DNA from: Marinibacterium anthonyi
GTDB lineage: Bacteria > Pseudomonadota > Alphaproteobacteria > Rhodobacterales > Rhodobacteraceae
NCBI GenBank assembly: GCA_003217735.2
Contig: CP031585.1
Span: 4,389,501-4,453,500, forward strand
Direction: 5' to 3'
DNA length: 64,000 nt
Under the pieces are notes generated by a model. That model saw only the letters and a program-made list of their open reading frames with translations, searched no databases and was not told where the DNA came from. Each line of letters begins with the position of its first letter. The first letter of the stretch is position 1. This document shows, piece after piece, positions 1-64,000 of the stretch. The position numbers were made by a program, and so were the translations under genes.

Positions 1-405
1 CAGGCAGGCATGGAACATCCCGCCGATCAGCACGCCGGTGAACAGCGCGGCCAGCCCGTCGACGCCCTTGCCCGCCGCCAGCGGGATCATGATCGGCAGA
101 AAGGCGAATGACGTCCCCTGCACGATCGGCAGCGCCGCGCCGACCGGGCCGATGGTGATAGTCTGCAGCAGGGTCGCGATGCCGGCGAACAGCATGCACA
201 TCTGGATCATGTACAAAAGCTCGGGGAAGTCCGGCGAATTGGATCCGAACCCGAAGCCCGCCACCCCCGCGACGATGATCGCCGGGGTCACGTTGGAAAC
301 GAACATCGCCAGCACGTGCTGGATCCCCAGCGGGATCGCCTTGTGCAGCGGTGGCGTGTAATTTGGATCCCGAAGCTGTTCCGGCGTCCCGATGCTTTCT
401 GTCAT
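1..405 (-). CDS. NCS2 nucleobase (urate/xanthine) permease, N-terminal part
   Basis: This is the first 135 codons of an inner-membrane nucleobase:cation symporter; the rest lies beyond position 1. The translation begins MTESIGTPEQLRDPNYTPP, then shows the QHVLAMF segment, a hydrophobic stretch around VSNVTPAIIVAG, and the QGTSFAFLP segment typical of the xanthine/uracil permease family. The ATG at 403-405 is the only plausible start. It is the third gene of a minus-strand run after the allantoinase and ureidoglycolate genes, so uptake of urate, xanthine or allantoin is the likely role. Family membership is secure; the exact substrate is inferred from neighbours. Confidence 0.85.
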   Translation of the reverse strand, partial: MTESIGTPEQLRDPNYTPPLHKAIPLGIQHVLAMFVSNVTPAIIVAGVAGFGFGSNSPDFPELLYMIQMCMLFAGIATLLQTITIGPVGAALPIVQGTSFAFLPIMIPLAAGKGVDGLAALFTGVLIGGMFHACL

Positions 406-434
406 TGTCCCTGTGTCCTTGTTTTGGTGTCGTC

Positions 435-926
435 TTATCCTTCTGGCACCACCACCCGGTAGGGTTGGTCGAACCAGTGTTCCTCTAGGTTGGCGCCGTC
501 GCCGATCCGGTCCACCACCGCAAACAGCCCCGGCCCGTGCAGCGGCGTCAGCACCCCGTGCCAGGTGCCCCGGCGAAGGTTCACGCCCTGGCCCGGCAGC
601 GTCAGGAAGGCCTGCGGCAGGCCGGGCGTGCCGCCGTTGTCCGGGGCCACGACCACCAGGAAGGGCTGATGCGTCATCGGCAGGAAGGCCTGGGATCCGT
701 CCGGGTGCCGTTCGACCATGTCCAGCGTCAGGGGAAGGGTGCGCGGTTCGGCGTTGAACAGGCTGATCCCCGCCCGGCCATCGGCGAAATCCATCGCGGC
801 CCGGTCGTGGTAGCGCCCGCAAAGCCCCTGGTTGATGATCTTGTCGGGTGCGCCTTCGGTGTCCAGCACGTCGCCGAAGGGGGCAAAGGCGTCACGGGTC
901 AGGGGGCGGATGACGATGTCGGTCAT
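435..926 (-). CDS. allA: Ureidoglycolate lyase
   Basis: The 163-residue product matches AllA, which cleaves ureidoglycolate to glyoxylate and urea in the last step of allantoin breakdown. The N-terminus reads IVIRPLTRDAFAPFGDVL, typical of the family, and the conserved GTWHG segment of the cupin-like barrel is present near residue 120. The length is normal. The start codon overlaps the stop of the upstream allantoinase by 4 bp (ATGA), which indicates translational coupling. Together with PuuE-UraD, UraH and PuuD it completes the route from urate to glyoxylate; no allantoicase is seen in the window. Confidence 0.93.
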   Translation of the reverse strand: MTDIVIRPLTRDAFAPFGDVLDTEGAPDKIINQGLCGRYHDRAAMDFADGRAGISLFNAEPRTLPLTLDMVERHPDGSQAFLPMTHQPFLVVVAPDNGGTPGLPQAFLTLPGQGVNLRRGTWHGVLTPLHGPGLFAVVDRIGDGANLEEHWFDQPYRVVVPEG

Positions 927-2332
927 GGCAGGATCGCCTTCAGACGATGCAGCGCGATCCGTTCGACCTGCTTGCAGGCTTCGGCGAATTCGGTGTCGCG
1001 GTCATTGTCGACCCGCCGCTTGAAGGCGGCAATGATGCCCGCCTTGTCATGGTCGCGCACGGCGATGATGAAGGGAAAGCCGAACTTCTGCGTGTAGGCG
1101 TCGTTCAGGGCGGTGAATTCGGCCCGCTCCGCATCGGTCAGCAGGTCCAGCCCGGCCGAAGCCTGTTCCGCCGTCGAGTCCGCCGTCAGCCGCTTGGCCG
1201 CGGCCAGCTTGCCGGCCAGGTCGGGATGCGCCTTCAGCACCTCCAGCCGCATATCCTCGCCAGCCGACCGGAACACCCGGGCCAGCGCGTTCTGCAGGCC
1301 GACGGCGGTGTCATGGGCATACCCCAGCTCAAGCGCCCAGGCGCCTTCGGCGATCCAGGGCGAATGTTCGAAGATGCCGCCATAGGCCGCGACGAACGCG
1401 GCCTTGTCCATCTCGGACGGGCGCACGCGGTCCTGGGCGGGATGCACGCGGGCCCAGTGTTCGGCGATCTGCAGGCGCGTGGCGAACCAGACGCCTTCGT
1501 GGCCCTTCACGTAATCCAGGAACCGCTGCAGCGCCGCCGCGCGCCCCGGACGCCCCACCAGCCGGCAATGCAGGCCCAGCGACAGCATCCTGGGCGACCC
1601 CGCAAGGCCTTCGGCATAGAGCATGTCGAAGGAATCGCGCAGGTAGGCAAAGTACTGATCGCCCGAATTGAACCCCTGCGGCGTGGCGAATCGCATGTCG
1701 TTGGCGTCCAGCGTGTAGGGCACGATCAGCTGATCGCGGCCGGCGATCTTCTTCCAGTAGGGCAGATCGTCGTCATAGGTGTCGGCGACATAGGCAAAGC
1801 CGCCTTCCTCCGCCGCCAGGTCGACCGTGTTGATCGACGTCCGGCCCAGGTACCAGCCGCGCGGGCGTTCGCCCACGACCTCGGTGTGCAGGCGGATGGC
1901 CTCGTGCAGCATCGCCCGCTCGTCTTCGGCGGGCATGTCCTTGAACTCGATCCATTTCAGCCCGTGGCTGGCGATCTCCCAGTCGGCCTCCTGCATGGCG
2001 GCGACCTGTTCGGGGGATCGCGCCAGCGCGGTGGCCACGCCGTAGACCGTGACCGGAAGATCCTTCATCATCCGCCACAGCCGCCAGAACCCGGCGCGGG
2101 CGCCGTATTCATAAATGGATTCCATGTTCCAGTGCCGCTGGCCCGGCCATTGGGCGGCGCCGACGATCTCGGACAGGAATGCTTCGGATGCGGCATCGCC
2201 ATGCAGGATGTTGTTCTCGCCGCCCTCTTCGTAATTCACCACGATCTGAACGGCGATCTTCGCGCCGCCGGGCCATTGCGGATCGGGGGGTGTCGCGCCG
2301 TATCCGATCATGTCGCGGGGGTAACGGGTCAT
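923..2332 (-). CDS. puuE: Bifunctional allantoinase PuuE / OHCU decarboxylase UraD
   Basis: This is a fusion of two enzymes of urate breakdown. Residues about 1-300 are a polysaccharide-deacetylase-type allantoinase (PuuE family), with NYEEGGENN near the N-terminus. Residues about 305-470 are 2-oxo-4-hydroxy-4-carboxy-5-ureidoimidazoline decarboxylase (UraD), with segments such as HPDLAGKLA and FGFPFIIAVR. The fusion couples production of (S)-allantoin to its ring opening. I chose the ATG at 2330-2332 over the in-frame ATG at 2342-2344 because a GAGG lies about 8 bases upstream of it. The gene is first in a minus-strand operon with allA and the permease, and divergent from uraH. Confidence 0.93.
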   Translation of the reverse strand: MTRYPRDMIGYGATPPDPQWPGGAKIAVQIVVNYEEGGENNILHGDAASEAFLSEIVGAAQWPGQRHWNMESIYEYGARAGFWRLWRMMKDLPVTVYGVATALARSPEQVAAMQEADWEIASHGLKWIEFKDMPAEDERAMLHEAIRLHTEVVGERPRGWYLGRTSINTVDLAAEEGGFAYVADTYDDDLPYWKKIAGRDQLIVPYTLDANDMRFATPQGFNSGDQYFAYLRDSFDMLYAEGLAGSPRMLSLGLHCRLVGRPGRAAALQRFLDYVKGHEGVWFATRLQIAEHWARVHPAQDRVRPSEMDKAAFVAAYGGIFEHSPWIAEGAWALELGYAHDTAVGLQNALARVFRSAGEDMRLEVLKAHPDLAGKLAAAKRLTADSTAEQASAGLDLLTDAERAEFTALNDAYTQKFGFPFIIAVRDHDKAGIIAAFKRRVDNDRDTEFAEACKQVERIALHRLKAILP

Positions 2333-2474
2333 GGCGGGCCTCATTCGGTTTCATTCTGTTCTATTGCGCCCCAGCTTGGCGCATGGTCTGAATTCAACGG
2401 CAAGCGAAGAAAATGACAAGCGGTTGCGTAAATCGACGGCACCCGCGGCAGCAGATCGGAACGGAAGGACCCTC
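2333..2474. promoter_or_regulatory. Divergent promoter region between puuE and uraH
   Basis: About 140 bp separate the two arms of the urate-catabolism locus and must hold both promoters. The middle (2390-2440) is richer in A than its surroundings. I see no clear -35/-10 pair or convincing operator. No purine-responsive regulator gene lies within the window. Confidence 0.5.
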
Positions 2475-2828
2475 ATGGCCGGATATCTTACCACCCACGT
2501 GCTGGACACGGCCCGGGGTTGCCCGGCCAAGGACATCCAGGTCGAACTGTTCCGCATCGACGGCGACGACCGCCACCACCTGCGGACGTTGACCACCAAT
2601 CACGACGGGCGCACGGACACGCCGATCCTGCCCGAGGAAGAATTCGAGCCCGGCACCTACGAGCTGGTCTTTCACACCGGACCCTACCTGGACCGGACGG
2701 ACGTGCCGCCCGAAAGCCCGCGGTTCCTGAACAAGATCCCGATCCGCTTCGGCATGTCCGAACCGTCGCATTACCATGTGCCGCTGCTGCTTTCGCCCTT
2801 CGGCTATTCGACCTATCGCGGCAGCTGA
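2475..2828 (+). CDS. uraH: 5-hydroxyisourate hydrolase
   Basis: The 117-residue product is a transthyretin-like hydrolase that opens 5-hydroxyisourate, the product of urate oxidase, to OHCU. The family signatures are both visible: THVLDTARGCPA at the N-terminus and the terminal YRGS tetrapeptide, with the histidine of HYHVPLLLSP between them. The ATG at 2475 has a strong GGAAGGA ribosome site about 6 bases upstream; a longer in-frame reading from 2331 lacks one and is not family-like. It leads the plus-strand arm of the urate locus and precedes puuD by 182 bp. Confidence 0.96.
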   Translation: MAGYLTTHVLDTARGCPAKDIQVELFRIDGDDRHHLRTLTTNHDGRTDTPILPEEEFEPGTYELVFHTGPYLDRTDVPPESPRFLNKIPIRFGMSEPSHYHVPLLLSPFGYSTYRGS

Positions 2829-3010
2829 ACGCGGCGGGCAGCGGGCGAACGGGGTGGGTGGGCGGGCGTTCGGCCGCTGCCCTGCCCCGAAGGGGCATCA
2901 ACTGCCTCGATCATGGGCCAACCCGGGCTTGTCGCCCCTGCGGTGACGCATAAGGATTGATCCAGGTCCCCGAACCTCGGACAAGCAAGAACAACCAACA
3001 GGAGACCCTC

Positions 3011-4234
3011 ATGTTCGACATGCCCGTGCTGCTGGACTGGGCCAGCTTCGCGATACGCTGGCTGCACGTGATCACGGCCATCGCCTGGATCGGCTCGTCC
3101 TTCTATTTCATCGCGCTGGACCTCGGGCTGAACCGCAACATCCAGGGCCCCGCCGATGGCGAGGAATGGCAGGTGCATGGCGGCGGCTTCTATCACATCC
3201 AGAAGTACCTGGTGGCCCCCGACCAGATGCCCGACCACCTGACCTGGTTCAAATGGGAAGCCTATTCGACCTGGCTGTCGGGTGCGGCGCTGCTGATGGT
3301 GGTCTACTGGGCCGGGGCGGAATTGTTCCTGATCGACCAGTCCAAGGTCTTGCTGCCCGACTGGGCCGGCATCCTGATCTCGGCCGCGTCGCTGACGATC
3401 GGCTGGCTGGTCTATGACCGGCTGTGCAAATCGGGCCTGGCGGAAACACCGACGCGGCTGATGGTGATCCTGTTCGCGCTGCTGGTGGTGATGGGCTGGG
3501 GCTATACCCAGGTGTTCACGGGGCGGGCAATGATGCTGCACCTGGGCGCCTTCACCGCCACGATCATGACGGCGAACGTGTTCTTCATCATCATCCCCAA
3601 CCAGAAGATCGTGGTCGAGGATCTGCAGGCGGGCCGCACGCCCGACCCGAAATACGGCCAGATCGCCAAGCTGCGGTCGCTGCACAACAACTACCTGACC
3701 CTGCCGGTCATCTTCCTGATGCTGTCCAACCACTACCCGCTGGCCTTCGCCACCCAGTACAACTGGATCATCGCGGCGCTGGTCTTCCTGATGGGCGTGA
3801 CAATCCGGCATTTCTTCAACACGACGCACGCCCGCAAGGGCACGCCTTGGTGGACCTGGGCCGTGACCGTGGCGCTGTTCCTGGCCATCGTCGCCCTGTC
3901 CGTCGCCGGCCGCCCCACCGCCGGGCTTGAGGACAACACCGCCGCCCTGCCCCCGCAGGCCGCACGCTTTGCCTCGGCCGAGGGGTTCGAGGACGTGACC
4001 GACATCGTGGTGGGCAATTGTTCCATGTGCCACGCCCGCGAACCGCTGTGGGAGGGCATGATCCACGCCCCCCGCGGCGTCTACCTGGAAACGCCGGACG
4101 ACATCGCGCTGCACGCGAAACAGATCTACCTGCAAGCGGGGATGAGCCAGGCGATGCCGCCCGCCAACCTGACCTTCATGGATCCCGAAACCCGCGCGAT
4201 CCTGGTGCGCTGGTACGAGGACGCCGAAGGCTGA
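3011..4234 (+). CDS. puuD: Membrane urate oxidase with C-terminal cytochrome c domain
   Basis: PuuD oxidises urate to 5-hydroxyisourate and passes electrons to the respiratory chain. The 407-residue product has about eight hydrophobic segments in residues 1-305 (for example the start at WASFAIRWLHVITAIAWIG), followed by a soluble domain with a haem c site CSMCH at about 337-341 and a distal methionine candidate in the SQAMPP segment. This architecture distinguishes PuuD from soluble uricase. The start at 3011 has CAGGAGA six bases upstream. With UraH, UraD, PuuE and AllA in the same locus the function is well supported. Confidence 0.95.
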   Translation: MFDMPVLLDWASFAIRWLHVITAIAWIGSSFYFIALDLGLNRNIQGPADGEEWQVHGGGFYHIQKYLVAPDQMPDHLTWFKWEAYSTWLSGAALLMVVYWAGAELFLIDQSKVLLPDWAGILISAASLTIGWLVYDRLCKSGLAETPTRLMVILFALLVVMGWGYTQVFTGRAMMLHLGAFTATIMTANVFFIIIPNQKIVVEDLQAGRTPDPKYGQIAKLRSLHNNYLTLPVIFLMLSNHYPLAFATQYNWIIAALVFLMGVTIRHFFNTTHARKGTPWWTWAVTVALFLAIVALSVAGRPTAGLEDNTAALPPQAARFASAEGFEDVTDIVVGNCSMCHAREPLWEGMIHAPRGVYLETPDDIALHAKQIYLQAGMSQAMPPANLTFMDPETRAILVRWYEDAEG

Positions 4235-4249
4235 CACCCGGGGGGAGCG

Positions 4250-4849
4250 ATGATCATCGTCCTGAACGGCTATCCCGGCACCGGCAAGCTGACCATCGGG
4301 CGGGCCCTGGCGGACAGGATGAAGGGCCGCCTGCTGGACATCCATTCCGTCTACATCCATTCCGTCTACAACATCGCCTTCGCGCTGACCGAATTCCGCA
4401 GCCCTGAATTCCGCGAAGCCGTCGAACGGGTCGAGGCCATCGCCCATGACCTGATCCTGAAACGCCCCCCGGACGAACCCATCATCCTGACCACCGTCTT
4501 GACCGCCGTCTTGACCGCCGTCTTGACCGCCGTTTCGGCCGGCGACAACGCATGGGGCCGGGCGGAATGGGCCCGGATGCAGACATTGGGCGCGCGGCGC
4601 CCGCCCTTCTGTGTCGTCCACGTGCACTGCGCGCTTGACGAAAACATCCGCCGCATCACTTCGCCGGGCCGGCAGGCCTCGCGCAAGCCGGTGGATGCGC
4701 AGATGGCGCGCCGCAACCACGCCGGGGCCAGGCCGCTGATGGGGGACGACGCCACGCATCTGCTGCGGCTGGACACCACGGAGCTTGGCGCCGATGCCGC
4801 GGCCCAGGCGATCGCGGCCTGGGCGCTGGACCGCCCGGCCCGGGCATAG
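4250..4849 (+). CDS. P-loop kinase-like ATPase with in-frame tandem repeats
   Basis: This 199-residue protein begins MIIVLNGYPGTGKLTIGRAL, giving a clean Walker A motif (GYPGTGK, about residues 7-13). The overall look is that of small AAA/shikimate-kinase-like phosphotransferases, but I cannot name the substrate. Two in-frame tandem repeats stand out: a 15-bp unit duplicated at 4338-4367 (HSVYI-HSVY) and a 12-bp unit repeated three to four times at 4493-4540 (TVLTAVLTAVLTAV). The gene follows puuD by 15 bp and may be in the same transcript, although a link to urate catabolism is not evident. Confidence 0.75.
   Translation: MIIVLNGYPGTGKLTIGRALADRMKGRLLDIHSVYIHSVYNIAFALTEFRSPEFREAVERVEAIAHDLILKRPPDEPIILTTVLTAVLTAVLTAVSAGDNAWGRAEWARMQTLGARRPPFCVVHVHCALDENIRRITSPGRQASRKPVDAQMARRNHAGARPLMGDDATHLLRLDTTELGADAAAQAIAAWALDRPARA
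4338..4367 (+). repeat. Tandem 15-bp duplication inside the kinase gene
   Basis: The 15-base unit ACATCCATTCCGTCT occurs twice in a row with no mismatch. It adds five residues (HSVYI) without changing frame, which is the signature of replication slippage or recent duplication. Confidence 0.9.
4493..4540 (+). repeat. Tandem 12-bp repeats inside the kinase gene
   Basis: A 12-base unit (GCCGTCTTGACC) is repeated: the first copy differs at one base, two are exact and a fourth is degenerate. Each unit encodes four residues (AVLT), so copy-number change would keep the frame. Confidence 0.9.
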
Positions 4850-4993
4850 GGGCCGGCGCGCCACAATCGGCACAACTTCCCCGACAGCCGTGCAAATTTC
4901 GCTTCCTCGATACGGGATGCCCGTGCCAAACATGATCAACTGGCGAGCGATCAAATCGCACCGCAGAATCCAGAAGGGGAGCGGCGGGCGCAC

Positions 4994-6061
4994 ATGCGTC
5001 TTCCAGCATTGGCCATCCGGCCCGGCAAGAGGGTCCGACACGCCACACGGCATGTCCTGCAGGTCGCGCTGCTTTTGCTGCTGTGCCTGTCCGGCGCGGC
5101 CCGCGCCTGCACCCTGCCCGACAATTACCTGTCCGATGTCCGCCCCGGCCTGACCGGCGAACCCACCGCGGTGTCGCTGGGCATCGGCATGACCGACGTG
5201 CTGGGGGTCGATGACGTCAACCAGCAGATGGATATCGATTTCTTCGTCCGGATGGACTGGGTCGATCCGCGCCTGGCCACCCTGACCGGCTGCCGCTTTC
5301 CGGTGACCGAGGTCTGGTTCCCCGAGATCTACATCCTCAATTCTTCGAAACTGACCCAGAAGCGGCGCAATGCCCGCAATGACGTGTCGGTCGAGGCGGG
5401 CGGGCGGGTTGTCTATGTCAACCGCCTGACCGGCGAGGTGTCGACCTATCACAACCTCGCCCGCTTTCCCTTCGACACCCAGATCTTCGAGATCGAGGTG
5501 TCGGTGCCGGAATCCAGCGTGACCGAGATCGTGTTGCAGCCGAATTACGAACGCACCTGGCTGGGCGACAAGCTGAACATCGAGGGTTGGGATTTCCAGT
5601 CGATCCAGATGGACGTGGCCGACACCTACCTGGATCAGCTGCAGCAAACCGTGTCGGTGGCGACGGTCAAGCTGAACGCGGCGCGCAAGTCGAACTATTA
5701 CATCTACCGGGTCCTGCTGCTGCTGACGATCGTGGTGGCCATGTCCTGGGTGATCTTCTGGGTGCCGCCCGGACGCTACGAATTCCAGATCGGCATCTGC
5801 GCCACGGCGATGCTGACCACCATCGCCTTCAACTTCTCGGTCTCCTCGGTCCTGCCGCGGGTCGCCTATCTGACGGTGATGGACCGGCTGGTCATCTGGG
5901 CCGTCGTGCTGATTTTCCTGGCAACCGTGCAGGCCCTGATCACCGCGCGGCTGATCGTCAACGAACGCGAAAAGCTGGCGCTGAGATTCGATCACATCTC
6001 GCGCTACCTGTTTCCGACGCTTTTCTTCGCCGGATGGTACCTGATCATCGTGGTCCTGTGA
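4994..6061 (+). CDS. Prokaryotic pentameric ligand-gated ion channel (Cys-loop superfamily)
   Basis: The 355-residue product resembles bacterial homologues of nicotinic/GABA-type receptors such as GLIC and ELIC. A signal peptide (about 1-38) precedes a beta-rich ligand-binding domain with the WFPE segment (about 109-112) and the conserved FPFDTQ of the Cys-loop region (about 158-163), which lacks the flanking disulphide cysteines as in other bacterial members. Four membrane helices follow: about 234-256, 262-287 (pore-lining, ATAMLTTIAFNFSVSS), 293-318 and 338-355. The short loop between helices 3 and 4 is typical of bacterial members. The gene stands alone, with an upstream gap of about 145 bp. 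Ligand and ion selectivity cannot be read from the sequence. Confidence 0.9.
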   Translation: MRLPALAIRPGKRVRHATRHVLQVALLLLLCLSGAARACTLPDNYLSDVRPGLTGEPTAVSLGIGMTDVLGVDDVNQQMDIDFFVRMDWVDPRLATLTGCRFPVTEVWFPEIYILNSSKLTQKRRNARNDVSVEAGGRVVYVNRLTGEVSTYHNLARFPFDTQIFEIEVSVPESSVTEIVLQPNYERTWLGDKLNIEGWDFQSIQMDVADTYLDQLQQTVSVATVKLNAARKSNYYIYRVLLLLTIVVAMSWVIFWVPPGRYEFQIGICATAMLTTIAFNFSVSSVLPRVAYLTVMDRLVIWAVVLIFLATVQALITARLIVNEREKLALRFDHISRYLFPTLFFAGWYLIIVVL

Positions 6062-6231
6062 TCACAGCGCCCTAGGTCCCCGGGCGGGGCCGTCTTGACC
6101 ATCCGGGGCAGACCCCCCAAACCCGGCGAACAATCGCGCAACAGCAGCAGGCTAATTTCCGGGACGCGCCATTAAGCGTTAACGCGGCTGCGCGGGTTTG
6201 ATAAAACCGGGAGGTAAAGAGGGGACATGAT

Positions 6232-8058
6232 GTGGGTTCGGGCGGCGTGACAACCAGACTTTCGAACGGGCGCCGGTTCCGGCTTGCCCTTGCAATCGCG
6301 CTGGTGCCGGCCCTGGCCCCCAGCTTTGCACCGGCCTTCGAGGCCAAGCTGAGCACCGACGGCGGTCCGGAACGGTTGGAAAAGCGGCTGAGTTCAGGTT
6401 CGCTTTCGGTCACCCTGGCCGATGACGACAAGACCGAACACACATCCAGCGAGATCCTGGCCGCCGCGCGGTCCGATTACGCCACCCTGATCAGCCTGCT
6501 GTACGACGCCGGTTACTTCGGACCCGAAATCCACATCCTCGTCGATGGCCGCGAAGCCGCTTCGATCCCGCCGCTGGAAGCGCCGAAGGCGATCAGCCGC
6601 GTGGATATCCGGGTCACGCCCGGCCGTCTGTTTACCTTCGGCAAGGCGGACATCGGTCCGCTGGCCCCCGACACCGAACTGCCCGAGGGTTTTCGCACCG
6701 GCCAGCCGGCGCAGACGACGGTCGTCCGCAACGCCGCCATCACCTCGATCAACGCCTGGCGCAGCGATGGCCACGCCAAGGCCGACCTCAAGGGGCAGAA
6801 CATCGTCGCCGACCACCCCAACGCCGTGCTGGACGTCGAGGTCGACCTGCTGCCGGGACCCCGGCTGGATTTCGGCGCGCTGACCGTGACGGGCAACCAG
6901 AATGTGCGCACCGATGCCATCCTGCGCATCGCCGGCTATCCCGAAGGCGAACAATTCGACCCGGCCGAGCTGGACCTTGTCGCCAGCCGCCTGCGCCGCA
7001 CCGGGGCGTTTTCGTCCGTCACCGTGCGCGAGGCCGATACCCCCACCGCCGACGACACGCTGCCCATCGGCATCGTGGTCGGCGAACAGCCCAAGCGTCG
7101 CCTGTCGGCCGGTATCGAACTGTCGTCGGACGACGGGGTGAAGCTTTCGGGCTCGTGGATCCACCGCAACCTGTTCGGCGGGGCCGAGCGGCTGAAGATC
7201 GACGCCGAGACCGGCACCGATTATTCCTCGGGCGGGTTCGACGGCAAGCTGCGGTTCCGGCTGGACCGGCCGGCGTTCTTCGGCACCGACAACGACCTGT
7301 TCTACTTCGGCGGCATCGAATACCTGGACGAACCGCATTACACCGCCGTCAACCTCGACCTCGGGGCCGGTATCCGCCGCGTGTTCAGCGAGGACCTGAT
7401 CGGTGAAACCTCGTTCGGGCCGTTCTATTCGACCGTCGACGACGCCTATGGAGACGGGCGCGAATTCCACCAGATCCGCTTTCCCTCGCGGCTGGAACTG
7501 GACAAGCGCGACGATCCGGTCAACGCGACCAAGGGCTATTACCTGCGCACCGACCTGACGCCCTTTGTCGGGCTCGACGGGACCGACAGCGGCGCGCGCG
7601 CGCTGGTCGACGGGCGGTCCTATTTCGCGGTCAGCGACAAGATCGTCCTGGCCGGCCGCGCACAGCTGGGCTCGGTCGTGGGCTCGACGCTGGAAGGCAC
7701 CAACCCCGACCTGCTGTTCTTCTCGGGCGGCGCCGATACGGTTCGCGGCCAACCCTATGAATCCCTTGGCATTCCGGTAGGCGACGACATCGCCGGCGCC
7801 CGGTCCTTCCTGGGCTTGTCCGCCGAAGTCCGCACCCGCGTGACCACCGCCATCACCGTCGTCGGCTTCTACGATTTCGGCATGGTCGGCCCCAACAGCT
7901 TCATCGACCAGGACAATGAAAGCCAGTCCGGTGCCGGGCTGGGCGTGCGCTATGGCCTTGCCGGCATCGGCGCGCTCAGGGTCGACGTGGCCTATCCGGT
8001 CAGCGGCGACACCGGCGAGGGGCTGCAATTCTACATCGGGATCGGACAGGCGTTTTGA
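6232..8058 (+). CDS. tamA: TamA, Omp85-family outer-membrane assembly factor
   Basis: TamA is the outer-membrane barrel of the translocation and assembly module. The 608-residue product has an N-terminal signal-like segment (hydrophobic LALAIALVPALAPSFAPA), POTRA-like domains in about residues 30-260 (for example GPRLDFGALTVTGNQNVRTD), and a C-terminal 16-strand-type barrel ending in the aromatic residue F (IGIGQAF). The GTG at 6232 is taken as start because GAGGGG lies seven bases upstream; GTG at 6247 is an alternative. Two ATGs at 6227 and 6230 read a different frame and stop at 6250. tamB overlaps its stop codon, the standard pairing. Confidence 0.93.
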   Translation: MGSGGVTTRLSNGRRFRLALAIALVPALAPSFAPAFEAKLSTDGGPERLEKRLSSGSLSVTLADDDKTEHTSSEILAAARSDYATLISLLYDAGYFGPEIHILVDGREAASIPPLEAPKAISRVDIRVTPGRLFTFGKADIGPLAPDTELPEGFRTGQPAQTTVVRNAAITSINAWRSDGHAKADLKGQNIVADHPNAVLDVEVDLLPGPRLDFGALTVTGNQNVRTDAILRIAGYPEGEQFDPAELDLVASRLRRTGAFSSVTVREADTPTADDTLPIGIVVGEQPKRRLSAGIELSSDDGVKLSGSWIHRNLFGGAERLKIDAETGTDYSSGGFDGKLRFRLDRPAFFGTDNDLFYFGGIEYLDEPHYTAVNLDLGAGIRRVFSEDLIGETSFGPFYSTVDDAYGDGREFHQIRFPSRLELDKRDDPVNATKGYYLRTDLTPFVGLDGTDSGARALVDGRSYFAVSDKIVLAGRAQLGSVVGSTLEGTNPDLLFFSGGADTVRGQPYESLGIPVGDDIAGARSFLGLSAEVRTRVTTAITVVGFYDFGMVGPNSFIDQDNESQSGAGLGVRYGLAGIGALRVDVAYPVSGDTGEGLQFYIGIGQAF

Positions 8059-11000
8059 CCGTGTACAAAGTCACAATCGTCGGGCTTACCGCCCTTACCC
8101 TTACCGCCACGCCGGTCCTGGCACAGGACAGTGACCAGGACAGCGGCGGGCGGCTGGTCCGCTTTCTGGAAAACACGCTGTCGGGCGATGGCCGGACGAT
8201 CCGGGTCGTCGGCCTTGAAGGCGCGCTGTCGTCGCGGGCGACGATCCAGCGGCTGGAAGTCTCGGACGACGACGGTGTCTGGTTCGTGCTGGAAAACGCC
8301 GTGCTGGACTGGAACCGCCTGGCGCTGATCCGCGGCCGGTTCTCGGTCAATGAACTGTCGGCCGAACGCATCGACTTCATCCGCCCCCCCGGCACCACCA
8401 CCCCCGCCAAGACCGAAGTCGCCACGCCCGAGGTCACGCCCTTTCAGGTGCCCGAACTGCCCGTGGCGATCCAGATCGGCAAGCTGTCCGTCAACGAGAT
8501 CGACATCGGCGAACAGGTCGCCGGCACCGCCGCCGAGCTGAGTCTGGACGGCAACCTGTCCCTGGCCGACGGCGCGCTGGACGCGCTGCTGGACCTGGAA
8601 CGCATCGACCGGCAGGGCGACCGGATCCTGATCGACACCAGCTTCGACAACAGCTCGCGCCAGCTGGACCTGGATATCGAGGCCAACGAAGGCCCCGGCG
8701 GTCTGATCGGGACGCTGGCCAAGCTGCCCGGCGCGCCGTCGGTCAACCTGGACGTCAACGGGTCGGGCCCTGTCGAGGATTTCGCGGCGACCCTGTCGCT
8801 GTCCACCGACAACCAGCTGCGGTTCGGCGGCGACATCACCCTGCAGGGCCTGTCGCCCGAGGCGGGCCAGGATGGCAGCGCCCAACAGGTGCCGCTGCGC
8901 TTTGCGGCCAACCTGGGCGGCGACATCCGCCCGCTGCTGCCCGAACAATTCCACGAATTCTTTGGCGCGGACACCCGGATTCAGACCAACGGCCAGCGCG
9001 ATCCCGACGGAGCGATCTCGGTCGAAACGGTGCGGGTCAGTTCGCAGGCGCTGTCGCTGGACGGATCGCTGGATATCGACGCACAGGGCGACGTGGATGT
9101 GGTCCTGCTGCAGGCCGCCGTCCGCCCCGAGACCGGCGAAACCGTCACCCTGCCCGTGCCCGGCCAGGTGACCACCGTCGAACTGGTCCGCCTGACCGCC
9201 GGCTACGATGCCGCGCAGGGCCGAGACTGGAACGTGAATGCACGGGTCAAGGGCCTGGCCTCGTCCGAATTCGCCATGGACAACCTTGCGCTGACGGGCT
9301 CCGGCCAGGTCGGCGCGTCGGACGACGACGACATGCTGGTCGGACGGCTGAACGCCGACATCTCGGGGCTGGCGATGACCGACCCCGCGCTGGCCAAGGC
9401 CGCCGGAGAAGAGCTGACGCTGGATGGCGGCTTCCGCCTGATCAACGCGGGAGAGCTGATCCTCGAGGGGATGAATTTCAACGGCGCCGGGCTGGATGCC
9501 ACGGTCGACGCCACGCTGGACGGGCTGGACAGCGGGCTTAGGGTGGACACCACCGTGCAGGCCTCGGTCGCCGATATCTCGCGCTTTGCCGACCTGGCGG
9601 GCAAGCCGCTGGAAGGCTCGCTTGACGCGTCGCTGCAGGGCCATGTCGTGCCCTTGTCCGGCGGCTTTGACATCCAGCTGGACGGCACCGGCCAGGACCT
9701 GGCCGTGGGCATCGACCAGGTCGATCCGCTGCTGGAAGGCCGCACCGACCTGACGGTCGACGCCGCACGCGACGAAACCGGTCTGACCCTGCGCAGCTTC
9801 ACCGTCAACGGCACCGCGATCACCGCCAATGCCAGCGGCGTCGTGCGGTCCGAAGGCACCCAGTTGACCTTTGACGCCGAGGTCGACGACCTGGGCCGCG
9901 CGATCCCCGAACTTCCCGGCCCCGGCAAGCTGAGCGGCGATGTGCATGAAGAGGGCGACGCCCTTGTCGGCAAGGTCAGCCTGAGCGCGCCGCGCGGCAT
10001 CTCGCTGACCGCCGATGGCCGCTATGTGGATGGCGCCAGCCAGGCGCATGTGGACGGCAGCCTGGATGACCTGGGCATCTTCGTGCCCCAGATGCCGGGC
10101 GCCGCACAGATCGTCGCCGACGTGGAACAATCGGGCGAAGATTTCACCGGCACCCTGCGCCTGCTGACCGAAGAAGGCAGCGAAGTGAAGGCCGACGGCA
10201 TCTATGGCCCCGGCAAGACCAACGCCACGTTCGAGGCGATCCTGAAGGACCTGGGCATCTTCGTGCCCCAGCTGCCCGGCCAGGCCACCGTGACGGGCGA
10301 AGCCAAGGACAACGGCGACGGCGGCATCGACGGCACCGTCAAGGCGCAGATCGCCGACGGCAGCACCATCAACGCCCAAGGCACCTATGCCCCGGGCAGC
10401 ATCAGCGCCACGTTCGACGGGTTCCTCAACGACCTGGGCACCTTCGTGCCGCAGATGCCCGGCCGCGCCTCGGTCTCGGGCGAGGTCGCGCAGGACGGCG
10501 AAAGCTATCAGGGCAAGGTCCAGGCCCGCGCCGCCGACGGCAGCCTGCTGGACGCCGAAGGCGTCTATGGCCCCGGCCGCACCGCCGGCACGTTCAAGGC
10601 AGACCTGAAGAAGCTGGAAGCCTTCGTGCCGCAGATGCCGGGCGAAGCCACCGCCAGCGGCGACGTGCGCCAGGAAGGCGACGCCTATATCGGCAGCGTC
10701 CAGGCCAACCATTCAGACGGCAGCACGCTGCAGGCCCAGGGCACCTATGGCCCCGGCCAGACCAAGGGCGATTTCAGCGCCGCGCTCACCAACCTCGGGG
10801 TCTTCGTGCCCCAGATGCCGGGCAGCGCCACGGTCACCGGCACCGTGGAAGAACGCGACAACGCCTATCGCGGCAAGGTCGACGCCAAGACCGCCGACGG
10901 CAGCACGCTGACCGCCCAGGGCGCCTATGGCGACGCCGAGAAGAACGTGACCTTCGATGCGCTGCTGGCCAATGTCGGCCGCTTCGTCCAGCCGGCTTCG

Positions 11001-12617
11001 GGCACCGCCCACCTGCAGGGCACCGCGCGCGAGGACAACGGATCCTACGTCGGCGACGTCACCGTCGACGGCACCGCAGGCATTGCGCTAAAGGCCAATG
11101 GCACGATCGACCCCGACGGGGATTCCCAGATCGCCTATGACGCGACGATCGACCGGGTCGAACGCTTTGTCCCCGATTTCCCCGGCCAGCTGGTGTCCAC
11201 CGGCACGGCATCAGGGTCGGGCGATGTCTGGACCATCGACAGCCGGTCCTCGGGGCCGGCGGGTGTACAGGCGACCGTGGCGGGGACCTACAACCAGGCC
11301 TCCGGCAACGCCGACATCACCGCCCAGGGCCGCGCCCTGCTGGCGGCGGCCAATGCCTTCATCGCGCCGATGGCGGTCAGCGGGCCGGTGCAGTTCGACC
11401 TGCGGCTGAACGGTGCGCCGGGCCTGTCGGCCCTGTCGGGCAACATCGACCTGCCCGGCGCGCGGGTCGCGATCCCGCAGGTCTTTGGCCAGATCGACCC
11501 GCTGTCGGGACGGATCAGCATGAACAGCGGTTCGGCCCAGATCGATCTTAACGGGAACTGGGTCGACGGCGGCAGCTTCACGGTCAACGGGCCGGTCAGC
11601 CTGACGGCGCCCTACACCGCCGGGCTGAAGGTCGCGATCAACAACCTCGTCATGACCGACGGCGCGCTCTACCACACGTCGCTGGGCGGCAATGTGTCGA
11701 TCGACGGCCCGCTTGTCGGTGCAGGCCGCATCAGCGGCGTGATCAACGTTGGGCCGACCGAACTGAACATCGCCGCCTCGGCCGGCGCCGCCGGCGGTTC
11801 GCCGATCCCGCCGATCACCCACGAAGGCGAAAGCCGCGGGTCCTTCGACACCCGCGAACGCGCCGGGCTGATCCGGGACGACAGCGACAGCAACGGCGGA
11901 GGCAGCAGCGGGCCGGGCTATGCGCTGGACGTGACGATATCGGCCCCGCAGCAGATCTTCGTGCGCGGCCGCGGGCTTGACGCGGAACTGGGCGGCGGGC
12001 TGAGCCTGCGCGGCACCACGTCCAACATCGTCCCGGCGGGCCAGATCGACCTGATCCGTGGCCGGCTGGACATCGTCGGGCGCCGACTGGAACTGACCCG
12101 GGGCAGCGTGACGCTGGAAGGCAGTTTCGATCCCTATATCGACTTTGCCGCCACCAACACATCGTCCGCCGGCACCGCCACGATCGAGATCTACGGCCCG
12201 CTGCAATCGCCCCAGGTCGACGTCACCTCCAGCCCCGCGCGGCCCCCGGAAGAGGCCCTGGGCCTGCTGATCTTCGGCGATCAGTTCACCAACCTCTCGC
12301 CGCTGAAACTGGCGCAACTGGCGTCGTCGCTGGCGACGCTGACCGGGCAGACCGGGCAGAACGGCGGCCTTCTGGGCCGGGCGCGCAGCGATCTTGGCGC
12401 GGCCTCGCTGGACCTGACGACGGATGATGAAGGCAACGCCCAGGTCGGTGTCGGCGCCTACCTGTCGGAACAGATCTATTCGGATGTCACGGTGAACACC
12501 GAAGGGCGGACCGAACTGAACCTGAACCTCGACGTGACCAACCGGATCACCGCCAAGGGCAAGGTCGACAGCGAAGGCAACAGCTCGGTCGGCCTGTTCT
12601 TCTCAAAGGACTTCTGA
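8055..12617 (+). CDS. tamB: TamB, inner-membrane-anchored translocation/assembly protein with internal 60-residue repeats
   Basis: TamB spans the periplasm as a beta-rich groove and works with TamA, carrying phospholipids or outer-membrane proteins. The 1,520-residue product starts with a hydrophobic signal/anchor (VGLTALTLTATPVLA) and ends with the conserved DUF490/TamB C-terminal domain (GRLDIVGRRLELTRGSVTLEG, then a DVTSSPARPPEEALGLLIFG segment). Between about residues 613 and 1035 are eight consecutive repeats of about 60 residues, most with an FVPQMPG-like motif. The likely start is TTG at 8055 overlapping the tamA stop (TTGA), or GTG at 8061. The repeat block is unusual for the family. 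Confidence 0.92.
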   Translation: MTVYKVTIVGLTALTLTATPVLAQDSDQDSGGRLVRFLENTLSGDGRTIRVVGLEGALSSRATIQRLEVSDDDGVWFVLENAVLDWNRLALIRGRFSVNELSAERIDFIRPPGTTTPAKTEVATPEVTPFQVPELPVAIQIGKLSVNEIDIGEQVAGTAAELSLDGNLSLADGALDALLDLERIDRQGDRILIDTSFDNSSRQLDLDIEANEGPGGLIGTLAKLPGAPSVNLDVNGSGPVEDFAATLSLSTDNQLRFGGDITLQGLSPEAGQDGSAQQVPLRFAANLGGDIRPLLPEQFHEFFGADTRIQTNGQRDPDGAISVETVRVSSQALSLDGSLDIDAQGDVDVVLLQAAVRPETGETVTLPVPGQVTTVELVRLTAGYDAAQGRDWNVNARVKGLASSEFAMDNLALTGSGQVGASDDDDMLVGRLNADISGLAMTDPALAKAAGEELTLDGGFRLINAGELILEGMNFNGAGLDATVDATLDGLDSGLRVDTTVQASVADISRFADLAGKPLEGSLDASLQGHVVPLSGGFDIQLDGTGQDLAVGIDQVDPLLEGRTDLTVDAARDETGLTLRSFTVNGTAITANASGVVRSEGTQLTFDAEVDDLGRAIPELPGPGKLSGDVHEEGDALVGKVSLSAPRGISLTADGRYVDGASQAHVDGSLDDLGIFVPQMPGAAQIVADVEQSGEDFTGTLRLLTEEGSEVKADGIYGPGKTNATFEAILKDLGIFVPQLPGQATVTGEAKDNGDGGIDGTVKAQIADGSTINAQGTYAPGSISATFDGFLNDLGTFVPQMPGRASVSGEVAQDGESYQGKVQARAADGSLLDAEGVYGPGRTAGTFKADLKKLEAFVPQMPGEATASGDVRQEGDAYIGSVQANHSDGSTLQAQGTYGPGQTKGDFSAALTNLGVFVPQMPGSATVTGTVEERDNAYRGKVDAKTADGSTLTAQGAYGDAEKNVTFDALLANVGRFVQPASGTAHLQGTAREDNGSYVGDVTVDGTAGIALKANGTIDPDGDSQIAYDATIDRVERFVPDFPGQLVSTGTASGSGDVWTIDSRSSGPAGVQATVAGTYNQASGNADITAQGRALLAAANAFIAPMAVSGPVQFDLRLNGAPGLSALSGNIDLPGARVAIPQVFGQIDPLSGRISMNSGSAQIDLNGNWVDGGSFTVNGPVSLTAPYTAGLKVAINNLVMTDGALYHTSLGGNVSIDGPLVGAGRISGVINVGPTELNIAASAGAAGGSPIPPITHEGESRGSFDTRERAGLIRDDSDSNGGGSSGPGYALDVTISAPQQIFVRGRGLDAELGGGLSLRGTTSNIVPAGQIDLIRGRLDIVGRRLELTRGSVTLEGSFDPYIDFAATNTSSAGTATIEIYGPLQSPQVDVTSSPARPPEEALGLLIFGDQFTNLSPLKLAQLASSLATLTGQTGQNGGLLGRARSDLGAASLDLTTDDEGNAQVGVGAYLSEQIYSDVTVNTEGRTELNLNLDVTNRITAKGKVDSEGNSSVGLFFSKDF
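9891..11330 (+). repeat. Eight tandem 180-183 bp repeats within tamB
   Basis: Repeat starts can be placed at 9891, 10071, 10251, 10434, 10614, 10794, 10974 and 11157, a period of 180 bp with two copies one codon longer. The unit encodes a leucine/valine-led FVPQMPG-type motif, a beta strand, a variable charged turn, a DGS-like turn and a YGPG-like turn. The middle five or six copies are the most similar, and the outer copies are more diverged. The block probably encodes a regular extension of the periplasmic groove. Confidence 0.92.
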
Positions 12618-12625
12618 TCCCGGTG

Positions 12626-12660
12626 CGGGCGGCCTGCACAGGCAGGCGACCCGCTTTCAT
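12626..12660 (+). terminator. Probable terminator after tamB
   Basis: An imperfect hairpin starts 8 bases after the tamB stop: GCGGG and GCCTG arms (12626-12637) pair with CAGGC and CCCGC (12644-12655) around a 6-base loop. It is followed by only three T, so intrinsic termination may be weak. Confidence 0.5.
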
Positions 12661-12760
12661 CAGGTCCTGGACGACGCGGCTGACGCCAGCCTGCGGGATC
12701 ACCGGCCATCGCGGTATTGGCCGGGGATGCGGGAGCCTCCCGGCATGGCGGCCCGGCGGA

Positions 12761-14212
12761 TCACTGCAGATCCTTCACGGCCGGATAGCTTTTTCGATAG
12801 TGCCCGTGCGCCTCGGCGAAGGCGGCGACAAGGTCCGTCTGGGGCGCGACCGTCTCGGCGATCTGGGGTGGGGTCATCACGTCTTCGGGCGCGGCGCCGG
12901 TGACGCCGCAGATGGCCAGCCGCGCGGCGCCCAGGGCGGCGCCGAACTCCCCCGCCACCGGACGGTCCACGGGAATGCCCAGCACCGTCGCCAGCAGCCG
13001 GCACCAGTACAGCGACCGCGTCCCGCCGCCGATCCCGGTCACCCGGTCCAGCCGCGTGCCGGTCTGGGCCAGCGCATCCAGGCAATCCTTCAGCGCAAAG
13101 CTCACGCCTTCCATCACCGCCTTGGCCATGGCGGCGCGGTCGGTCCCGATGTCCAGGTTCAGGAACGCCCCGCGCAGGATGCTGTCGTTATGGGGCGTCC
13201 GTTCGCCCGACAGGTAGGGCAGGAACCGCACCGGTCCCGGCCCCAGCAGGTCATCGCCCAGCGACCCGGCCAGCGCCGCCGGGCTGACGCCGGTGATCCG
13301 GCCCAGCCAGTTCAGGCTGTCCGTCGCCGCCAGCACCACGCCCATCTGGTACCAGGCGCCAGGAATGGCATGGCAAAACGTGTGCACGGCGCTTTCGGGC
13401 CTGGGCGCGAACCCTTCCTTGCCCGCCAGCAGGACACCGGATGTCCCGAGCGAGACGAACCCCTGCCCTTCCCCCAGTGCCCCGATCCCGCAGGCGGCCA
13501 CCGCGTTGTCCGCCCCGCCCGCCACCACGGCACAGGTCGCCGGCAACCCCAGCGCCTCGGCCCGATGGGGCAGGACCAGCCCAATCACGTCCGTGCCTTC
13601 CAGCAGCTTCGGCATCTGGTCCATCCGCAGACCCGATGCCGTGACCAGCGCATCCGACCAGTCCCTTGCGCCCACATCCAGCCACGCGGTCCCGGCGGCG
13701 TCCGACATCTCGGACGTCAGCCGCCCCGTCAGCCAGTAGTTCAGGTAGTCCTTCGGCAGCATGACCGTGGCGATGCGGGCAAAGATCTCCGGCTCATGCG
13801 CCGCCGTCCAGACCAGTTTCGGCGCGGTGAAGCCCGGAAAGACGATATTGCCGGACATCTCGCGGAACGCGGGCTGCAGATCCAGCGCGGCGGCCTCGGC
13901 ATGGCTGCGCGTGTCGTTCCACAGGATCGCCGGGCGCAGCACATGCCCTTCGCCATCCAGCATCACCGCGCCGTGCATATGCCCCGACGTCGCCAGCCCC
14001 TTCACCTCCGCCAGCTCGACCGGATGCGCCGCCCGCAGGTCGGCCACCACCTTGCCCAGGGCCGTGACCCAATCGGCCGGGTCCTGCTCGCTCCATCCCG
14101 GATGGGGGTGTGCGGCGTCATAGACCGCCTCGGCCTGGCCGATGACCACACCTTCTTCGGTCACCAGAAGCGCACGCAGCCCCGATGTTCCCAGATCAAG
14201 ACCCAGATACAT
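12761..14212 (-). CDS. xylB: Xylulokinase
   Basis: The 483-residue product is a FGGY-family carbohydrate kinase that phosphorylates D-xylulose to xylulose 5-phosphate. It opens with MYLGLDLGTSGLRALL, the phosphate-binding start of the actin-like fold, and carries TSGHMHGAVML, WNDTRS and the C-terminal GGGTRSLYWCRLLATVLG signature typical of XylB. The ATG at 14210-14212 has GGGAGGA close upstream; an in-frame ATG 30 bases earlier lacks one. No xylose isomerase or sugar transporter adjoins it, so its partner genes must lie elsewhere. Confidence 0.92.
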   Translation of the reverse strand: MYLGLDLGTSGLRALLVTEEGVVIGQAEAVYDAAHPHPGWSEQDPADWVTALGKVVADLRAAHPVELAEVKGLATSGHMHGAVMLDGEGHVLRPAILWNDTRSHAEAAALDLQPAFREMSGNIVFPGFTAPKLVWTAAHEPEIFARIATVMLPKDYLNYWLTGRLTSEMSDAAGTAWLDVGARDWSDALVTASGLRMDQMPKLLEGTDVIGLVLPHRAEALGLPATCAVVAGGADNAVAACGIGALGEGQGFVSLGTSGVLLAGKEGFAPRPESAVHTFCHAIPGAWYQMGVVLAATDSLNWLGRITGVSPAALAGSLGDDLLGPGPVRFLPYLSGERTPHNDSILRGAFLNLDIGTDRAAMAKAVMEGVSFALKDCLDALAQTGTRLDRVTGIGGGTRSLYWCRLLATVLGIPVDRPVAGEFGAALGAARLAICGVTGAAPEDVMTPPQIAETVAPQTDLVAAFAEAHGHYRKSYPAVKDLQ

Positions 14213-14316
14213 GGCAAATCCTCCCTTGGCCGGGATGTTCACGCTAACACCCGGAACATGTCAAAGCGTTTTGCGGATCGCCCCCGGGTCAGGGGCACCG
14301 GATCAGGCGCACCGGA

Positions 14317-15975
14317 TCACGCAGAGGTCGGCAGTCCGGTGATCTCTCCGGCCAGGTAGGCCTCGCGCAGGTCGCCGCGCTGCAGCTTGCCGCTGGTGGT
14401 CCGCGGGATCGACCCGCGCGACACGAAAAGCACCTCGCGCACGCTCATCCCCAATTCGCGGCTGATCCGCCCGGCGATCCGTTGCCCCAGGTCGGCCAGA
14501 ACCTCCGGGGCGGTCCGCCGATCGATTTCCACCACCACCACGGGCTGTTCACCCTGCCCGTCGGTGGCCACGGTGAACGCCGCCGCCCGCTCCATCCCGC
14601 CCGATCCGCCTTCGCGTTCGGCCAGGTTCTCCAGCTCTTCGGGCATGTAATTGGCGCCGTTGACGATCAGGATCTCCTTGATCCGCCCCGTCAGATAGAT
14701 CTCGCCCGCGCGCATGAAGCCCAGGTCGCCGGTCTTCAGCCAGTCGCCGTCAAAGGCCGCCGCCGTCGCCTCGGGATTGTTGTAATAGCCGGAAATCACG
14801 CCGCCCGCCTTCAGATAGACCTCGCCGATCTCGCCCTCGCCCAGCTCGCCCTCGGGGCCCATGATCTTCAGCTCGGTCTCGCGCAACGGCGCGCCACAGC
14901 ACACGACGTGCAGCCGTTCGCCCCGCGAATCCGGTTCCGACATGCCGGTGCGCAGGCCCACGGCCTTCTGGTCCAGCGTCACGCCCAGCGTCGCCTCGGC
15001 CATGCCATAGGACGGCGCCAGCATCTCGGCCGGACATCCGGCCGCGGCGAACTGGCCCAGGAAGGCCGACAGGGTCTCGGCCCGGGTCATTTCGGCGCCG
15101 ATGAAACAGGTGTGCCAGGACGACAGGTTCATCCCGTCCATCTGCGCCTCGGTCACCCGGTTGACGGCGTGATGCAACCCGAAGTTGGGCATTCCGCACA
15201 TCGGCGCATCCATGGTCCCAAGGTGTTTCAGCCATTCCTGCGGCCGCGACAGGTACGCGTTGGGCGGAAAGACCGCGATCTCGACCCCGTTCATGATGCC
15301 GCCCATCGTCATCACCAGCCCGAAATCGTGGAACAGCGGCAGCCATGTCGTCCCCGACCGGGGCGCATTCCCGCCGCGCCGCCGCGTGGCGGCGTCGAAC
15401 ATGGCCCAGACGTTGTGCATCATCCCCCGATGGGTGATCTGCGCGGCCTTGGGGATCCCCGTCGACCCGCTGGTCAGCTGCAGATACGCGATGTCGTTGG
15501 GCCCGGCATCCCAGGGCTCGGGCAGATCGCCGGCCGCCGTCAGTTCCTCGGGCGTGACCACCCGGCAGCCTTCAGGCGCCGAATCCGCCCGTGCCCGCAG
15601 GGCTTCGCCACAGATGACCATCCGCGCGCCCAGCAGTTCGGCGATGCCGAACGTCTTCTCTTCGCGGTAGGCGGCCGAGCCCATGGCGAACCCCGGCGAC
15701 GCCGCAACCGGCAGCGCGCCCAGCCACAGCGTCCCCAGCCAGCTGTCCAGCCAGTCCCAGGAATTCGCGAGGCAGATCAGAACCCGGTCGCCCGGGCGCA
15801 CGCCGCCTGCGGCGATCCGGCCCGCCATCGCCTGCGCCGCGTCCAGGAACGCCTGGTAGCTGCGGCTGCTCACCGGTTTGCAGCGGCCGTTGTACATGGT
15901 GATGCGCCGGTCCGAATACCTGCGCGCGGCGGCCTGCACCGCATCGATCACATTGCGGTAGTCGTTGTAATGCAT
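14317..15975 (-). CDS. Fatty acyl-AMP ligase (FAAL-type adenylating enzyme)
   Basis: This 552-residue ANL-superfamily enzyme should activate a fatty or other carboxylic acid as acyl-AMP and transfer it to a carrier protein. Core motifs are visible: TSGSTGIPK (P-loop, about residue 168), YGMAEATLGVTL (the form common in fatty acyl-AMP ligases), TGDLGF, and the hinge region GRIKEILIVNGANYMPEELE. The ATG at 15973-15975 is preceded by AGAGGA; the longer reading upstream has no support. It is divergent from an acyl carrier protein gene, its probable acceptor. No polyketide or peptide synthetase is nearby, so the end product is unknown. Confidence 0.82.
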   Translation of the reverse strand: MHYNDYRNVIDAVQAAARRYSDRRITMYNGRCKPVSSRSYQAFLDAAQAMAGRIAAGGVRPGDRVLICLANSWDWLDSWLGTLWLGALPVAASPGFAMGSAAYREEKTFGIAELLGARMVICGEALRARADSAPEGCRVVTPEELTAAGDLPEPWDAGPNDIAYLQLTSGSTGIPKAAQITHRGMMHNVWAMFDAATRRRGGNAPRSGTTWLPLFHDFGLVMTMGGIMNGVEIAVFPPNAYLSRPQEWLKHLGTMDAPMCGMPNFGLHHAVNRVTEAQMDGMNLSSWHTCFIGAEMTRAETLSAFLGQFAAAGCPAEMLAPSYGMAEATLGVTLDQKAVGLRTGMSEPDSRGERLHVVCCGAPLRETELKIMGPEGELGEGEIGEVYLKAGGVISGYYNNPEATAAAFDGDWLKTGDLGFMRAGEIYLTGRIKEILIVNGANYMPEELENLAEREGGSGGMERAAAFTVATDGQGEQPVVVVEIDRRTAPEVLADLGQRIAGRISRELGMSVREVLFVSRGSIPRTTSGKLQRGDLREAYLAGEITGLPTSA

Positions 15976-16264
15976 CGCCCGTCCTCTGAGTCCGCGCCGG
16001 TCCGGCACAGCCGATTTCGTCTTTCATTATCGTCACCGGCGGGACGATGTACAGCCATGTCAAAGGACAAGGCCGTTTGAAAAAATGCCACATCCACCGG
16101 GACTTCTGGCACAGCGCCTTGACGCTTGCGGTTGTGGCGGGCAGTGTCCCGGGCAAGGCGCCAGTTCGGGCCGTCATTGGGCCACCTTTCGGGGTCGGGG
16201 TGGGCCTTGTGTCCGATGCGAGGCTGAGCCGCCGGAACATGCACACGGCCCAACGGGATCAAAT
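15976..16264. promoter_or_regulatory. Intergenic region between the acyl-AMP ligase and ACP genes
   Basis: About 290 bp separate the divergent ligase and carrier-protein genes. The stretch 16015-16090 is less GC-rich than its surroundings and is the likeliest place for promoters. A TTGACG at about 16118 facing the ACP gene could be a -35 element, but no convincing -10 follows. No coding potential is evident. Confidence 0.4.
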
Positions 16265-16510
16265 ATGAGTACCCAGGACAAAATCCTGAGCCTGCTCGCC
16301 GAACATGCGGGTGTCGAAACGGTCAAGATGTCGGACAAGCTGTTCGGCGGTGGCATCAACCTGTCGTCGGTGGCCTACACCGAATTCGTGCTGGCCTTCG
16401 AAGAGCAGTTCGGCGTCGAACTCGACATGGACGGCCTCGACGCCTCGATCGAGACGGTGGGCCAGTTCGTCGACGTTCTCGAAGGCCACCTGGCCGCCCG
16501 GATCGGCTGA
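16265..16510 (+). CDS. Stand-alone acyl carrier protein
   Basis: The 81-residue acidic protein has the length and helix pattern of an acyl carrier protein (MSTQDKILSLLAEHAGVETV at the start). The phosphopantetheine attachment region reads GGGINLSSVAYTEFVLAFEEQFG; the serine of LSSV occupies the place of the usual DSL serine, so the motif is atypical but consistent with carrier proteins served by acyl-AMP ligases. It faces away from the ligase gene and has no other biosynthetic neighbour. It is probably loaded by that ligase. Confidence 0.82.
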   Translation: MSTQDKILSLLAEHAGVETVKMSDKLFGGGINLSSVAYTEFVLAFEEQFGVELDMDGLDASIETVGQFVDVLEGHLAARIG

Positions 16511-16533
16511 AACGGCGGGGCCCGGCACCCCGC

Positions 16534-16566
16534 TGCGGCCTCTTTCTGGCTGAAAATACCCCTGCG
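16534..16566 (-). repeat. Fragment of dispersed GTATTTT...AGAAG element (reverse orientation)
   Basis: On the minus strand this intergenic stretch reads GGGGTATTTTCAGCCAGAAA followed by GAGGC. It resembles the conserved end of the elements at 53336-53418 and 21050-21130. It lies between the convergent ACP and cobQ genes. Confidence 0.55.
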
Positions 16567-16578
16567 CGGACCAGACCG

Positions 16579-18024
16579 TCAGCGCGCCGCGCCAAGCAGG
16601 GCGGTCACGTTCAGATGCGCTTCGACGTGGGCCGCCAGCGCATCCAGCGCCGTCTCGACGCCCGCGTCGAAGGACGCCGCCGCGCCGGTCACGCCAAAGC
16701 CGTCCAGAAAGGCGGTGCGGAACCCGTCATCGCGGAACATGCCATGCAGGTAGCTGCCCATGACCCGTCCATCGGCGCTGATCGCGCCTTCGGGGCGGGT
16801 CCCGACATGGGCAAAGGGGCGGTCGCAATCGGCGCCCCTGGTGCGCCCGATATGGATCTCGTAGCCTGAAAACCCCTGCCCCGTCGCGTCGTGCCGGGCT
16901 TGCACCCGGGTCAGCCGCTTGTCCTGCGACATCAGCGTTTCGACATCCAGAAGGCCCAGGCCCGGGGTCTGTCCGGCCGGGCCCTCGAGTCCCTCGGGGT
17001 CGGCCACCGTTCGGCCAAGCATCTGATATCCCCCGCAGATCCCAAGGATCGCCCCGCCCCTGCGGCGATGCGCGGCCAGGTCCACGTCCCAACCCTGGGC
17101 GCGCAGAAAAGCCAGGTCGCCACGGGTCGACTTGCTGCCGGGCAGGATCACCAGGTCGGCGTCGCCGGGCAGAACCGCGCCCGCCTGCAGCATGGTCACC
17201 CGCACGCCGGGATGCTGGGCCAGCGGGTCCAGGTCATCGAAATTGGCGATCCGCGAAAGGCACAGGCAGACCACGTGCATGCCCTCTGTTCCGGGGCCGG
17301 ATGAGATGTCGAGCGCGTCTTCGGCCGGCAATCGCCAGGCCTCCGGGAACCAGGGACAGACGCCGAAGCCGCGCCAGCCGGTGCGGTCTTCGATGAAGCG
17401 GTAACCGTCGTCGAACAGCCGTGGGTCGCCACGGAACTTGTTGATGAGGAAGCCGGCGATGCGGGCGTTGTCCTGCGCGTCCAGAACCGCCTGGGTGCCT
17501 ATCATCTGGGCGATGACCCCGCCCCGGTCGATGTCGCCGGCCAGGATCACCGGCACGTCGGCGGCCACGGCAAAGCCCATGTTGGCGATGTCGCCGCGGC
17601 GCAGGTTGACTTCGGCCGGGCTGCCGGCGCCTTCGACGACGACCAGGTCATGGGCGCTGGCAAGACGTTGAAAACTTTGCAGAACCGCGTCCATCAGCCG
17701 GGGTTTCAGGGCGGCGTAATCGGCCGCCCTGGTGGTTGTCAGCCGCTTGCCCTGCACCACCACCTGCGCGCCCACGTCGGTTTCGGGCTTCAACAGGACG
17801 GGGTTCATGTCGGTCAGCGGTTCCAGCCCGCAGGCTTGCGCCTGCAGGGCCTGCGCGCGCCCGATCTCGCCCCCGTCGGCGGTGACGGCGGCGTTGTTGG
17901 ACATGTTCTGCGGTTTGAACGGCGCGACCGTCAGGCCGCGCAGCCGGGCCGCGCGGCACAGGCCCGCGACCAGCATCGACTTGCCCACGTTCGACCCCGT
18001 GCCCTGGATCATCAGCGCCGGCAT
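16579..18024 (-). CDS. cobQ: Cobyric acid synthase
   Basis: CobQ amidates four side chains of adenosylcobyrinic a,c-diamide using glutamine and ATP. The 481-residue product has the N-terminal dethiobiotin-synthetase-like ATPase ([20 protein letters not shown]) and a C-terminal glutamine amidotransferase with the nucleophile cysteine in [10 protein letters not shown] (about residue 330). I start it at the ATG 18022-18024, which overlaps the end of the upstream gene by 13 bp; the longer reading adds a non-homologous leader. It runs opposite to the main cob operon, so the riboswitch at 18633 does not control it directly. Confidence 0.94.
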
Positions 18025-18539
18025 GTCAGCAACGCCTCGACCATGCCCACGAGCGGATCCAGGGTTTCCCGGTTGGCCGCGACCCATTCCTCGACCTTGC
18101 CCCGCACCAGATCGGCACGGTTTTCAGAGGTGAGCGCGATGCCGTCGATGGACACGGGCATGCCGTCTTCGATATCCACCAGTGAGGCATACATGTACTG
18201 CAGCGGTCCGCTCTCGTGATCCAACAGACCGACCTCAATGGCTGAAGATTCCAGTGCAAAGTCATCGTCCCAAGCCGCAGAAAAATCTGAGTAAGCTCTT
18301 GTTACGAAACAAGTCCTGCGGTCAATATCCCGGGGCAAACCGAGCTCTGTAAAGGCAGCATCCAGACAGGCCGAAAGTTCGGAACCGCTCAGGACCCCTG
18401 CCTCGTTCGCCAGTTCCGACAGCGACGGGGTTCCGAGATCGAGGTCAATCATTCTCCATGCCCATGCCGACAGCTGCTCGCGGTCTGCGCCTGTCAGGGC
18501 ACGCAGCGTCATCAGGACATCCGCATCTGCCCGCTTCAT
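18012..18539 (-). CDS. Unrecognised 175-residue protein upstream of cobQ
   Basis: I do not recognise this family. The product is acidic, soluble and without signal peptide or membrane segment; it opens [20 protein letters not shown] and contains an acidic central region ([17 protein letters not shown]). The stretch 18230-18360 is visibly less GC-rich than the cob genes on either side, which may indicate acquisition by transfer. Its end overlaps the cobQ start by 13 bp, so the two are probably co-translated. The coding assignment rests on ORF length, the overlap and the lack of a competing frame. Confidence 0.6.
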
Positions 18540-18595
18540 GAGTCATTCCCTCCCGGAAACCTCGCCAGCATCTGCCCGCAAGAATTGTCGAACGC

Positions 18596-18624
18596 TTGAC
18601 AAGTTCGGGGCGCGCCGTGATGGT
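18596..18624 (+). promoter_or_regulatory. Candidate promoter for the cobalamin operon
   Basis: A perfect TTGACA (18596-18601) is followed after 17 bases by GATGGT (18619-18624), a weak -10. The predicted transcription start, about 18631, coincides with the expected 5' end of the riboswitch, which supports the call. Confidence 0.5.
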
Positions 18625-18632
18625 CGCGCCCT

Positions 18633-18828
18633 GTTGGTGCCTGTTCTAGGACAGGTGAAAAGGGAATGCGATAGGGGCCACCGACCCCGAAGCGCAGCCG
18701 CCCCCGCGACCGTGACCGGAGAGGTCGGCCAGATGCCACTGAGCGATCGGGAAGGCAGGCCGTCCGACAGGGACTTCCCGCCAGGGGCCCCCTGACATCC
18801 GCAAGCCGGGAGACCTGCCAGCGACGGA
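18633..18828 (+). promoter_or_regulatory. Cobalamin (AdoCbl-type) riboswitch
   Basis: Conserved cobalamin-aptamer blocks occur in the right order: GGTGCC near 18637, AAAAGGGAA near 18658, GCCGCCCCCGCGACCGTGA near 18697, GCCACTG near 18735, GGGAAGGC, and the B12 box GCCGGGAGACCTGCC at 18805-18819. It sits just upstream of DUF1636-cobW-cobN, as expected for feedback control by the end product. The expression platform probably lies between 18830 and 18912. Confidence 0.93.
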
Positions 18829-18888
18829 ATACGGTACCGGACGGGGTGTGTCGGTGGCGGGTTTGCTTGCCAGCGGTCCCGGTGCGCC

Positions 18889-18908
18889 CCCTCCTCTGAA
18901 AGCGAGGG
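18889..18908 (+). promoter_or_regulatory. Hairpin that could hide the ribosome site of the first cob-operon gene
   Basis: CCCTC at 18889-18893 can pair with GAGGG at 18904-18908, which is the only Shine-Dalgarno candidate for the ATG at 18913. This would allow translational control by the riboswitch; no U-rich terminator is seen. The pairing is short and remains a proposal. Confidence 0.45.
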
Positions 18909-18912
18909 CGAT

Positions 18913-19314
18913 ATGGCGGAATCTTCCGTTTTGTACAGAAAAGATCCGGTGGATGTGCTGATTTGTACAAAATGCCGAATGGGCCTTGCGGTCGAAAACG
19001 AGGCCGACCGGCCGGGGGTGAAGCTGCACGCGGCGCTCGCCGATGCGGACCTGCCGGAAGGTGTCAGATTACATGCCGTCGAGTGCCTGTCGAATTGTGA
19101 TCACGGCTGTTCCGTCGCGTTGCGCGGCGGGCCGAAGCGATGGACCTATGTCTATGGCAACCTCGATTGCGAACCCGCGTCCGTCGACGTGATCGTCGAA
19201 GGCGCGACGCGCTACCTTGAGACCGAGAACGGGCTGGTGCCCTGGCGCGACCGCCCCGTTCATTTCCGCAAGAACTGCATTGCCCGCATTCCCCCTCTGG
19301 AGCTGCCCGAATGA
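18913..19314 (+). CDS. DUF1636 metal-binding protein
   Basis: The 133-residue product belongs to the DUF1636 group often found beside cobW in B12 loci. It carries a thioredoxin-like [2Fe-2S]-type cysteine pattern: CTKC at about 18-21 and CLSNCDHGCSVAL around 57-69. Its role is not established; the context suggests a part in cobalt handling or in redox support of the ring-contraction steps. The start has GAGGG five bases upstream. It is the first gene under the cobalamin riboswitch and overlaps cobW by 4 bp (ATGA). Confidence 0.85.
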   Translation: MAESSVLYRKDPVDVLICTKCRMGLAVENEADRPGVKLHAALADADLPEGVRLHAVECLSNCDHGCSVALRGGPKRWTYVYGNLDCEPASVDVIVEGATRYLETENGLVPWRDRPVHFRKNCIARIPPLELPE

Positions 19315-20348
19315 GCCCTACGCTTGAGAAACTGCCCGTCACCGTGATCACCGGATTCCTGGGATCGGGCAAGACGACGCTGATCCGCCACCTGATGCAG
19401 AACCCGGGCGGCCGGCGGCTGGCCGTGGTGGTCAACGAATTCGGCGATGTCGGCGTCGACGGAGAGATCCTGAAGGGCTGCGCGATCCCCGAGTGCCCGG
19501 CGGAGAATATCATGGAGCTGGCCAACGGCTGCATCTGCTGCACCGTGGCCGACGATTTCATCCCCACGATCGAGGCGCTGATGGCGCTGGACCCGAGGCC
19601 CGACCACATCCTGATCGAGACGTCCGGCCTGGCGCTGCCCAAACCGCTGCTGAAGGCGTTCGACTGGCCGGACATCAAGTCGCGGATCACCGTCGATGGC
19701 GTGATCGCGCTGGCCGATGCCGAGGCCGTGGCGGCGGGGCGGTTCGCGCCGGACGTGGCGCGGGTGGATGCGCAGCGGATGGCCGATGACAGCATCGACC
19801 ACGAGACGCCGTTGTCGGAGGTGTTCGAGGACCAGATTTCCTGCGCCGACATCATCCTGCTGACCAAGCCGGACCTGGCGGGGCCCGAGGGCGTGGCGAA
19901 GGCCAAGGCGGTCATCGCGGCGGAAGCGCCCAGGGTGCTGCCGGTGATCGAGGTGGCCGAGGGCGCCGTGGATCCCCGCGTGATCCTGGGGCTGGAAGCG
20001 GCGGCCGAGGATGACCTGGACGCGCGGCCCAGCCAGCATGACGGGGCGGAGGAACATGACCACGAGGATTTCGATTCCGTGGTGGTGGAGATCGGCGAAC
20101 TGGGCGACCCGGCCGAGCTGGTGGCGCGGATCGAAAGGCTGGCGAGGGAGCTGAACATCCTGCGGGTGAAGGGCTATGCCGCCGTCGCGGGCAAGCCGAT
20201 GCGGCTGCTGGTGCAGGCGGTGGGCGCGCGGGTGCGCCACCAGTACGACCGGATGTGGGACGGCGGCGCGCGGGTCGGGCGGCTGGTGGTGATCGCCGAG
20301 CATGACGATATCGATCCCGCGAAGATCCGCGAGGTCCTGCTGGGCTGA
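19311..20348 (+). CDS. cobW: CobW, GTP-dependent metal chaperone of cobalamin synthesis
   Basis: CobW is a G3E-family GTPase thought to deliver cobalt to the CobN cobaltochelatase. The 345-residue product shows Walker A GFLGSGKTT (about 15-23), the metal-binding CICC motif within ANGCICCTVADD, a guanine-recognition variant TKPD, and a histidine/acid-rich stretch near residue 245 (HDGAEEHDHEDFD), which could also bind metal. The C-terminal CobW_C domain follows. It directly precedes cobN by 3 bp, consistent with the proposed delivery role. Confidence 0.95.
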   Translation: MSPTLEKLPVTVITGFLGSGKTTLIRHLMQNPGGRRLAVVVNEFGDVGVDGEILKGCAIPECPAENIMELANGCICCTVADDFIPTIEALMALDPRPDHILIETSGLALPKPLLKAFDWPDIKSRITVDGVIALADAEAVAAGRFAPDVARVDAQRMADDSIDHETPLSEVFEDQISCADIILLTKPDLAGPEGVAKAKAVIAAEAPRVLPVIEVAEGAVDPRVILGLEAAAEDDLDARPSQHDGAEEHDHEDFDSVVVEIGELGDPAELVARIERLARELNILRVKGYAAVAGKPMRLLVQAVGARVRHQYDRMWDGGARVGRLVVIAEHDDIDPAKIREVLLG

Positions 20349-20351
20349 GCC

Positions 20352-23300
20352 ATGCATGTCGTCTTTCGCGAACGCCAGGGGCTGGAAGAGAGCGAGACCC
20401 CCGTCGACCTTGGGCAAAGCCCGGCGGAGTTGGTGGTGCTGTCGTTTTCGGACAGCGACCTGGGGGCGTTCGCGGCGGGGTGGCATCGCGCCAGAGGCGC
20501 GTCTTTAAAGGATGATGCCAGAGGCGCGTCTTTAAAGGATGATGCCAGAGGCGCGTCTTTAAAAGATGACGCCAGAGGCGCGTCTTTGGAAGATGATGCC
20601 GGAAGTGGGGCGACGGGGAGGATCCCCTCCTTGCGGCTGGCCAACCTGGCGGCGCTGAAACATCCGCTGTCGGTCGATACCTACGTGGAGCGGACGCTGG
20701 TGGGCGCGAAAGCGGTGCTGGTCCGGCTGATCGGCGGTGTGCCCTACTGGGCCTACGGGCTGGAGCAACTGCGGGTGCTGGCGGCGCGGACGGGGATGGC
20801 CCTGGCGGTGTTGCCGGCGGACGGGCGGGAGGATCCGGCGCTGGACGGGTATTCGACGGTGCCGGTGTCGACCCTGCGCCGGTTGCAGCATCTGTGCGAC
20901 GAAGGCGGGGCCGTGACGGCGCAGGCGGCCCTGGCGCAATTGTGCCTGGCGGCGGGGATCTATGCGGCCCCGGTGCCCGGGGACAAGCGGTTGCCGTCGA
21001 TGGGCGGGTGGACGCCCCGGACCGGGCCCTGCGATCCCTTGGCGGGCGTTGGAGGGGGGCTGCCTGCCCCCCGGCTCCGCGAGGCGGAGCCCCCCCCGGG
21101 AGGTATTTCGGCCAAGAAGAAGCCATTGGTTCTGGTGGTGTTTTACCGCGCCTACCTGGCGGCGGCGGACCTGGAGCCGGTCGAGGCGTTGTTTGCTGCG
21201 TTTCGGGCGCGGGGCTGCGAGGTCATGGGGCTTTATGCGCCGTCGCTGAAGGGGGCGGCGGCGGGGTGGCTGGCCGGTGTCGTGAGGGAATTGGCGCCGG
21301 CGGCGATCGTGAATGTCACGGCGTTTTCGGGGAAAGGGGCGGAGGGGGCGTCGCCGCTGGATGCCGGGGGCGTGCCGGTGTTCCAGGCGGCGCTGGCGAC
21401 GTCGGACCGGGCGGCCTGGGACGGGGCCGAGCGGGGGTTGGCGCCGGCGGACCTGGCGATGCACGTGGTGCTGCCGGAGGTGGACGGACGGATCTTTGGC
21501 GGGGTGGTGTCGTTTAAGGAGGCCGGTGCGCGGGACCCGGAGCTGGAGTTCGCGCGGGCGGTTCATGTGGCGGACGCCGAGCGGGTGGCGGCGCTGGCGG
21601 ATCGGGTCTGTGGCTGGATCGGGCTGCAGGCGGGACATGGCGGGCGCGTCGGGCTGGTGCTGTCGACCTATCCGGGCAAGGACTGGCAGATCGGCCATGC
21701 CGTGGGGCTGGATGCGCTGGCATCCTGCGGCGCGATGCTGGAGGACCTGGGGCTGGAGGCGCCGGGAGACCTGGCCAAGCGGTTGGGGGTCGAGCGGGTG
21801 CGGGTTTCGCTGGCGGAATATGGCGAGGCGGCGGAGGCGCTGCCCGAGCGGTTGCGCGGGGACCTGGAGGCGGCCTGGGGACAGGCCGAGGCGGATCCGT
21901 CGGTGCGGGACGGGGCGTTCGAATTTGCGGCGCTGCGCATCGGCGAGGCGATCGTGGCGTTGCAGCCCGAGCGGGGCAACGTGGCGGTGCGGGAGGACGA
22001 GTATCACGACCTGGGCCGGGTGCCGCGCCATGGCTACGTGGCGTTCTACCTGTGGCTGCGCCGGCAGGTGAAGGCGCTGGTGCATATCGGGGCGCATGGC
22101 ACGCTGGAATGGCTGCCGGGCAAGGCGGTGGCGCTGTCGGGCGCGTGCTGGCCCGAGGCGCTGATCGGCGATCTGCCGGTGATCTATCCGTTCATCGTCA
22201 ACGATCCGGGCGAGGCCGCGCAGGCCAAGCGGCGCATCGGGGCGGTGACGATCGGCCATGTGCCCCCGCCTTTGCGCGAGAGCGGCACGCCCGAGCGGCT
22301 GGCGCGGCTGGAGGCGCTGCTGGACGAGTTTTCCAATGCCGACGGGCTGGACCCGAAGCGGCGCGCCCGGCTGCAGGAGGATATCCGGGCCGAGGCGCAG
22401 GCGCTGGGGCTGGAGGGCGACCTGGGGCTGGCGGTGGGCATGGATGCGGCCGAGGCGATCACGAAGATCGACCGGTTCGTCTGTGACGTGAAGGAGAGCC
22501 AGTTCGGCGATGGGCTGCATGTCTTCGGGCGGGCGCCGGTTGCGGGCGGGGTGTTCGATGCGGGACCGTCCGCCGTGGCCGAGCGGGCCGGGTTGAAGGC
22601 GGCGCTGGCGGGGCGGTTCGTCGAGGCGGGGCCGTCTGGGTCGCCCTATCGCGGGCGGCGGGACGTGCTGCCGACGGGGCGGAACCTGTATACCACCGAT
22701 CCGCGATCGGTGCCGACACGGGCGGCGTATCGGCAGGGCCGAAGGCTGGCCGGAGAGCTGGTGCGCCGGCATCTGCAGGAGGAAGGCGACTGGCCGCGCG
22801 GCGTGGTCGTGGACCTGTGGGGGTCGGCGACGATGCGCACGGCGGGCGAGGAATTCGCCATGGCGCTGGCGCTGGTGGGGGTGGTGCCGGTGTGGGACGA
22901 GGGATCGGAGCGGGTGTCGGGGCTGGAGGTGGTGCCGCTGAGCGAGATGGAGCACCCCAGGATCGACGTGACCTTGCGGGTGTCGGGGCTGTTCCGGGAT
23001 GTGTTTCCGGGGTTGGCGGGGTTGTTCGCGCAGGCTGTCAGGGTGTTGGCGGGGCGCGACGAGGCGGTTGATTTCAACCCGTATGTCGGCGCGGAGGGGG
23101 CGCGGGTCTATGGGCCGGCGCCGGGGTCCTACGGGTTGGGGATGGACGTGGATGAGTATGGCGCGCAGGCGAAGGCGCGCGCCGGGGAGGCGTGGTTGAG
23201 GGCGTCGTCCTGGGCGATGGACGGGGCCATCGACGGCGCGGGGCCGGTGCAGGATGCCGCCGGGATCCGGGCCCGTGTGGCCGGGGCGGATGCCTTCGTG

Positions 23301-23789
23301 CATTTACAGGACCTGGCCGAGAGCGACCTGTTGCTGGCCGCCGATTATGCCGCGCACGAGGCCGGGTTTGCCGCCGCGCAGGGCGTCGCGGGGGGCCGGG
23401 CGGCGCTGTATCACCTGGACAATACCGATCCCGAGCGACCGAGGGTGCGCGCCCTGGGCGAGGAGATCGCGCGGGTGGTTCAGGCAAGGGCCGCGCACCC
23501 GGGGTGGATTGACGGCATGCGGCGGCACGGGTTTCGCGGCGCGGCCGAGATCGCGGCGACGCTGGATCACATGGGGGCCTTCGCGCATCTGGCAGGCGTG
23601 GTGGGGGATCACCTGTTCGACCTTTATTTCGATGCGACGCTGGGGGATCCCGGTGTGGAGGCGTTCCTGAGGGAGGCCAATCCGGGGGCGCATGCGGCCA
23701 TGTGGGACAGGTTCCGGGCGCTGGAGGCCGCGGGGCTGTGGACCACGCGGCGCAATTCGATCCGGGCGGCGATGGAGGCCCCGGCATGA
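20352..23789 (+). CDS. cobN: Cobaltochelatase large subunit CobN
   Basis: CobN is the large subunit of the ATP-dependent cobaltochelatase that inserts cobalt into hydrogenobyrinic a,c-diamide together with CobS and CobT, which are not in the window. The 1,145-residue product has family segments such as VFYRAYL near residue 265, VKALVHIGAHGTLEWLPGKAV near 575 and LPTGRNLYTTDPRSVPTRAA near 775. Two additions stand out: four in-frame 9-residue repeats (RGASLKDDA) at about residues 47-82, and a segment around residues 233-262 derived from a dispersed intergenic element. Both lie in the N-terminal third. Third positions favour G rather than C, unlike many neighbours. Confidence 0.94.
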   Translation: MHVVFRERQGLEESETPVDLGQSPAELVVLSFSDSDLGAFAAGWHRARGASLKDDARGASLKDDARGASLKDDARGASLEDDAGSGATGRIPSLRLANLAALKHPLSVDTYVERTLVGAKAVLVRLIGGVPYWAYGLEQLRVLAARTGMALAVLPADGREDPALDGYSTVPVSTLRRLQHLCDEGGAVTAQAALAQLCLAAGIYAAPVPGDKRLPSMGGWTPRTGPCDPLAGVGGGLPAPRLREAEPPPGGISAKKKPLVLVVFYRAYLAAADLEPVEALFAAFRARGCEVMGLYAPSLKGAAAGWLAGVVRELAPAAIVNVTAFSGKGAEGASPLDAGGVPVFQAALATSDRAAWDGAERGLAPADLAMHVVLPEVDGRIFGGVVSFKEAGARDPELEFARAVHVADAERVAALADRVCGWIGLQAGHGGRVGLVLSTYPGKDWQIGHAVGLDALASCGAMLEDLGLEAPGDLAKRLGVERVRVSLAEYGEAAEALPERLRGDLEAAWGQAEADPSVRDGAFEFAALRIGEAIVALQPERGNVAVREDEYHDLGRVPRHGYVAFYLWLRRQVKALVHIGAHGTLEWLPGKAVALSGACWPEALIGDLPVIYPFIVNDPGEAAQAKRRIGAVTIGHVPPPLRESGTPERLARLEALLDEFSNADGLDPKRRARLQEDIRAEAQALGLEGDLGLAVGMDAAEAITKIDRFVCDVKESQFGDGLHVFGRAPVAGGVFDAGPSAVAERAGLKAALAGRFVEAGPSGSPYRGRRDVLPTGRNLYTTDPRSVPTRAAYRQGRRLAGELVRRHLQEEGDWPRGVVVDLWGSATMRTAGEEFAMALALVGVVPVWDEGSERVSGLEVVPLSEMEHPRIDVTLRVSGLFRDVFPGLAGLFAQAVRVLAGRDEAVDFNPYVGAEGARVYGPAPGSYGLGMDVDEYGAQAKARAGEAWLRASSWAMDGAIDGAGPVQDAAGIRARVAGADAFVHLQDLAESDLLLAADYAAHEAGFAAAQGVAGGRAALYHLDNTDPERPRVRALGEEIARVVQARAAHPGWIDGMRRHGFRGAAEIAATLDHMGAFAHLAGVVGDHLFDLYFDATLGDPGVEAFLREANPGAHAAMWDRFRALEAAGLWTTRRNSIRAAMEAPA
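20490..20597 (+). repeat. Four tandem 27-bp repeats inside cobN
   Basis: Four consecutive 27-base units start at 20490, 20517, 20544 and 20571; the first two are identical and the last two carry a few substitutions. Each encodes RGASLKDDA or RGASLEDDA, so copy number can change without loss of frame. The core AGAGGCGCG resembles the GGAGGCGCGC repeats at 34854-34964. Confidence 0.93.
21050..21130 (+). repeat. Dispersed GC-hairpin element embedded in the cobN reading frame
   Basis: A G-run/C-run stem, a GGCTCCGC-GAGGCGGAGCC type hairpin, then a GGGAGGTATTTCGGCCAAGA stretch followed by AGAAGC and ATTGGTTCTGG match, in the same order, the intergenic copy at 53336-53418. Here the element is translated as about 27-30 residues (GGGLPAPRLREAEPPPGGIS, then AKKKPLVL). 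Confidence 0.8.
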
Positions 23790-25012
23790 CCGTGACGGGC
23801 AAGACAGTGAAGGGCCAGAGCGTTAAGGGTTGGTGTCCCGGCGCGTGGAAGCCGATGGCGTCGGGCGACGGGCTGGTGGTGCGGGTGCGGCCCCGGCTGG
23901 CGCGGCTGAACCGGGCGCAGGTGGAGGGGCTGTGCGGGCTGGCTTTGCGGTACGGGTCGGGATTGGTGGACGTGACGAACCGGGCGAACCTGCAGGTGCG
24001 GGGCGTGGCCGAGGGCGCGCACGAGGCGGTGCTGGAGGGACTGGCCGGTTTGGGGCTGCTGGATGCGGATCCGGAGACTGAAGGGCGGCGGAACGTGGTC
24101 GTGGCGCCGGATTGGGATGAAGGCGACCTGAACTGGCGGCTGGCGAAGGCGCTGGTGGCGCGGCTGGGGGACTTGCCGGAGCTGCCGGTGAAGTTCGGAT
24201 TTGCGGTGGATGCGGGGGATGTTGCGGTTCTGCGGGATGTTCCGGCGGATATCCGGCTGGAGATCGCGCAGGGGCGGCTGGTGGTGCGGGCCGACGGGGC
24301 CGCAGCCGGACGTGTGGTGAACGAGGCGGACGCGGTGGACCGGGTGGTGGAACTGGCGCGGTGGTTTGCCGGGGCGCGTTTGGAGGTCGAGGAGGATGGG
24401 TCGGGACGACCCATCCTACGGGCGCCGACCCGGATGGCGAAGGTTCTGAGAGAGGTGGATTTGCCGGAGGTGTGGCGCGGGGCGGGTGCAGGATGGGTCG
24501 TTTCGGGCCATCATTCGGGCCATCATTCGACCCATCATTCGGGCCATCATTCGGGCCATCTTCCGGGACCAACGCGACTGGGGCCGATGGTAGGTCTGCC
24601 GTTCGGGCAGATCGCGGCGGAGGCCCTGCCCCGGGTCATGGACGCATCCGGCGCGCGGGCCATGCGGGTGACGCCCTGGCGGTGCCTGATCCTGGAAGGC
24701 GGCGCGCCGGTGCAGGATCCGGCCATCCTCACAGACCCCGAGGATCCGCTTTTGACCACAGACGCCTGCCCCGGCGCGCCGTTCTGCGCGGCGGCCAGCG
24801 TGGAAACGCGCGCCGTTGCCCGCAGGCTGGCGCGCAAGGGGCGATCGCTGCACGTGTCGGGCTGCGCCAAGGGATGCGCGCGGGCCACGCCCGCCAATCT
24901 GACGCTGGTGGGACGCGACGGCAGCTTCGACCTTGTCGAAGCCGGCCATGCGTGGGATGAGCCCAGCCAGCATGGGCTTTCGCCCGATCACCTACCGACC
25001 GGGACGACCTGA
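23786..25012 (+). CDS. cobG: Precorrin-3B synthase CobG with a His-rich repeat insert
   Basis: CobG is the oxygen-dependent monooxygenase of aerobic B12 synthesis and is related to sulphite/nitrite reductases. The 408-residue product has four [4Fe-4S] cysteines at about 328, 334, 360 and 364 (CPGAPFC and SGCAKGC). The N-terminus reads WCPGAWKPMASGDGLVVRVRP, as in the family. A five-copy tetrapeptide repeat of the SGHH type (about residues 240-259) interrupts the linker between the two ferredoxin-like halves. The start overlaps the cobN stop by 4 bp. Its presence marks the oxygen-dependent pathway. Confidence 0.94.
   Translation: MTVTGKTVKGQSVKGWCPGAWKPMASGDGLVVRVRPRLARLNRAQVEGLCGLALRYGSGLVDVTNRANLQVRGVAEGAHEAVLEGLAGLGLLDADPETEGRRNVVVAPDWDEGDLNWRLAKALVARLGDLPELPVKFGFAVDAGDVAVLRDVPADIRLEIAQGRLVVRADGAAAGRVVNEADAVDRVVELARWFAGARLEVEEDGSGRPILRAPTRMAKVLREVDLPEVWRGAGAGWVVSGHHSGHHSTHHSGHHSGHLPGPTRLGPMVGLPFGQIAAEALPRVMDASGARAMRVTPWRCLILEGGAPVQDPAILTDPEDPLLTTDACPGAPFCAAASVETRAVARRLARKGRSLHVSGCAKGCARATPANLTLVGRDGSFDLVEAGHAWDEPSQHGLSPDHLPTGTT
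24503..24562 (+). repeat. Five tandem 12-bp repeats inside cobG
   Basis: The unit TCGGGCCATCAT is repeated five times with two to three substitutions in total (one STHH copy, one ending in SGHL). It is in frame and creates a histidine-rich stretch with nine histidines within 20 residues. Confidence 0.93.
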
Positions 25013-25641
25013 TGCCCTATCAATACGAAACCGACGGCGCCGCCATCTACCGCCAGTCCTTCGCCACGATCCGCGCCGAGGCCGAGCTGGACCGCTTTGC
25101 GGCGGACGAGGAACAGGTTGCCGTGCGCATGATCCATGCCGCCGGCCTTGTGGGGCTGGAACGCGATATCCGGTTTTCGCCCGGCTTTGTCGCCGCCGCG
25201 CGCCGGGCGCTGGAAAACGGCAAGCCGGTGCTGTGCGATGCGCGGATGGTCAGCGAAGGCATCACCCGCAAGCGGCTGCCGGCGCTGAACGAGGTGATCT
25301 GTACCTTGCAGGCGCCCGAGGTGCCGGGGCTGGCGGCGGCCATGGGGAATACCCGGTCGGCCGCCGCGCTGGAGCTGTGGCGGCCGTATCTGGAAGGCGC
25401 CGTGGTGGCGATCGGCAATGCGCCGACCGCGCTGTTCCACCTGCTGAACATGCTGGAGGATCCCGCCTGCCCGCGCCCCGCCGCGATCATCGGTTGCCCG
25501 GTGGGCTTTGTCGGCGCGATGGAAAGCAAGGACGCGCTGTGGGCGGCGCAGCCGGTGCCCTGCTGCATCGTGCAGGGACGGCTGGGGGGCAGCGCGATCA
25601 CCGTCGCCGCCGTCAACGCCATCGCGAGCCGCGCGGAATGA
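25012..25641 (+). CDS. cobH: Precorrin-8X methylmutase
   Basis: CobH moves the C-11 methyl group to C-12, giving hydrogenobyrinic acid. The 209-residue product is of normal length and contains the catalytic-histidine region VRMIHAAGL (His near 42) and the conserved IGNAPTALFHLL and GCPVGFVGAMESK segments. Its ATG shares one base with the cobG stop, and cobI overlaps its own end by 4 bp. Confidence 0.96.
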   Translation: MPYQYETDGAAIYRQSFATIRAEAELDRFAADEEQVAVRMIHAAGLVGLERDIRFSPGFVAAARRALENGKPVLCDARMVSEGITRKRLPALNEVICTLQAPEVPGLAAAMGNTRSAAALELWRPYLEGAVVAIGNAPTALFHLLNMLEDPACPRPAAIIGCPVGFVGAMESKDALWAAQPVPCCIVQGRLGGSAITVAAVNAIASRAE

Positions 25642-26366
25642 GCGGGACGAGCGGGACGATCTACGGGCTGGGGTTGGGCCCCGGCGATCCGGACCTGATG
25701 AGCGTCAAGGCCGACCGGCTGCTGCGCGGCGCGCGCCACGTGGCGTTCTTTCGCAAGAAGGGGCGCGCGGGACAGGCGCGGCGGATCGTGGACGGCATGA
25801 TCCCCGAGGGGGCCATCGAACATCCGATGGAATATCCCGTGACGACCGAGATCCCGCTGAGCGATCCGCGCTACAATCAGGCGCTGTCGGCGTTCTATAT
25901 AGAGTGCGCCGCGCGGCTGACCGCGCTGGCCGAGGCGGGGCAGGACGTGGTGGTGCTGTGCGAGGGCGATCCGTTCTTTTACGGGTCGTTCATGCACCTG
26001 CATTCGCGGCTGCAGGTCCCGGTCGAGGTCGTGCCCGCGACCACCGGCATGTCGGCGGCCTGGACCGCGACGGGGATGCCGATCACCTGGGGCGACGACG
26101 TGCTGACGGTGCTGATGGGAACCTTGTCCGAGGACGACCTGGCGCGGCACATGGAAACCGCCGATGCGCTGGTGGTCATGAAGATCGGGCGGAATTTCGA
26201 CAAGGTGCGCCGCGCGCTGAGCCGCGCGGGCAAGGCCGAGGCCGCGTGGATCGTGGAATTCGCCGCGATGCCGCAGCAATCGGTGCGCCGGCTGGCCGAA
26301 GTCTGCGAGGACGTGACGCCCTATTTCTCGATCGTTGTCGTGCATGGGCAGGGGCGCCGGCCGTGA
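25638..26366 (+). CDS. cobI: Precorrin-2 C20-methyltransferase
   Basis: CobI methylates precorrin-2 at C-20 with S-adenosylmethionine to form precorrin-3A. The 242-residue product has the tetrapyrrole-methylase start YGLGLGPGDPDLMSVKA and the VVLCEGDPFFYGSFMHL segment of the SAM site. The ATG at 25638 overlaps the cobH stop (ATGA); a much longer in-frame reading from 24933 runs through cobH in the wrong frame and is not real. Confidence 0.96.
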   Translation: MSGTSGTIYGLGLGPGDPDLMSVKADRLLRGARHVAFFRKKGRAGQARRIVDGMIPEGAIEHPMEYPVTTEIPLSDPRYNQALSAFYIECAARLTALAEAGQDVVVLCEGDPFFYGSFMHLHSRLQVPVEVVPATTGMSAAWTATGMPITWGDDVLTVLMGTLSEDDLARHMETADALVVMKIGRNFDKVRRALSRAGKAEAAWIVEFAAMPQQSVRRLAEVCEDVTPYFSIVVVHGQGRRP

Positions 26367-27112
26367 GCGGGTGGATCGCCATCGCGGGGCTTGGGCCCGG
26401 GGACGAGGCGCTGGTCACCCCCGAGGTCAGCGCCGCGCTGGCGCAGGCGACGGACGTGGTGGGGTATATCCCCTACGTCGCACGGGTCGCGCCGCGTGAC
26501 GGGCTGGTGCTGCATGCCTCGGACAACCGGGTGGAGGTCGACCGGGCGGCGCATGCGTTGACCATGTGTGCCGAGGGCAAGCGGGTGGTGGTGGTGTCGT
26601 CGGGCGACCCCGGCGTCTTTGCCATGGCGGCGGCGGTGTTCGAGGCGCTGGAGGACGGCCCCGAGGACTGGCGCGAGATGGACATTCGCGTGCTGCCCGG
26701 GATCACCGCGATGCTGGCGGCGGCGGCACGGGCCGGCGCGCCGCTGGGGCATGATTTCTGTGCGATCAACCTCAGTGACAACCTGAAGCCCTGGGCGCTG
26801 ATCGAGAAGCGGCTGCGGCTGGCGGTTGAGGCGGATTTCGCCATGGCCTTCTACAACCCGCGGTCAAAATCGCGGCCCGAGGGGTTCGGGCGCGCGCTGG
26901 AGGTGCTGCGCGAGGCCGCCGGGGACGCAAGGCCGGTGATCTTTGCCCGCGCGGTCAGCCGGGCGGATGAAAGCCTGCGGGTGGTGCCGCTGAGCGAGGC
27001 GACGCCGGATATGGCGGACATGCAGACCGTGGTGCTGGTGGGGTCATCCGCCACGCGGGTGATCCCGCGCAAGGGCGCGCCGCTGGTCTACACGCCCCGG
27101 AAGGTGCCGTGA
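26363..27112 (+). CDS. cobJ: Precorrin-3B C17-methyltransferase
   Basis: CobJ methylates C-17 of precorrin-3B and drives ring contraction to precorrin-4. The 249-residue product shows the methylase start IAIAGLGPGDEALVTPEV, the VVVVSSGDPGVFAMA SAM loop and the family-specific CAINLSDNLKPWALIEKRL. GTG at 26363 overlaps the cobI stop. Its last 25 bases overlap the 3' end of cobK on the other strand. Confidence 0.96.
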   Translation: MSGWIAIAGLGPGDEALVTPEVSAALAQATDVVGYIPYVARVAPRDGLVLHASDNRVEVDRAAHALTMCAEGKRVVVVSSGDPGVFAMAAAVFEALEDGPEDWREMDIRVLPGITAMLAAAARAGAPLGHDFCAINLSDNLKPWALIEKRLRLAVEADFAMAFYNPRSKSRPEGFGRALEVLREAAGDARPVIFARAVSRADESLRVVPLSEATPDMADMQTVVLVGSSATRVIPRKGAPLVYTPRKVP

Positions 27113-27840
27113 TGGACCCAGTCCAGCACGTCTTCGACAAGGCCGCATTCCAGCCGCTTGGGCAATTCCGGCCGGTCGATCATGATGACCGGCAGGCCAA
27201 GCTGGCGGGCGGCGGCGATCTTGGCATAGGCGCCGGAGCCGCCGGAATTCTTCGACACGACGCAGTCGATCGCGTGATCCCGCAGCAGCTTCAGATCGTC
27301 GGCCTCGGCAAAGGGGCCCCGGGCGATGATGGCCTGGGCATCGGGCAGCGGCAGGGGCGCGGACGGCGGATCGACCAGGCGCAGGACGTAATGATGTTGC
27401 GGCTGGGTGGCGAAGACGTCGATCTGCTGGCGGCCAATGGCAAGAAAGACCCGCTGGGCGGGACCGGAGAGCGCGAGCGCCGCCGCCGCCATGTCATGGA
27501 CGTGGATCCAGTGATCGCGCGGCTCGGCTCGCCAGGGCGGGCGGGTCAGCGCGATGAGCGGCACGCCGGTCAGTTCCGACGCGGCGATGGCATTGCGGCT
27601 CATCCGCGCGGCGAAGGGATGGGTGGCGTCGATCAGATGCGTGATCTGGTGGTCGCGCAGGTAGGCGGCAAGGCCCTCGGGGCCGCCGAAGCCGCCGGTG
27701 CGCTGCGGGATCGGGCTTGGCACCGGGTGGGCGACGCGACCGGCCAGCGACAGGGTTGCGGCAAGGCCGGAGGCGGCCACCGCGTGGACAAGGGCGGTGG
27801 CATCGGACGTGCCGCCAAGAATAAGGAGGTTCGGGCGCAT
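27088..27840 (-). CDS. cobK: Precorrin-6A reductase, inverted within the cob operon
   Basis: CobK reduces precorrin-6A to precorrin-6B with NADPH. The 250-residue product starts MRPNLLILGGTSDATALVHA and carries IDATHPFAARMSRNA and SKNSGGSGAYAKIAAARQL, both typical of the family. It is encoded on the strand opposite to all surrounding cob genes. Its start codon shares two bases with that of cobL (CATG at 27838-27841) and its end overlaps cobJ by 25 bp. A promoter would have to lie inside cobL, and no good ribosome site precedes it. Long upstream extensions of this frame are antisense to cobL and rejected. Confidence 0.93.
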   Translation of the reverse strand: MRPNLLILGGTSDATALVHAVAASGLAATLSLAGRVAHPVPSPIPQRTGGFGGPEGLAAYLRDHQITHLIDATHPFAARMSRNAIAASELTGVPLIALTRPPWRAEPRDHWIHVHDMAAAALALSGPAQRVFLAIGRQQIDVFATQPQHHYVLRLVDPPSAPLPLPDAQAIIARGPFAEADDLKLLRDHAIDCVVSKNSGGSGAYAKIAAARQLGLPVIMIDRPELPKRLECGLVEDVLDWVHHGTFRGV

Positions 27841-29029
27841 GGGTGACACACCGTGGCTGTCGATCATCGGGTTGGGAGAGGATGGACCGGAAGGCCTGCC
27901 CATCGCAAGCCGGAGCGCGTTGTGGCAGGCCGAGGTGATCATGGGTCCGCCGAGACATCTGCGCCTTCTGGGCGAGGTGACCACGGAAACCGTGGAATGG
28001 CCGGTGCCGTTTTCCGACGGGATCGACGTGCTGATGGCGATGAAGGGGCGGAAGGTGGCCGTTCTGGCGTCGGGCGATCCGTTCTGGTTCGGGGCGGGCA
28101 CGGCGTTGACGCGCCTTTTGGAGCCCGGCGAATGGCGGGCGTTTCCGGGACCGTCGTGCTTTGGTCTGACCGCCGCGCGGCTGGGCTGGCCCATGGAACA
28201 GGTCGACTGCCTGGGGCTGCACGCCAAGCCGCTGTCGCGGCTGCGCCCCGCTTTGGCCAGGGGCGCGCGGCTGATCGTGACGCTGCGCGATGGCGCGGCG
28301 GTGACGGCTTTGGGGCGATACCTGACCGAGGTCGGGTTCGGGTCGTCCACGGTCTGGGTGCTGGAAGCGCTGGGGGGCCCGCGGGAACGGGTGACATCCG
28401 CGCGGGCCGACGCGCTGGACGGGGCGTTCGGGCACCCGGTGGTGGCGGCGATCGAGGTCGGCGACGGCCCTGCCCTGCCCTGCGTGCCGGGCCTGCCCGA
28501 TGATCGTTTCGACCACGACGGACAGATCACCAAGCGGCCCGTGCGGGCGCTGACGCTGTCGGCGCTGGCACCGAGGCCGGGCGAGATGCTGTGGGATATC
28601 GGCGGCGGATCGGGGTCGGTGGCCATCGAATGGCTGCTGGCGCATCCCGCCAACCGGGCGATTTCCATCGAGGCCGACGCGACGCGGGCCGACCGGCTGG
28701 TGGCCAATGCCGCCGCGCTGGGGGTGGACCGGCTGGCCTGCGTGACCGGGCGGGCGCCGGATGCGCTGGACGGGCTGGACGTGCCGGATGCGGTCTTTGT
28801 CGGCGGCGGGTTGTCGGCGGCGCTGCTGGAGCGGCTGATGCTGTTGGCGCCGGGCACGCGGATCGTGGCCAACGCCGTGACGCTGGAATCCGAGGCGATG
28901 TTGGTTGCCGCGCGGGCGGCACACGGCGGCGACCTGATGCGGATCGACCTGGCGCAGGCGAAACCGCTGGGCACGCGCACCGGCTGGGCGGCGTCCTATC
29001 CGATCGTGCAATGGGCCGTCGTGCTGTGA
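27839..29029 (+). CDS. cobL: Precorrin-6B C5,15-methyltransferase (decarboxylating)
   Basis: CobL methylates C-5 and C-15 and removes the C-12 acetate carboxyl. The 396-residue product combines a CbiE-like methylase (about 1-200; LSIIGLGEDG and VLASGDPFWFGAGT) with a CbiT-like methyltransferase (about 210-396; GEMLWDIGGGSGSVAIEWLL). AAGGAGG about 10 bases upstream of the ATG is a strong ribosome site that lies inside the antisense cobK gene. The GTG of cobE overlaps its stop. Confidence 0.95.
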   Translation: MGDTPWLSIIGLGEDGPEGLPIASRSALWQAEVIMGPPRHLRLLGEVTTETVEWPVPFSDGIDVLMAMKGRKVAVLASGDPFWFGAGTALTRLLEPGEWRAFPGPSCFGLTAARLGWPMEQVDCLGLHAKPLSRLRPALARGARLIVTLRDGAAVTALGRYLTEVGFGSSTVWVLEALGGPRERVTSARADALDGAFGHPVVAAIEVGDGPALPCVPGLPDDRFDHDGQITKRPVRALTLSALAPRPGEMLWDIGGGSGSVAIEWLLAHPANRAISIEADATRADRLVANAAALGVDRLACVTGRAPDALDGLDVPDAVFVGGGLSAALLERLMLLAPGTRIVANAVTLESEAMLVAARAAHGGDLMRIDLAQAKPLGTRTGWAASYPIVQWAVVL

Positions 29030-29379
29030 TCGTGGCGGGGTTCGGGTTTCGCGAGGGCGCCGGGGTGGAGAGCCTGGCCGATGCGCTGGCCGCTGCTGGC
29101 GGCCCCGCGCCCGAGGCGCTGGCCACCCTGCCCGGCAAGGCCGATCACCCGGCCTTTGCCGCGCTGGCGCACCGGCTGGCCCTGCCCGTGCGCGCAGCCG
29201 CACCCGACGGGCGGGCGACGCTTACGCAATCGCCCGCTTCGTTGGCCATCCATGGCACCGGCAGCGTGGCCGAGGCCACGGCGCTGGCCGCCGCCGGGGC
29301 ACATGCGCGGCTGCTGGGCCCAAGGGCCGTATCCTTTGACCGGATGGCCACCTGCGCCATCGCCGTGGGAGACAATTGA
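29026..29379 (+). CDS. cobE: CobE (CbiG C-terminal-like) cobalamin biosynthesis protein
   Basis: The 117-residue product matches the CobE/CbiG_C group, beginning [20 protein letters not shown] and containing [22 protein letters not shown]. The exact function is unsettled; a role in precorrin handling around ring contraction has been proposed for the family. I start it at GTG 29026, overlapping the cobL stop as elsewhere in this operon; the ATG at 29011 would add five residues. Confidence 0.88.
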
Positions 29380-30173
29380 TGACCGTTCATTTCATCGGCG
29401 CCGGACCCGGCGCGCCCGACCTGCTGACCCTGCGGGGCCGCGACATCATCGCCGCCTGCCCGGTGTGCCTGTATGCCGGATCGCTGGTGCCCAGGGCCGT
29501 GCTGGCGCATTGCCCCGAAGGCGCGCATGTCGTGAACACCGCGCCGATGGACCTGGACGCGATCATGGCCGAAATCCGCGCCGCGCATGAGCAGGGCAAG
29601 GATATCGCGCGGCTGCATTCGGGCGACCTGTCGGTGTGGTCGGCCATGGGCGAACAACTGCGCCGGCTGAAGGCCGAAGGCATCCCCTTTACCGTCACGC
29701 CCGGCGTGCCGAGCTTTGCCGCCGCCGCCGCCGCCCTGGGCGCGGAACTGACCCTGCCGGGGATCGCGCAGTCGGTGATCCTGACGCGCACGCCGGGGCG
29801 GGCATCGTCGATGCCCGATGGCGAGACGCTGGAGAATTTCGGGCGCACGGGCGCGACGCTGGCGCTGCACCTGTCGATCGGCAATATCGCCAGGGTGGTG
29901 GCGGACCTGGTGCCCCATTACGGGGCCGATTGCCCGGTGGCGGTGGTCTTTCGGGCCTCCTGGCCGGACGAACGGATCATCCATGCGACGCTGGACAGCG
30001 TCGAGGCGGCTTTGGAGCCGGACATCACGCGGACGGCGCTGATCCTCGTGGGGCGGGCGCTGGCGGGCGAGGGGTTCACGGAAAGCTGCCTGTATTCGGC
30101 GGATTACGACCGGCGGTACCGGCCGCAGACCGCGGACAGCCAATGGGTCGACTGGACCGAAGGCGATGACTGA
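29379..30173 (+). CDS. cobM: Precorrin-4 C11-methyltransferase
   Basis: CobM methylates C-11 of precorrin-4 to give precorrin-5. The 264-residue product begins [19 protein letters not shown] and contains [20 protein letters not shown] and [13 protein letters not shown], typical of the CobM/CbiF methylases. The ATG shares one base with the cobE stop, and cobB overlaps the end by 8 bp. Confidence 0.96.
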
Positions 30174-31503
30174 CATGCCCCCCGAATTGCCCGGAATGCC
30201 CCCCGGATTGCTGGTGTCCGCCCCCGCGTCGGGGACGGGCAAGACGACCGTCATGCTGGGGCTGTTGCGGGCGCTGGCCGAGGACGGGCTGGAGGTGCAG
30301 CCGTTCAAGTCCGGCCCCGATTACATCGACCCGGCGTTCCATTTCGCCGCCGCGCGGCGGGCGTCGTTCAATGTCGACACCTGGGCGATGGACGATGGCC
30401 TGCTGAACGCGGTGGGGGCGCGGGCCATGGGCGCCGATATCGTCATCGCCGAAGGGTCGATGGGCCTGTACGACGGGGTCGCGACGCAGGGGCAGTCGGG
30501 CTTTGGCACGTCGGCGGAAACGGCGGCGCGGATGGGCTGGCCCGTGGTGCTGGTGATCGATGCCGGCGGACAGGCGCAATCGGCGGCGGCGACGGCCCTG
30601 GGCTTTCGCAGCTACCGGCCGGACCTGCCGTTCGCGGGGGTGATCCTGAACCGGGTGGCGTCGCCCCGCCACGAACGGCTGATCCGGCGGGGGATGGAGG
30701 CGGTCGATATCCCCGTGCTGGGCGTGCTGCCGCGACGGGGCGACCTGACGCTGCCGGAACGGCATCTGGGGCTGATCCAGGCAGTGGAACATCCGGACCT
30801 GGAAACCGCGATTGCCGGCTACGCGCAGTTCCTGCGGGCCCATGTGGACCTGGCGGCGATCCGGGCGGCGGCGGCGTCGGTGTCGTTGCGCGGGACCGGG
30901 ACTTTGCCGCAGCCGCCGGCGCAGCGGATCGCGCTGGCGCGGGATGCGGCGTTTTCGTTCACCTATCCGCATATCCTGGAAGGCTGGCGCGCGGCGGGGG
31001 CCGAGATCGTGCCGTTTTCGCCGCTGGCGGACGAGGCGCCCGACGGGGATGCGGATATCGTGTGGTTGCCGGGTGGGTACCCGGAATTGCACGCCGGGCC
31101 ACTGGCGGCGGCGGGGACGTTTCTGGACGGTCTGCGCGCCCATGCCGCGACGCGGCCCGTGCATGGGGAATGCGGCGGCTACATGGCCCTGGGCGAGGCG
31201 CTGATCGACAAGGAAGGCGTGTCGCACCGGATGGCGGGCCTGCTGGGGCTGGTGACGTCGTATGAGACGCGCAAGTTCCACCTGGGCTATCGGCGCGCGG
31301 TGCTTGAGGCGCCGATGCCGGGGTTTGGTGCGGGTGCGGCGCTGCGGGGGCACGAGTTCCACTATTCCACGATCACTGAGCAGCCGGATGCGCCCCTGGC
31401 CCGGGTCGGGGATGCGGATGGCAACGCGGTGCCCGAGACCGGGTCGCGGCGGGGCCATGTGACCGGGACGTTCTTTCACCTGATCGCGGGAGAAGCGGGA
31501 TGA
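30166..31503 (+). CDS. cobB: Hydrogenobyrinic acid a,c-diamide synthase
   Basis: CobB amidates the a and c side chains before cobalt insertion. The 445-residue product has the N-terminal ATPase ([19 protein letters not shown] and [14 protein letters not shown]) and a C-terminal glutamine amidotransferase with the nucleophile cysteine in [11 protein letters not shown] (about residue 336). Its 3' neighbour cobA overlaps by 4 bp. In this aerobic operon the natural substrate is the cobalt-free ring. Confidence 0.96.
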
Positions 31504-32228
31504 GCGGGTTCGTGAGCTTTGTGGGGTCGGGTCCGGGCGATCCGGAACTGCTGACCCTGAAGGCGGTGGACCGGCTGAAACGGGCGGATGCGGTGCTGTT
31601 CGACGATCTGTCGTCGGGGCCGATCCTGGCGCATGTGCGCCCCGATGCGGACCTGGTGGGCGTCGGCAAACGCGCCGGACGGCCATCGCCCAGGCAGGAC
31701 CACGTAAGCCGGCTGCTGCTGGATTACGCCCAAAGCGGTCAACGGGTCGTGCGGCTGAAGTCCGGCGATGGCGGGATGTTCGGGCGGCTCGAGGAAGAGC
31801 TGGTGACGCTGCAGGCGGCCGGTGTGCCCTACGAGATCATTCCCGGTGTGCCGTCCGCCTGCGCGGCGGCGGCGGCGGCGGGGATCCCGCTGACCCGGCG
31901 GCTGACGGCGCGGCGGGTGCAGTTCGTCACCGGCCATGACGTCACGGGCGCCCTGCCCGAGGATCTGAACCTGGCGGCGCTGGCCGATCCGGGGGCGACG
32001 ACGGTGGTCTTCATGGGGAAACGGACGTTTCCGGGATTTGCCGCGCTGCTGATGGCGAACGGGCTGCCGGGGGACACGCCGGCCTTGCTGGCCGAGAACG
32101 TGAGCCATGCGGATCAGCGGCTTGTCCGTTCCAGTGTTGCCGCGCTGGCGCAGGAGCTGGCCGACGGCGGTCCGGGGGTGAACCCGGCGCTGATCCTCTA
32201 CGGGCCGCTGGCGGGGGACGCGCCGTGA
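31500..32228 (+). CDS. cobA: Uroporphyrinogen-III C-methyltransferase
   Basis: This SUMT makes precorrin-2 from uroporphyrinogen III, the branch point into B12 and sirohaem. The 242-residue product begins FVSFVGSGPGDPELLTLKA and has VVRLKSGDGGMFGRLEEEL and PLTRRLTARRVQFVTGH. It is a single-domain form without the dehydrogenase/chelatase half of CysG. Placing it at the end of the operon puts entry into the pathway under the same riboswitch. Confidence 0.95.
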   Translation: MSGFVSFVGSGPGDPELLTLKAVDRLKRADAVLFDDLSSGPILAHVRPDADLVGVGKRAGRPSPRQDHVSRLLLDYAQSGQRVVRLKSGDGGMFGRLEEELVTLQAAGVPYEIIPGVPSACAAAAAAGIPLTRRLTARRVQFVTGHDVTGALPEDLNLAALADPGATTVVFMGKRTFPGFAALLMANGLPGDTPALLAENVSHADQRLVRSSVAALAQELADGGPGVNPALILYGPLAGDAP

Positions 32229-32959
32229 TCACGCTGCACCTGATCGGCATCGGCACGGGCAATCCCGATCACGTGACGATGGAGGCGCGCAAGGCGATGG
32301 CCGGCGCGGACCTGATCCTGGTGCCCGAGAAAGGCGACGACAAGACCGACCTGGCCGACCTGCGGCGCCAGATCGTGGCGGAGGTCTGTCCGGATGTGAC
32401 GGTCGAAGGCTTCGCGATGCCGGTGCGGGACCCGGCCCTGCCCTACCTGGAGCGGGTGGAGCGCTGGCATGACGCGATTGCCGGGCGGTGGGCCGGGGCG
32501 ATGGCGCGGTATCCGCAGGCGCGGGAGGTGGTGTTGCTGGTCTGGGGGGATCCGTCGCTGTACGACAGCACCTTGCGGATCGCGGCGCGGCTTCGGCCTG
32601 CGCCGAAGCTGCGCGTGGTGCCGGGGATCACGGCGCTGCAGGCGCTGACGGCGGCGCATGCGATCCCGCTGAACACCGTGAACGGGCCGGTGACGATCAC
32701 CACGGGGCGGCGGCTGCGCGATCACGGCTGGCCCGAGGGGGCCGAGACGGTCGCGGTGATGCTGGACGGGGAGTGCAGTTTCCTGGGGCTGGCACCGGAG
32801 GGCGTTCGGATCTGGTGGGGCGCCTGCCTGGGGATGGCGAACCAGGTGCTGGACGCCGGGCCGCTGGCGGAGGCGGGGCCGAGGATCGTGGCCGCACGGG
32901 CCGAGGCGCGGGCGGCGCATGGGTGGATCATGGACATCTACCTGCTGCGCCGGACCTGA
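32225..32959 (+). CDS. cobF: Precorrin-6A synthase (deacetylating)
   Basis: CobF methylates C-1 of precorrin-5 and releases the extruded acetyl group as acetate. The 244-residue product starts ITLHLIGIGTGNPDHVTMEA and contains LLVWGDPSLYDSTLRIA and the DGECSFLGL region. CobF is characteristic of the oxygen-dependent route. GTG at 32225 overlaps the cobA stop. It is the last gene before a pair of palindromes. Confidence 0.95.
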   Translation: MITLHLIGIGTGNPDHVTMEARKAMAGADLILVPEKGDDKTDLADLRRQIVAEVCPDVTVEGFAMPVRDPALPYLERVERWHDAIAGRWAGAMARYPQAREVVLLVWGDPSLYDSTLRIAARLRPAPKLRVVPGITALQALTAAHAIPLNTVNGPVTITTGRRLRDHGWPEGAETVAVMLDGECSFLGLAPEGVRIWWGACLGMANQVLDAGPLAEAGPRIVAARAEARAAHGWIMDIYLLRRT

Positions 32960-32972
32960 GAGGCCCGGCGCC

Positions 32973-33023
32973 AGATTTTTCGGCCGAAAAATCTCGATCC
33001 GGAAAGTCCTGCGAATTTTCCGG
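32973..33023. terminator. Two palindromes between convergent cobF and dehydrogenase genes
   Basis: A perfect 22-bp palindrome (32973-32994, arms AGATTTTTCGG) is followed by a second inverted repeat with CCGGAAA/TTTCCGG arms (32999-33023). Each can fold on either strand with runs of T inside the stem, so the pair probably terminates both convergent transcripts. Similar elements lie at 51543-51619. Confidence 0.65.
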
Positions 33024-33038
33024 GACCCGCGTCAGATG

Positions 33039-33995
33039 TCAGACGAGGCCTTTGCTTTCGGGGACCGGGGTCAGCACGGTTCCGTCGTCGAAGTACTTGA
33101 AGAGGTTGTCGCAGACCAGGTCGCCCATCGCCTGGCGCGTCTCGACCGAGGCGCTGCCGACATGGGGCGCCAGCACGACGTTCTCCATCGCCTTGAGCGC
33201 ATCGGGGATCTTCGGTTCGGATTCGAACACGTCAAGCCCCGCCCCGCCCAGGGCCCCTTCCTCGAGCGCCTTCACCATCGCGGGTTCGTCCACCACGGTG
33301 CCGCGCGCCACGTTGACCAGGATCCCGTCGGGCCCCAGCGCGCGGATCACGGCGTCCGACACCAGGTGCCGGGTTGCCGCCCCGCCGGGGGTGATGACCA
33401 TCAGCACCTCGGCGCGTTTCGCCATCTCGACAAGGTCGGGGCAATATTCCCAGCCGACGTTCTTGTCGCTGCGCGCGTGGTAGAGCACCGTCGCGTTGAA
33501 CGCCTCGGCCCGCCTGGCGATGGTCTGGCCGATCCGGCCCAGGCCGACGATGCCGACCACCCGGTTCTGCACGGATTTCGTCAGCGGGAAGGCCCCGTCG
33601 GTTTCCCACTTGCCCGACCGCGCCCAGTGATCCGCCGCCACGATCCGCCGGCTTGCGGCGAGCCAGAGCAGGATCGCGGTATCGGCGACCTCTTCGTTCA
33701 GGACGTCCGGCGTGTGGGTGACGATGATGCCCCGTTCGGCCGCTGCCCTGGCGTCGATCCCGTCATAGCCGACGCCGAAGCTGGAGACGAGTTTGAGGTT
33801 CGGCGCCGCCTCCATCACGTCGGGGGGCAGGCGGCCCCCGGTGACGGCGGCGGTAAAGGCCGGGCCTTCGGCGGCCAGGAAGGCCGCGCGGTCGGGCTGA
33901 TCGGCCAGCGCCACCATGTCGAAGCGCGCGGACAGGCGGGTGTTCATGGCGGGCGTCACGCCCCCCAGCACAAGCAGTTTCGGTTTGTCAGTCAT
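33039..33995 (-). CDS. D-isomer-specific 2-hydroxyacid dehydrogenase
   Basis: The 318-residue product is an NAD(P)-dependent reductase of the glyoxylate/hydroxypyruvate type. It has the nucleotide-binding GLGRIGQTIARR (about 150), the substrate arginine in VNVARGTVVDE, the acid in FESEPKIP, and the catalytic histidine in VLAPHVGSAS. It is last in the minus-strand sugar-acid operon and overlaps the FAH gene by 8 bp. In a diketo-deoxy acid pathway it could interconvert a two- or three-carbon hydroxy acid such as glycolate and glyoxylate; this is inference. Confidence 0.88.
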   Translation of the reverse strand: MTDKPKLLVLGGVTPAMNTRLSARFDMVALADQPDRAAFLAAEGPAFTAAVTGGRLPPDVMEAAPNLKLVSSFGVGYDGIDARAAAERGIIVTHTPDVLNEEVADTAILLWLAASRRIVAADHWARSGKWETDGAFPLTKSVQNRVVGIVGLGRIGQTIARRAEAFNATVLYHARSDKNVGWEYCPDLVEMAKRAEVLMVITPGGAATRHLVSDAVIRALGPDGILVNVARGTVVDEPAMVKALEEGALGGAGLDVFESEPKIPDALKAMENVVLAPHVGSASVETRQAMGDLVCDNLFKYFDDGTVLTPVPESKGLV

Positions 33996-34836
33996 CCATC
34001 TTCACATCCTGGCGCTGCTGGCCAAGTCCTTCGATTCCCAGTTCCATCACGTCGCCCGGCGCCAGGTAGACCGGGTCCGGCTTCATCCCCATGCCGACGC
34101 CCGGGGGCGTGCCGGTCGAAATGACATCCCCCGGATAGAGCGTGAAAAGCCCCGAGAGATGTTCGATGATCTGCGCCACGGTGAAGATCATCGTGGACGT
34201 GTTGCCGGTCTGCATCCGCTTGCCGTTCACGTCCAGCCACATGTCCAGCTTCTGCGGATCCTCGACCTCGTCCCTTGTCACCATCCAGGGGCCGGTGGGC
34301 CCGAAGGTGTCGCAGGACTTGCCCTTGGTCCACTGGCCCGACAGCCGGCCCTGAAAGCGGCGTTCGGACACGTCGTTGCAGACGCAATAGCCCGCCACGT
34401 AATCCAGCGCGTCGGCTTCGCTGACGTATTTCGCCGTCTTGCCGATGACCACGCCCAGTTCGACCTCCCAGTCGGACCGTTTGGACCCGCGCGGCAGGAC
34501 CACGTCGTCGTTGGGGCCGACGATGGCGGAATTGGCCTTCATGAAGAGGATCGGGTGTTCGGGAATGTCGGCGCCGGTCTCGGCGGCGTGGTCGGAATAG
34601 TTCAGGCCGATGCACATGAACTTGCCGATATTGCCGACGCAGGGGCCCAGGCGGGGCGTGCCTTCGACCAGCGGCAGGCTTTCGGGGTCCAGCGGGCGCA
34701 GCATGTCGAGCGTGGCGTCGCCCAGCGTCGCGCCGGTGATGTCGGGCATGTGGCCGGACAGGTCGCGGATCGCGCCGGAGGCGTCGATCAGGCCCGGCTT
34801 TTCACTGCCGGGCGGGCCGTAACGGACGAGTTTCAT
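33988..34836 (-). CDS. Fumarylacetoacetate hydrolase-family enzyme, likely 2,4-diketo-3-deoxy sugar-acid hydrolase
   Basis: The 282-residue product has an N-terminal cap (MKLVRYGPPGSEKPGLIDA) and the FAH fold with GLNYSDHAAETG, the metal-binding EVELGVVIGK, and GDVISTGTPPGVGMG. This subgroup is often labelled ureidoglycolate lyase, but in sugar-acid loci it hydrolyses 2,4-diketo-3-deoxy acids to pyruvate and a hydroxy acid, as in the L-fucose and L-rhamnose oxidative routes. The neighbouring SDR and IlvD/Edd dehydratase supply the two preceding steps, so I prefer that role. AAAGGAG precedes the start by seven bases. Confidence 0.82.
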   Translation of the reverse strand: MKLVRYGPPGSEKPGLIDASGAIRDLSGHMPDITGATLGDATLDMLRPLDPESLPLVEGTPRLGPCVGNIGKFMCIGLNYSDHAAETGADIPEHPILFMKANSAIVGPNDDVVLPRGSKRSDWEVELGVVIGKTAKYVSEADALDYVAGYCVCNDVSERRFQGRLSGQWTKGKSCDTFGPTGPWMVTRDEVEDPQKLDMWLDVNGKRMQTGNTSTMIFTVAQIIEHLSGLFTLYPGDVISTGTPPGVGMGMKPDPVYLAPGDVMELGIEGLGQQRQDVKMDD

Positions 34837-34853
34837 TGGGGGACTCCTTTCTG

Positions 34854-34964
34854 GTGGTCGCGCCGGAGGCGCGCGTTATGGAGGCGCGCGTCAGTGGTCG
34901 CGCCGGAGGCGCGCGGAATTGGTTTTGCCGGAGGCGCGCGGAATTGGTTTTGCCGGAAGCGCGC
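34854..34964 (-). repeat. GGAGGCGCGC short repeats between FAH and dehydratase genes
   Basis: The 129-bp gap holds five copies of GGAGGCGCGC (the last with one change) starting at 34865, 34880, 34905, 34930 and 34955. A 21-bp stretch (34854-34874) recurs exactly at 34894-34914. The copies run up to the dehydratase stop codon. The core resembles the cobN repeat. Confidence 0.9.
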
Positions 34965-34965
34965 A

Positions 34966-36750
34966 TTAATGGTTGTCGCGCGGCAGGGACTTGTGCGCGA
35001 TATCCTTGAAGTCGTCGGCGCCCCTGAGCGTCATGCCCTCGGAGAAGGGGCGGACCTTTTCGCGGAAGATTTCCTGCCAGGGCGACTGGCTTTCGGGGGT
35101 GAAGGGCCGGTCGGGCAGCGCCGCGCGGCGGTCCGCCAGCACCGCGTCGTCCACCAGCATGTCGGCGGAGAACCTGTTCAGGTCGATGCGCACCATGTCG
35201 CCGGTCTGGACCAGCGCCAGCCCGCCGCCCGCCGCCGCCTCGGGCGAGGCGTTCAGGATCGATGGCGACCCCGACGTGCCCGATTGCCGCCCGTCTCCCA
35301 TGCAGGGCAGTTCGGTGATGCCGCGCTTGATCAGGTAGGCCGGCGCACGCATGTTCACCACCTCGGCGCCGCCCGGATAGCCGATGGGCCCGGCGCCGCG
35401 CATGATCAGGATGCAGTTTTCGTCGATACCAAGGCTTTCGTCGTCGATGCGGGCATGGAAATCCTCGGGGCCATCAAAGACCACCGCGCGGGCGTTGAAG
35501 GCCATCGGATCGTCGGGGTTGGACAGGTAGCGCTTGCGGAAGTCCGGCCCGATGACCGAGGTCTTCATGATCGCGCTGTCGAACAGGTTGCCCTTGAGGT
35601 TCACGAAGCCGGCGCTGGGTTTCAGCGGATCGGCGACCTGCTTGATGACCTCGGTGTTTTCGCTGCGCCGGTTGGAACAATTCTGTTCCATCGTGCGCCC
35701 GTTGGCGGTGATCGCATCGGGGTTGGGCAGCAGATCGGCGGCCATCAGTTCGCCGATGACGGCCGGGACGCCGCCGGCATGCTGGTAATCCTCGCCCAGG
35801 TATTCGCCGGCCGGCTGCAGGTTGACCAGCAGGGGAATGTCGTGGCCCAGGGTCTGCCAGTCGTCGTTGTCCAACGGCACGCCAAGGTGGCGCGCGATGC
35901 CGTTCAGGTGGATCGGCGCGTTGGTCGACCCGCCAATGGCGGAATTCACGACGATGGCGTTTTCGAACGCCTTGCGGGTCATGATGTCGGTGGGCTTCAG
36001 ATCCTCGTGCACCATCTCGACGATGCGCTTGCCGGTGGCATAGGCCATCTGGCCGCGTTCGCGGTAGGGCGCGGGGATGGCCGCCGAACCGGGCAGCTGC
36101 ATGCCCAACGCCTCGGCCAGCGAATTCATCGTGGTGGCCGTGCCCATCGTGTTGCAATAGCCGACCGAGGGGGCGGACGAGGCCACCAGTTCCATGAAGC
36201 CGTCGTCGTCGATTTCGCCGGCGGCGTGCATCTCGCGCGCCTTCCAGACGATGGTGCCCGACCCGGTGCGCTGGCCGCGGAACCAGCCGTTCAGCATCGG
36301 GCCGACCGAAAACGCGATGGCCGGGATGTTGACCGTGGCGGCGGCCATCAGCAGTGCCGGCGTTGTCTTGTCGCAGCCGATGTTCAGCACGACCCCGTCG
36401 ATGGGATAGCCGAACAGGCTTTCGACCAGCGACAGGTAGGCCAGGTTGCGGTCCAGCGACGCGGTGGGCCGCTTGCCGGTTTCCTGGATCGGGTGGACGG
36501 GGAATTCCATCACCGTGCCGCCGGCGGATTCGATTCCGGCGCGAACCCGCTTGGACAGTTCCACGTGGTGGCGGTTGCAGGGGCTCAGGTCGGATCCGGT
36601 CTGGGCGATGCCGATGATCGGCTTGTCCGATTGCAGTTCCTCGCGCGTCAGCCCGTAATTCAGGTAGCGTTCCAGGTAAAGCGCGGTCATCTCGCGGTTG
36701 TCCGGGTTGTCGAACCAGAGACGCGAGCGGAGTTTTGTCTTGTTTGCCAT
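34966..36750 (-). CDS. IlvD/Edd-family sugar-acid dehydratase
   Basis: The 594-residue product is an iron-sulphur dehydratase of the type that converts aldonic acids such as L-arabinonate, D-xylonate or a 6-deoxy aldonate to 2-keto-3-deoxy acids. Cluster-ligand cysteines are seen in [14 protein letters not shown] and in [13 protein letters not shown], and the C-terminus has [18 protein letters not shown]. It differs from biosynthetic IlvD in its N-terminus ([20 protein letters not shown]), which is typical of the sugar-acid branch. Substrate identity is not readable from the sequence; the neighbours suggest a route via a diketo-deoxy acid. Confidence 0.88.
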
Positions 36751-36761
36751 GGGTTTAAACC

Positions 36762-37526
36762 TTAGTTCGACCAGCCGCCGTCGATGACGTGCGCCTGTCC
36801 TGTGGTGAAGGCGCTTTCGTCCGAGGCAAGGTAGACCGCGAGGGCCGCGATCTCTTCCGGTGTGCCTACCCTACCCATTGGCTGGCGGTCGATGAAGGCC
36901 TGTCTTGCGGCTTCGACATCCCCGGTTTCCGCGCCGGCGGCGTTGACGCGGTCGTGCCAGGACGGGCTTTCCACCGTGCCGGGGCAGATCGCGTTGCAGC
37001 GCACGCCCTTGCCGACGAAATCGGCGGCGACGGATTTGGTCAGCCCGATCACCGCGGCCTTGGTGGTGCCATAGATGAACCGGTTGGGCGCGCCGATGAT
37101 GGAGGACGCGGCGGACGAGACATTGACGATGGACCCGGTGCCCCGGTCCAGCATCCCCGGCAGTGCGGCGCGGATGGTGCGAAACATAGACTGCACGTTG
37201 AGGTCAAAGGCAAAGGCCCAGTCCGCGTCGGTGGCGTCCAGCACCGTGCCGTGATGGACGAAGCCCGCACAGTTGAACAACACGTCGGGTTCGGCGTGGT
37301 CCACGCCCACGGTGACGGAGGTGTCGTCGCGCACGTCCATGGCGAAGACGTCCAGCGTGCCGTCCATCGCCGCGCCGTCGGCTTTCAGCACATCGAGCGC
37401 GTCGATGTTGATGTCGGTGGCGAAGACATGGGCGCCTTCGCGGGCCATGGCCAGCGCCGTCGCCCGGCCGATCCCCTGCCCCGCCGCCGTCACCAATGCG
37501 CGTTTGCCTGTCAGTCGTCCGGTCAT
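36762..37526 (-). CDS. Short-chain dehydrogenase, likely 2-keto-3-deoxy sugar-acid dehydrogenase
   Basis: The 254-residue classical SDR has the cofactor motif [10 protein letters not shown] (about 11-20), the NCAG motif, and the catalytic serine with YGTTK (Tyr-x3-Lys), and ends in a family-typical HVIDGGWSN. The aspartate in ATDINI suggests NAD rather than NADP. Its relatives include type-2 3-hydroxybutyrate dehydrogenases and 2-keto-3-deoxy-L-fuconate dehydrogenases; the adjacent dehydratase and FAH hydrolase favour the latter. The ATG at 37524-37526 follows AAGGAA. Confidence 0.85.
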
Positions 37527-37560
37527 GATGCTGTTCCTTGTGTCATGTGCGCCCGCGGGC

Positions 37561-38199
37561 TCAGAGATTGCGCTTGAGATGGTCATGGATCGCGGCCCGG
37601 CAGGCTTCGACATCGCGGGCCAGGGCGGCGTTCAGAACGGCCTGGTGTTCGCCGATGATCGACTGGAAATAGTTCGACCCGAAATCGCGTTCGAGCCCGA
37701 CCATCTGCTGGCGGAACTGGGCGTAGATGTCGCCGTAGGTCTCGCGCAGGATCGGGCTGCCGCAGCTTGAGATCAGGGTTTCGTGGAATTCCAGTTCCGC
37801 ATCGGACCAGAGGCCCAGATAGGGGCCAAGGTCGTCGGCCCGCGCGATCTGCGATTCGATGTGGCTGAGCTTGTGATGGGCGGCGGCCAGCCGGGCTTCC
37901 CACCCGACCCCGCCGTTCAGCATGGACAGCCGCGCGCCTTCCTGTTCCAGCAGGATGCGGAACCGGGTCACGTCGTGGCGGCGGTCGGGGGTGGCGGGGC
38001 GAACGCGAAAGCCGCGCTGCATCTCGAATTCGACCAGCCCGACCTTGGACAGGCGCAACAGAACGTCGCGCACCGTGTTGGCCGAACAGCCGTAAAACCC
38101 CTGCAATTCCGACGGCTTGAGCTTTTCGCCCGGCCGCAGTTCGGCCGTCATCAGCTTGCGCTGGAGATCCGCGAAAATCTCTGGCGTTTCGACCCGCAT
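37561..38199 (-). CDS. GntR/FadR-family transcriptional regulator
   Basis: The 212-residue product has an N-terminal winged helix (SELQGFYGCSANTVRDVLLRL, about 29-49) and a C-terminal FCD effector domain with metal-ligand candidates (FHETLISSC and GEHQAVLNA histidines). Regulators of this type usually respond to sugar acids. It is divergent from the TRAP transporter genes and leads the minus-strand catabolic arm, so it probably controls both. The ATG at 38197-38199 has GGGAGAAGG upstream. Confidence 0.9.
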   Translation of the reverse strand: MRVETPEIFADLQRKLMTAELRPGEKLKPSELQGFYGCSANTVRDVLLRLSKVGLVEFEMQRGFRVRPATPDRRHDVTRFRILLEQEGARLSMLNGGVGWEARLAAAHHKLSHIESQIARADDLGPYLGLWSDAELEFHETLISSCGSPILRETYGDIYAQFRQQMVGLERDFGSNYFQSIIGEHQAVLNAALARDVEACRAAIHDHLKRNL

Positions 38200-38230
38200 G
38201 CACCTTCTCCCACCCGCGCCACGATACGGG

Positions 38231-38283
38231 GAAAATTTGCCAGTACAAGAAAATTTCAAAATTTTCCTTATTTTCAAATTTTG
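38231..38283. promoter_or_regulatory. AT-rich operator candidate for the GntR regulator
   Basis: In a strongly AT-rich stretch between the GntR and dctP genes, GAAAATTT (38249-38256) and AAATTTTC (38259-38266) form a dyad around two bases. A further GAAAATTT half-site lies at 38231-38238 and a TTTTCAAATTTTG stretch at 38271-38283. The position suits control of both divergent promoters. Confidence 0.6.
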
Positions 38284-38385
38284 ATTGGCAGGCTGGGACG
38301 GCGTTGTTACGCTGCCTCTCACCTTTCCCGGAAACCGACGCCAAGAAGTCGGAGCGGCGAAAGGACGTTGATTGGGAGGAGACCT

Positions 38386-39411
38386 ATGAAACTTGCGACT
38401 TATGTCGCCGGCGCGTTCGGTGCGGCGGCCCTGCTGGCTGGCTCTACGGCGCTGGCACAGACGACCACCCTGCGGATCCAGACCCATTATGCGCCCGAAA
38501 CGGTGTCGGGCAAGCTGGCCGGAGAATTCGTGGACAACGTGCAGACCATGTCGAACGGCAGCATCCAGATCGAGATGTTCTATTCGTCCTCGGTGGTCAA
38601 ATCGGTAGAGGCCTTCGACGCGGCGGCCACCGGCATCCTGGATTGCGACATGACCGGGGGCGGCTATCAGACCGGCAAGAACCCGGCGTTCCAGTTCGTG
38701 GGCGATATCATGGGCGGCTATGCGACGCCCTATCAGCAGCTGAGCTGGCTGTATTACGGCGGCGGCCTGGACGCCGCGCAGAAGCTTTACAACAAGTACG
38801 ACATGGAGCTGATCGGCTGGTGGGTCTACGGGCAGGAATCGCTTGCCTCGACCAAGCCGATTTCGGGGCCCGACGATTTGAAGGACTGGAAGTTCCGGTC
38901 GCCCCCGGGGATGGAAACCAAGATCTTCGAAAAGCTGGGCGCCAAGCCCATCGTGATGGATTTCACCGAGATCTTCACCGCGCTTGAAACCGGGATCATC
39001 GACGGGGCGGATGCCAGCGGGATCGCCAACAACATGGGGATGGGCCTGTACGACATCGCCAAGAACGCGAACTACCCCGGTTTCCATTCGATGCCCTCCG
39101 ATCACCTGGCCTGCAACAAGGCGGTGTTCGACGCGATGCCGGACTACCAGCAGCGCATCCTGAAGGTGTCGATGCAGGCGCTGGCGCTGCAGACCGCGCT
39201 GAGCTTCGAGAAGGCCAATGCCGAGGCCGCCGCGCAGCTGCGCGAACAGGGCGTGACGATCTACGCCTGGTCGGATGACGACCTGCAGGCGTTCCGCGAC
39301 GCGGCACAGGCCACATGGCCCGAATTCGCCACCACGCCCGAAGCCAAGGACCTGGTCGACAGCCACATGGCCTATCTGCGCCAGCTGGGCCTGGTGAACG
39401 AGACCAACTGA
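38386..39411 (+). CDS. dctP: TRAP transporter substrate-binding protein
   Basis: The 341-residue product is a periplasmic DctP-type solute receptor. A signal peptide (about 1-24, cleaved after STALA) precedes the mature start QTTTLRIQTHYAPETVSGKL. The region around KDWKFRSPPGMETKIFEKLG contains the arginine that usually binds the substrate carboxylate. GGGAGGAG precedes the ATG. It is the first gene of the plus-strand sugar-acid operon, and a hairpin separates it from dctQ. The ligand is likely a sugar acid, judged by neighbours. Confidence 0.93.
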   Translation: MKLATYVAGAFGAAALLAGSTALAQTTTLRIQTHYAPETVSGKLAGEFVDNVQTMSNGSIQIEMFYSSSVVKSVEAFDAAATGILDCDMTGGGYQTGKNPAFQFVGDIMGGYATPYQQLSWLYYGGGLDAAQKLYNKYDMELIGWWVYGQESLASTKPISGPDDLKDWKFRSPPGMETKIFEKLGAKPIVMDFTEIFTALETGIIDGADASGIANNMGMGLYDIAKNANYPGFHSMPSDHLACNKAVFDAMPDYQQRILKVSMQALALQTALSFEKANAEAAAQLREQGVTIYAWSDDDLQAFRDAAQATWPEFATTPEAKDLVDSHMAYLRQLGLVNETN

Positions 39412-39429
39412 CGAACCGGCATGCGACAG

Positions 39430-39460
39430 GGGCGTGCCCGGTCCGGGCACGCCCTTTTTT
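39430..39460 (+). terminator. Strong hairpin plus T-run between dctP and dctQ
   Basis: GGGCGTGCCCGG (39430-39441) pairs with CCGGGCACGCCC (39443-39454) and is followed by six T. It has the form of an intrinsic terminator inside the TRAP operon and would let the receptor gene be expressed well above the membrane subunits. Confidence 0.9.
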
Positions 39461-39525
39461 GTCCCGAGGGAAGACAGAAAAACCACCCGGGGACGCCATG
39501 GGAAGACCATTGGGGGGAGGGGACA

Positions 39526-40428
39526 ATGCAAGAGAAAACCGCAGGACCTGTCGAGTGGCTGGTGCCGCTGGGGTTCATCGCCTGCGCGGGCTGGGTCATC
39601 TGGCACCTGCCCGCCTTCACGCTGACCTTCTTGCCGCCGGCCGACCAGTCCACCGCCGACAACCTGGCCGCCATCCATGCCCGCAACGACGTGACGCCCA
39701 ACCTGGCGGGGCTGTTCGGGGGCAGCGCCGATATCGTCGACTGGGCGGCGATGGTGGGGCTTGTGGTGTTCTTCGTGCTGGGCGTTATGACGGTGCACCG
39801 GGCGCCGATGGAATATGAGGGCGGATTCAAGTGGGACCGCGTTTCCGTGTTCATCGGTCGGGTGACGATGATGCTGATCGTCGTGCTGACGTCGGTCATG
39901 ATCTACGAGGTCGTGCTGCGCTATGTCTTCGAGGCGCCGACGCTGTGGGCGAACGAATTGTCGCTGTGGCTGGCGGGCTTCGTGTTCCTGTGCGCCGGGC
40001 TCTACGCGATGCAGCAGCGCAGCCATATCCGGATCTTCCTGCTGTATGACATGCTGCCCCGCTGGACACAGCGGACCTGCGACGTGATCACCACCATCCT
40101 GATCGTCCTCTTCGCCTTCGCGCTGATCTACGGCGGCTATGGCGAGGCGCTGTCGAAACTGCACCGGTGGGAAACCTTCGGCACCGCCTTCGATCCGCCG
40201 ATCCCGGCGACGCTGAAACCCATGGTCCTGCTGATCGTGGGGCTGGTGGCCGTGCAGGCCGTGGTCAACCTGATCGCCGACTGGAATGTCGAACCGATCA
40301 TCCATACCGCCGCCGACGACATCGACGCCGACGAACTGGAACGCCTGCGCGCCGCCGTGGGCGCCGAGGGCACCGGAGAGATGGACGTCACCCGAGGGTC
40401 CATTCAAGGTAAAGGGAGGGCGCGCTGA
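39526..40428 (+). CDS. dctQ: TRAP transporter small membrane subunit (long form)
   Basis: The 300-residue product is a DctQ-type subunit that bridges receptor and permease. It is longer than the usual 160-230 residues because of an N-terminal part with two extra hydrophobic segments (about 11-31 and 72-90). The DctQ core begins near residue 105 with VFIGRVTMMLIVVLTSVMIYEVVLRY and WANELSLWLAGFVFLCAG. A long hydrophilic tail ends the protein. The ATG at 39526 has a GGGGGGAGG ribosome site. Confidence 0.88.
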   Translation: MQEKTAGPVEWLVPLGFIACAGWVIWHLPAFTLTFLPPADQSTADNLAAIHARNDVTPNLAGLFGGSADIVDWAAMVGLVVFFVLGVMTVHRAPMEYEGGFKWDRVSVFIGRVTMMLIVVLTSVMIYEVVLRYVFEAPTLWANELSLWLAGFVFLCAGLYAMQQRSHIRIFLLYDMLPRWTQRTCDVITTILIVLFAFALIYGGYGEALSKLHRWETFGTAFDPPIPATLKPMVLLIVGLVAVQAVVNLIADWNVEPIIHTAADDIDADELERLRAAVGAEGTGEMDVTRGSIQGKGRAR

Positions 40429-42065
40429 TGGATATCGGAACGATCTCCATGGTCCTGTTGATCGGACTGGTGCTGTTGCTGGCCATCGGCATGCCGCTGG
40501 GCCTGGCGTCCGCCTTCCTTGCCGTGCTTGTGCTGGTGATGAAGTTCGAACCCCAGTTGCTGACCGCGCCGTGGACATTCGGCGAAGGCATCCTGACCGG
40601 CCGCCCCGGATCGGGGCCGCTGAACATCCTGGCGCAGAAGATATACGGGCTGTTGACGGATTACGTCCTCATATCCATTCCGCTGTTCATCTTCATGGCG
40701 GCCCTGCTGGAACGGTCGGGGATCGCCAAGGACATGTATGCCTCGCTGAACGTCTGGCTCAGCCGGACGCGGGGCGGCATCGCCATCGTGACATCCCTGA
40801 TGGCCGTCATCATGGCCGCCATGTCGGGCATCATCGGCGGCGAAGTCGTGCTGCTGGGCCTGATCGCCCTGCCCCAGATGCTGCGGCTGGGCTATGACCA
40901 GAACCTGGCGATCGGGACGATCTGTGCCTCGGGCAGCCTGGGCACGATGATCCCGCCGTCCATCGTGCTGATCATCTTCGGCCTGATCACCGAAACATCC
41001 ATCAAGGCGCTGTTCACCGCCGCCTTCCTGCCCGGCTTCATGCTGGCCAGCTTCATCGTCATCTACATCATCGTGCGCACCCAGCTGAACCCGTCCCTGG
41101 CCCCGCTGCCGGAACCGCGCCCCGGCGAACCCGTGGGCCTGGCCAAGCTGGCGCTGTTCGGGGCCTTCCTGAATGTCCTGCTGGCGGGTTTTTCGACGAT
41201 CCTGTTCCTGCGGGCCGGGTTCTTCACCCTCACCGGGCAGAACATGATCGGCGCGGGCGAAGACCCGATCGCCTGGGGCATGCCCGGCGACGTGCCCCTT
41301 TTCGGTGGCATCGTGGTGGCAAGCCTGTTGCTGGCCTTCTTCGCCTTTGGCCGCGACCGCACGCGGACCGGCTGGGACATGGGCAAGGGGCTGGTCGCGC
41401 CCATCGTCGTGATCGGCGTTGTCCTGGGGTCGATCTATGGCGGCATTACCGGCATCACCGAGGCCGCCGGCATGGGGGCCGTCGCGGTCCTGGTGCTGTC
41501 GATATTTCGGGGCGAGGCGTCGTTCGACCTGGTCTGGGACAGCCTGATGCGCACGCTGAAATCCACCGGCACGATTATCTGGGTCACCATCGGCGCCGCC
41601 GCCCTGGCGGGCGCCTATACCATCGCCGGAGGGCCGACATACGTGGCCAACCTGATCATCGGGGCGGATCTGCCGACCATGGGGATCCTGCTGGTGATGA
41701 TGCTGATCCTGCTGTTCATGGGCGCGTTCATGGACTGGGTCGGCATCGTGCTGCTGATCATCCCGGTGTTCCTGCCCATCGTGCAGCGCCTGCCGATCGA
41801 GGAAATCGGGCTTTTCGGCACGCTGCAACCAAAGTACCTTGCGGTGTGGTTCGGGGTGCTGTTCTGCATGAACATGCAGGTCAGCTTTCTGTCGCCACCC
41901 TTCGGGCCGGCCGCCTTCTACCTGAAATCCGTCGCCCCGCCGCACATCGCGCTGACCGATATCTTCAAGGGCTTCCTGCCCTTCATCGGTATCCAGCTGC
42001 TGGCGCTGTCGGTGCTCTTGATCTGGCCGCCGATCATCGAAATCCTGCTGGAGTGGGGCCAATGA
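40428..42065 (+). CDS. dctM: TRAP transporter large permease
   Basis: The 545-residue DctM subunit has about 13 hydrophobic segments and carries out sodium-coupled uptake. Family segments include ISIPLFIFMAALLERSGIA, the GTMIPPSIVLIIFG helix-break motif and ITEAAGMGAVAVLVL. A central insertion around residues 220-300 makes it longer than the 430-residue standard form, a feature of one TRAP subgroup. The ATG shares one base with the dctQ stop. Confidence 0.93.
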   Translation: MDIGTISMVLLIGLVLLLAIGMPLGLASAFLAVLVLVMKFEPQLLTAPWTFGEGILTGRPGSGPLNILAQKIYGLLTDYVLISIPLFIFMAALLERSGIAKDMYASLNVWLSRTRGGIAIVTSLMAVIMAAMSGIIGGEVVLLGLIALPQMLRLGYDQNLAIGTICASGSLGTMIPPSIVLIIFGLITETSIKALFTAAFLPGFMLASFIVIYIIVRTQLNPSLAPLPEPRPGEPVGLAKLALFGAFLNVLLAGFSTILFLRAGFFTLTGQNMIGAGEDPIAWGMPGDVPLFGGIVVASLLLAFFAFGRDRTRTGWDMGKGLVAPIVVIGVVLGSIYGGITGITEAAGMGAVAVLVLSIFRGEASFDLVWDSLMRTLKSTGTIIWVTIGAAALAGAYTIAGGPTYVANLIIGADLPTMGILLVMMLILLFMGAFMDWVGIVLLIIPVFLPIVQRLPIEEIGLFGTLQPKYLAVWFGVLFCMNMQVSFLSPPFGPAAFYLKSVAPPHIALTDIFKGFLPFIGIQLLALSVLLIWPPIIEILLEWGQ

Positions 42066-42128
42066 CGCTCCCTCCCCTCTCAGCCTTTCCGGCGCATGAT
42101 GCGCCGTGTCCATGCCAAGGAAGTCCCC

Positions 42129-43634
42129 ATGCGCGCTCATGTCCGTCTCGACCCGGCCGACAATGTCGTTACCGCCACAAGATCCCTCGAAGTCGGTTCA
42201 GACCTTGATGGCGTGATCACCCGCGCGCTGATCCCGTCGGGCCACAAGGTGGCGGTTGCCGATATCGCCAGGGGCGCACCGGTGCGCAAATACGCCCAGC
42301 TGATCGGCTACGCATCCGAAGACATCGCGGCGGGCGACCACGTCCACACCCACAACGTCGAATTCCGCAACACGGACGTGGCTTACGAATTCGGCACCGA
42401 CCTGCGGCCCGTCGAACCGGCGGCCACGCAGGACACGTTCATGGGCTACCGGCGCGAAAACGGCGCTGTAGGCACGCGCAACTACATCGCCGTGGTGACG
42501 TCGGTGAATTGTTCCGCCACGGCCGCGCGGCGCATCGCGGATGCCTTCGGACCGGATGAACTGGCGGACTACCCCAATGTCGATGGCGTGGTGGCCTTTG
42601 TCCACGGCACCGGCTGCGGCATGGGTGGCGATGGCGAAGGGTTCGAGGCGCTGCAGCGCGTCATGTGGGGCTATGCGAAACATCCCAACCATGGCGGGGT
42701 GATCATGGTGGGCCTGGGCTGCGAGATGAACCAGATCGACTGGCTGCTGGAAGCCTACGGGCTGAAGCAGGGGCCGCTGTTTCAGACGATGAACATCCAG
42801 GGGGTCGCGGGGCTGCGCAAGACCATCGAGATGGGCATCGAGAAGGTCCGCGCCATGCTGCCCATCGTCAACGAGGCCCGGCGCGCACCCTGCCCGGCCT
42901 CGTCGCTGAAGGTGGCGTTGCAATGCGGCGGGTCGGACGCCTGGTCGGGGATCACGGCGAACCCGGCCCTGGGCTATGCCTGCGACCTGCTGGCGGCGCA
43001 GGGCGGCACCGGCGTTCTGGCCGAAACGCCCGAGATCTACGGCGCCGAACACCTGCTGACGCGGCGCGCCGCCGACCGGGCGACGGGCGACAAGCTGGTC
43101 GGCCTGATCCGCTGGTGGGAGGATTATACCGCCCGCAACAAGGGTTCGATGGACAACAACCCCTCGCCCGGCAACAAGAAGGGCGGTCTGACGACGATCC
43201 TGGAAAAATCGCTGGGCGCGGCGGCCAAGGGCGGCACCTCGCCCCTGACGGGCGTCTACAGGTATGCCGAACCGGTGACGGCGGCGGGCTTCACCTTCAT
43301 GGACAGTCCCGGCTACGATCCGGCCTCGGTCACGGGGCAGATCGCGGGGGGCTGCAACCTGGTGTGCTTTACCACCGGGCGCGGATCGGCCTTCGGATCG
43401 AAACCGGCGCCGACGATCAAGGTGGCGACCAATTCCGAGATGTTCGGGCGCATGATCGAGGACATGGACGTCAACGCCGGCGACATCCTGACCGATGGCG
43501 TCACGGTCGAGGAAAAGGGCCGCGAGATCTATCGGATGTTCCTGCGCGTGGCCTCGGGCGAGATGTCCAAGTCCGAAGCCCAGGGCCTTGGCGATTACGA
43601 ATTCGTCCCCTGGCAGATCGGAGCGGTGATGTGA
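42129..43634 (+). CDS. uxaA: UxaA-family altronate/galactarate-type dehydratase
   Basis: The 501-residue product combines an N-terminal SAF domain (about 1-95) with the large dehydratase domain that begins MGYRRENGAVGTRNYIAVV. NCSATAARR and GTGCGMGGDGEGFEAL provide conserved residues and cysteines. The family dehydrates altronate, galactarate or related hydroxy acids with an iron centre. The ATG at 42129 follows AAGGAAG; in-frame ATGs at 42096-42099 are less likely. The true substrate may be another sugar acid imported by the adjoining TRAP system. Confidence 0.87.
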   Translation: MRAHVRLDPADNVVTATRSLEVGSDLDGVITRALIPSGHKVAVADIARGAPVRKYAQLIGYASEDIAAGDHVHTHNVEFRNTDVAYEFGTDLRPVEPAATQDTFMGYRRENGAVGTRNYIAVVTSVNCSATAARRIADAFGPDELADYPNVDGVVAFVHGTGCGMGGDGEGFEALQRVMWGYAKHPNHGGVIMVGLGCEMNQIDWLLEAYGLKQGPLFQTMNIQGVAGLRKTIEMGIEKVRAMLPIVNEARRAPCPASSLKVALQCGGSDAWSGITANPALGYACDLLAAQGGTGVLAETPEIYGAEHLLTRRAADRATGDKLVGLIRWWEDYTARNKGSMDNNPSPGNKKGGLTTILEKSLGAAAKGGTSPLTGVYRYAEPVTAAGFTFMDSPGYDPASVTGQIAGGCNLVCFTTGRGSAFGSKPAPTIKVATNSEMFGRMIEDMDVNAGDILTDGVTVEEKGREIYRMFLRVASGEMSKSEAQGLGDYEFVPWQIGAVM

Positions 43635-43701
43635 TCAGGCAGATCAGCGAGACGGGAAACTGCGAGACGGGCCAGCAAGGGCCCGGCGAGCGGGGCCGGC
43701 C

Positions 43702-44700
43702 ATGACGCGTTTGCTGATGGCCGGCACCGGCATGATCGGCCAGCGCCACATGGCCCATATCATCAACCACCCCGCCCTGACGCTGGCCGGGGTCATCGAC
43801 CCGATGCCCGACCGCCGCCCCGACGGCATCCCCGGCTTCACCGATATCGCGGATGTCGATGTCGCCGCGGACGGCATCGTCATCGCCACCCCCACGCCGA
43901 CCCACGCGCCGCTGACGCTGGCCGCCCTGAAACGCGGCTGGCACGTGCTGGTGGAAAAGCCCGTTGCCGAAGACCTCCCTTCCGCGCAGGCCATGATCGA
44001 CGCCGCCGCGCAGGCCAACCGGCAGATCCTCGTCGGCCATCACCGCCGTCATCACCCCCGGGTTGCCAAGCTGAAAGAGATCATCGCGGGCGGCGCCCTT
44101 GGCCGCCCGGTCACCGCCGCCCTGCTCTGGACCATGCGCAAACCGGATGCCTATTTCGACGTGCCCTGGCGCGCGGGCATGGACGGTGCGCCGGTGAAGC
44201 AGAACCTGATCCATGACGTCGACACGCTGCGCTGGCTGTTCGGAGAGGTCGTCCACGTCTCGGGCTTCGGATCGAACGCCATCCGGGGCGCGGCGCGCAC
44301 CGAAAGCGGCGGCGCGGTGCTGGGGTTTGCCACCGGCATGACCGCCACCATCGCCTTCGCCGATACCACGCCAACCCCCTGGGGCTTCGAGGCCGGCACC
44401 GGCGAAAGCCCCGCCATCCCGAAAACCGGCCAGGATTTCCTGCGCATCGCCTGCACCCGTGGCGCCGTCGAATTCCCGTCGCTGCGCACCTGGTCCGGCG
44501 CGCAGACATGGAACGACCTGCCCCGCCCCACCGAAACCCCGGTCGAAGACGCCGCTCCCCTGATCCGCCAGCTGGACCATTTCGCCGACGTGATCGCCGG
44601 CCGCGCCAGCCCGCTTGTCAGCGCGGACGAGGCGATGAAGACCCTCGACGTCACCCTTCAGATCGAAGCCGCCACGCGGCCGAAAGGAGACCCCGAATGA
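43702..44700 (+). CDS. Gfo/Idh/MocA-family oxidoreductase (first of three)
   Basis: The 332-residue product has an N-terminal Rossmann fold (RLLMAGTGMIGQRHMAHI) and the EKPVAEDL motif whose lysine is catalytic in the family, followed by an alpha/beta dimerisation domain with HDVDTLRWLFGE. Such enzymes oxidise or reduce sugars, inositols or their derivatives with NAD(P). It lies 67 bp after uxaA and overlaps the next gene by 4 bp. The substrate is unknown. Confidence 0.88.
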   Translation: MTRLLMAGTGMIGQRHMAHIINHPALTLAGVIDPMPDRRPDGIPGFTDIADVDVAADGIVIATPTPTHAPLTLAALKRGWHVLVEKPVAEDLPSAQAMIDAAAQANRQILVGHHRRHHPRVAKLKEIIAGGALGRPVTAALLWTMRKPDAYFDVPWRAGMDGAPVKQNLIHDVDTLRWLFGEVVHVSGFGSNAIRGAARTESGGAVLGFATGMTATIAFADTTPTPWGFEAGTGESPAIPKTGQDFLRIACTRGAVEFPSLRTWSGAQTWNDLPRPTETPVEDAAPLIRQLDHFADVIAGRASPLVSADEAMKTLDVTLQIEAATRPKGDPE

Positions 44701-45584
44701 CCCACCCCACCATCGGCTTCATCGGCCTGGGCCTGATGGGCGCCGCCATGGTCGGCCGCCTGCAGGACCAGGGCTATGCCCTTACCGTGCTGGGCAACCG
44801 CGACCGCACCGGGGTCGACGCCGCCCTGGCCAGGGGTGCGACCGAAGCCCGATCGGCGAAGGCATTGGCCGCGTCGTCGGACATCGTGATGCTGTGCATG
44901 GGCACCTCGGACCAGGTCGAAGGCCGGATGCGGGGGCCCGACGGCGTGATCGCGGGCCTGGGCGCGGACAAGGTGGTGATCGATTTCGGCACCTCGCTGC
45001 CATCGTCCACCAAGGCGCTGGGGGCCGAGGTGGCGCGGACCGGGGCGGTGATGCTGGACGCACCGCTGGGACGCACGCCCAGCCATGCCAAGGACGGGCT
45101 GCTGAACATCATGGCGGCGGGCGACAGGCCCACCTATGAACGGGTCAGGCCGGTGCTGGATGACCTGGGCGAGAACGTCTTTCACCTGGGCGACCTGGGA
45201 TCCGGGCACACGATCAAGCTGATCAACAACTTCTTCGCCATGACCACCGCCAACGCCATGTCCGAGGCATTCGCCATGGCCGACGCGGCCGGGATCGACC
45301 GGCAGGGGCTGTATGACGTGATGTCGGCCGGGCCGCTGAAATCGGGCATGATGGATTTCATCAAGGCCTACGCGGTGGACGGCGACGCGCGGATGCTGGC
45401 ATTCGCGGTCAGGAACGGCGCCAAGGACGTGGGGTATTACCGCCGCATGGCCGGGGATCTGGGCGCCGACACGATCATGTCCGCCTGCGCCGATGCGGCC
45501 ATGCAGGCCGCCATCGCGGACGGGCGGGGCGAGGACATGGTGCCCCAGATGGTCGATTTCTACGCCGCGCGCTTCAAGGGGTAA
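44697..45584 (+). CDS. Beta-hydroxyacid dehydrogenase (tartronate semialdehyde reductase/3-HIBADH type)
   Basis: The 295-residue product has the cofactor motif IGFIGLGLMGAAMVGRL, a substrate-binding region DAPLGRTPSHAKDG and the catalytic lysine in GHTIKLINNF. These mark the GarR/GlxR/3-hydroxyisobutyrate dehydrogenase family. In a galactarate- or altronate-like route it could reduce tartronate semialdehyde to glycerate, but no GarL-type aldolase is present, so the substrate stays open. Confidence 0.87.
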   Translation: MTHPTIGFIGLGLMGAAMVGRLQDQGYALTVLGNRDRTGVDAALARGATEARSAKALAASSDIVMLCMGTSDQVEGRMRGPDGVIAGLGADKVVIDFGTSLPSSTKALGAEVARTGAVMLDAPLGRTPSHAKDGLLNIMAAGDRPTYERVRPVLDDLGENVFHLGDLGSGHTIKLINNFFAMTTANAMSEAFAMADAAGIDRQGLYDVMSAGPLKSGMMDFIKAYAVDGDARMLAFAVRNGAKDVGYYRRMAGDLGADTIMSACADAAMQAAIADGRGEDMVPQMVDFYAARFKG

Positions 45585-45587
45585 TCG

Positions 45588-46508
45588 ATGACCGACGTGA
45601 TCTGCATGGGCGAGGCGATGGTGGAACTGTCGCTGGCGTCCGCCCCCGGGGGACGGGCGGCGGTGGGTTTTGCGGGCGATACGCTGAACACCGCGATCTA
45701 TCTCAAACGCGAGGCCCCCGGCCTGAACGTCGCCTATGCCACAAGGCTGGGCCGCGATCCGCTGTCCGACCAGATGGTGGCGATGATGCAGGACGAGGGG
45801 CTGGAGTGCGCCCTGATCCCCCGCCACGACACCCGCCTGCCCGGGCTTTACGCGATCTCGACCGACGAGGCCGGCGAACGGTCGTTCTTTTACTGGCGCG
45901 ACCAGTCGGCGGCGCGCGAGATGCTGGGGGATGGCGGGCTGTCGTTCGCGGATCTGGGCCGGGCAAAGGTGCTGTACCTGTCGGCGATCACCCTGGCGAT
46001 CCTGCCGGCGGCGCATCGGCAGGCCCTGCTGGACTGGCTGCCGGACTATCGCGCGGGCGGGGGCGTTTTCGCTTTCGATTCCAACTATCGCCCCCGGCTC
46101 TGGCCCGATCAGGCGACGGCCCGGGCCGCCGTGGGCTCTGCCTGGCGGCAGACCGACATCGGCCTGCCCAGCGTGGATGACGAGATGGCGTTGTTCGGGG
46201 ATACCTCGGAAGGCGCGGTGCTGGACCGGCTGGCGGGGTTCGGGGTGACGTCCGGCGCGCTGAAGCGCGGCGCAAGCGGGCCACTGGCGCTGGATGGCAG
46301 CTTGTCCGGCCCTTACGCGCCGGCCTCGCGGGTCATCGACAGCACGGCGGCGGGCGACAGTTTCAACGCGGGCTACCTGGGCGCCCGGCTGACCGGCGCC
46401 GACGAGGCAAAGGCGCTGATGGCGGGCCACGCGCTGGCGTCGCGCGTGGTGGGCGTGAAGGGGGCGATCCTGCCGCGCACGGACAACAGCACCGGGGACG
46501 CGGCGTGA
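45588..46508 (+). CDS. PfkB-family sugar kinase, possibly 2-keto-3-deoxygluconate kinase
   Basis: The 306-residue ribokinase-fold enzyme begins DVICMGEAMVELSLAS and has the ATP/catalytic signature DSTAAGDSFNAGYLGARL near the C-terminus, with the catalytic aspartate in AAGD. The layout resembles KdgK. Together with UxaA it would form part of an altronate to KDG to KDPG route, although no KDPG aldolase lies in the window. It starts 3 bp after the preceding gene. Confidence 0.86.
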   Translation: MTDVICMGEAMVELSLASAPGGRAAVGFAGDTLNTAIYLKREAPGLNVAYATRLGRDPLSDQMVAMMQDEGLECALIPRHDTRLPGLYAISTDEAGERSFFYWRDQSAAREMLGDGGLSFADLGRAKVLYLSAITLAILPAAHRQALLDWLPDYRAGGGVFAFDSNYRPRLWPDQATARAAVGSAWRQTDIGLPSVDDEMALFGDTSEGAVLDRLAGFGVTSGALKRGASGPLALDGSLSGPYAPASRVIDSTAAGDSFNAGYLGARLTGADEAKALMAGHALASRVVGVKGAILPRTDNSTGDAA

Positions 46509-47530
46509 AACCGCTGAATGCCGTGCTGATCGGGCTCGGCATGGTGGCCGACACCCATGCGCGGGCGCTGGCGGATGCGTCCGGCGCACGGCTGCACGGG
46601 GTCCATGCGCGGCGGGGGGACACGGCGCGGGCCTTTGCCCAGCGACACGGCGGGCCAAAGGTCTACGGCACGCTGGACGAGATCGCCGACGACGACGCGC
46701 TGGATTTCGCCATCCTCGTCACGCCGCCCGATGCCCGTCTGGAGATCGTACAGAAGCTGGTCGGGGCCGGGTTGCCGGTGCTGATGGAAAAGCCCATCGA
46801 ACGCGATGCGTCCCGGGCCAAGGCCATTGTCGCGATCTGCGACGCGGCCGGCCTGCCCTGCGGCGTGACCCTGCAACATCGGATGCGCCCGGCGGCGCGG
46901 GCGTTGAAGGCGCGGTTGACGAACATGGGCCGGATCGGCGGCGTCGATGTCCGCGTGCCCTGGTGGCGCGACCAGGTCTATTACGATGCGCCGGGCCGGG
47001 GCACCTATGCGCGCGATGGCGGCGGCGTGCTGATCACCCAGGCGATCCACACGCTGGACCTGACGCTGCATCTGTGCGGGCCGGTCAGGGCGGTGCAGGC
47101 GCTGACCGCGACCACGCTGCACCGCATGGAATCCGAGGATTTCGCCACCGCCGGACTGGTCTTTGCCACCGGCGCGGCGGGGTCGGTCATGGCGACCACC
47201 GCGCAATTCCCCGGCGCGGCCGAGCAGATCGTGATCAATGCCGAACACGGCTCGGCCCGGCTGAGCGGCGATCACCTGACCCTGCATTGGCGCGACGGCC
47301 GGATTGAGGAGATCGGCGGCGCGTCCGCCACCGGCGGCGGCGCCGACCCGATGGCATTCACCCATGCCTGGCACCAGGCGGTGATCGAGGATTTCGCCGA
47401 TGCCGTCCGTCATGGGCGGGCCCCCGCGATCACCGGGCGGTCCGCGCTGGCGGTGCAGGAGCTGATCGACGCCATCGTTCGATCCTCGCGCGAGGGACGG
47501 CGCATCGACATGGAGACCGCAGATGAATGA
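46505..47530 (+). CDS. Gfo/Idh/MocA-family oxidoreductase (second of three)
   Basis: The 341-residue product begins NAVLIGLGMVADTHARALAD and has the MEKPIERDASRAKAI motif and ITQAIHTLDLTLHLCG in the second domain. GTG at 46505 overlaps the kinase stop. It resembles sugar-derivative dehydrogenases or ketoreductases acting on hexoses, but I cannot name a substrate. The next gene overlaps by 8 bp. Confidence 0.87.
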   Translation: MKPLNAVLIGLGMVADTHARALADASGARLHGVHARRGDTARAFAQRHGGPKVYGTLDEIADDDALDFAILVTPPDARLEIVQKLVGAGLPVLMEKPIERDASRAKAIVAICDAAGLPCGVTLQHRMRPAARALKARLTNMGRIGGVDVRVPWWRDQVYYDAPGRGTYARDGGGVLITQAIHTLDLTLHLCGPVRAVQALTATTLHRMESEDFATAGLVFATGAAGSVMATTAQFPGAAEQIVINAEHGSARLSGDHLTLHWRDGRIEEIGGASATGGGADPMAFTHAWHQAVIEDFADAVRHGRAPAITGRSALAVQELIDAIVRSSREGRRIDMETADE

Positions 47531-48533
47531 CCCCATCCGCATGGGCGTGATCGGCATCGACCATCGCCACATCTATACCATGGCCGGCCACATGCGCGAC
47601 GCCGGCGCCGTCCTGGCCGGCTGGTCGACCGAGGGCACGCCCGGCACGCTGGCGGGATTCGTCGATCGGTTTCCCGAAGCGCCAAGGGTATCCTCCGCCG
47701 ATGCCCTGCTGGAGGATCCGACCATCGACGTCATCCTGACCGCCGCCATACCCTGCGACCGGGCTGGGATTGCCCTGCGCGCGATGGCGGCGGGCAAGGA
47801 TGTGATGACCGACAAGCCGGGGTGCCTGACGCTGGACCAGCTGGCGGCGATCCGGGCCAGGGTGGCAGAGACCGGGCGGATCTGGTCGGTGGATTTCTCG
47901 GAACGGTTCGAGGTGCCGTCGGTCACCGCCGCCGCCGAGCTGGTCGCGCAGGGCGCCATCGGGCGGGTGATCCAGACGCTGGGGCTGGGGCCGCACCGGC
48001 TGAACCGGGCGATCCGGCCGGACTGGTTCTTCGACCCCGCGCGCAATGGCGGGATCCTGACCGATATCGGGTCGCACCAGATCGACCAGTTCCTGTTCTT
48101 CGCGGGCGCCAGAGATGCCGAGGTCACGTTGGCCACCACCGCCAACCGCGCCAATCCGCAAGACCCGGGGTTCCGCGACTTCGGGCAGATCGTGCTGAAG
48201 GCCGGCGACGTGGACGGCTATGTCAGGCTGGACTGGTTCACGCCGGATGGCCTGCCGACCTGGGGCGACGGGCGGCTGTTCCTGCTGGGCACCGAAGGCA
48301 CCATCGAGCTGCGCAAATACGTGGATCCGGGCGCGTCCGATCGCACCGATACGCTGATCCTGACCAATGGAACCCGGTGCGAGACAATCGACGCAAGGGG
48401 CACCGGCCTGCCCTATTTCGCCCGCCTGATCGCCGATATCCGCGACCGAAGCGAAACGGCGATGCCGCAGGACCATGCCTTTGCCGTGATGGACCTGGCG
48501 ATCCGCGCGCAGATGATGGCGGACGTGGAATAG
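47523..48533 (+). CDS. Gfo/Idh/MocA-family oxidoreductase (third of three)
   Basis: The 336-residue product is a more distant member: the start reads IRMGVIGIDHRHIYTMAGHM, so the usual glycine-rich loop is replaced by an IDHRH motif. The family lysine is in MTDKPGCLTLDQL, and LTDIGSHQIDQFLFF gives the histidine region. A protein with this loop may bind the cofactor differently or have another role. It is last in the operon; modC converges on it with an 8-bp gap. Confidence 0.85.
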   Translation: MNDPIRMGVIGIDHRHIYTMAGHMRDAGAVLAGWSTEGTPGTLAGFVDRFPEAPRVSSADALLEDPTIDVILTAAIPCDRAGIALRAMAAGKDVMTDKPGCLTLDQLAAIRARVAETGRIWSVDFSERFEVPSVTAAAELVAQGAIGRVIQTLGLGPHRLNRAIRPDWFFDPARNGGILTDIGSHQIDQFLFFAGARDAEVTLATTANRANPQDPGFRDFGQIVLKAGDVDGYVRLDWFTPDGLPTWGDGRLFLLGTEGTIELRKYVDPGASDRTDTLILTNGTRCETIDARGTGLPYFARLIADIRDRSETAMPQDHAFAVMDLAIRAQMMADVE

Positions 48534-48541
48534 CGAAGGAC

Positions 48542-49633
48542 CTAGCCGCCCACGTCTTCCGGCGCGATGCCCACGGACTTGATGATGGCGTGGCAGGTGG
48601 CGCCCTCGGCCAGGCCCATCGCCTCGACCGACCGCCGCGTGATCCGCGCCAGAACCGCCCCGGCCGGTGTCTGCAGCGACACCAGCGCCCCCGGCCCTTC
48701 CCCCGCGCGGACCCGGTCGACGGTGCCGGGCAGGATGTTGAGCGCCGAAAGACCCTCGGGCCGGGTGCGCGACAGGACGACTTCCTGCGCGGGGATGCGC
48801 AGGCGGATGGTCTGGCCCGGGGAATGGGCGACACGCGGCAGGAAAAGCGGCAGGCCCCCGGCTTCGAGTTCGGTGATGCCGTCGGGATGATGGGTGACGA
48901 CGCGGGCTTCGATCACGGCGCCGGCGGCGCGCACGCCGGTGGGGGTGACCATCGGGTCCGCCAGCACTTCGCCCGCCGGACCCCGGCGCACGATCCGGCC
49001 GCCGTCCAGCGCGATGACGGTGGTGGCCAGCCGCGCGACTTCGGCGGCGGAATGGCTGACGTACAGGATCGGAACCGAGACCTCGTCGCGCAGGCGTTCG
49101 AAATAGGGCAGGATTTCCGCCTTGCGGGCCTCGTCCAGCGCGGCCAAGGGTTCATCGGCCAGGATCAGGCGCGGCGAGGACAGCAGCGCCCGGCCGATGG
49201 CGACACGCTGTTTTTCCCCGCCTGACAGCAGCCCGGGGCGACGGTCGAGCAGGGGGCCGATGCCCAGCATCTCGACCACCCTGTCCGCTTCGGCGCGCCA
49301 GGTCTTTTGGGGGGCCTTACGGGGGGCGAAGAAACGGCCATAGCCCAGGTTCTGGCGCACGGTCATGTGCGGAAACAGCCGGCCTTCCTGGAAGACATAG
49401 CCCAGGCGGCGGCGATGCGGCGGCAGGTTCACGCGGGCATCGGTATCGACCAGCGTCAGGTCATCGACGGCGATCCGCCCCTGCCCCGGCGACAACAGCC
49501 CCGCCACCGCGTTCACGATGGTCGTCTTGCCCGACCCCGAACGGCCGAACAGCACGGTGATCCCCGGCGGCGCCTGGAAATCCACGTCCAGGGTGAAGGC
49601 GCCCTGTTGGTGGTTCAGCCGGACGTTCAGCAT
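48542..49633 (-). CDS. modC: Molybdate ABC transporter ATP-binding protein
   Basis: The 363-residue ATPase powers molybdate uptake. It has Walker A GRSGSGKTT (about 34-42), the signature LLSGGEKQRVAIGRAL, Walker B LILADEPLAALD and the switch histidine in VSHSAAE. The C-terminal about 70 residues form a molybdate-binding TOBE domain, which sets ModC apart from other importers. The ATG shares one base with the modB stop. Confidence 0.93.
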   Translation of the reverse strand: MLNVRLNHQQGAFTLDVDFQAPPGITVLFGRSGSGKTTIVNAVAGLLSPGQGRIAVDDLTLVDTDARVNLPPHRRRLGYVFQEGRLFPHMTVRQNLGYGRFFAPRKAPQKTWRAEADRVVEMLGIGPLLDRRPGLLSGGEKQRVAIGRALLSSPRLILADEPLAALDEARKAEILPYFERLRDEVSVPILYVSHSAAEVARLATTVIALDGGRIVRRGPAGEVLADPMVTPTGVRAAGAVIEARVVTHHPDGITELEAGGLPLFLPRVAHSPGQTIRLRIPAQEVVLSRTRPEGLSALNILPGTVDRVRAGEGPGALVSLQTPAGAVLARITRRSVEAMGLAEGATCHAIIKSVGIAPEDVGG

Positions 49634-50325
49634 CAGTTGCCCGCCACCCGGCGCGCGACGCGGGTCGACAGGGCCTCGGACACCAGAAGCGCGCCCATGG
49701 CGACGGCGATGGAAACGGCGACAAGGCGCAGCGCAGCACCTTCGCCGCCGGGCACCTGCAGGAAGGCGTAGATGGCCGATGGAATGGTGCGGGTCTGGCC
49801 GGGAATGTTCGACACGAAGGTGATCGTGGCGCCGAATTCGCCCATGGCCTTGGCAAAGGACAGGATGGCGCCGGTCAGGATGCCGGGCAGGATCATCGGC
49901 AGGGTGACGGTGGCAAAGACCCAGGGACGCGGCGCGCCCAGCGTGGCGGCGGCCTGTTCCAGGCGCGGATCCACCGCCTCGATCGACAGCCTGATGGCGC
50001 GCACCATCAGCGGAAAGGCCATGATCCCGGCGGCCAGGGCGGCCCCGGTCCAGTTGAAGGCGAAGACGATGCCGACCTTCTGCAGGACCGACCCCACCGG
50101 GCCCTTGGTGCCGAAGGTCAGCAACAGCATGTAACCGGTGACGACGGGGGGCAGGATCAGCGGCAGGTGGACGATGCCGTTGATCAGTTGCTTGCCGGGA
50201 AAGCGCCACCTGGCAAGGGCATAGGCGGTGAAAATGCCGATGGGCAGGCTGACGGCCATGGCCCAGAACGACACCCGAAGCGACAGGGCGACCGCGTTCC
50301 ACTCCTCGGGTCCAAGCCAGGCCAT
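49633..50325 (-). CDS. modB: Molybdate ABC transporter permease
   Basis: The 230-residue inner-membrane protein has about five helices, the EAA-type loop EQAAATLGAPRPWVFATVTLP and the ModB-typical AMGEFGATITFVSNIPGQT. I start it at the ATG 50323-50325 (MAWLGPEEWNAV); ribosome-site support is weak. No modA receptor gene lies upstream; the preceding gene is a LysR regulator 177 bp away. Confidence 0.92.
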   Translation of the reverse strand: MAWLGPEEWNAVALSLRVSFWAMAVSLPIGIFTAYALARWRFPGKQLINGIVHLPLILPPVVTGYMLLLTFGTKGPVGSVLQKVGIVFAFNWTGAALAAGIMAFPLMVRAIRLSIEAVDPRLEQAAATLGAPRPWVFATVTLPMILPGILTGAILSFAKAMGEFGATITFVSNIPGQTRTIPSAIYAFLQVPGGEGAALRLVAVSIAVAMGALLVSEALSTRVARRVAGN

Positions 50326-50502
50326 GCGGTCAGATCCCACGGATTGCACGGAAGGGGATCCCCCCGTCCTGTGCCGCCGCCGTTCCGCTCTGCCTGATCT
50401 GGTGCACCGGGATCCCGTCCTTACCGTTATAGCCGACAGGGGACATCGCTTTGCGCGCCACTGCAAGGCGTTTCTTCGGGCGGGCCTCAGGCAATCAGGC
50501 AA

Positions 50503-51423
50503 TTAGGCGGTCAGGCCCAGATCCTCGACCGCCTGGGCGACGGCCATGCGAAAGACCTGTTCGACCGGCGATGGCGTTTCCCCGGCGCGGGTCATCAGCC
50601 CGACGGATCCGGTGGTAATGGCCGTCTCGAAGGGCAGTTGCACCAGGTGGCCATCGGCGATCTCGTTGGCGACGACGCCGGCCGAGATGATCCAGACCAC
50701 ATCCGTGCGCCGCGTGTAGACCCGCCCGAAGGCGCCCGAGACGGTTTCCAGCTGGCGCGTGATGTCTCCGACCCCCTGTTCGACCATGAACCGGTCCACC
50801 AGCGGGCGGATGGCGGACCCGGGGGACGGGTAGACCACGGGCCAGTCGACGATGCGCTTGAGGTCGGGGGCCTCCAGCAGCGGATGACCGGCGCGGACCA
50901 CGAAGACCACGCGTTCGGTGTAAAGCTGAGTGAAGGAAATGCCCTGCATCTGTTCGGGGCCCGCCAGGCGGCCGATGACCAGGTCCATCTCGCCCAGCTT
51001 CATCCGGTCGGTCATGTAGCCGTGGGGCCCGTCGAGGATACGCAGCCGCGCCTGCGGGCGCATTTCGTCGAAGACACTTACCGCCGCGGGCATCAGCCGC
51101 GCCATCACGCTGGGCAGGGCGCCGACCACCAGGTGTTCGGCCGCCTGCGCCCCGGCATGTTCCACCCCGTCGAGCCCCTGTTGCAGGGCGGCCAGGGACA
51201 TTTCGGCGAAATGCAGAAAGACATCGCCCTGCGCGGTCAGGGCCACGCCGGCGCGACTGCGGGTCAGCAGCGGGGCGCCAAGGATCTCCTCCAGCTCCTT
51301 CAGCGTCTTCGATATGGCGGGGCCGGTGAGGTAGAGCCGTTCGGCGGCACGCTTGAAGCTGCGTTCGCGGGCGATCTCCACGAAACACTGGATGTGGCGG
51401 AACTTGATGCGGCGGTCGATCAA
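50503..51423 (-). CDS. LysR-family regulator resembling PcaQ
   Basis: The 306-residue regulator has an N-terminal helix-turn-helix (SFKRAAERLYLTGPAISKTL) and a LysR effector domain. The opening IDRRIKFRHIQCFVEIARER is very like PcaQ, which activates protocatechuate catabolism in alphaproteobacteria, but no pca genes are in the window. The start is uncertain: TTG at 51421-51423 fits the family N-terminus, and TTG at 51442-51444 would add seven residues. A glycine replaces the common glutamine before PAISK (LTGPAISK). Confidence 0.85.
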   Translation of the reverse strand: MIDRRIKFRHIQCFVEIARERSFKRAAERLYLTGPAISKTLKELEEILGAPLLTRSRAGVALTAQGDVFLHFAEMSLAALQQGLDGVEHAGAQAAEHLVVGALPSVMARLMPAAVSVFDEMRPQARLRILDGPHGYMTDRMKLGEMDLVIGRLAGPEQMQGISFTQLYTERVVFVVRAGHPLLEAPDLKRIVDWPVVYPSPGSAIRPLVDRFMVEQGVGDITRQLETVSGAFGRVYTRRTDVVWIISAGVVANEIADGHLVQLPFETAITTGSVGLMTRAGETPSPVEQVFRMAVAQAVEDLGLTA

Positions 51424-51542
51424 CCTGGATACCCGGATTGGCAAGCAAACCGGGTGATAGCGCGGTTTGGCTGGCGAAACCAGAAGGCATTGGCCGGACC
51501 GGGCGGCGGCGAGTGGGGCGGCAGCGTGTCGGGGGGGCGGGG

Positions 51543-51619
51543 GATTTCTTTCGTACGAAAGAAATCGGCACGTGCTGCGCCAGCGGGTGCCGGGGCGATT
51601 TTATTCGACGAATAAAATC
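51543..51619. terminator. Two near-perfect palindromes downstream of the SDR gene
   Basis: A perfect 24-bp palindrome lies at 51543-51566 (arms GATTTCTTTCGT), and a 23-bp one with a single-base centre lies at 51597-51619 (arms GATTTTATTCG). They sit between the SDR stop codon and the start of the LysR gene, and resemble the pair at 32973-33023. They could terminate the SDR transcript or act as a repeated protein-binding site. Confidence 0.6.
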
Positions 51620-51629
51620 TGTCCCTGCC

Positions 51630-52391
51630 CTATTTCGGCGCCATGCGGATCGCCCCGTCCAGGCGGATCGTCTCGCCGTTCAGCATCGGGTTGGCGATGA
51701 TCGCCTCGACCATCTTCGCATATTCCGCCGGATCGCCCAGCCGGTTCGGAAACGGCACCTGTGCGCCAAGAGAATCCTGCGCCTCTTGCGGCAGCGAGGC
51801 CAGCAGCGGTGTCAGGAACAGCCCCGGCGCGATGGTCATGACGCGGATGCCGTAGCGCGCGAATTCGCGCGCGATGGGCAGGGTCATCCCCACGATCCCG
51901 CCTTTGGACGCGGCATAGGCCGGCTGCCCGATCTGCCCGTCGAAGGCCGCGACGCTGGCGGTGTTGACGATCACGCCCCGTTCCTCTCCCAGCGGCTCTG
52001 CCGCATGGATCCGCGCCGCGAATTTCGACAGCACGTTGAAGGTGCCCAGCAGGTTCACGCTGATGATCGAGGTGAAATCGCCCAGCGGCAGCGCCCTGCC
52101 CTCGCGGTCGATCACCTTGGCCGGCGGCCCGATCCCGGCGCAGTTCACGCAGATCCGCATCGCCTCGCAGAAATCCTGCGCCGCATCCAGCCCGGCCTCG
52201 ACCTGCGCCGCGTCGGTCACGTTTACCTTGACGAACCGGCCGCCGATCGCCTCGGCATGGGCCTGGCCCAGGTCCTCGTTCAGATCGAAGATGGTGACCT
52301 TCGCGCCCAATGCGGCCAGGTGCGCCGCCGTCGCCCCGCCCAGCCCCGAGGCGCCGCCTGTCACGACCGCGCCGGCTTTGTTGATGTCCAT
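51630..52391 (-). CDS. Short-chain dehydrogenase (type-2 3-hydroxyacyl-CoA dehydrogenase-like)
   Basis: The 253-residue SDR has the cofactor motif TGGASGLGGATA, the NAD-favouring aspartate in TIFDLNED, NCAGIG, and the YAASKGG catalytic pair. The C-terminal IAPGLFLTPLLASLPQEAQDSLG matches the 17-beta-HSD10/3-hydroxyacyl-CoA dehydrogenase branch, which acts in fatty or branched-chain acyl-CoA oxidation. It is divergent from the next gene with a 150-bp gap. Confidence 0.87.
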   Translation of the reverse strand: MDINKAGAVVTGGASGLGGATAAHLAALGAKVTIFDLNEDLGQAHAEAIGGRFVKVNVTDAAQVEAGLDAAQDFCEAMRICVNCAGIGPPAKVIDREGRALPLGDFTSIISVNLLGTFNVLSKFAARIHAAEPLGEERGVIVNTASVAAFDGQIGQPAYAASKGGIVGMTLPIAREFARYGIRVMTIAPGLFLTPLLASLPQEAQDSLGAQVPFPNRLGDPAEYAKMVEAIIANPMLNGETIRLDGAIRMAPK

Positions 52392-52541
52392 GGCCCCGTT
52401 CCCCCTTCGTCTGCACGCCGCGCACCTTTCCCCAGCATGGCCGTCCGCGGCAAGAGCGGATTTCGCAATCCGCTGCGTCACGGCTTGCCAGCGCCCGGTC
52501 CCGGCCCCAAGGTTTCCCGGCGCACAGCGGGAGCACGGGTG

Positions 52542-53333
52542 ATGGCAATCGACGAGGCGGCGGATTTCCTGGCCGAAAGCGAGGCGCTCTTTGCCCTGCT
52601 CGACGGGCTTGGCGCCGCCGACTACGACCGGGTGACGGCGTTCAAGGGCTGGACGATCGGCGACGTGCTGGTCCACCTGCACTTCTGGAACCGCGCGGCC
52701 GATCTGTCGGCGCTGGACGGCGAGGCCTTCGGGACCCTGATGGAGGAGGTTCTGCCCGAGATCGAGCGCGGCGCCTTCCGGGCGGCCGAGAACGCCAGGG
52801 TCGAGGAGCGCGGTCCGGAGCTGCTGGCGGCCTGGATCACCTATGCCCGCGAGATGGCGGCCCGCTGGTCCGAAATGGATCCCAGGGCGCGGCTGCCCTG
52901 GGCCGGACCGTCGATGTCGGCACGGTCGTCGATCACCGCGCGGCAGATGGAGACCTGGGCGCATGGATTCGAGATCTTCGACCTGCTGGGGCAGGACCGG
53001 GACGAAACCGACCGGATCCGCAATATCGTGGTGCTGGGGGTGAACACCTTCGGATGGTCGCACAAGGTGCACGGGCTGGACATGCCGGAGGCCATGCCGC
53101 TGGTGCGGGTCACGTCGCCGTCCGGGGCGGTCTGGGACTGGGGCGATGACGCGGCGGGGCGGATCGAGGGGCCGGCGGTGGATTTCGCCGCCGTCGTCAC
53201 CCAGACGCGGGCGCTGGCGGATACGGCGTTGATTGTCGAGGGGCCGGTGGCCAAGGCCTGGATGGACAATGCGCAATGCTTTGCGGGGGCGCCGCAGACG
53301 CCGCCGACCGCCGGGTCGCGGCGGCGGGCGTAG
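52542..53333 (+). CDS. TIGR03084-like DinB/MDMPI-fold protein
   Basis: The 263-residue product has the four-helix DinB/maleylpyruvate-isomerase-like fold: an N-terminal helix FLAESEALFALLDGL, metal-ligand histidine in VLVHLHFWNRAAD and a second in METWAHGFEIFDLLG. It matches the family often called TIGR03084, whose function is not established. The ATG at 52542 is chosen because upstream sequence in this frame is unrelated. The divergent acyl-CoA dehydrogenase-type SDR may be functionally linked. Confidence 0.78.
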   Translation: MAIDEAADFLAESEALFALLDGLGAADYDRVTAFKGWTIGDVLVHLHFWNRAADLSALDGEAFGTLMEEVLPEIERGAFRAAENARVEERGPELLAAWITYAREMAARWSEMDPRARLPWAGPSMSARSSITARQMETWAHGFEIFDLLGQDRDETDRIRNIVVLGVNTFGWSHKVHGLDMPEAMPLVRVTSPSGAVWDWGDDAAGRIEGPAVDFAAVVTQTRALADTALIVEGPVAKAWMDNAQCFAGAPQTPPTAGSRRRA

Positions 53334-53560
53334 AGTCGGGGGCGCTGCCCCCGTCCTCCGGTGGAGGACTCCCCCGAGGGTATTTTTGCCAAGAAGAAGC
53401 AGCGATTGGTTCTGGGAACGGCCGGCGCGCGGTTGCCGGGGTGGGAGCGCGCCGGACGTTGGTGCGGGTCGGGTGATGTACCCCGCCCGGGTCGGGTTGG
53501 ATCCGGGCGGGGTTGTCGGGCGCAGCGCAGGGAGATCGGAGGGTCTGCGCCCTCGGGAGG
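53334..53560. other. Intergenic region with a dispersed repeat and no gene
   Basis: About 230 bp between convergent genes. It holds the hairpin element described at 53336-53418; the rest (53420-53560) is GC-rich without a credible ORF. No promoter is expected here because both flanking genes end in it. Confidence 0.7.
53336..53418 (+). repeat. Dispersed GC-hairpin element (intergenic copy)
   Basis: The element reads: GGGGGCGCTGCCCCC stem, a TCCTCC-GGT-GGAGGA hairpin, CCCCCGAGGGTATTTTTGCC followed by AAGAAGAAGC and ATTGGTTCTGG. The same order of parts occurs inside cobN at 21050-21130, and the GTATTTT end recurs inverted at 16534-16566. It lies directly after the stop of the TIGR03084-like gene. 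Confidence 0.8.
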
Positions 53561-54532
53561 TCAGATGACGCGGTCGCGGGGGGATTTGCCGCCGAAGAAG
53601 TCGTCGAGGTTGTCCAGCACCCGGAAGCCCATGGCTTCGCGCGCCTCCTTCGTGGCGCTGGCGAGGTGGGGCAGCATCACCAGGTTGTCGCAGTTCAGCA
53701 GGTCCGATGCGATGCGAGGTTCGCCTTCGAAGACGTCCAGGGCCGCGCCGCCGATCGTGTCGAAGCTGAGCGCCTGGATCAGCGCGTGTTCGTCGATCAG
53801 CTCGGCCGCGCCGGTGTTGACCAGGTAGGCACCGGGTTTCATCATTTCCAGCCGCGGGGTGTTCATCAGGTGCCGGTTGGCCGCCCCGCCCGAACAATGC
53901 AGCGAAACGAAATCGCAGCGTGGCAGAAGATCTTCGAGCGTGGCGACCTGTTCGGCGCCGCATTGGGCCAGCGCCCCGGGGTCCTGCGGATGCGGGTCAT
54001 GCACCAGGATCGTCATGCCGAAGCCATGATGCGCCCGCTTCGCCATCTCGCGCCCGATGCGGCCGAAGCCCACGATCCCCAGCACCTTGCCCGAGACCTT
54101 GGTCCCCACCAGGTGCGTCGGCCGCCAGCCGGTCCAGCGGCCCGCGCGCAGCTCGCGTTCGCCTTCGCCCGCGCGGCGGGCAACCATCAGCAGCAGCGTC
54201 ATGGCCAGGTCGGCGGCGCATTCCGACACCACGTCCGGCGTGTTGGTCACCGTCACGCCCAGCCGTTTCGCCGCCGGTTCACAGATGTGGGACAGGCCCA
54301 CACCGTAATTGGCGATGATCCTGGTCCGGGCCTGGGGCACGTCCAGCGCGTCCTTGCCCAGCCAGTCGGTGTCCGTCGGCAGCACCGCGTCGTAGCGCCT
54401 GAGCGCCTCGCGGAACTGGAAGAGCCCCATGGGCCGGTCGCTGCGGTTCAGCGTGACCTCGTAGCGGTCGCACAGCTGTGCCTCGACCGCCGCCGGCCAG
54501 CGGCGGGTGACGAAGACGGAGGGCTTTGCCAT
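53561..54532 (-). CDS. hprA: Hydroxypyruvate/glyoxylate reductase of the serine cycle
   Basis: The 323-residue D-2-hydroxyacid dehydrogenase has the cofactor loop VGFGRIGREMAKRA, an FEGEPRI acid motif and the catalytic histidine in VMLPHLASAT. At the usual arginine position the sequence reads LVNTGAAELIDE, so the canonical NxARG is altered (TGAAE). In a cluster with malate thiokinase and serine-glyoxylate aminotransferase it most likely reduces hydroxypyruvate to glycerate. Its ATG shares one base with the mtkB stop region. Confidence 0.83.
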   Translation of the reverse strand: MAKPSVFVTRRWPAAVEAQLCDRYEVTLNRSDRPMGLFQFREALRRYDAVLPTDTDWLGKDALDVPQARTRIIANYGVGLSHICEPAAKRLGVTVTNTPDVVSECAADLAMTLLLMVARRAGEGERELRAGRWTGWRPTHLVGTKVSGKVLGIVGFGRIGREMAKRAHHGFGMTILVHDPHPQDPGALAQCGAEQVATLEDLLPRCDFVSLHCSGGAANRHLMNTPRLEMMKPGAYLVNTGAAELIDEHALIQALSFDTIGGAALDVFEGEPRIASDLLNCDNLVMLPHLASATKEAREAMGFRVLDNLDDFFGGKSPRDRVI

Positions 54533-55422
54533 CAGGCCGCCCTCCCCATGACGCGGGCGATCGTGTCGCCGATCACCGCCGGGTTTTCCGCCACCGTCAC
54601 GCCGGCCTCGGACAGGATCTCGACCTTTTCCGAGGCACTTTCCCCGAAGGCCGAGATGATCGCGCCGGCATGCCCCATGGTCCGCCCCTTGGGCGCGGTG
54701 AGGCCGGCGATATAGGCCACCACGGGCTTGGTCACGTGATCGCGGATATAGGCCGCGGCTTCGGCCTCCTGCGGGCCGCCGATCTCGCCGATCATGCAGA
54801 TGACTTCGGTGTCGCCGTCGGCTTCGAACTGCGCCAGGATGTCCTTGAAGCTGGACCCGTTGATCGGGTCGCCGCCGATGCCGACGCTGGTCGAAATGCC
54901 GATCCCGTGTTCCTTCAGCTGGGCGGCGGCCTCGTAGCCCAGCGTGCCGGACCGCCCGATCACGCCCACCGGACCCTGCAGGTAGATATGGCCCGGCATG
55001 ATCCCCAGCAAAGCCTTGCCCGGGGATATCGTGCCCGCGCAGTTCGGACCCGTAAGCACCATCCGCCGTTCCTTGGGATAGCGCCACATGTAGCGTTTCA
55101 CCCGGATCATGTCCTGCGCCGGGATCCCGTCGGTGATGCAGACGCAATACCGGATGCCGCCGTCGGCGGCCTCCATGATGCTGTCGGCGGCGAAGGGGGG
55201 CGGGACGAAGACCAGCGACGCCTCGGCGCCGGTGGCGTCCACCGCGTCCTTCACCGTGTCGAAGACCGGCAGGCCCTCGGCCGTCTGGCCGCCCTTGCCG
55301 GGCACCACGCCGGCGACGACGTTGGTGCCGTAGTCCAGCATCTCGCGGGTGTGGAACCGGGCCATGCGGCCCGTGATGCCCTGGACGATGACGCGGGTGT
55401 CGCGGTCAAGAAAGATGCTCAT
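54532..55422 (-). CDS. mtkB: Malate thiokinase (malate-CoA ligase) alpha subunit
   Basis: The 296-residue product resembles SucD, with the CoA-binding start [20 protein letters not shown] and the phospho-histidine in MGHAGAIIS (about His251). Its place next to serine-cycle genes, rather than in a TCA cluster, points to malate-CoA ligase, which makes malyl-CoA for cleavage by Mcl. It overlaps both neighbours by one base. Confidence 0.9.
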
Positions 55423-56618
55423 CAGACGGCCCTCACTCTGGTGTTCTGGGTCAGATCGCGTTGCCAGGCGCCCACGGCGCGTTCGGCGGCTTCCATCAGG
55501 GTGCCGGCGCGGATGATCGGCAGGCCGGACTTGGCGAGGATCTTCTGCCCTTCTTCCACGTTGGTCCCGGCCAGGCGCACCACCACGGGAACCTCGACCT
55601 GGACTTCGCGCAGCGCCTGCACGACGCCTTCGGCCACCCAGTCACAGCGGTTGATCCCGGCAAAGATGTTCACCAGCACCGCCTGCACGTTGGCGTCCGA
55701 CATCACCAGCCGGAACGCCTTGGCCACCCGGTCGGGCGTGGCGCCGCCGCCGATATCGAGGAAGTTCGCGGGTTCGCCCCCGGCCAGCTTGATCGTGTCC
55801 ATCGTCGCCATCGCCAGCCCCGCGCCATTGACGATGCAGCCGATGTTGCCGTCGAGCCCGACATAGGACAGACCCCGGTCGGCGGCCCGGCTTTCGCGCG
55901 GATCCTCCTGGCTCTTGTCGCGCAGTTCGGCCACCTGGGGATGGCGGAACAGTGCGTTGTCGTCGAAGGTCATCTTCGCATCCAGCGCCAGCACGCGGTT
56001 GTCGCGGGTCACCACCAGCGGGTTGACCTCGACCATGGTCGCGTCCAGCTCGGTGAACGCCCGGTAGCAGCCCTGCAGCGTGCGCACCATGTTCTGCACC
56101 AGCCCGGGTTCCATCCCCAGCTTGAAGGCGATCTCGCGCGCCTGGAATTCCTGCAGCCCCACCGCCGGCTCGATGGTGGATCGCACGATGCTGTCGGGGC
56201 GGTTGGCCGAGATGTCCTCGATCTCCATCCCGCCTTCGCTTGAGGCCACGATCATCACCCGCTGGCTGGTGCGGTCCAGCACCAGGCCCAGGTAGATCTC
56301 GCGCGCGATGGGCACCGCGCCTTCGACATAGACCCGGTAGATCCCCTTGCCCGCCGGCCCGGTCTGGTGCGTCACCAGCTTGCGGCCGAACATGTTCTCG
56401 CAGGCGTCCTGGATCTCGTGATCCGTGGTGCAAAGCTTGACGCCGCCCGCCTTGCCGCGCCCGCCGGCATGGACCTGGGCCTTCACCACCCACATGTCGC
56501 CGCCCAGTTCGCGCGCCCGATAGGCCGCCTGTTCGGGGCTGTAGGCCAGCGCGCCGGGCGGCACCTCGACCCCGAAATTCGCCAGGATTTCCTTGGCCTG
56601 GTACTCGTGGATATCCAT
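55422..56618 (-). CDS. mtkA: Malate thiokinase (malate-CoA ligase) beta subunit
   Basis: The 398-residue product is an ATP-grasp SucC-like subunit: [20 protein letters not shown] at the start, [19 protein letters not shown] in the nucleotide site and a [17 protein letters not shown] segment in the CoA-ligase domain. With mtkB it forms the malyl-CoA-making enzyme of the serine cycle. A very strong GGAAGGAGGAG ribosome site precedes the ATG. It lies 31 bp after sgaA. Confidence 0.9.
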
Positions 56619-56649
56619 TGGTCTCCTCCTTCCAATGACGTGACGCGGC

Positions 56650-57894
56650 TCATTCTGCGGCAAGCGCACTTTGGTAATGGGCGTCGAGGATCTCCTCGAT
56701 GGCCTTGTCGTTCACCGTTGCCCCCATGGCGCGCATCGCCTCGGCGAAGCGGCGGACGATCTCGGATATCTGCGGGCGGCTGAGCTGGTTCAGGATGCCG
56801 ATGCGCACCTGCACCGGCGCAGACAGCGTCGGCCAGATGCCGAAGCCGTCCGCCCGGCAGTTCTGCACCAGCTCCATTTCCCGGCCCGCCAGGTCGCCGG
56901 GCAGGTTGAGCACGACAAGGCTGGTCATGTTCGACGTCACCTCGCAGCCCATCGATTCGACCGCGGCGCGCAGGGCACGTTCGTGAAAGGCATAGGCCGC
57001 GGCCCGTTCCCGGACGCCCTGGTCCAGCGTCAGGCGCAGCGCTTCGTGAAAGGCGGCGACGGCATAGGCGGAATGGGTCCGGTGATAGGTCCCCTTGTCC
57101 ACGTCCTGACCCTCCAGGATTCCCCAGTGCCGGGCTTCCAGGATCGGATGATGCACGAACGTCCGCGCGCCCCCCTTCTTCAGCGTCGCGATGTAGCGGT
57201 CGGTGAAGCTGACCGGCGCATAGGTCAGCGGCAGGCAGCAGATCCCCTTTTGCGGGCAGGACGCCCAGCCCGCCACGCCGGGGAAATCGTCGATCCGGAA
57301 ATCCTCGACCCCCAGCGACGACACCGCGTCGACCAGCCCCATCACCCCGTGCCGGTCGCAGGCGTCCGAGAACCCGCGCAGGTCGTTGATCCGCCCCGAT
57401 CCGGTTTCCCAATGCGCCATGAAGGCCCATTTCGGATCGTGTTCGGCCAGCGCCGCCTCGACCATCTGGCCGGTGACCGACTGGCCATGCGGCACCTCGA
57501 TCACGGTGACCGACGCCGCCTGCGGGTTCAGGCTGTCGGCCTCCAGTTCCTCGGCCGTGGCGGCCTTCATGCGCAGCGTCAGCGCGTCGATGCCCGAGAA
57601 CGTCCCGTTGGCAAAGGCCACCACCCGGTCGCCGGGGCGGATGGCGGCGAACATCGTGTCGAGCCCGCTCCACCCCGTTCCGGCGACGCCGAAGGTGTGG
57701 ATGTTCTTCGTGCCCCAGACCTGGCGCAGCATCAGCTTGGCCTCGACCATGCCGCGCAGCACGTCGGCCTGCATGTGATCGGCGACCCCGGCGGCGGCAA
57801 AGCGCTGCAGGACGCGGGCGTCGGTGTTGCCCGGACCCGGGCCGGCGGCCAGCGTCTGCGGGATGTCGAGCTGCGGAAAGATCTGCGCGGTCAT
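56650..57894 (-). CDS. sgaA: Serine-glyoxylate aminotransferase
   Basis: The 414-residue class-V aminotransferase converts serine and glyoxylate to hydroxypyruvate and glycine. It has [15 protein letters not shown] at the N-terminus, [14 protein letters not shown], and the pyridoxal-phosphate lysine in [11 protein letters not shown] (about Lys216). It is the first gene of the minus-strand serine-cycle operon and divergent from a LuxR-type regulator gene. Confidence 0.93.
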
Positions 57895-58127
57895 GGGTTT
57901 CTCCCCTACATCGGCCCCTTGATCGGCCCGTTCGGGGGCCGGAAACGTTCTTCGAGGTGGAGACGAAATAATCTTACCTTGCGAAGTCGCACAACACTCC
58001 TTACTCCTGCTTTCTGGTATCTAAAGGTATGGGAAATTTCCCACCCATTCTGGTAAGTATGCCAGTGTATGCAGCAAATTACCCACCCATACGGGTAGTT
58101 TTTGGCCCGAGATCCAAAGGATAACAA
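57895..58127. promoter_or_regulatory. Divergent control region between sgaA and the LuxR-type regulator
   Basis: This 233-bp stretch is AT-rich compared with its surroundings and must hold promoters for both directions. It contains two related boxes 42 bp apart (see next entry). I cannot assign -35/-10 elements with confidence. Confidence 0.6.
58037..58099. promoter_or_regulatory. Two CCCACCCAT boxes with inverted-repeat form, 42 bp apart
   Basis: TTTCCCACCCATTCTGGTAA at 58037-58056 and ATTACCCACCCATACGGGTA at 58078-58097 match at most positions. The second contains an inverted TACCC...GGGTA. The spacing of 42 bp is about four helical turns, so both would face the same side of DNA. They are candidate binding sites for the adjacent regulator. 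Confidence 0.6.
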
Positions 58128-58763
58128 ATGGTTACCCTACCCGGCGCAAAGCCCATCGACATCATGCTGGGGGACGGAAACCCCCTGGTCCTGTCGGCCA
58201 TGTCCGAACTGTTCGAACGCGATCCCCGATTCTCGCTCGTCGCCACGTCATCCACCGCCGAAGGCTTCCTGGGCACCGTCATGCGGGTTCCGGTGAAGGT
58301 CGGCGTGATCGACTGGAACCTGCCCGCGCTCGGCGCCGCCAAGCTGATCGAGGTGCTGCGCGACCAGGAAAACGCCCCCCGCCTGGTGGTCTACGGGCAC
58401 GAAACCGGCGACTTGCCGCGGCTGGCCATGACCGCCGGCGCCGCCGGCTTCGCGTCCCGCTCGGGCGAGGTCGAGACGCTGTTGCAGACCTGCGTTTCGG
58501 TCGCCGCCGGCAACATGGTCTTTCCGTTCATCGACGTGCGCGAGCTGCAGCAGGACCCGATCCAGACGCTGTCGCGCAAGGAACGCCAGATCCTGGATGC
58601 GCTGGCCAAGGGGATGACCAACAAGGAACTGGCGACCGCGTTGGGGATTTCCACCAACACGGTGAAATTCCACCTGTCGAACCTTTACGAAAAGCTGTCG
58701 GTCCGGAACCGCGCGCAGGCCATCGCCTTCTTCTACGCGGCCCGGTCTCCGGGGCAGGAATGA
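58128..58763 (+). CDS. LuxR/NarL-type response regulator
   Basis: The 211-residue product has a receiver-like domain (about 8-125) with phospho-acceptor candidate Asp62 in VGVIDWNLP, but the usual acidic pair at the N-terminus is reduced to one aspartate (IMLGDGNPL). The C-terminal LuxR helix-turn-helix reads LSRKERQILDALAKGMTNKE and LGISTNTVKFHLSNLYEKL. No sensor kinase is adjacent. Its position between sgaA and mclA suggests control of the serine-cycle genes. AAAGGA precedes the ATG. Confidence 0.9.
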   Translation: MVTLPGAKPIDIMLGDGNPLVLSAMSELFERDPRFSLVATSSTAEGFLGTVMRVPVKVGVIDWNLPALGAAKLIEVLRDQENAPRLVVYGHETGDLPRLAMTAGAAGFASRSGEVETLLQTCVSVAAGNMVFPFIDVRELQQDPIQTLSRKERQILDALAKGMTNKELATALGISTNTVKFHLSNLYEKLSVRNRAQAIAFFYAARSPGQE

Positions 58764-58882
58764 CGCGAAATATTATTTCTTCAGTATACATTCGCATGTA
58801 ATAAAATTACTTGACAGACTCGCCGCGCGCGCCGTTTCCTGCCCGTCATTTCCCGACGAACGGCCAGAGGAGCGCCCGTCCC
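58764..58882 (+). promoter_or_regulatory. mclA upstream region with TTGACA and a TACAT dyad
   Basis: The 119 bp before mclA begin AT-rich. TACAT (58787-58791) and ATGTA (58796-58800) form a dyad around four bases. TTGACA at 58811-58816 could be a -35 element, with only a weak GTTTCC at the -10 distance, so mclA may need an activator. Confidence 0.5.
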
Positions 58883-59854
58883 ATGAGTTTCCATTCCATT
58901 CAGCAAGCCCCCGCCCGGCTGAACCGCAGCGAATTGGCGGTGCCGGGATCCCAACCGCAACTGTTTGAGAAGGCGGCGAAATCAGACGTCGACGTGATCT
59001 TTCTGGATCTCGAAGACGCGGTCGCCCCGGACGAAAAGGAACAGGCCCGGCGAAATGTGATCACAGCCCTGAACGACATGGACTGGGGCCCCAAGACGAT
59101 GTCGATCCGGATCAACGGATTGGATACCCATTACATGTATCGTGACGTGGTCGACGTGGTCGAGGCCTGCGAACGGCTGGACCTGATCATGGTGCCCAAG
59201 GTCGGAACGGCGGCCGATGTCTATGCCGTCGACATGCTGGTGACCCAGATCGAGGATGCGAAGGGACGCAAGAAGCGCATCGGCTTCGAACACATCATCG
59301 AAACGGCGCTTGGCATGCAGAACGTGTCCGAAATCGCGGCTGCGTCAAAGCGCAACGAAAGCCTGCATTTCGGGGTCGCCGACTATGCCGCGTCGACCCG
59401 CGCCCGCACGACCATCATCGGCGGCGTGAACCCCGATTACGCGGTGCTGACCGACCCGCTGGCCGATGGCTCGCGGGCCGAACATTGGGGCGACATGTGG
59501 CACTATGCGCTGGCCCGGATGGTGGTCGCCGCGCGCGCCAATGGCTTGCGCCCGATCGACGGGCCCTTCGGCGATTTCCAGGACCCCGACGGCTATCGCG
59601 CGGCGGCAAAGCGCGCCGCGGTGCTGGGCTGCGAGGGCAAGTGGGCCATCCACCCCAGCCAGATCGCGCTGGCGAACGAGGTCATGAGCCCGTCGGAGGC
59701 CGAGGTCGACAAGGCCAACCGCATCCTCGCCGCCATGGCCGAGGCCGAGGCCGCCGGGAAGGGCGCGGTGTCGCTGGATGGCCGCCTGATCGACTATGCC
59801 TCGATCCGCCAGGCCGAGGTGTTGGTGGAAAAAGCCCGCCAGATCGCCGCCTGA
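58883..59854 (+). CDS. mclA: L-malyl-CoA / beta-methylmalyl-CoA lyase
   Basis: The 323-residue product is a CitE-like lyase that splits malyl-CoA to acetyl-CoA and glyoxylate. It has LNRSELAVPGSQPQLFEKAA, the acidic VIFLDLEDAVAPDEKEQARR motif and the conserved EHIIETALGMQNV and GDFQDPDGYRAAAKRAA segments of the Mcl1 type. It closes the serine cycle begun by mtkAB and also serves the ethylmalonyl-CoA pathway. The ATG has AGAGGAG upstream. Confidence 0.94.
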   Translation: MSFHSIQQAPARLNRSELAVPGSQPQLFEKAAKSDVDVIFLDLEDAVAPDEKEQARRNVITALNDMDWGPKTMSIRINGLDTHYMYRDVVDVVEACERLDLIMVPKVGTAADVYAVDMLVTQIEDAKGRKKRIGFEHIIETALGMQNVSEIAAASKRNESLHFGVADYAASTRARTTIIGGVNPDYAVLTDPLADGSRAEHWGDMWHYALARMVVAARANGLRPIDGPFGDFQDPDGYRAAAKRAAVLGCEGKWAIHPSQIALANEVMSPSEAEVDKANRILAAMAEAEAAGKGAVSLDGRLIDYASIRQAEVLVEKARQIAA

Positions 59855-59859
59855 ATCAG

Positions 59860-59894
59860 AAGGGCGCGCAACCATCTGGTCCCGCGCCCTTTTG
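59860..59894 (+). terminator. Intrinsic terminator after mclA
   Basis: GGGCGCG (59862-59868) pairs with CGCGCCC (59883-59889) across a 14-base loop and is followed by TTTTG. It lies six bases after the mclA stop codon. Confidence 0.8.
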
Positions 59895-60006
59895 TTGTGA
59901 TCACACCCGCCACCCAGGGCAGCGGGCGCACCGGGGAACGCCGTTGATGCGCCATTGGTCCAAGCGACAATGGCGACGGGCGGGAGGTGTGCCCGCTGCC
60001 CGTTCC

Positions 60007-62322
60007 CTACCTCTGCACCAGCACCGGCGGTTCAAAGGGCGCGGGCACCATGTCCGAGGTATCCCTTTCGACCTCGACCACGCAGGAGTGCGCGATCGGC
60101 CCCTGCCCCAGCCGCGACGTCCCCTTGTCCAGCGTCAGCACGTTCGGGTTGCCATGCCGACACCCTGGCCGCCCCTGGTCATCCACTGCCGGGTCGAACC
60201 ACGCGCCCGTCGACATCTGCACGACCCCGGGGCGCACACCATCGCTCAGCGCCGCCGTCGCCAGGCACCAGCCGCGATCGTTGAACACCCGCAGCCGATC
60301 GCCTGCGGCAATCCCCCGCGCCGCCGCATCCCCGGGATGCAGCGTCAGAACCTCGCGGTCATCGGGGCGCAAGGACCGGCAATAGGCGCCATGGTCCAGC
60401 TGCGAATGCAACTTGCCCTTCGGCTGGTTCGACATCAGGTGCAGCCCGGCCCCCTGCCCCAGCCATTCCACCGGTTCCAGCCAGGCGGGATGCGGCGGGC
60501 AATCGTCATAGCCGAACCCGGCGATCACGTCGGAAAACAGCTCGATCCGCCCGCTGGGCGTCGCCAGCGGCGCGCCCTCGGGGTCGGCGCGGAACCCCTC
60601 CAGCATCACATGCGGCTTTTCGGTCGCGGGCACCTCGAACACGCCCTTTTCGCGCAGCTCGTCCAGCGACGGCAGCTCGATCTCCATCGCGGCCGCGTTC
60701 TGCCGGGTCCGGTCGTAGATCCAGCGCAGCCAGTCCTCGGGCGTGCGCCCTTCGGTGAACGCCTCTTCGACCCCCAGCTTGGCCGCGATGGCGGCAAAGA
60801 TCGCGTGATCGTCCCGCGCCTCGCCCGCCGGTTCCACCGCCTTGTCCATCCGCGCCATCCACGGGTCGCGGTTGGTCAGCGCCAGGTCGTCGCGTTCCAG
60901 GTGGGTCGTGCAGGGCAGCACGATGTCGGCGTGCTTGGCCAGCGCGTTCCAGCACCATTCGTTGACGATCACCGTCTCGGGCTTCGCCCAGGCACGGCGC
61001 ATCCGGTTCAGGTCCTGGTGATGGTGGAACGGGTTGCCCCCGGCCCACCAGACCAGTTTCACATCCGGATAGGTCAGGCTTTGCCCGTCGAATTCGAACC
61101 CACCGCCGGGGTTCTCCAGCATGTCGGTGACCCGGGCGACCGGCACGAACCGATCCACCGGGTTCCGCCCCTGCGGCAGGGCGATCACCGGCAGGTCGCG
61201 CAGGTCGTTGCCGATGGCGTTCACCGCCGAATAGCCGAACCCGATACCGCCCCCGGGCAGCCCGATCTGGCCCACCATCGAGGCCAGCGCGATTGCCGCC
61301 CAATAGGCCATTTCGCCATGATCCTGCCGGGTCAGCGACCAGCTGATCGAGATCATCGTGCGGTTCGACGCCATCCGCCGGGCCAGGTCGCGGATCACGT
61401 CCGGGGCCAGATCGCAGATCGGCGCCGCCCAGTCGGCCTCCTTCACAACCCCATCCGAAGCCCCGGTCAGGTAGGCCGCAAAGCGGTCGAACCCGGTGGT
61501 GTAGCGCGCAAGGAACGCGCCGTCATGCAGCCCTTCGGCCAGCAGCGTCTGGCACAGGGCCAGCATCAGCGCCGTATCGGTCGACGGCCGGGGCGCCAGC
61601 CATTCGGCGCCGGCCTCCTTCATCACGTCCGAACGCAGCGGCGAGATGTTGACGAATTGCACACCGGCCGCCGCCGCCGCGCGGACCGCTTCGGCCTGCA
61701 CATGGCGGCCCACGCCACCCTGGGCGATCTGGCCGTTCTTGATCGGCACGCCGCCGAAGGCCACGAACAGGTCCGTGTCGGCGATCACCGACCGCCAGCT
61801 GGTCGCGTCATAGACCAGGTTGTAGAAATGCCCCATCACGTGGGGCACGATGACCTCGCCGGCGGCGAAACTGTAGGTGTTGACCGACCTGGTGAACCCG
61901 CCGATGCAGTTCAGGAACCGCTTCAGGTTGCTCTGCGCATGGTGGAACCGTCCGGCCGAGGCCCAGCCATAGGACCCGGCATAGATCGCCTCGTTCCCGT
62001 GCAGCGTCCGCACCCGGTTCAGCTCGTCCGCCACCAGCCGTTCGGCCTCGTCCCAGGATACTTCGACGAACGGATCCTCGCCGCGCAGGTCGCCCCGCGC
62101 GCCTGGGCCATGGTCCAGCCAGCTTTGCCGCACCGCGGGCCGCTTGATCCGGGTCGGCCCGTCCAGCACGTCCAGGATGCCGGGGCCGATGGGCGACGGA
62201 TCGGGATCCGCCTCAAGGGGCCGCATGGCGGTGATGCGCCCGTTCTCCGTCTCGACCCGGTAGGTGCCCCAGTGGGTCGACGTCAGCAAATCCTTGCGAG
62301 TGGGAAGGGACGTGTCGGGCAT
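60007..62322 (-). CDS. bisC: BisC/TorA-type molybdopterin oxidoreductase (S- or N-oxide reductase)
   Basis: The 771-residue product belongs to the DMSO-reductase family with a bis-MGD molybdenum cofactor. The molybdenum-ligand serine lies in GSYGWASAGRFHHAQ (about residue 120), and there is no N-terminal [4Fe-4S] cysteine motif. THWGTYRVETENGRI and the C-terminal MSTGAWFDP fit the biotin-sulphoxide/TMAO-reductase branch. There is no Tat signal, so the enzyme is cytoplasmic, as BisC is. Methionine or biotin sulphoxide are candidate substrates. The nearby TRAP transporter is in the same orientation; mod genes lie 10 kb away. Confidence 0.87.
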   Translation of the reverse strand: MPDTSLPTRKDLLTSTHWGTYRVETENGRITAMRPLEADPDPSPIGPGILDVLDGPTRIKRPAVRQSWLDHGPGARGDLRGEDPFVEVSWDEAERLVADELNRVRTLHGNEAIYAGSYGWASAGRFHHAQSNLKRFLNCIGGFTRSVNTYSFAAGEVIVPHVMGHFYNLVYDATSWRSVIADTDLFVAFGGVPIKNGQIAQGGVGRHVQAEAVRAAAAAGVQFVNISPLRSDVMKEAGAEWLAPRPSTDTALMLALCQTLLAEGLHDGAFLARYTTGFDRFAAYLTGASDGVVKEADWAAPICDLAPDVIRDLARRMASNRTMISISWSLTRQDHGEMAYWAAIALASMVGQIGLPGGGIGFGYSAVNAIGNDLRDLPVIALPQGRNPVDRFVPVARVTDMLENPGGGFEFDGQSLTYPDVKLVWWAGGNPFHHHQDLNRMRRAWAKPETVIVNEWCWNALAKHADIVLPCTTHLERDDLALTNRDPWMARMDKAVEPAGEARDDHAIFAAIAAKLGVEEAFTEGRTPEDWLRWIYDRTRQNAAAMEIELPSLDELREKGVFEVPATEKPHVMLEGFRADPEGAPLATPSGRIELFSDVIAGFGYDDCPPHPAWLEPVEWLGQGAGLHLMSNQPKGKLHSQLDHGAYCRSLRPDDREVLTLHPGDAAARGIAAGDRLRVFNDRGWCLATAALSDGVRPGVVQMSTGAWFDPAVDDQGRPGCRHGNPNVLTLDKGTSRLGQGPIAHSCVVEVERDTSDMVPAPFEPPVLVQR

Positions 62323-62414
62323 GGCGGGCGACTCCTTTCAACAGGCGGCATCCTTCGGACAAAGCACGATCCTCGTCAATGGCCCCGCCCGGTGCTGCGC
62401 GCCGGGCAGCGCAC

Positions 62415-62436
62415 GGGCCCCCTCGATGGGGGGCCG
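62415..62436 (-). terminator. GC-rich hairpin downstream of the TRAP permease
   Basis: GGCCCCC (62416-62422) can pair with GGGGGCC (62429-62435). There is no T-run on either side. It lies in the 154-bp gap between dctM and bisC, next to a GGGCGCTGCCCCCGG stretch like that of the dispersed element. Confidence 0.35.
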
Positions 62437-62476
62437 GGCGCTGCCCCCGGGCCCGGATGCCGTGTCAGGCAGCAGG

Positions 62477-63799
62477 TCAGTAGATCGCCCAGACCAGACC
62501 CAGGGTCAGCCCCGGCACCAGCACCAGAAGCACGACCCGCACGATATCCGTCACGACAAAGGGCAAGGCCCCCCGGAAGGTCGCCGCGATCGGCACGTCG
62601 CGGGCCATGTTGTTGATGATGTACAGGTTCATCCCCACCGGCGGCGTGATCAACCCGACCTCGACCACGATCAGAACCAGCACGCCGAACCACAGGCCGA
62701 AGTCATTCACGCTCATCCCGAAATCCAGACCGACCATGATCGGGTAGATGATCGGCACGGTCAGCAGCACCATCGACAGCGAATCCATGATGCAGCCGAA
62801 GGCCAGGTACATCACCAGCACGACGATCAGAACGACCCATGGCGAAAGCCCCTGCATGGACACCCAGGCCGCCGTGCCTTGCGGCAATTGCGTCAGCGCC
62901 AGGAAGGAATTGTAGATCCCCGCCCCCAGCACGATCATGAAGATCATCGCGGTGGACGAGGCCGTGGCATAGACCGACTGGCGGAAGCGGTCCCAGTTCA
63001 TCTGCCCCGACACCAGCGCGGCGATGCCCGTCCCGGCAGCGCCCACCGCCGCCGCTTCGGACGGCGTGAAGATGCCCAGGTAGATGCCCCCCACCACGGC
63101 GGCAAAGATCGCAAGCACCGGCCAGATCCCCGCGATCATCTTCAGCCGTGCGCCCCAGGGCACCCGGTCCGCCAGCGCGGCGGAATTCGGCGACACCCGC
63201 ACCCAGACCGCCACCGCGATCATGTAGCCGATCGCCGCCAGGATCCCCGGCCCGATCGCCGCGACGAACAGCTTGGCGATGTTCTGTTCCGCCAGGATCG
63301 CGTAGATCACCAGGATCACCGAGGGCGGGATCAGGATGCCCAGCGTGCCCCCCGCCGCCAGCGCCCCGGTCGCCAGCGCATCCGGATAGCCGTAGCGGCG
63401 CAGCTCCGGCAGGGCCACCTGCCCCATGGTCGCCGCCGTGGCCAGCGACGATCCGCAGATCGCCCCGAACCCGGCACAGGCGCCGATGGCCGACATCGCC
63501 ATGCCGCCCTTGCGATGGCCCAGGAACCCTTCGGCGGCACGGAACAGCGATGCCGACATGCCAGACAGCGTCGCGAACTGCCCCATCAGCAGGAACAGCG
63601 GGATGATCGAGAAGGAGTATTGCGAAAACGTCGAATAGGTCAGCGATTTCAGTTGCGCCAGCATCATGTTGGGCGACCCGGTGACCATCCAGGTCCCGCC
63701 AAACCCGACCACCAGCATCGCCAGCGCAATGGGAAACCGCAGGAAGATCAGCAGCAGCAGGACCGGAAAGGACCAGAGCGCCAGCGCGTAATCAGACAT
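62477..63799 (-). CDS. dctM: TRAP transporter large permease
   Basis: The 440-residue DctM subunit has the standard length and about 12 hydrophobic segments. Conserved parts include SIIPLFLLMGQFATLSGMS, GACAGFGAICGSSLATAATM, GTLGILIPPSVILVIYAI and FTPSEAAAVGAAG. It overlaps the upstream dctQ by 8 bp. It is the second TRAP system in the window and differs from the one at 38-42 kb, which has a longer permease. The substrate is unknown; a carboxylate or sulphonate is typical. Confidence 0.93.
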   Translation of the reverse strand: MSDYALALWSFPVLLLLIFLRFPIALAMLVVGFGGTWMVTGSPNMMLAQLKSLTYSTFSQYSFSIIPLFLLMGQFATLSGMSASLFRAAEGFLGHRKGGMAMSAIGACAGFGAICGSSLATAATMGQVALPELRRYGYPDALATGALAAGGTLGILIPPSVILVIYAILAEQNIAKLFVAAIGPGILAAIGYMIAVAVWVRVSPNSAALADRVPWGARLKMIAGIWPVLAIFAAVVGGIYLGIFTPSEAAAVGAAGTGIAALVSGQMNWDRFRQSVYATASSTAMIFMIVLGAGIYNSFLALTQLPQGTAAWVSMQGLSPWVVLIVVLVMYLAFGCIMDSLSMVLLTVPIIYPIMVGLDFGMSVNDFGLWFGVLVLIVVEVGLITPPVGMNLYIINNMARDVPIAATFRGALPFVVTDIVRVVLLVLVPGLTLGLVWAIY

Positions 63800-64000
63800 C
63801 CACCGCCCCCCCGTCGCCCGAAGAATCGCCCACCGGGACACCCAGTACCAGCGCCCGGCCCGAGCGCAGCACGCAGACCCCCGCCACCACCGCAAAGGCC
63901 ACCGCGCCGACCAGCGCCAAGGCATAGGCCTGCCACAGGTCGACCTGCAGGATCAGCGTGGTCTCGTGATAGCTGCGCTTGTCCAGCATCCCCGCCCACA
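63792..64000 (-). CDS. dctQ: TRAP transporter small membrane subunit, C-terminal part
   Basis: Only the last 68 or so codons are inside the window. The visible part reads WAGMLDKRSYHETTLILQVD, then a membrane segment (WQAYALALVGAVAFAVVAGV) and a hydrophilic tail ending GGAVDV. The apparent ATG at 63987-63989 is internal, because the frame continues upstream to the edge. Assignment as DctQ rests on this end and on the overlap with dctM. Confidence 0.8.
   Translation of the reverse strand, partial: WAGMLDKRSYHETTLILQVDLWQAYALALVGAVAFAVVAGVCVLRSGRALVLGVPVGDSSGDGGAVDV

Follow-up and report, generated by a model that had tools for sequence, protein, structure and literature searches.

The cobN gene of the window, the whole 64,000-nt stretch of DNA analysed here, carries within its reading frame a segment built like a hairpin-forming stretch that lies between genes elsewhere in the window. 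Can a dispersed hairpin element become coding sequence of a conserved enzyme, and does it keep its nucleic-acid design once it is there?

The segment in cobN and its intergenic counterpart

The window protein matches the CobN equivalog profile NF008973 with 1525.8 bits (cut-off 1235). As had been claimed, the frame stays open through the segment, and family-like sequence follows, native-like from P258. The two copies found in the window (Table 1) share one layout: a G-run/C-run hairpin comes first, followed by another GC hairpin and a C-run; GTATTT, three free bases and CCAAGAAGAAG complete it. The cobN copy is 75 nt long, in frame and in sense orientation; its tail reads GTATTTCGGCCAAGAAGAAG, and that of the copy between genes reads GTATTTTTGCCAAGAAGAAG (53380-53399). 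With up to three mismatches allowed, this tail occurs at only these two places within the window (shuffle expectation 0.00). Two hairpins fold 5' of the tail in both copies, with modest z-scores of -1.55 and -1.72. The element measures about 65-80 nt and is made of two hairpins and a non-palindromic tail, which by inspection forms no inverted repeat with the element's 5' end. In the intergenic copy GTATTT begins 46 nt past the upstream stop codon, and the next gene lies on the opposite strand in a convergent arrangement.

These observations confirm that a copy of the element lies within cobN, even if two details of the first-pass annotation had to be revised. It had run the shared parts on to 53418 and listed ATTGGTTCTGG among them; the hairpins, GTATTT and the CCAAGAAGAAG tail stood, but ATTGGTTCTGG was rejected as part of the element. 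It follows just 2 of the 100 copies examined (the two of the window) and is thus a chance or local feature. The insert had also been drawn over residues 233-262. Residues V233-K257 are encoded by the element, whereas residues 258-262 are native-like, because a homologue (L038) also reads RPLVLVVFYR.

Table 1. Positions of the two element copies of the window and of the features around them
Feature	Position	Strand	Basis
cobN, cobaltochelatase subunit, 1145 aa	20352..23789	+	gene call, family match
Cobalamin riboswitch 5' of the cobW-cobN gene run	18618..18836	+	Rfam
Element-derived in-frame insert in cobN, coding for CobN V233-K257	21048..21122	+	clean insert versus homologues
First hairpin (G/C-run stem), cobN copy	21054..21072	+	RNA fold
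Second hairpin, cobN copy	21073..21091	+	RNA fold; pairing conserved across species while both arms vary
Conserved tail GTATTT-NNN-CCAAGAAGAAG in cobN	21103..21122	+	pattern search
Intergenic element copy	53336..53399	+	pattern search, RNA fold
Gene 5' of the intergenic copy, TIGR03084 family	52539..53333	+	gene calling, family match

The homologues were compared in a set of 93 CobN proteins: the window protein, 12 relatives and 80 whose genomes are named or binned. The stretch between the residues matching P222 and F264 of the window protein is 25 residues or shorter in 74 of the 93 and 42 long in the window; the usual anchor spacing is 22-24 residues, and only 10 of the 93 reach 41 or more. 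The alignment shows a clean insert at V233-K257, with no comparable segment in the 74 short proteins, although the exact insertion codon cannot be fixed because the length of the linker varies. A recognisable structured element is present in 8 of the 10 long CobN, hence in 8/93 (the window, G002, G004, Mameliella, Allosediminivita, Roseivivax marinus, Roseivivax sediminis and one uncultured bacterium); Sediminimonas and Roseivivax GX 12232 have a long linker without one. All eight copies occupy the identical linker in the identical reading frame, and a private insertion into the window cobN was rejected on these grounds. Such a capture had been called unusual for a cobaltochelatase. The capture itself holds, but sequence comparison indicates that it is common to several genera, and it recurs in xdhB.

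A CobN tree was built from 56 of the 93 rows with the insert region removed (the 37 omitted are mostly close relatives). The eight carriers are scattered on it, requiring 6 changes, at least 5 of them forced by well-supported branches; 34 of 500 label shuffles needed as few. This pattern could reflect an old insertion that some lineages later lost, transfer of cobN from lineage to lineage, or gain on several occasions. The shared place, frame and subtype are evidence against many independent insertions. An AlphaFold model, built with 12 sequences and with an overall pLDDT of only 65, gives values below 50 at residues 233-254 and neither helix nor strand there, and the insert is predicted to be a flexible loop.

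The cob run also contains tandem repeats. At 20490-20600 in cobN, a 27-nt repeat of 4.1 copies encodes (ASLKDDARG)n within residues 49-106, for which pLDDT is very low; the other 92 CobN have merely 6-11 residues at this site, and the exact core pattern has 4 matches in the genome, all at this locus. A second in-frame repeat of the run lies in the downstream cobG (24502-24567; 12-nt unit, encoding HHSGHHSTHHSGHHSGH). Elsewhere in the window, a 25-nt tandem repeat of 3.4 copies is found at 34880-34974.

Copies in the genome and in the family

A search of the whole genome did reveal further copies: GTATTTN{0,6}CCAAGAAGAAG occurs 120 times (65 forward and 55 reverse), against 0 for the reversed control. 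With most CobN homologues lacking the segment and these 120 copies, the first-pass reading of a dispersed hairpin element turned into cobN coding sequence is supported. Many dispersed copies (120 versus 0) and in-frame inserts in conserved proteins that have homologues without them (cobN, xdhB, nnr) are both features of a protein-coding palindromic repeat. The exact tail was present in 7 of 61 genomes, this one included. When the pattern was loosened to cover the wider family, 139 of 198 family genomes matched, many of them with few, chance-level matches; at least 10 matches were found in 55 of the 198 (hand count of the table), with forward counts inflated by overlapping matches in C-runs and the reversed control never above 4. 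Twenty small regions from other genera have the same architecture with different tails, frequently CAAGATGAAG, and the element is found on plasmids too. By its sequence distribution, it is a dispersed, sense-oriented hairpin element of Rhodobacteraceae. A second recurrent stretch, around ATATTGGCCGTTTTGTACAAAA, follows seven of the copies (L098, L022, L024, L019, L083, L092 and L108) and is a possible further dispersed motif.

For 100 of the 120 copies the position relative to genes was examined, with gene calls from a custom codon-usage script. Ninety-five were intergenic, four lay inside called genes and one overlapped a gene start. All four in-gene copies are in sense. One, L069, is uncertain: its gene call rests on a start placed 56 nt upstream and on weak matches to methyltransferases, and it was not counted as a proven case. 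A same-strand gene stands upstream of 72 of the 95 intergenic copies, the sense position at 3' ends that is expected of intrinsic terminators; 41 of these are in convergent and 31 in co-directional gaps, and the remaining 17 and 6 are in two other arrangements. For comparison, the 24 gaps of at least 60 nt in the window comprise 13 co-directional, 5 convergent and 6 divergent ones. In copies with a same-strand gene upstream, GTATTT starts a median of 45.5 nt past its stop codon, and close pairs of copies face each other in 13 of 14 cases. The congener G002 (30 of 86 copies examined) has 11 convergent, 10 and 7 co-directional, 1 divergent and 1 overlapping a gene start. On eight annotated plasmid records, five copies lie 3' of a same-strand gene at 0 to ~280 nt, one is in a gene in sense and two are neither, one of these overlapping the start of a small hypothetical gene. 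The intergenic copies are thus placed like transcript-end elements.

Individual copies deserve mention. In Roseinatronobacter sp. S2 a copy (L342, 1001-1063) sits between bchX and bchY of the bacteriochlorophyll operon. In G002 the tail of one copy (L243, 1501-1521) lies just 5' of a called gene start or runs into it; its purine-rich end may act as a ribosome-binding site, and L086 of the genome under study is similar.

Folding, terminator and repeat-family tests were then compared. The mean fold z-score of the 95 intergenic copies is -1.39, with 28% below -2; the control stretches gave -0.16 and 5%. A scan for T-run terminators (at least 5 T within 8 bases after the stem) found neither of the two window copies, so the element was not filed as an intrinsic terminator. 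At the gathering score, an Rfam search of the window returned the cobalamin riboswitch only and no match to the element; CrfA scored 15.3 bits over the cobN copy (E 0.92), below its cut-off of 38. A known RNA family was rejected on this basis. A REP driven by RAYT was rejected as well, as no Y1_Tnp transposase gene was found in this genome by a search whose control was positive in 5 of 14 genomes.

Copies in xdhB and nnr, and the design kept inside genes

One of the in-gene copies of the genome (L107) is in xdhB, encoding the molybdopterin subunit of xanthine dehydrogenase, between the Pfam domains MoCoBD_1 and MoCoBD_2. In other genera the same linker contains elements of several hairpin types, in sense and mostly with one tail frame (L315 is the exception). 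From 83 xdhB sequences given, 15 failed the anchor pattern and 5 were duplicates; the 63 parsed comprise 23 with first hairpin and tail, 13 with the tail alone, 25 with neither and 2 with a hairpin-like run alone, these labels coming from rough patterns and the tail class being doubtful or decayed in at least L212, L217 and L291. Neither these counts nor the tail in 36 of 63 are frequencies, because long linkers were over-represented: 29 of the sequences given were fetched as split or partial matches and 11 were hand-picked. The PDB chain 2w55_B, named xanthine dehydrogenase, holds GGLSAPPSPPEPIATKKTQT at the xdhB site, with 1jro_B equal to it in score and range; GGLSAPPSPPEPIATKK is contained in a PDB chain of xanthine dehydrogenase at this site. 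We take 2w55 and 1jro to be crystal structures of the Rhodobacter capsulatus enzyme. Many genera have a second recurrent peptide in the xdhB linker 3' of the element, around DLTSRGA/DLASRGA (L300, L302, L306, L314, L316, L325 and others).

The copy in nnr of this genome is read in a different frame and is absent from 10/10 homologues that align there (13 homologue loci were compared; 3 gave the wrong gene piece and were uninformative). A further in-gene case is an annotated FAD-binding protein of Cereibacter azotoformans, and a composite-peptide search of the plasmids gave no match. In six genomes (G001, G002, G004, G018, G021 and G022), nnr gives two match pieces at the YjeF_N/Carb_kinase boundary, the first piece containing stops; no element was seen at the junction in the three split loci inspected. 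A comparison of in-gene tails with the tail type of their own genome was mixed: the xdhB tails of G000, G001 and G022 fit, that of G136 does not. G065 has a AAGAAGAAG xdhB tail, whereas only its AAGATGAAG copies were counted. Because of this count and the G136 misfit, no claim is made on in-gene versus genome tail type.

Each of the eight CobN copies has 5-8 pairs in its second stem despite differing peptides (RLREAE, RLGGAE, RSDKPS, RLPEAS, HGPAAR, RAGGA, RSPLAS and RACGA), and between the window and its sister species G002 a stem pair is altered on both sides. When arms were permuted between species, the native total of 52 was reached in 0 of 3000 trials (kinship ignored), a test that leans towards the native set because the arms were picked as best stems. 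Random synonymous recoding keeps the same peptides and is free of this lean. By species, the native stem was reached in 13 to 623 of 2000 trials, with a combined p of ~4e-5, or 2e-4 without G002 (kinship ignored); the two Roseivivax stems are weak evidence singly. For xdhB, the second hairpin was measurable in 18 copies. Their native stems add up to 99, and the best of 1000 arm permutations came to 75; this test shares the lean towards native arms picked as best stems and ignores kinship. Recoding gave a combined p of ~5e-5, and of 0.001 without L322, left out because its long stem is an extra hairpin (kinship ignored); singly, p was <0.05 in 5 of 18 copies. These comparisons indicate that the second hairpin is retained in genes while sequence and peptide change.

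The tail is likewise kept at the level of codons. Its Ile is ATT in 26/26 xdhB inserts, chosen by peptide pattern, versus 48/232 flank Ile codons (p 2e-16), and in 7/8 cobN tails versus 17/208 Ile codons elsewhere in those genes (p 7e-7). When every Ile codon of the 63 xdhB linkers is taken, without picking, 32 of the 41 are ATT (p 2e-12 versus those flanks). Pro CCC is commoner in inserts than in flanks (p 9e-6; kinship is ignored in all four values), and Gly GGG is not enriched (p 0.24). The Ile is lost entirely from the tails of L282, L305 and L314. The DNA inside the genes thus follows the element and not codon preference, since the second hairpin is kept and the tail Ile stays ATT.

Candidate explanations and known systems

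We think it probable that the cobN segment is a translated, in-frame copy of a dispersed transcript-end hairpin element, forming a flexible loop of CobN. The insert, its in-frame state, its sharing among genera, the retention of the stem and the tail letters that go against codon preference are established by the sequence comparisons. The insert would be translated. Between genes, the element would act at transcript 3' ends, as a terminator-type or RNA-end-defining hairpin. The cobN and xdhB copies would be harmless as long as ribosomes trail RNA polymerase closely, because a translating ribosome blocks hairpin formation; that ribosomes prevent terminator hairpins is a principle given in the relevant part of PMC5021804. 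Retention at the nucleotide level would come from selection on the RNA or from ongoing correction by other copies in the pool. Some points sit less well with this explanation. The conserved CCAAGAAGAAG 3' of the hairpin is not accounted for by a plain terminator, the stem retention could stem from template switching instead of selection, and the spread on the CobN tree would need many losses, gene exchange or repeated gain.

The cob genes are closely spaced behind the cobalamin riboswitch, and the cobN copy, silent under translation, might halt transcription upon translation failure. In a bolder form, which we regard as speculative and improbable, in-frame terminator-type hairpins in cobN and xdhB would be kept across Rhodobacteraceae as translation-coupled checkpoints. 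When translation lags or is shut off, for instance by the cobalamin riboswitch, the naked mRNA would fold and transcription of the operon would stop within the gene; in the translated state, the product would be an inert protein loop.

The main rival, somewhat short of an even chance, is that the element is a neutral passenger tolerated in CobN and XdhB loops with no function in the gene, its stems persisting through template switching in imperfect palindromes or through gene conversion from other copies. Both sites are linkers of variable length, the CobN loop is predicted as coil with very low confidence, many relatives are without such a stretch, and the nnr copy, in another frame, has no counterpart in the 10 aligned homologues. 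The tail, however, is not palindromic and its ATT is still kept (26/26 and 7/8), and the window and G002 differ by a two-sided change of a stem pair rather than by wholesale replacement. Gene conversion from the copy pool could still account for the tail.

That the element is an RNA processing or stability element and not a terminator, its hairpin protecting or defining mRNA 3' ends or operon segments, seems rather unlikely to us. The weak U-tract of the window copies, the copy between bchX and bchY and the 31 of 95 intergenic copies between two genes on the element's own strand are in line with this idea, whereas 41 of the 95 are in convergent gaps, in which there is less need to stabilise individual segments. 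We are a little more doubtful still of a selfish mobile element of the REP/MITE type without any host role, for which the gene-end bias would merely be the least harmful insertion. It would suit the wide spread (139/198 genomes loosely, 55 with at least 10 matches, and plasmids too) and the differing hairpin types at a single xdhB site, and the same reading is offered, in the passage of PMC3049150 concerned, for SPRITE repeats enriched between convergent genes. Against it, the genome has no detected Y1_Tnp (RAYT) gene, a family found in 5 of 14 genomes as control, and no target-site duplication was resolved, the empty sites compared being distant; the 31 versus 17 orientation bias in co-directional gaps and the head-to-head pairs (13/14) are in keeping with an RNA role specific to one strand. 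That a GC-rich linker resembles the element by chance, as the low-complexity, glycine/proline-rich peptide might suggest, is refuted by the 0 tail matches expected by shuffling and by the order hairpin, hairpin, C-run, GTATTT-like tail recurring in eight CobN and in xdhB, and its probability is next to nil.

A non-coding repeat of the transcript-end type is here kept within enzyme genes in several genera with its nucleic-acid design intact, and whether genes can harbour in-frame conditional terminators becomes testable. The captured segment offers a clear case of non-coding DNA turned protein, and a PDB chain appears to include a segment of this kind. In a large and heavily sequenced bacterial family the element is common, and its window copies have no Rfam match at the cut-off.

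Among known systems, the Rickettsia palindromic elements (RPE), to which the first-pass annotation had likened the segment, come first. The passages of PMC2229807 and PMC10969869 that describe them present an alphaproteobacterial dispersed repeat of 105-150 nt with terminal inverted repeats, found between genes and in frame in conserved genes, nearly half of one set being in genes. The element resembles them as a dispersed palindromic repeat lying both between genes and in frame within conserved protein genes. In contrast to what these passages report, it is ~65-80 nt long, has two hairpins and a non-palindromic tail, sits in sense at gene 3' ends and is inside called genes in just 4 of 100 examined copies; by these descriptions of architecture and host it is set apart from RPE proper. 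The analogy covers the coding capture but not the action of the element, because its intergenic copies sit at transcript ends. As described in part of PMC3049150, SPRITE is a terminator-like repeat near gene 3' ends that is enriched between convergent genes, and in both respects the element is alike. Unlike SPRITE, which that account gives as AT-rich with a long U-rich tract and without mention of coding capture, it is GC-rich, has GTATTT only and ends in a conserved purine-rich tail. With intrinsic (Rho-independent) terminators it shares a GC-rich sense hairpin soon after the stop codon, often head-to-head in convergent gaps, but the T-run is absent in the two window copies and conservation extends past the hairpin. 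REP/RAYT systems likewise have many short intergenic palindromes, but no Y1_Tnp protein was found in this genome. In the portion of PMC2267715 on Cod-2, Cozzuto and colleagues describe a very small repeat with in-gene copies in different frames. No published description of the element was noticed among the matches listed in the literature search. What seems different is the combination: a transcript-end type repeat captured in frame in conserved enzymes of several genera, apparently with both its structure and its tail kept.
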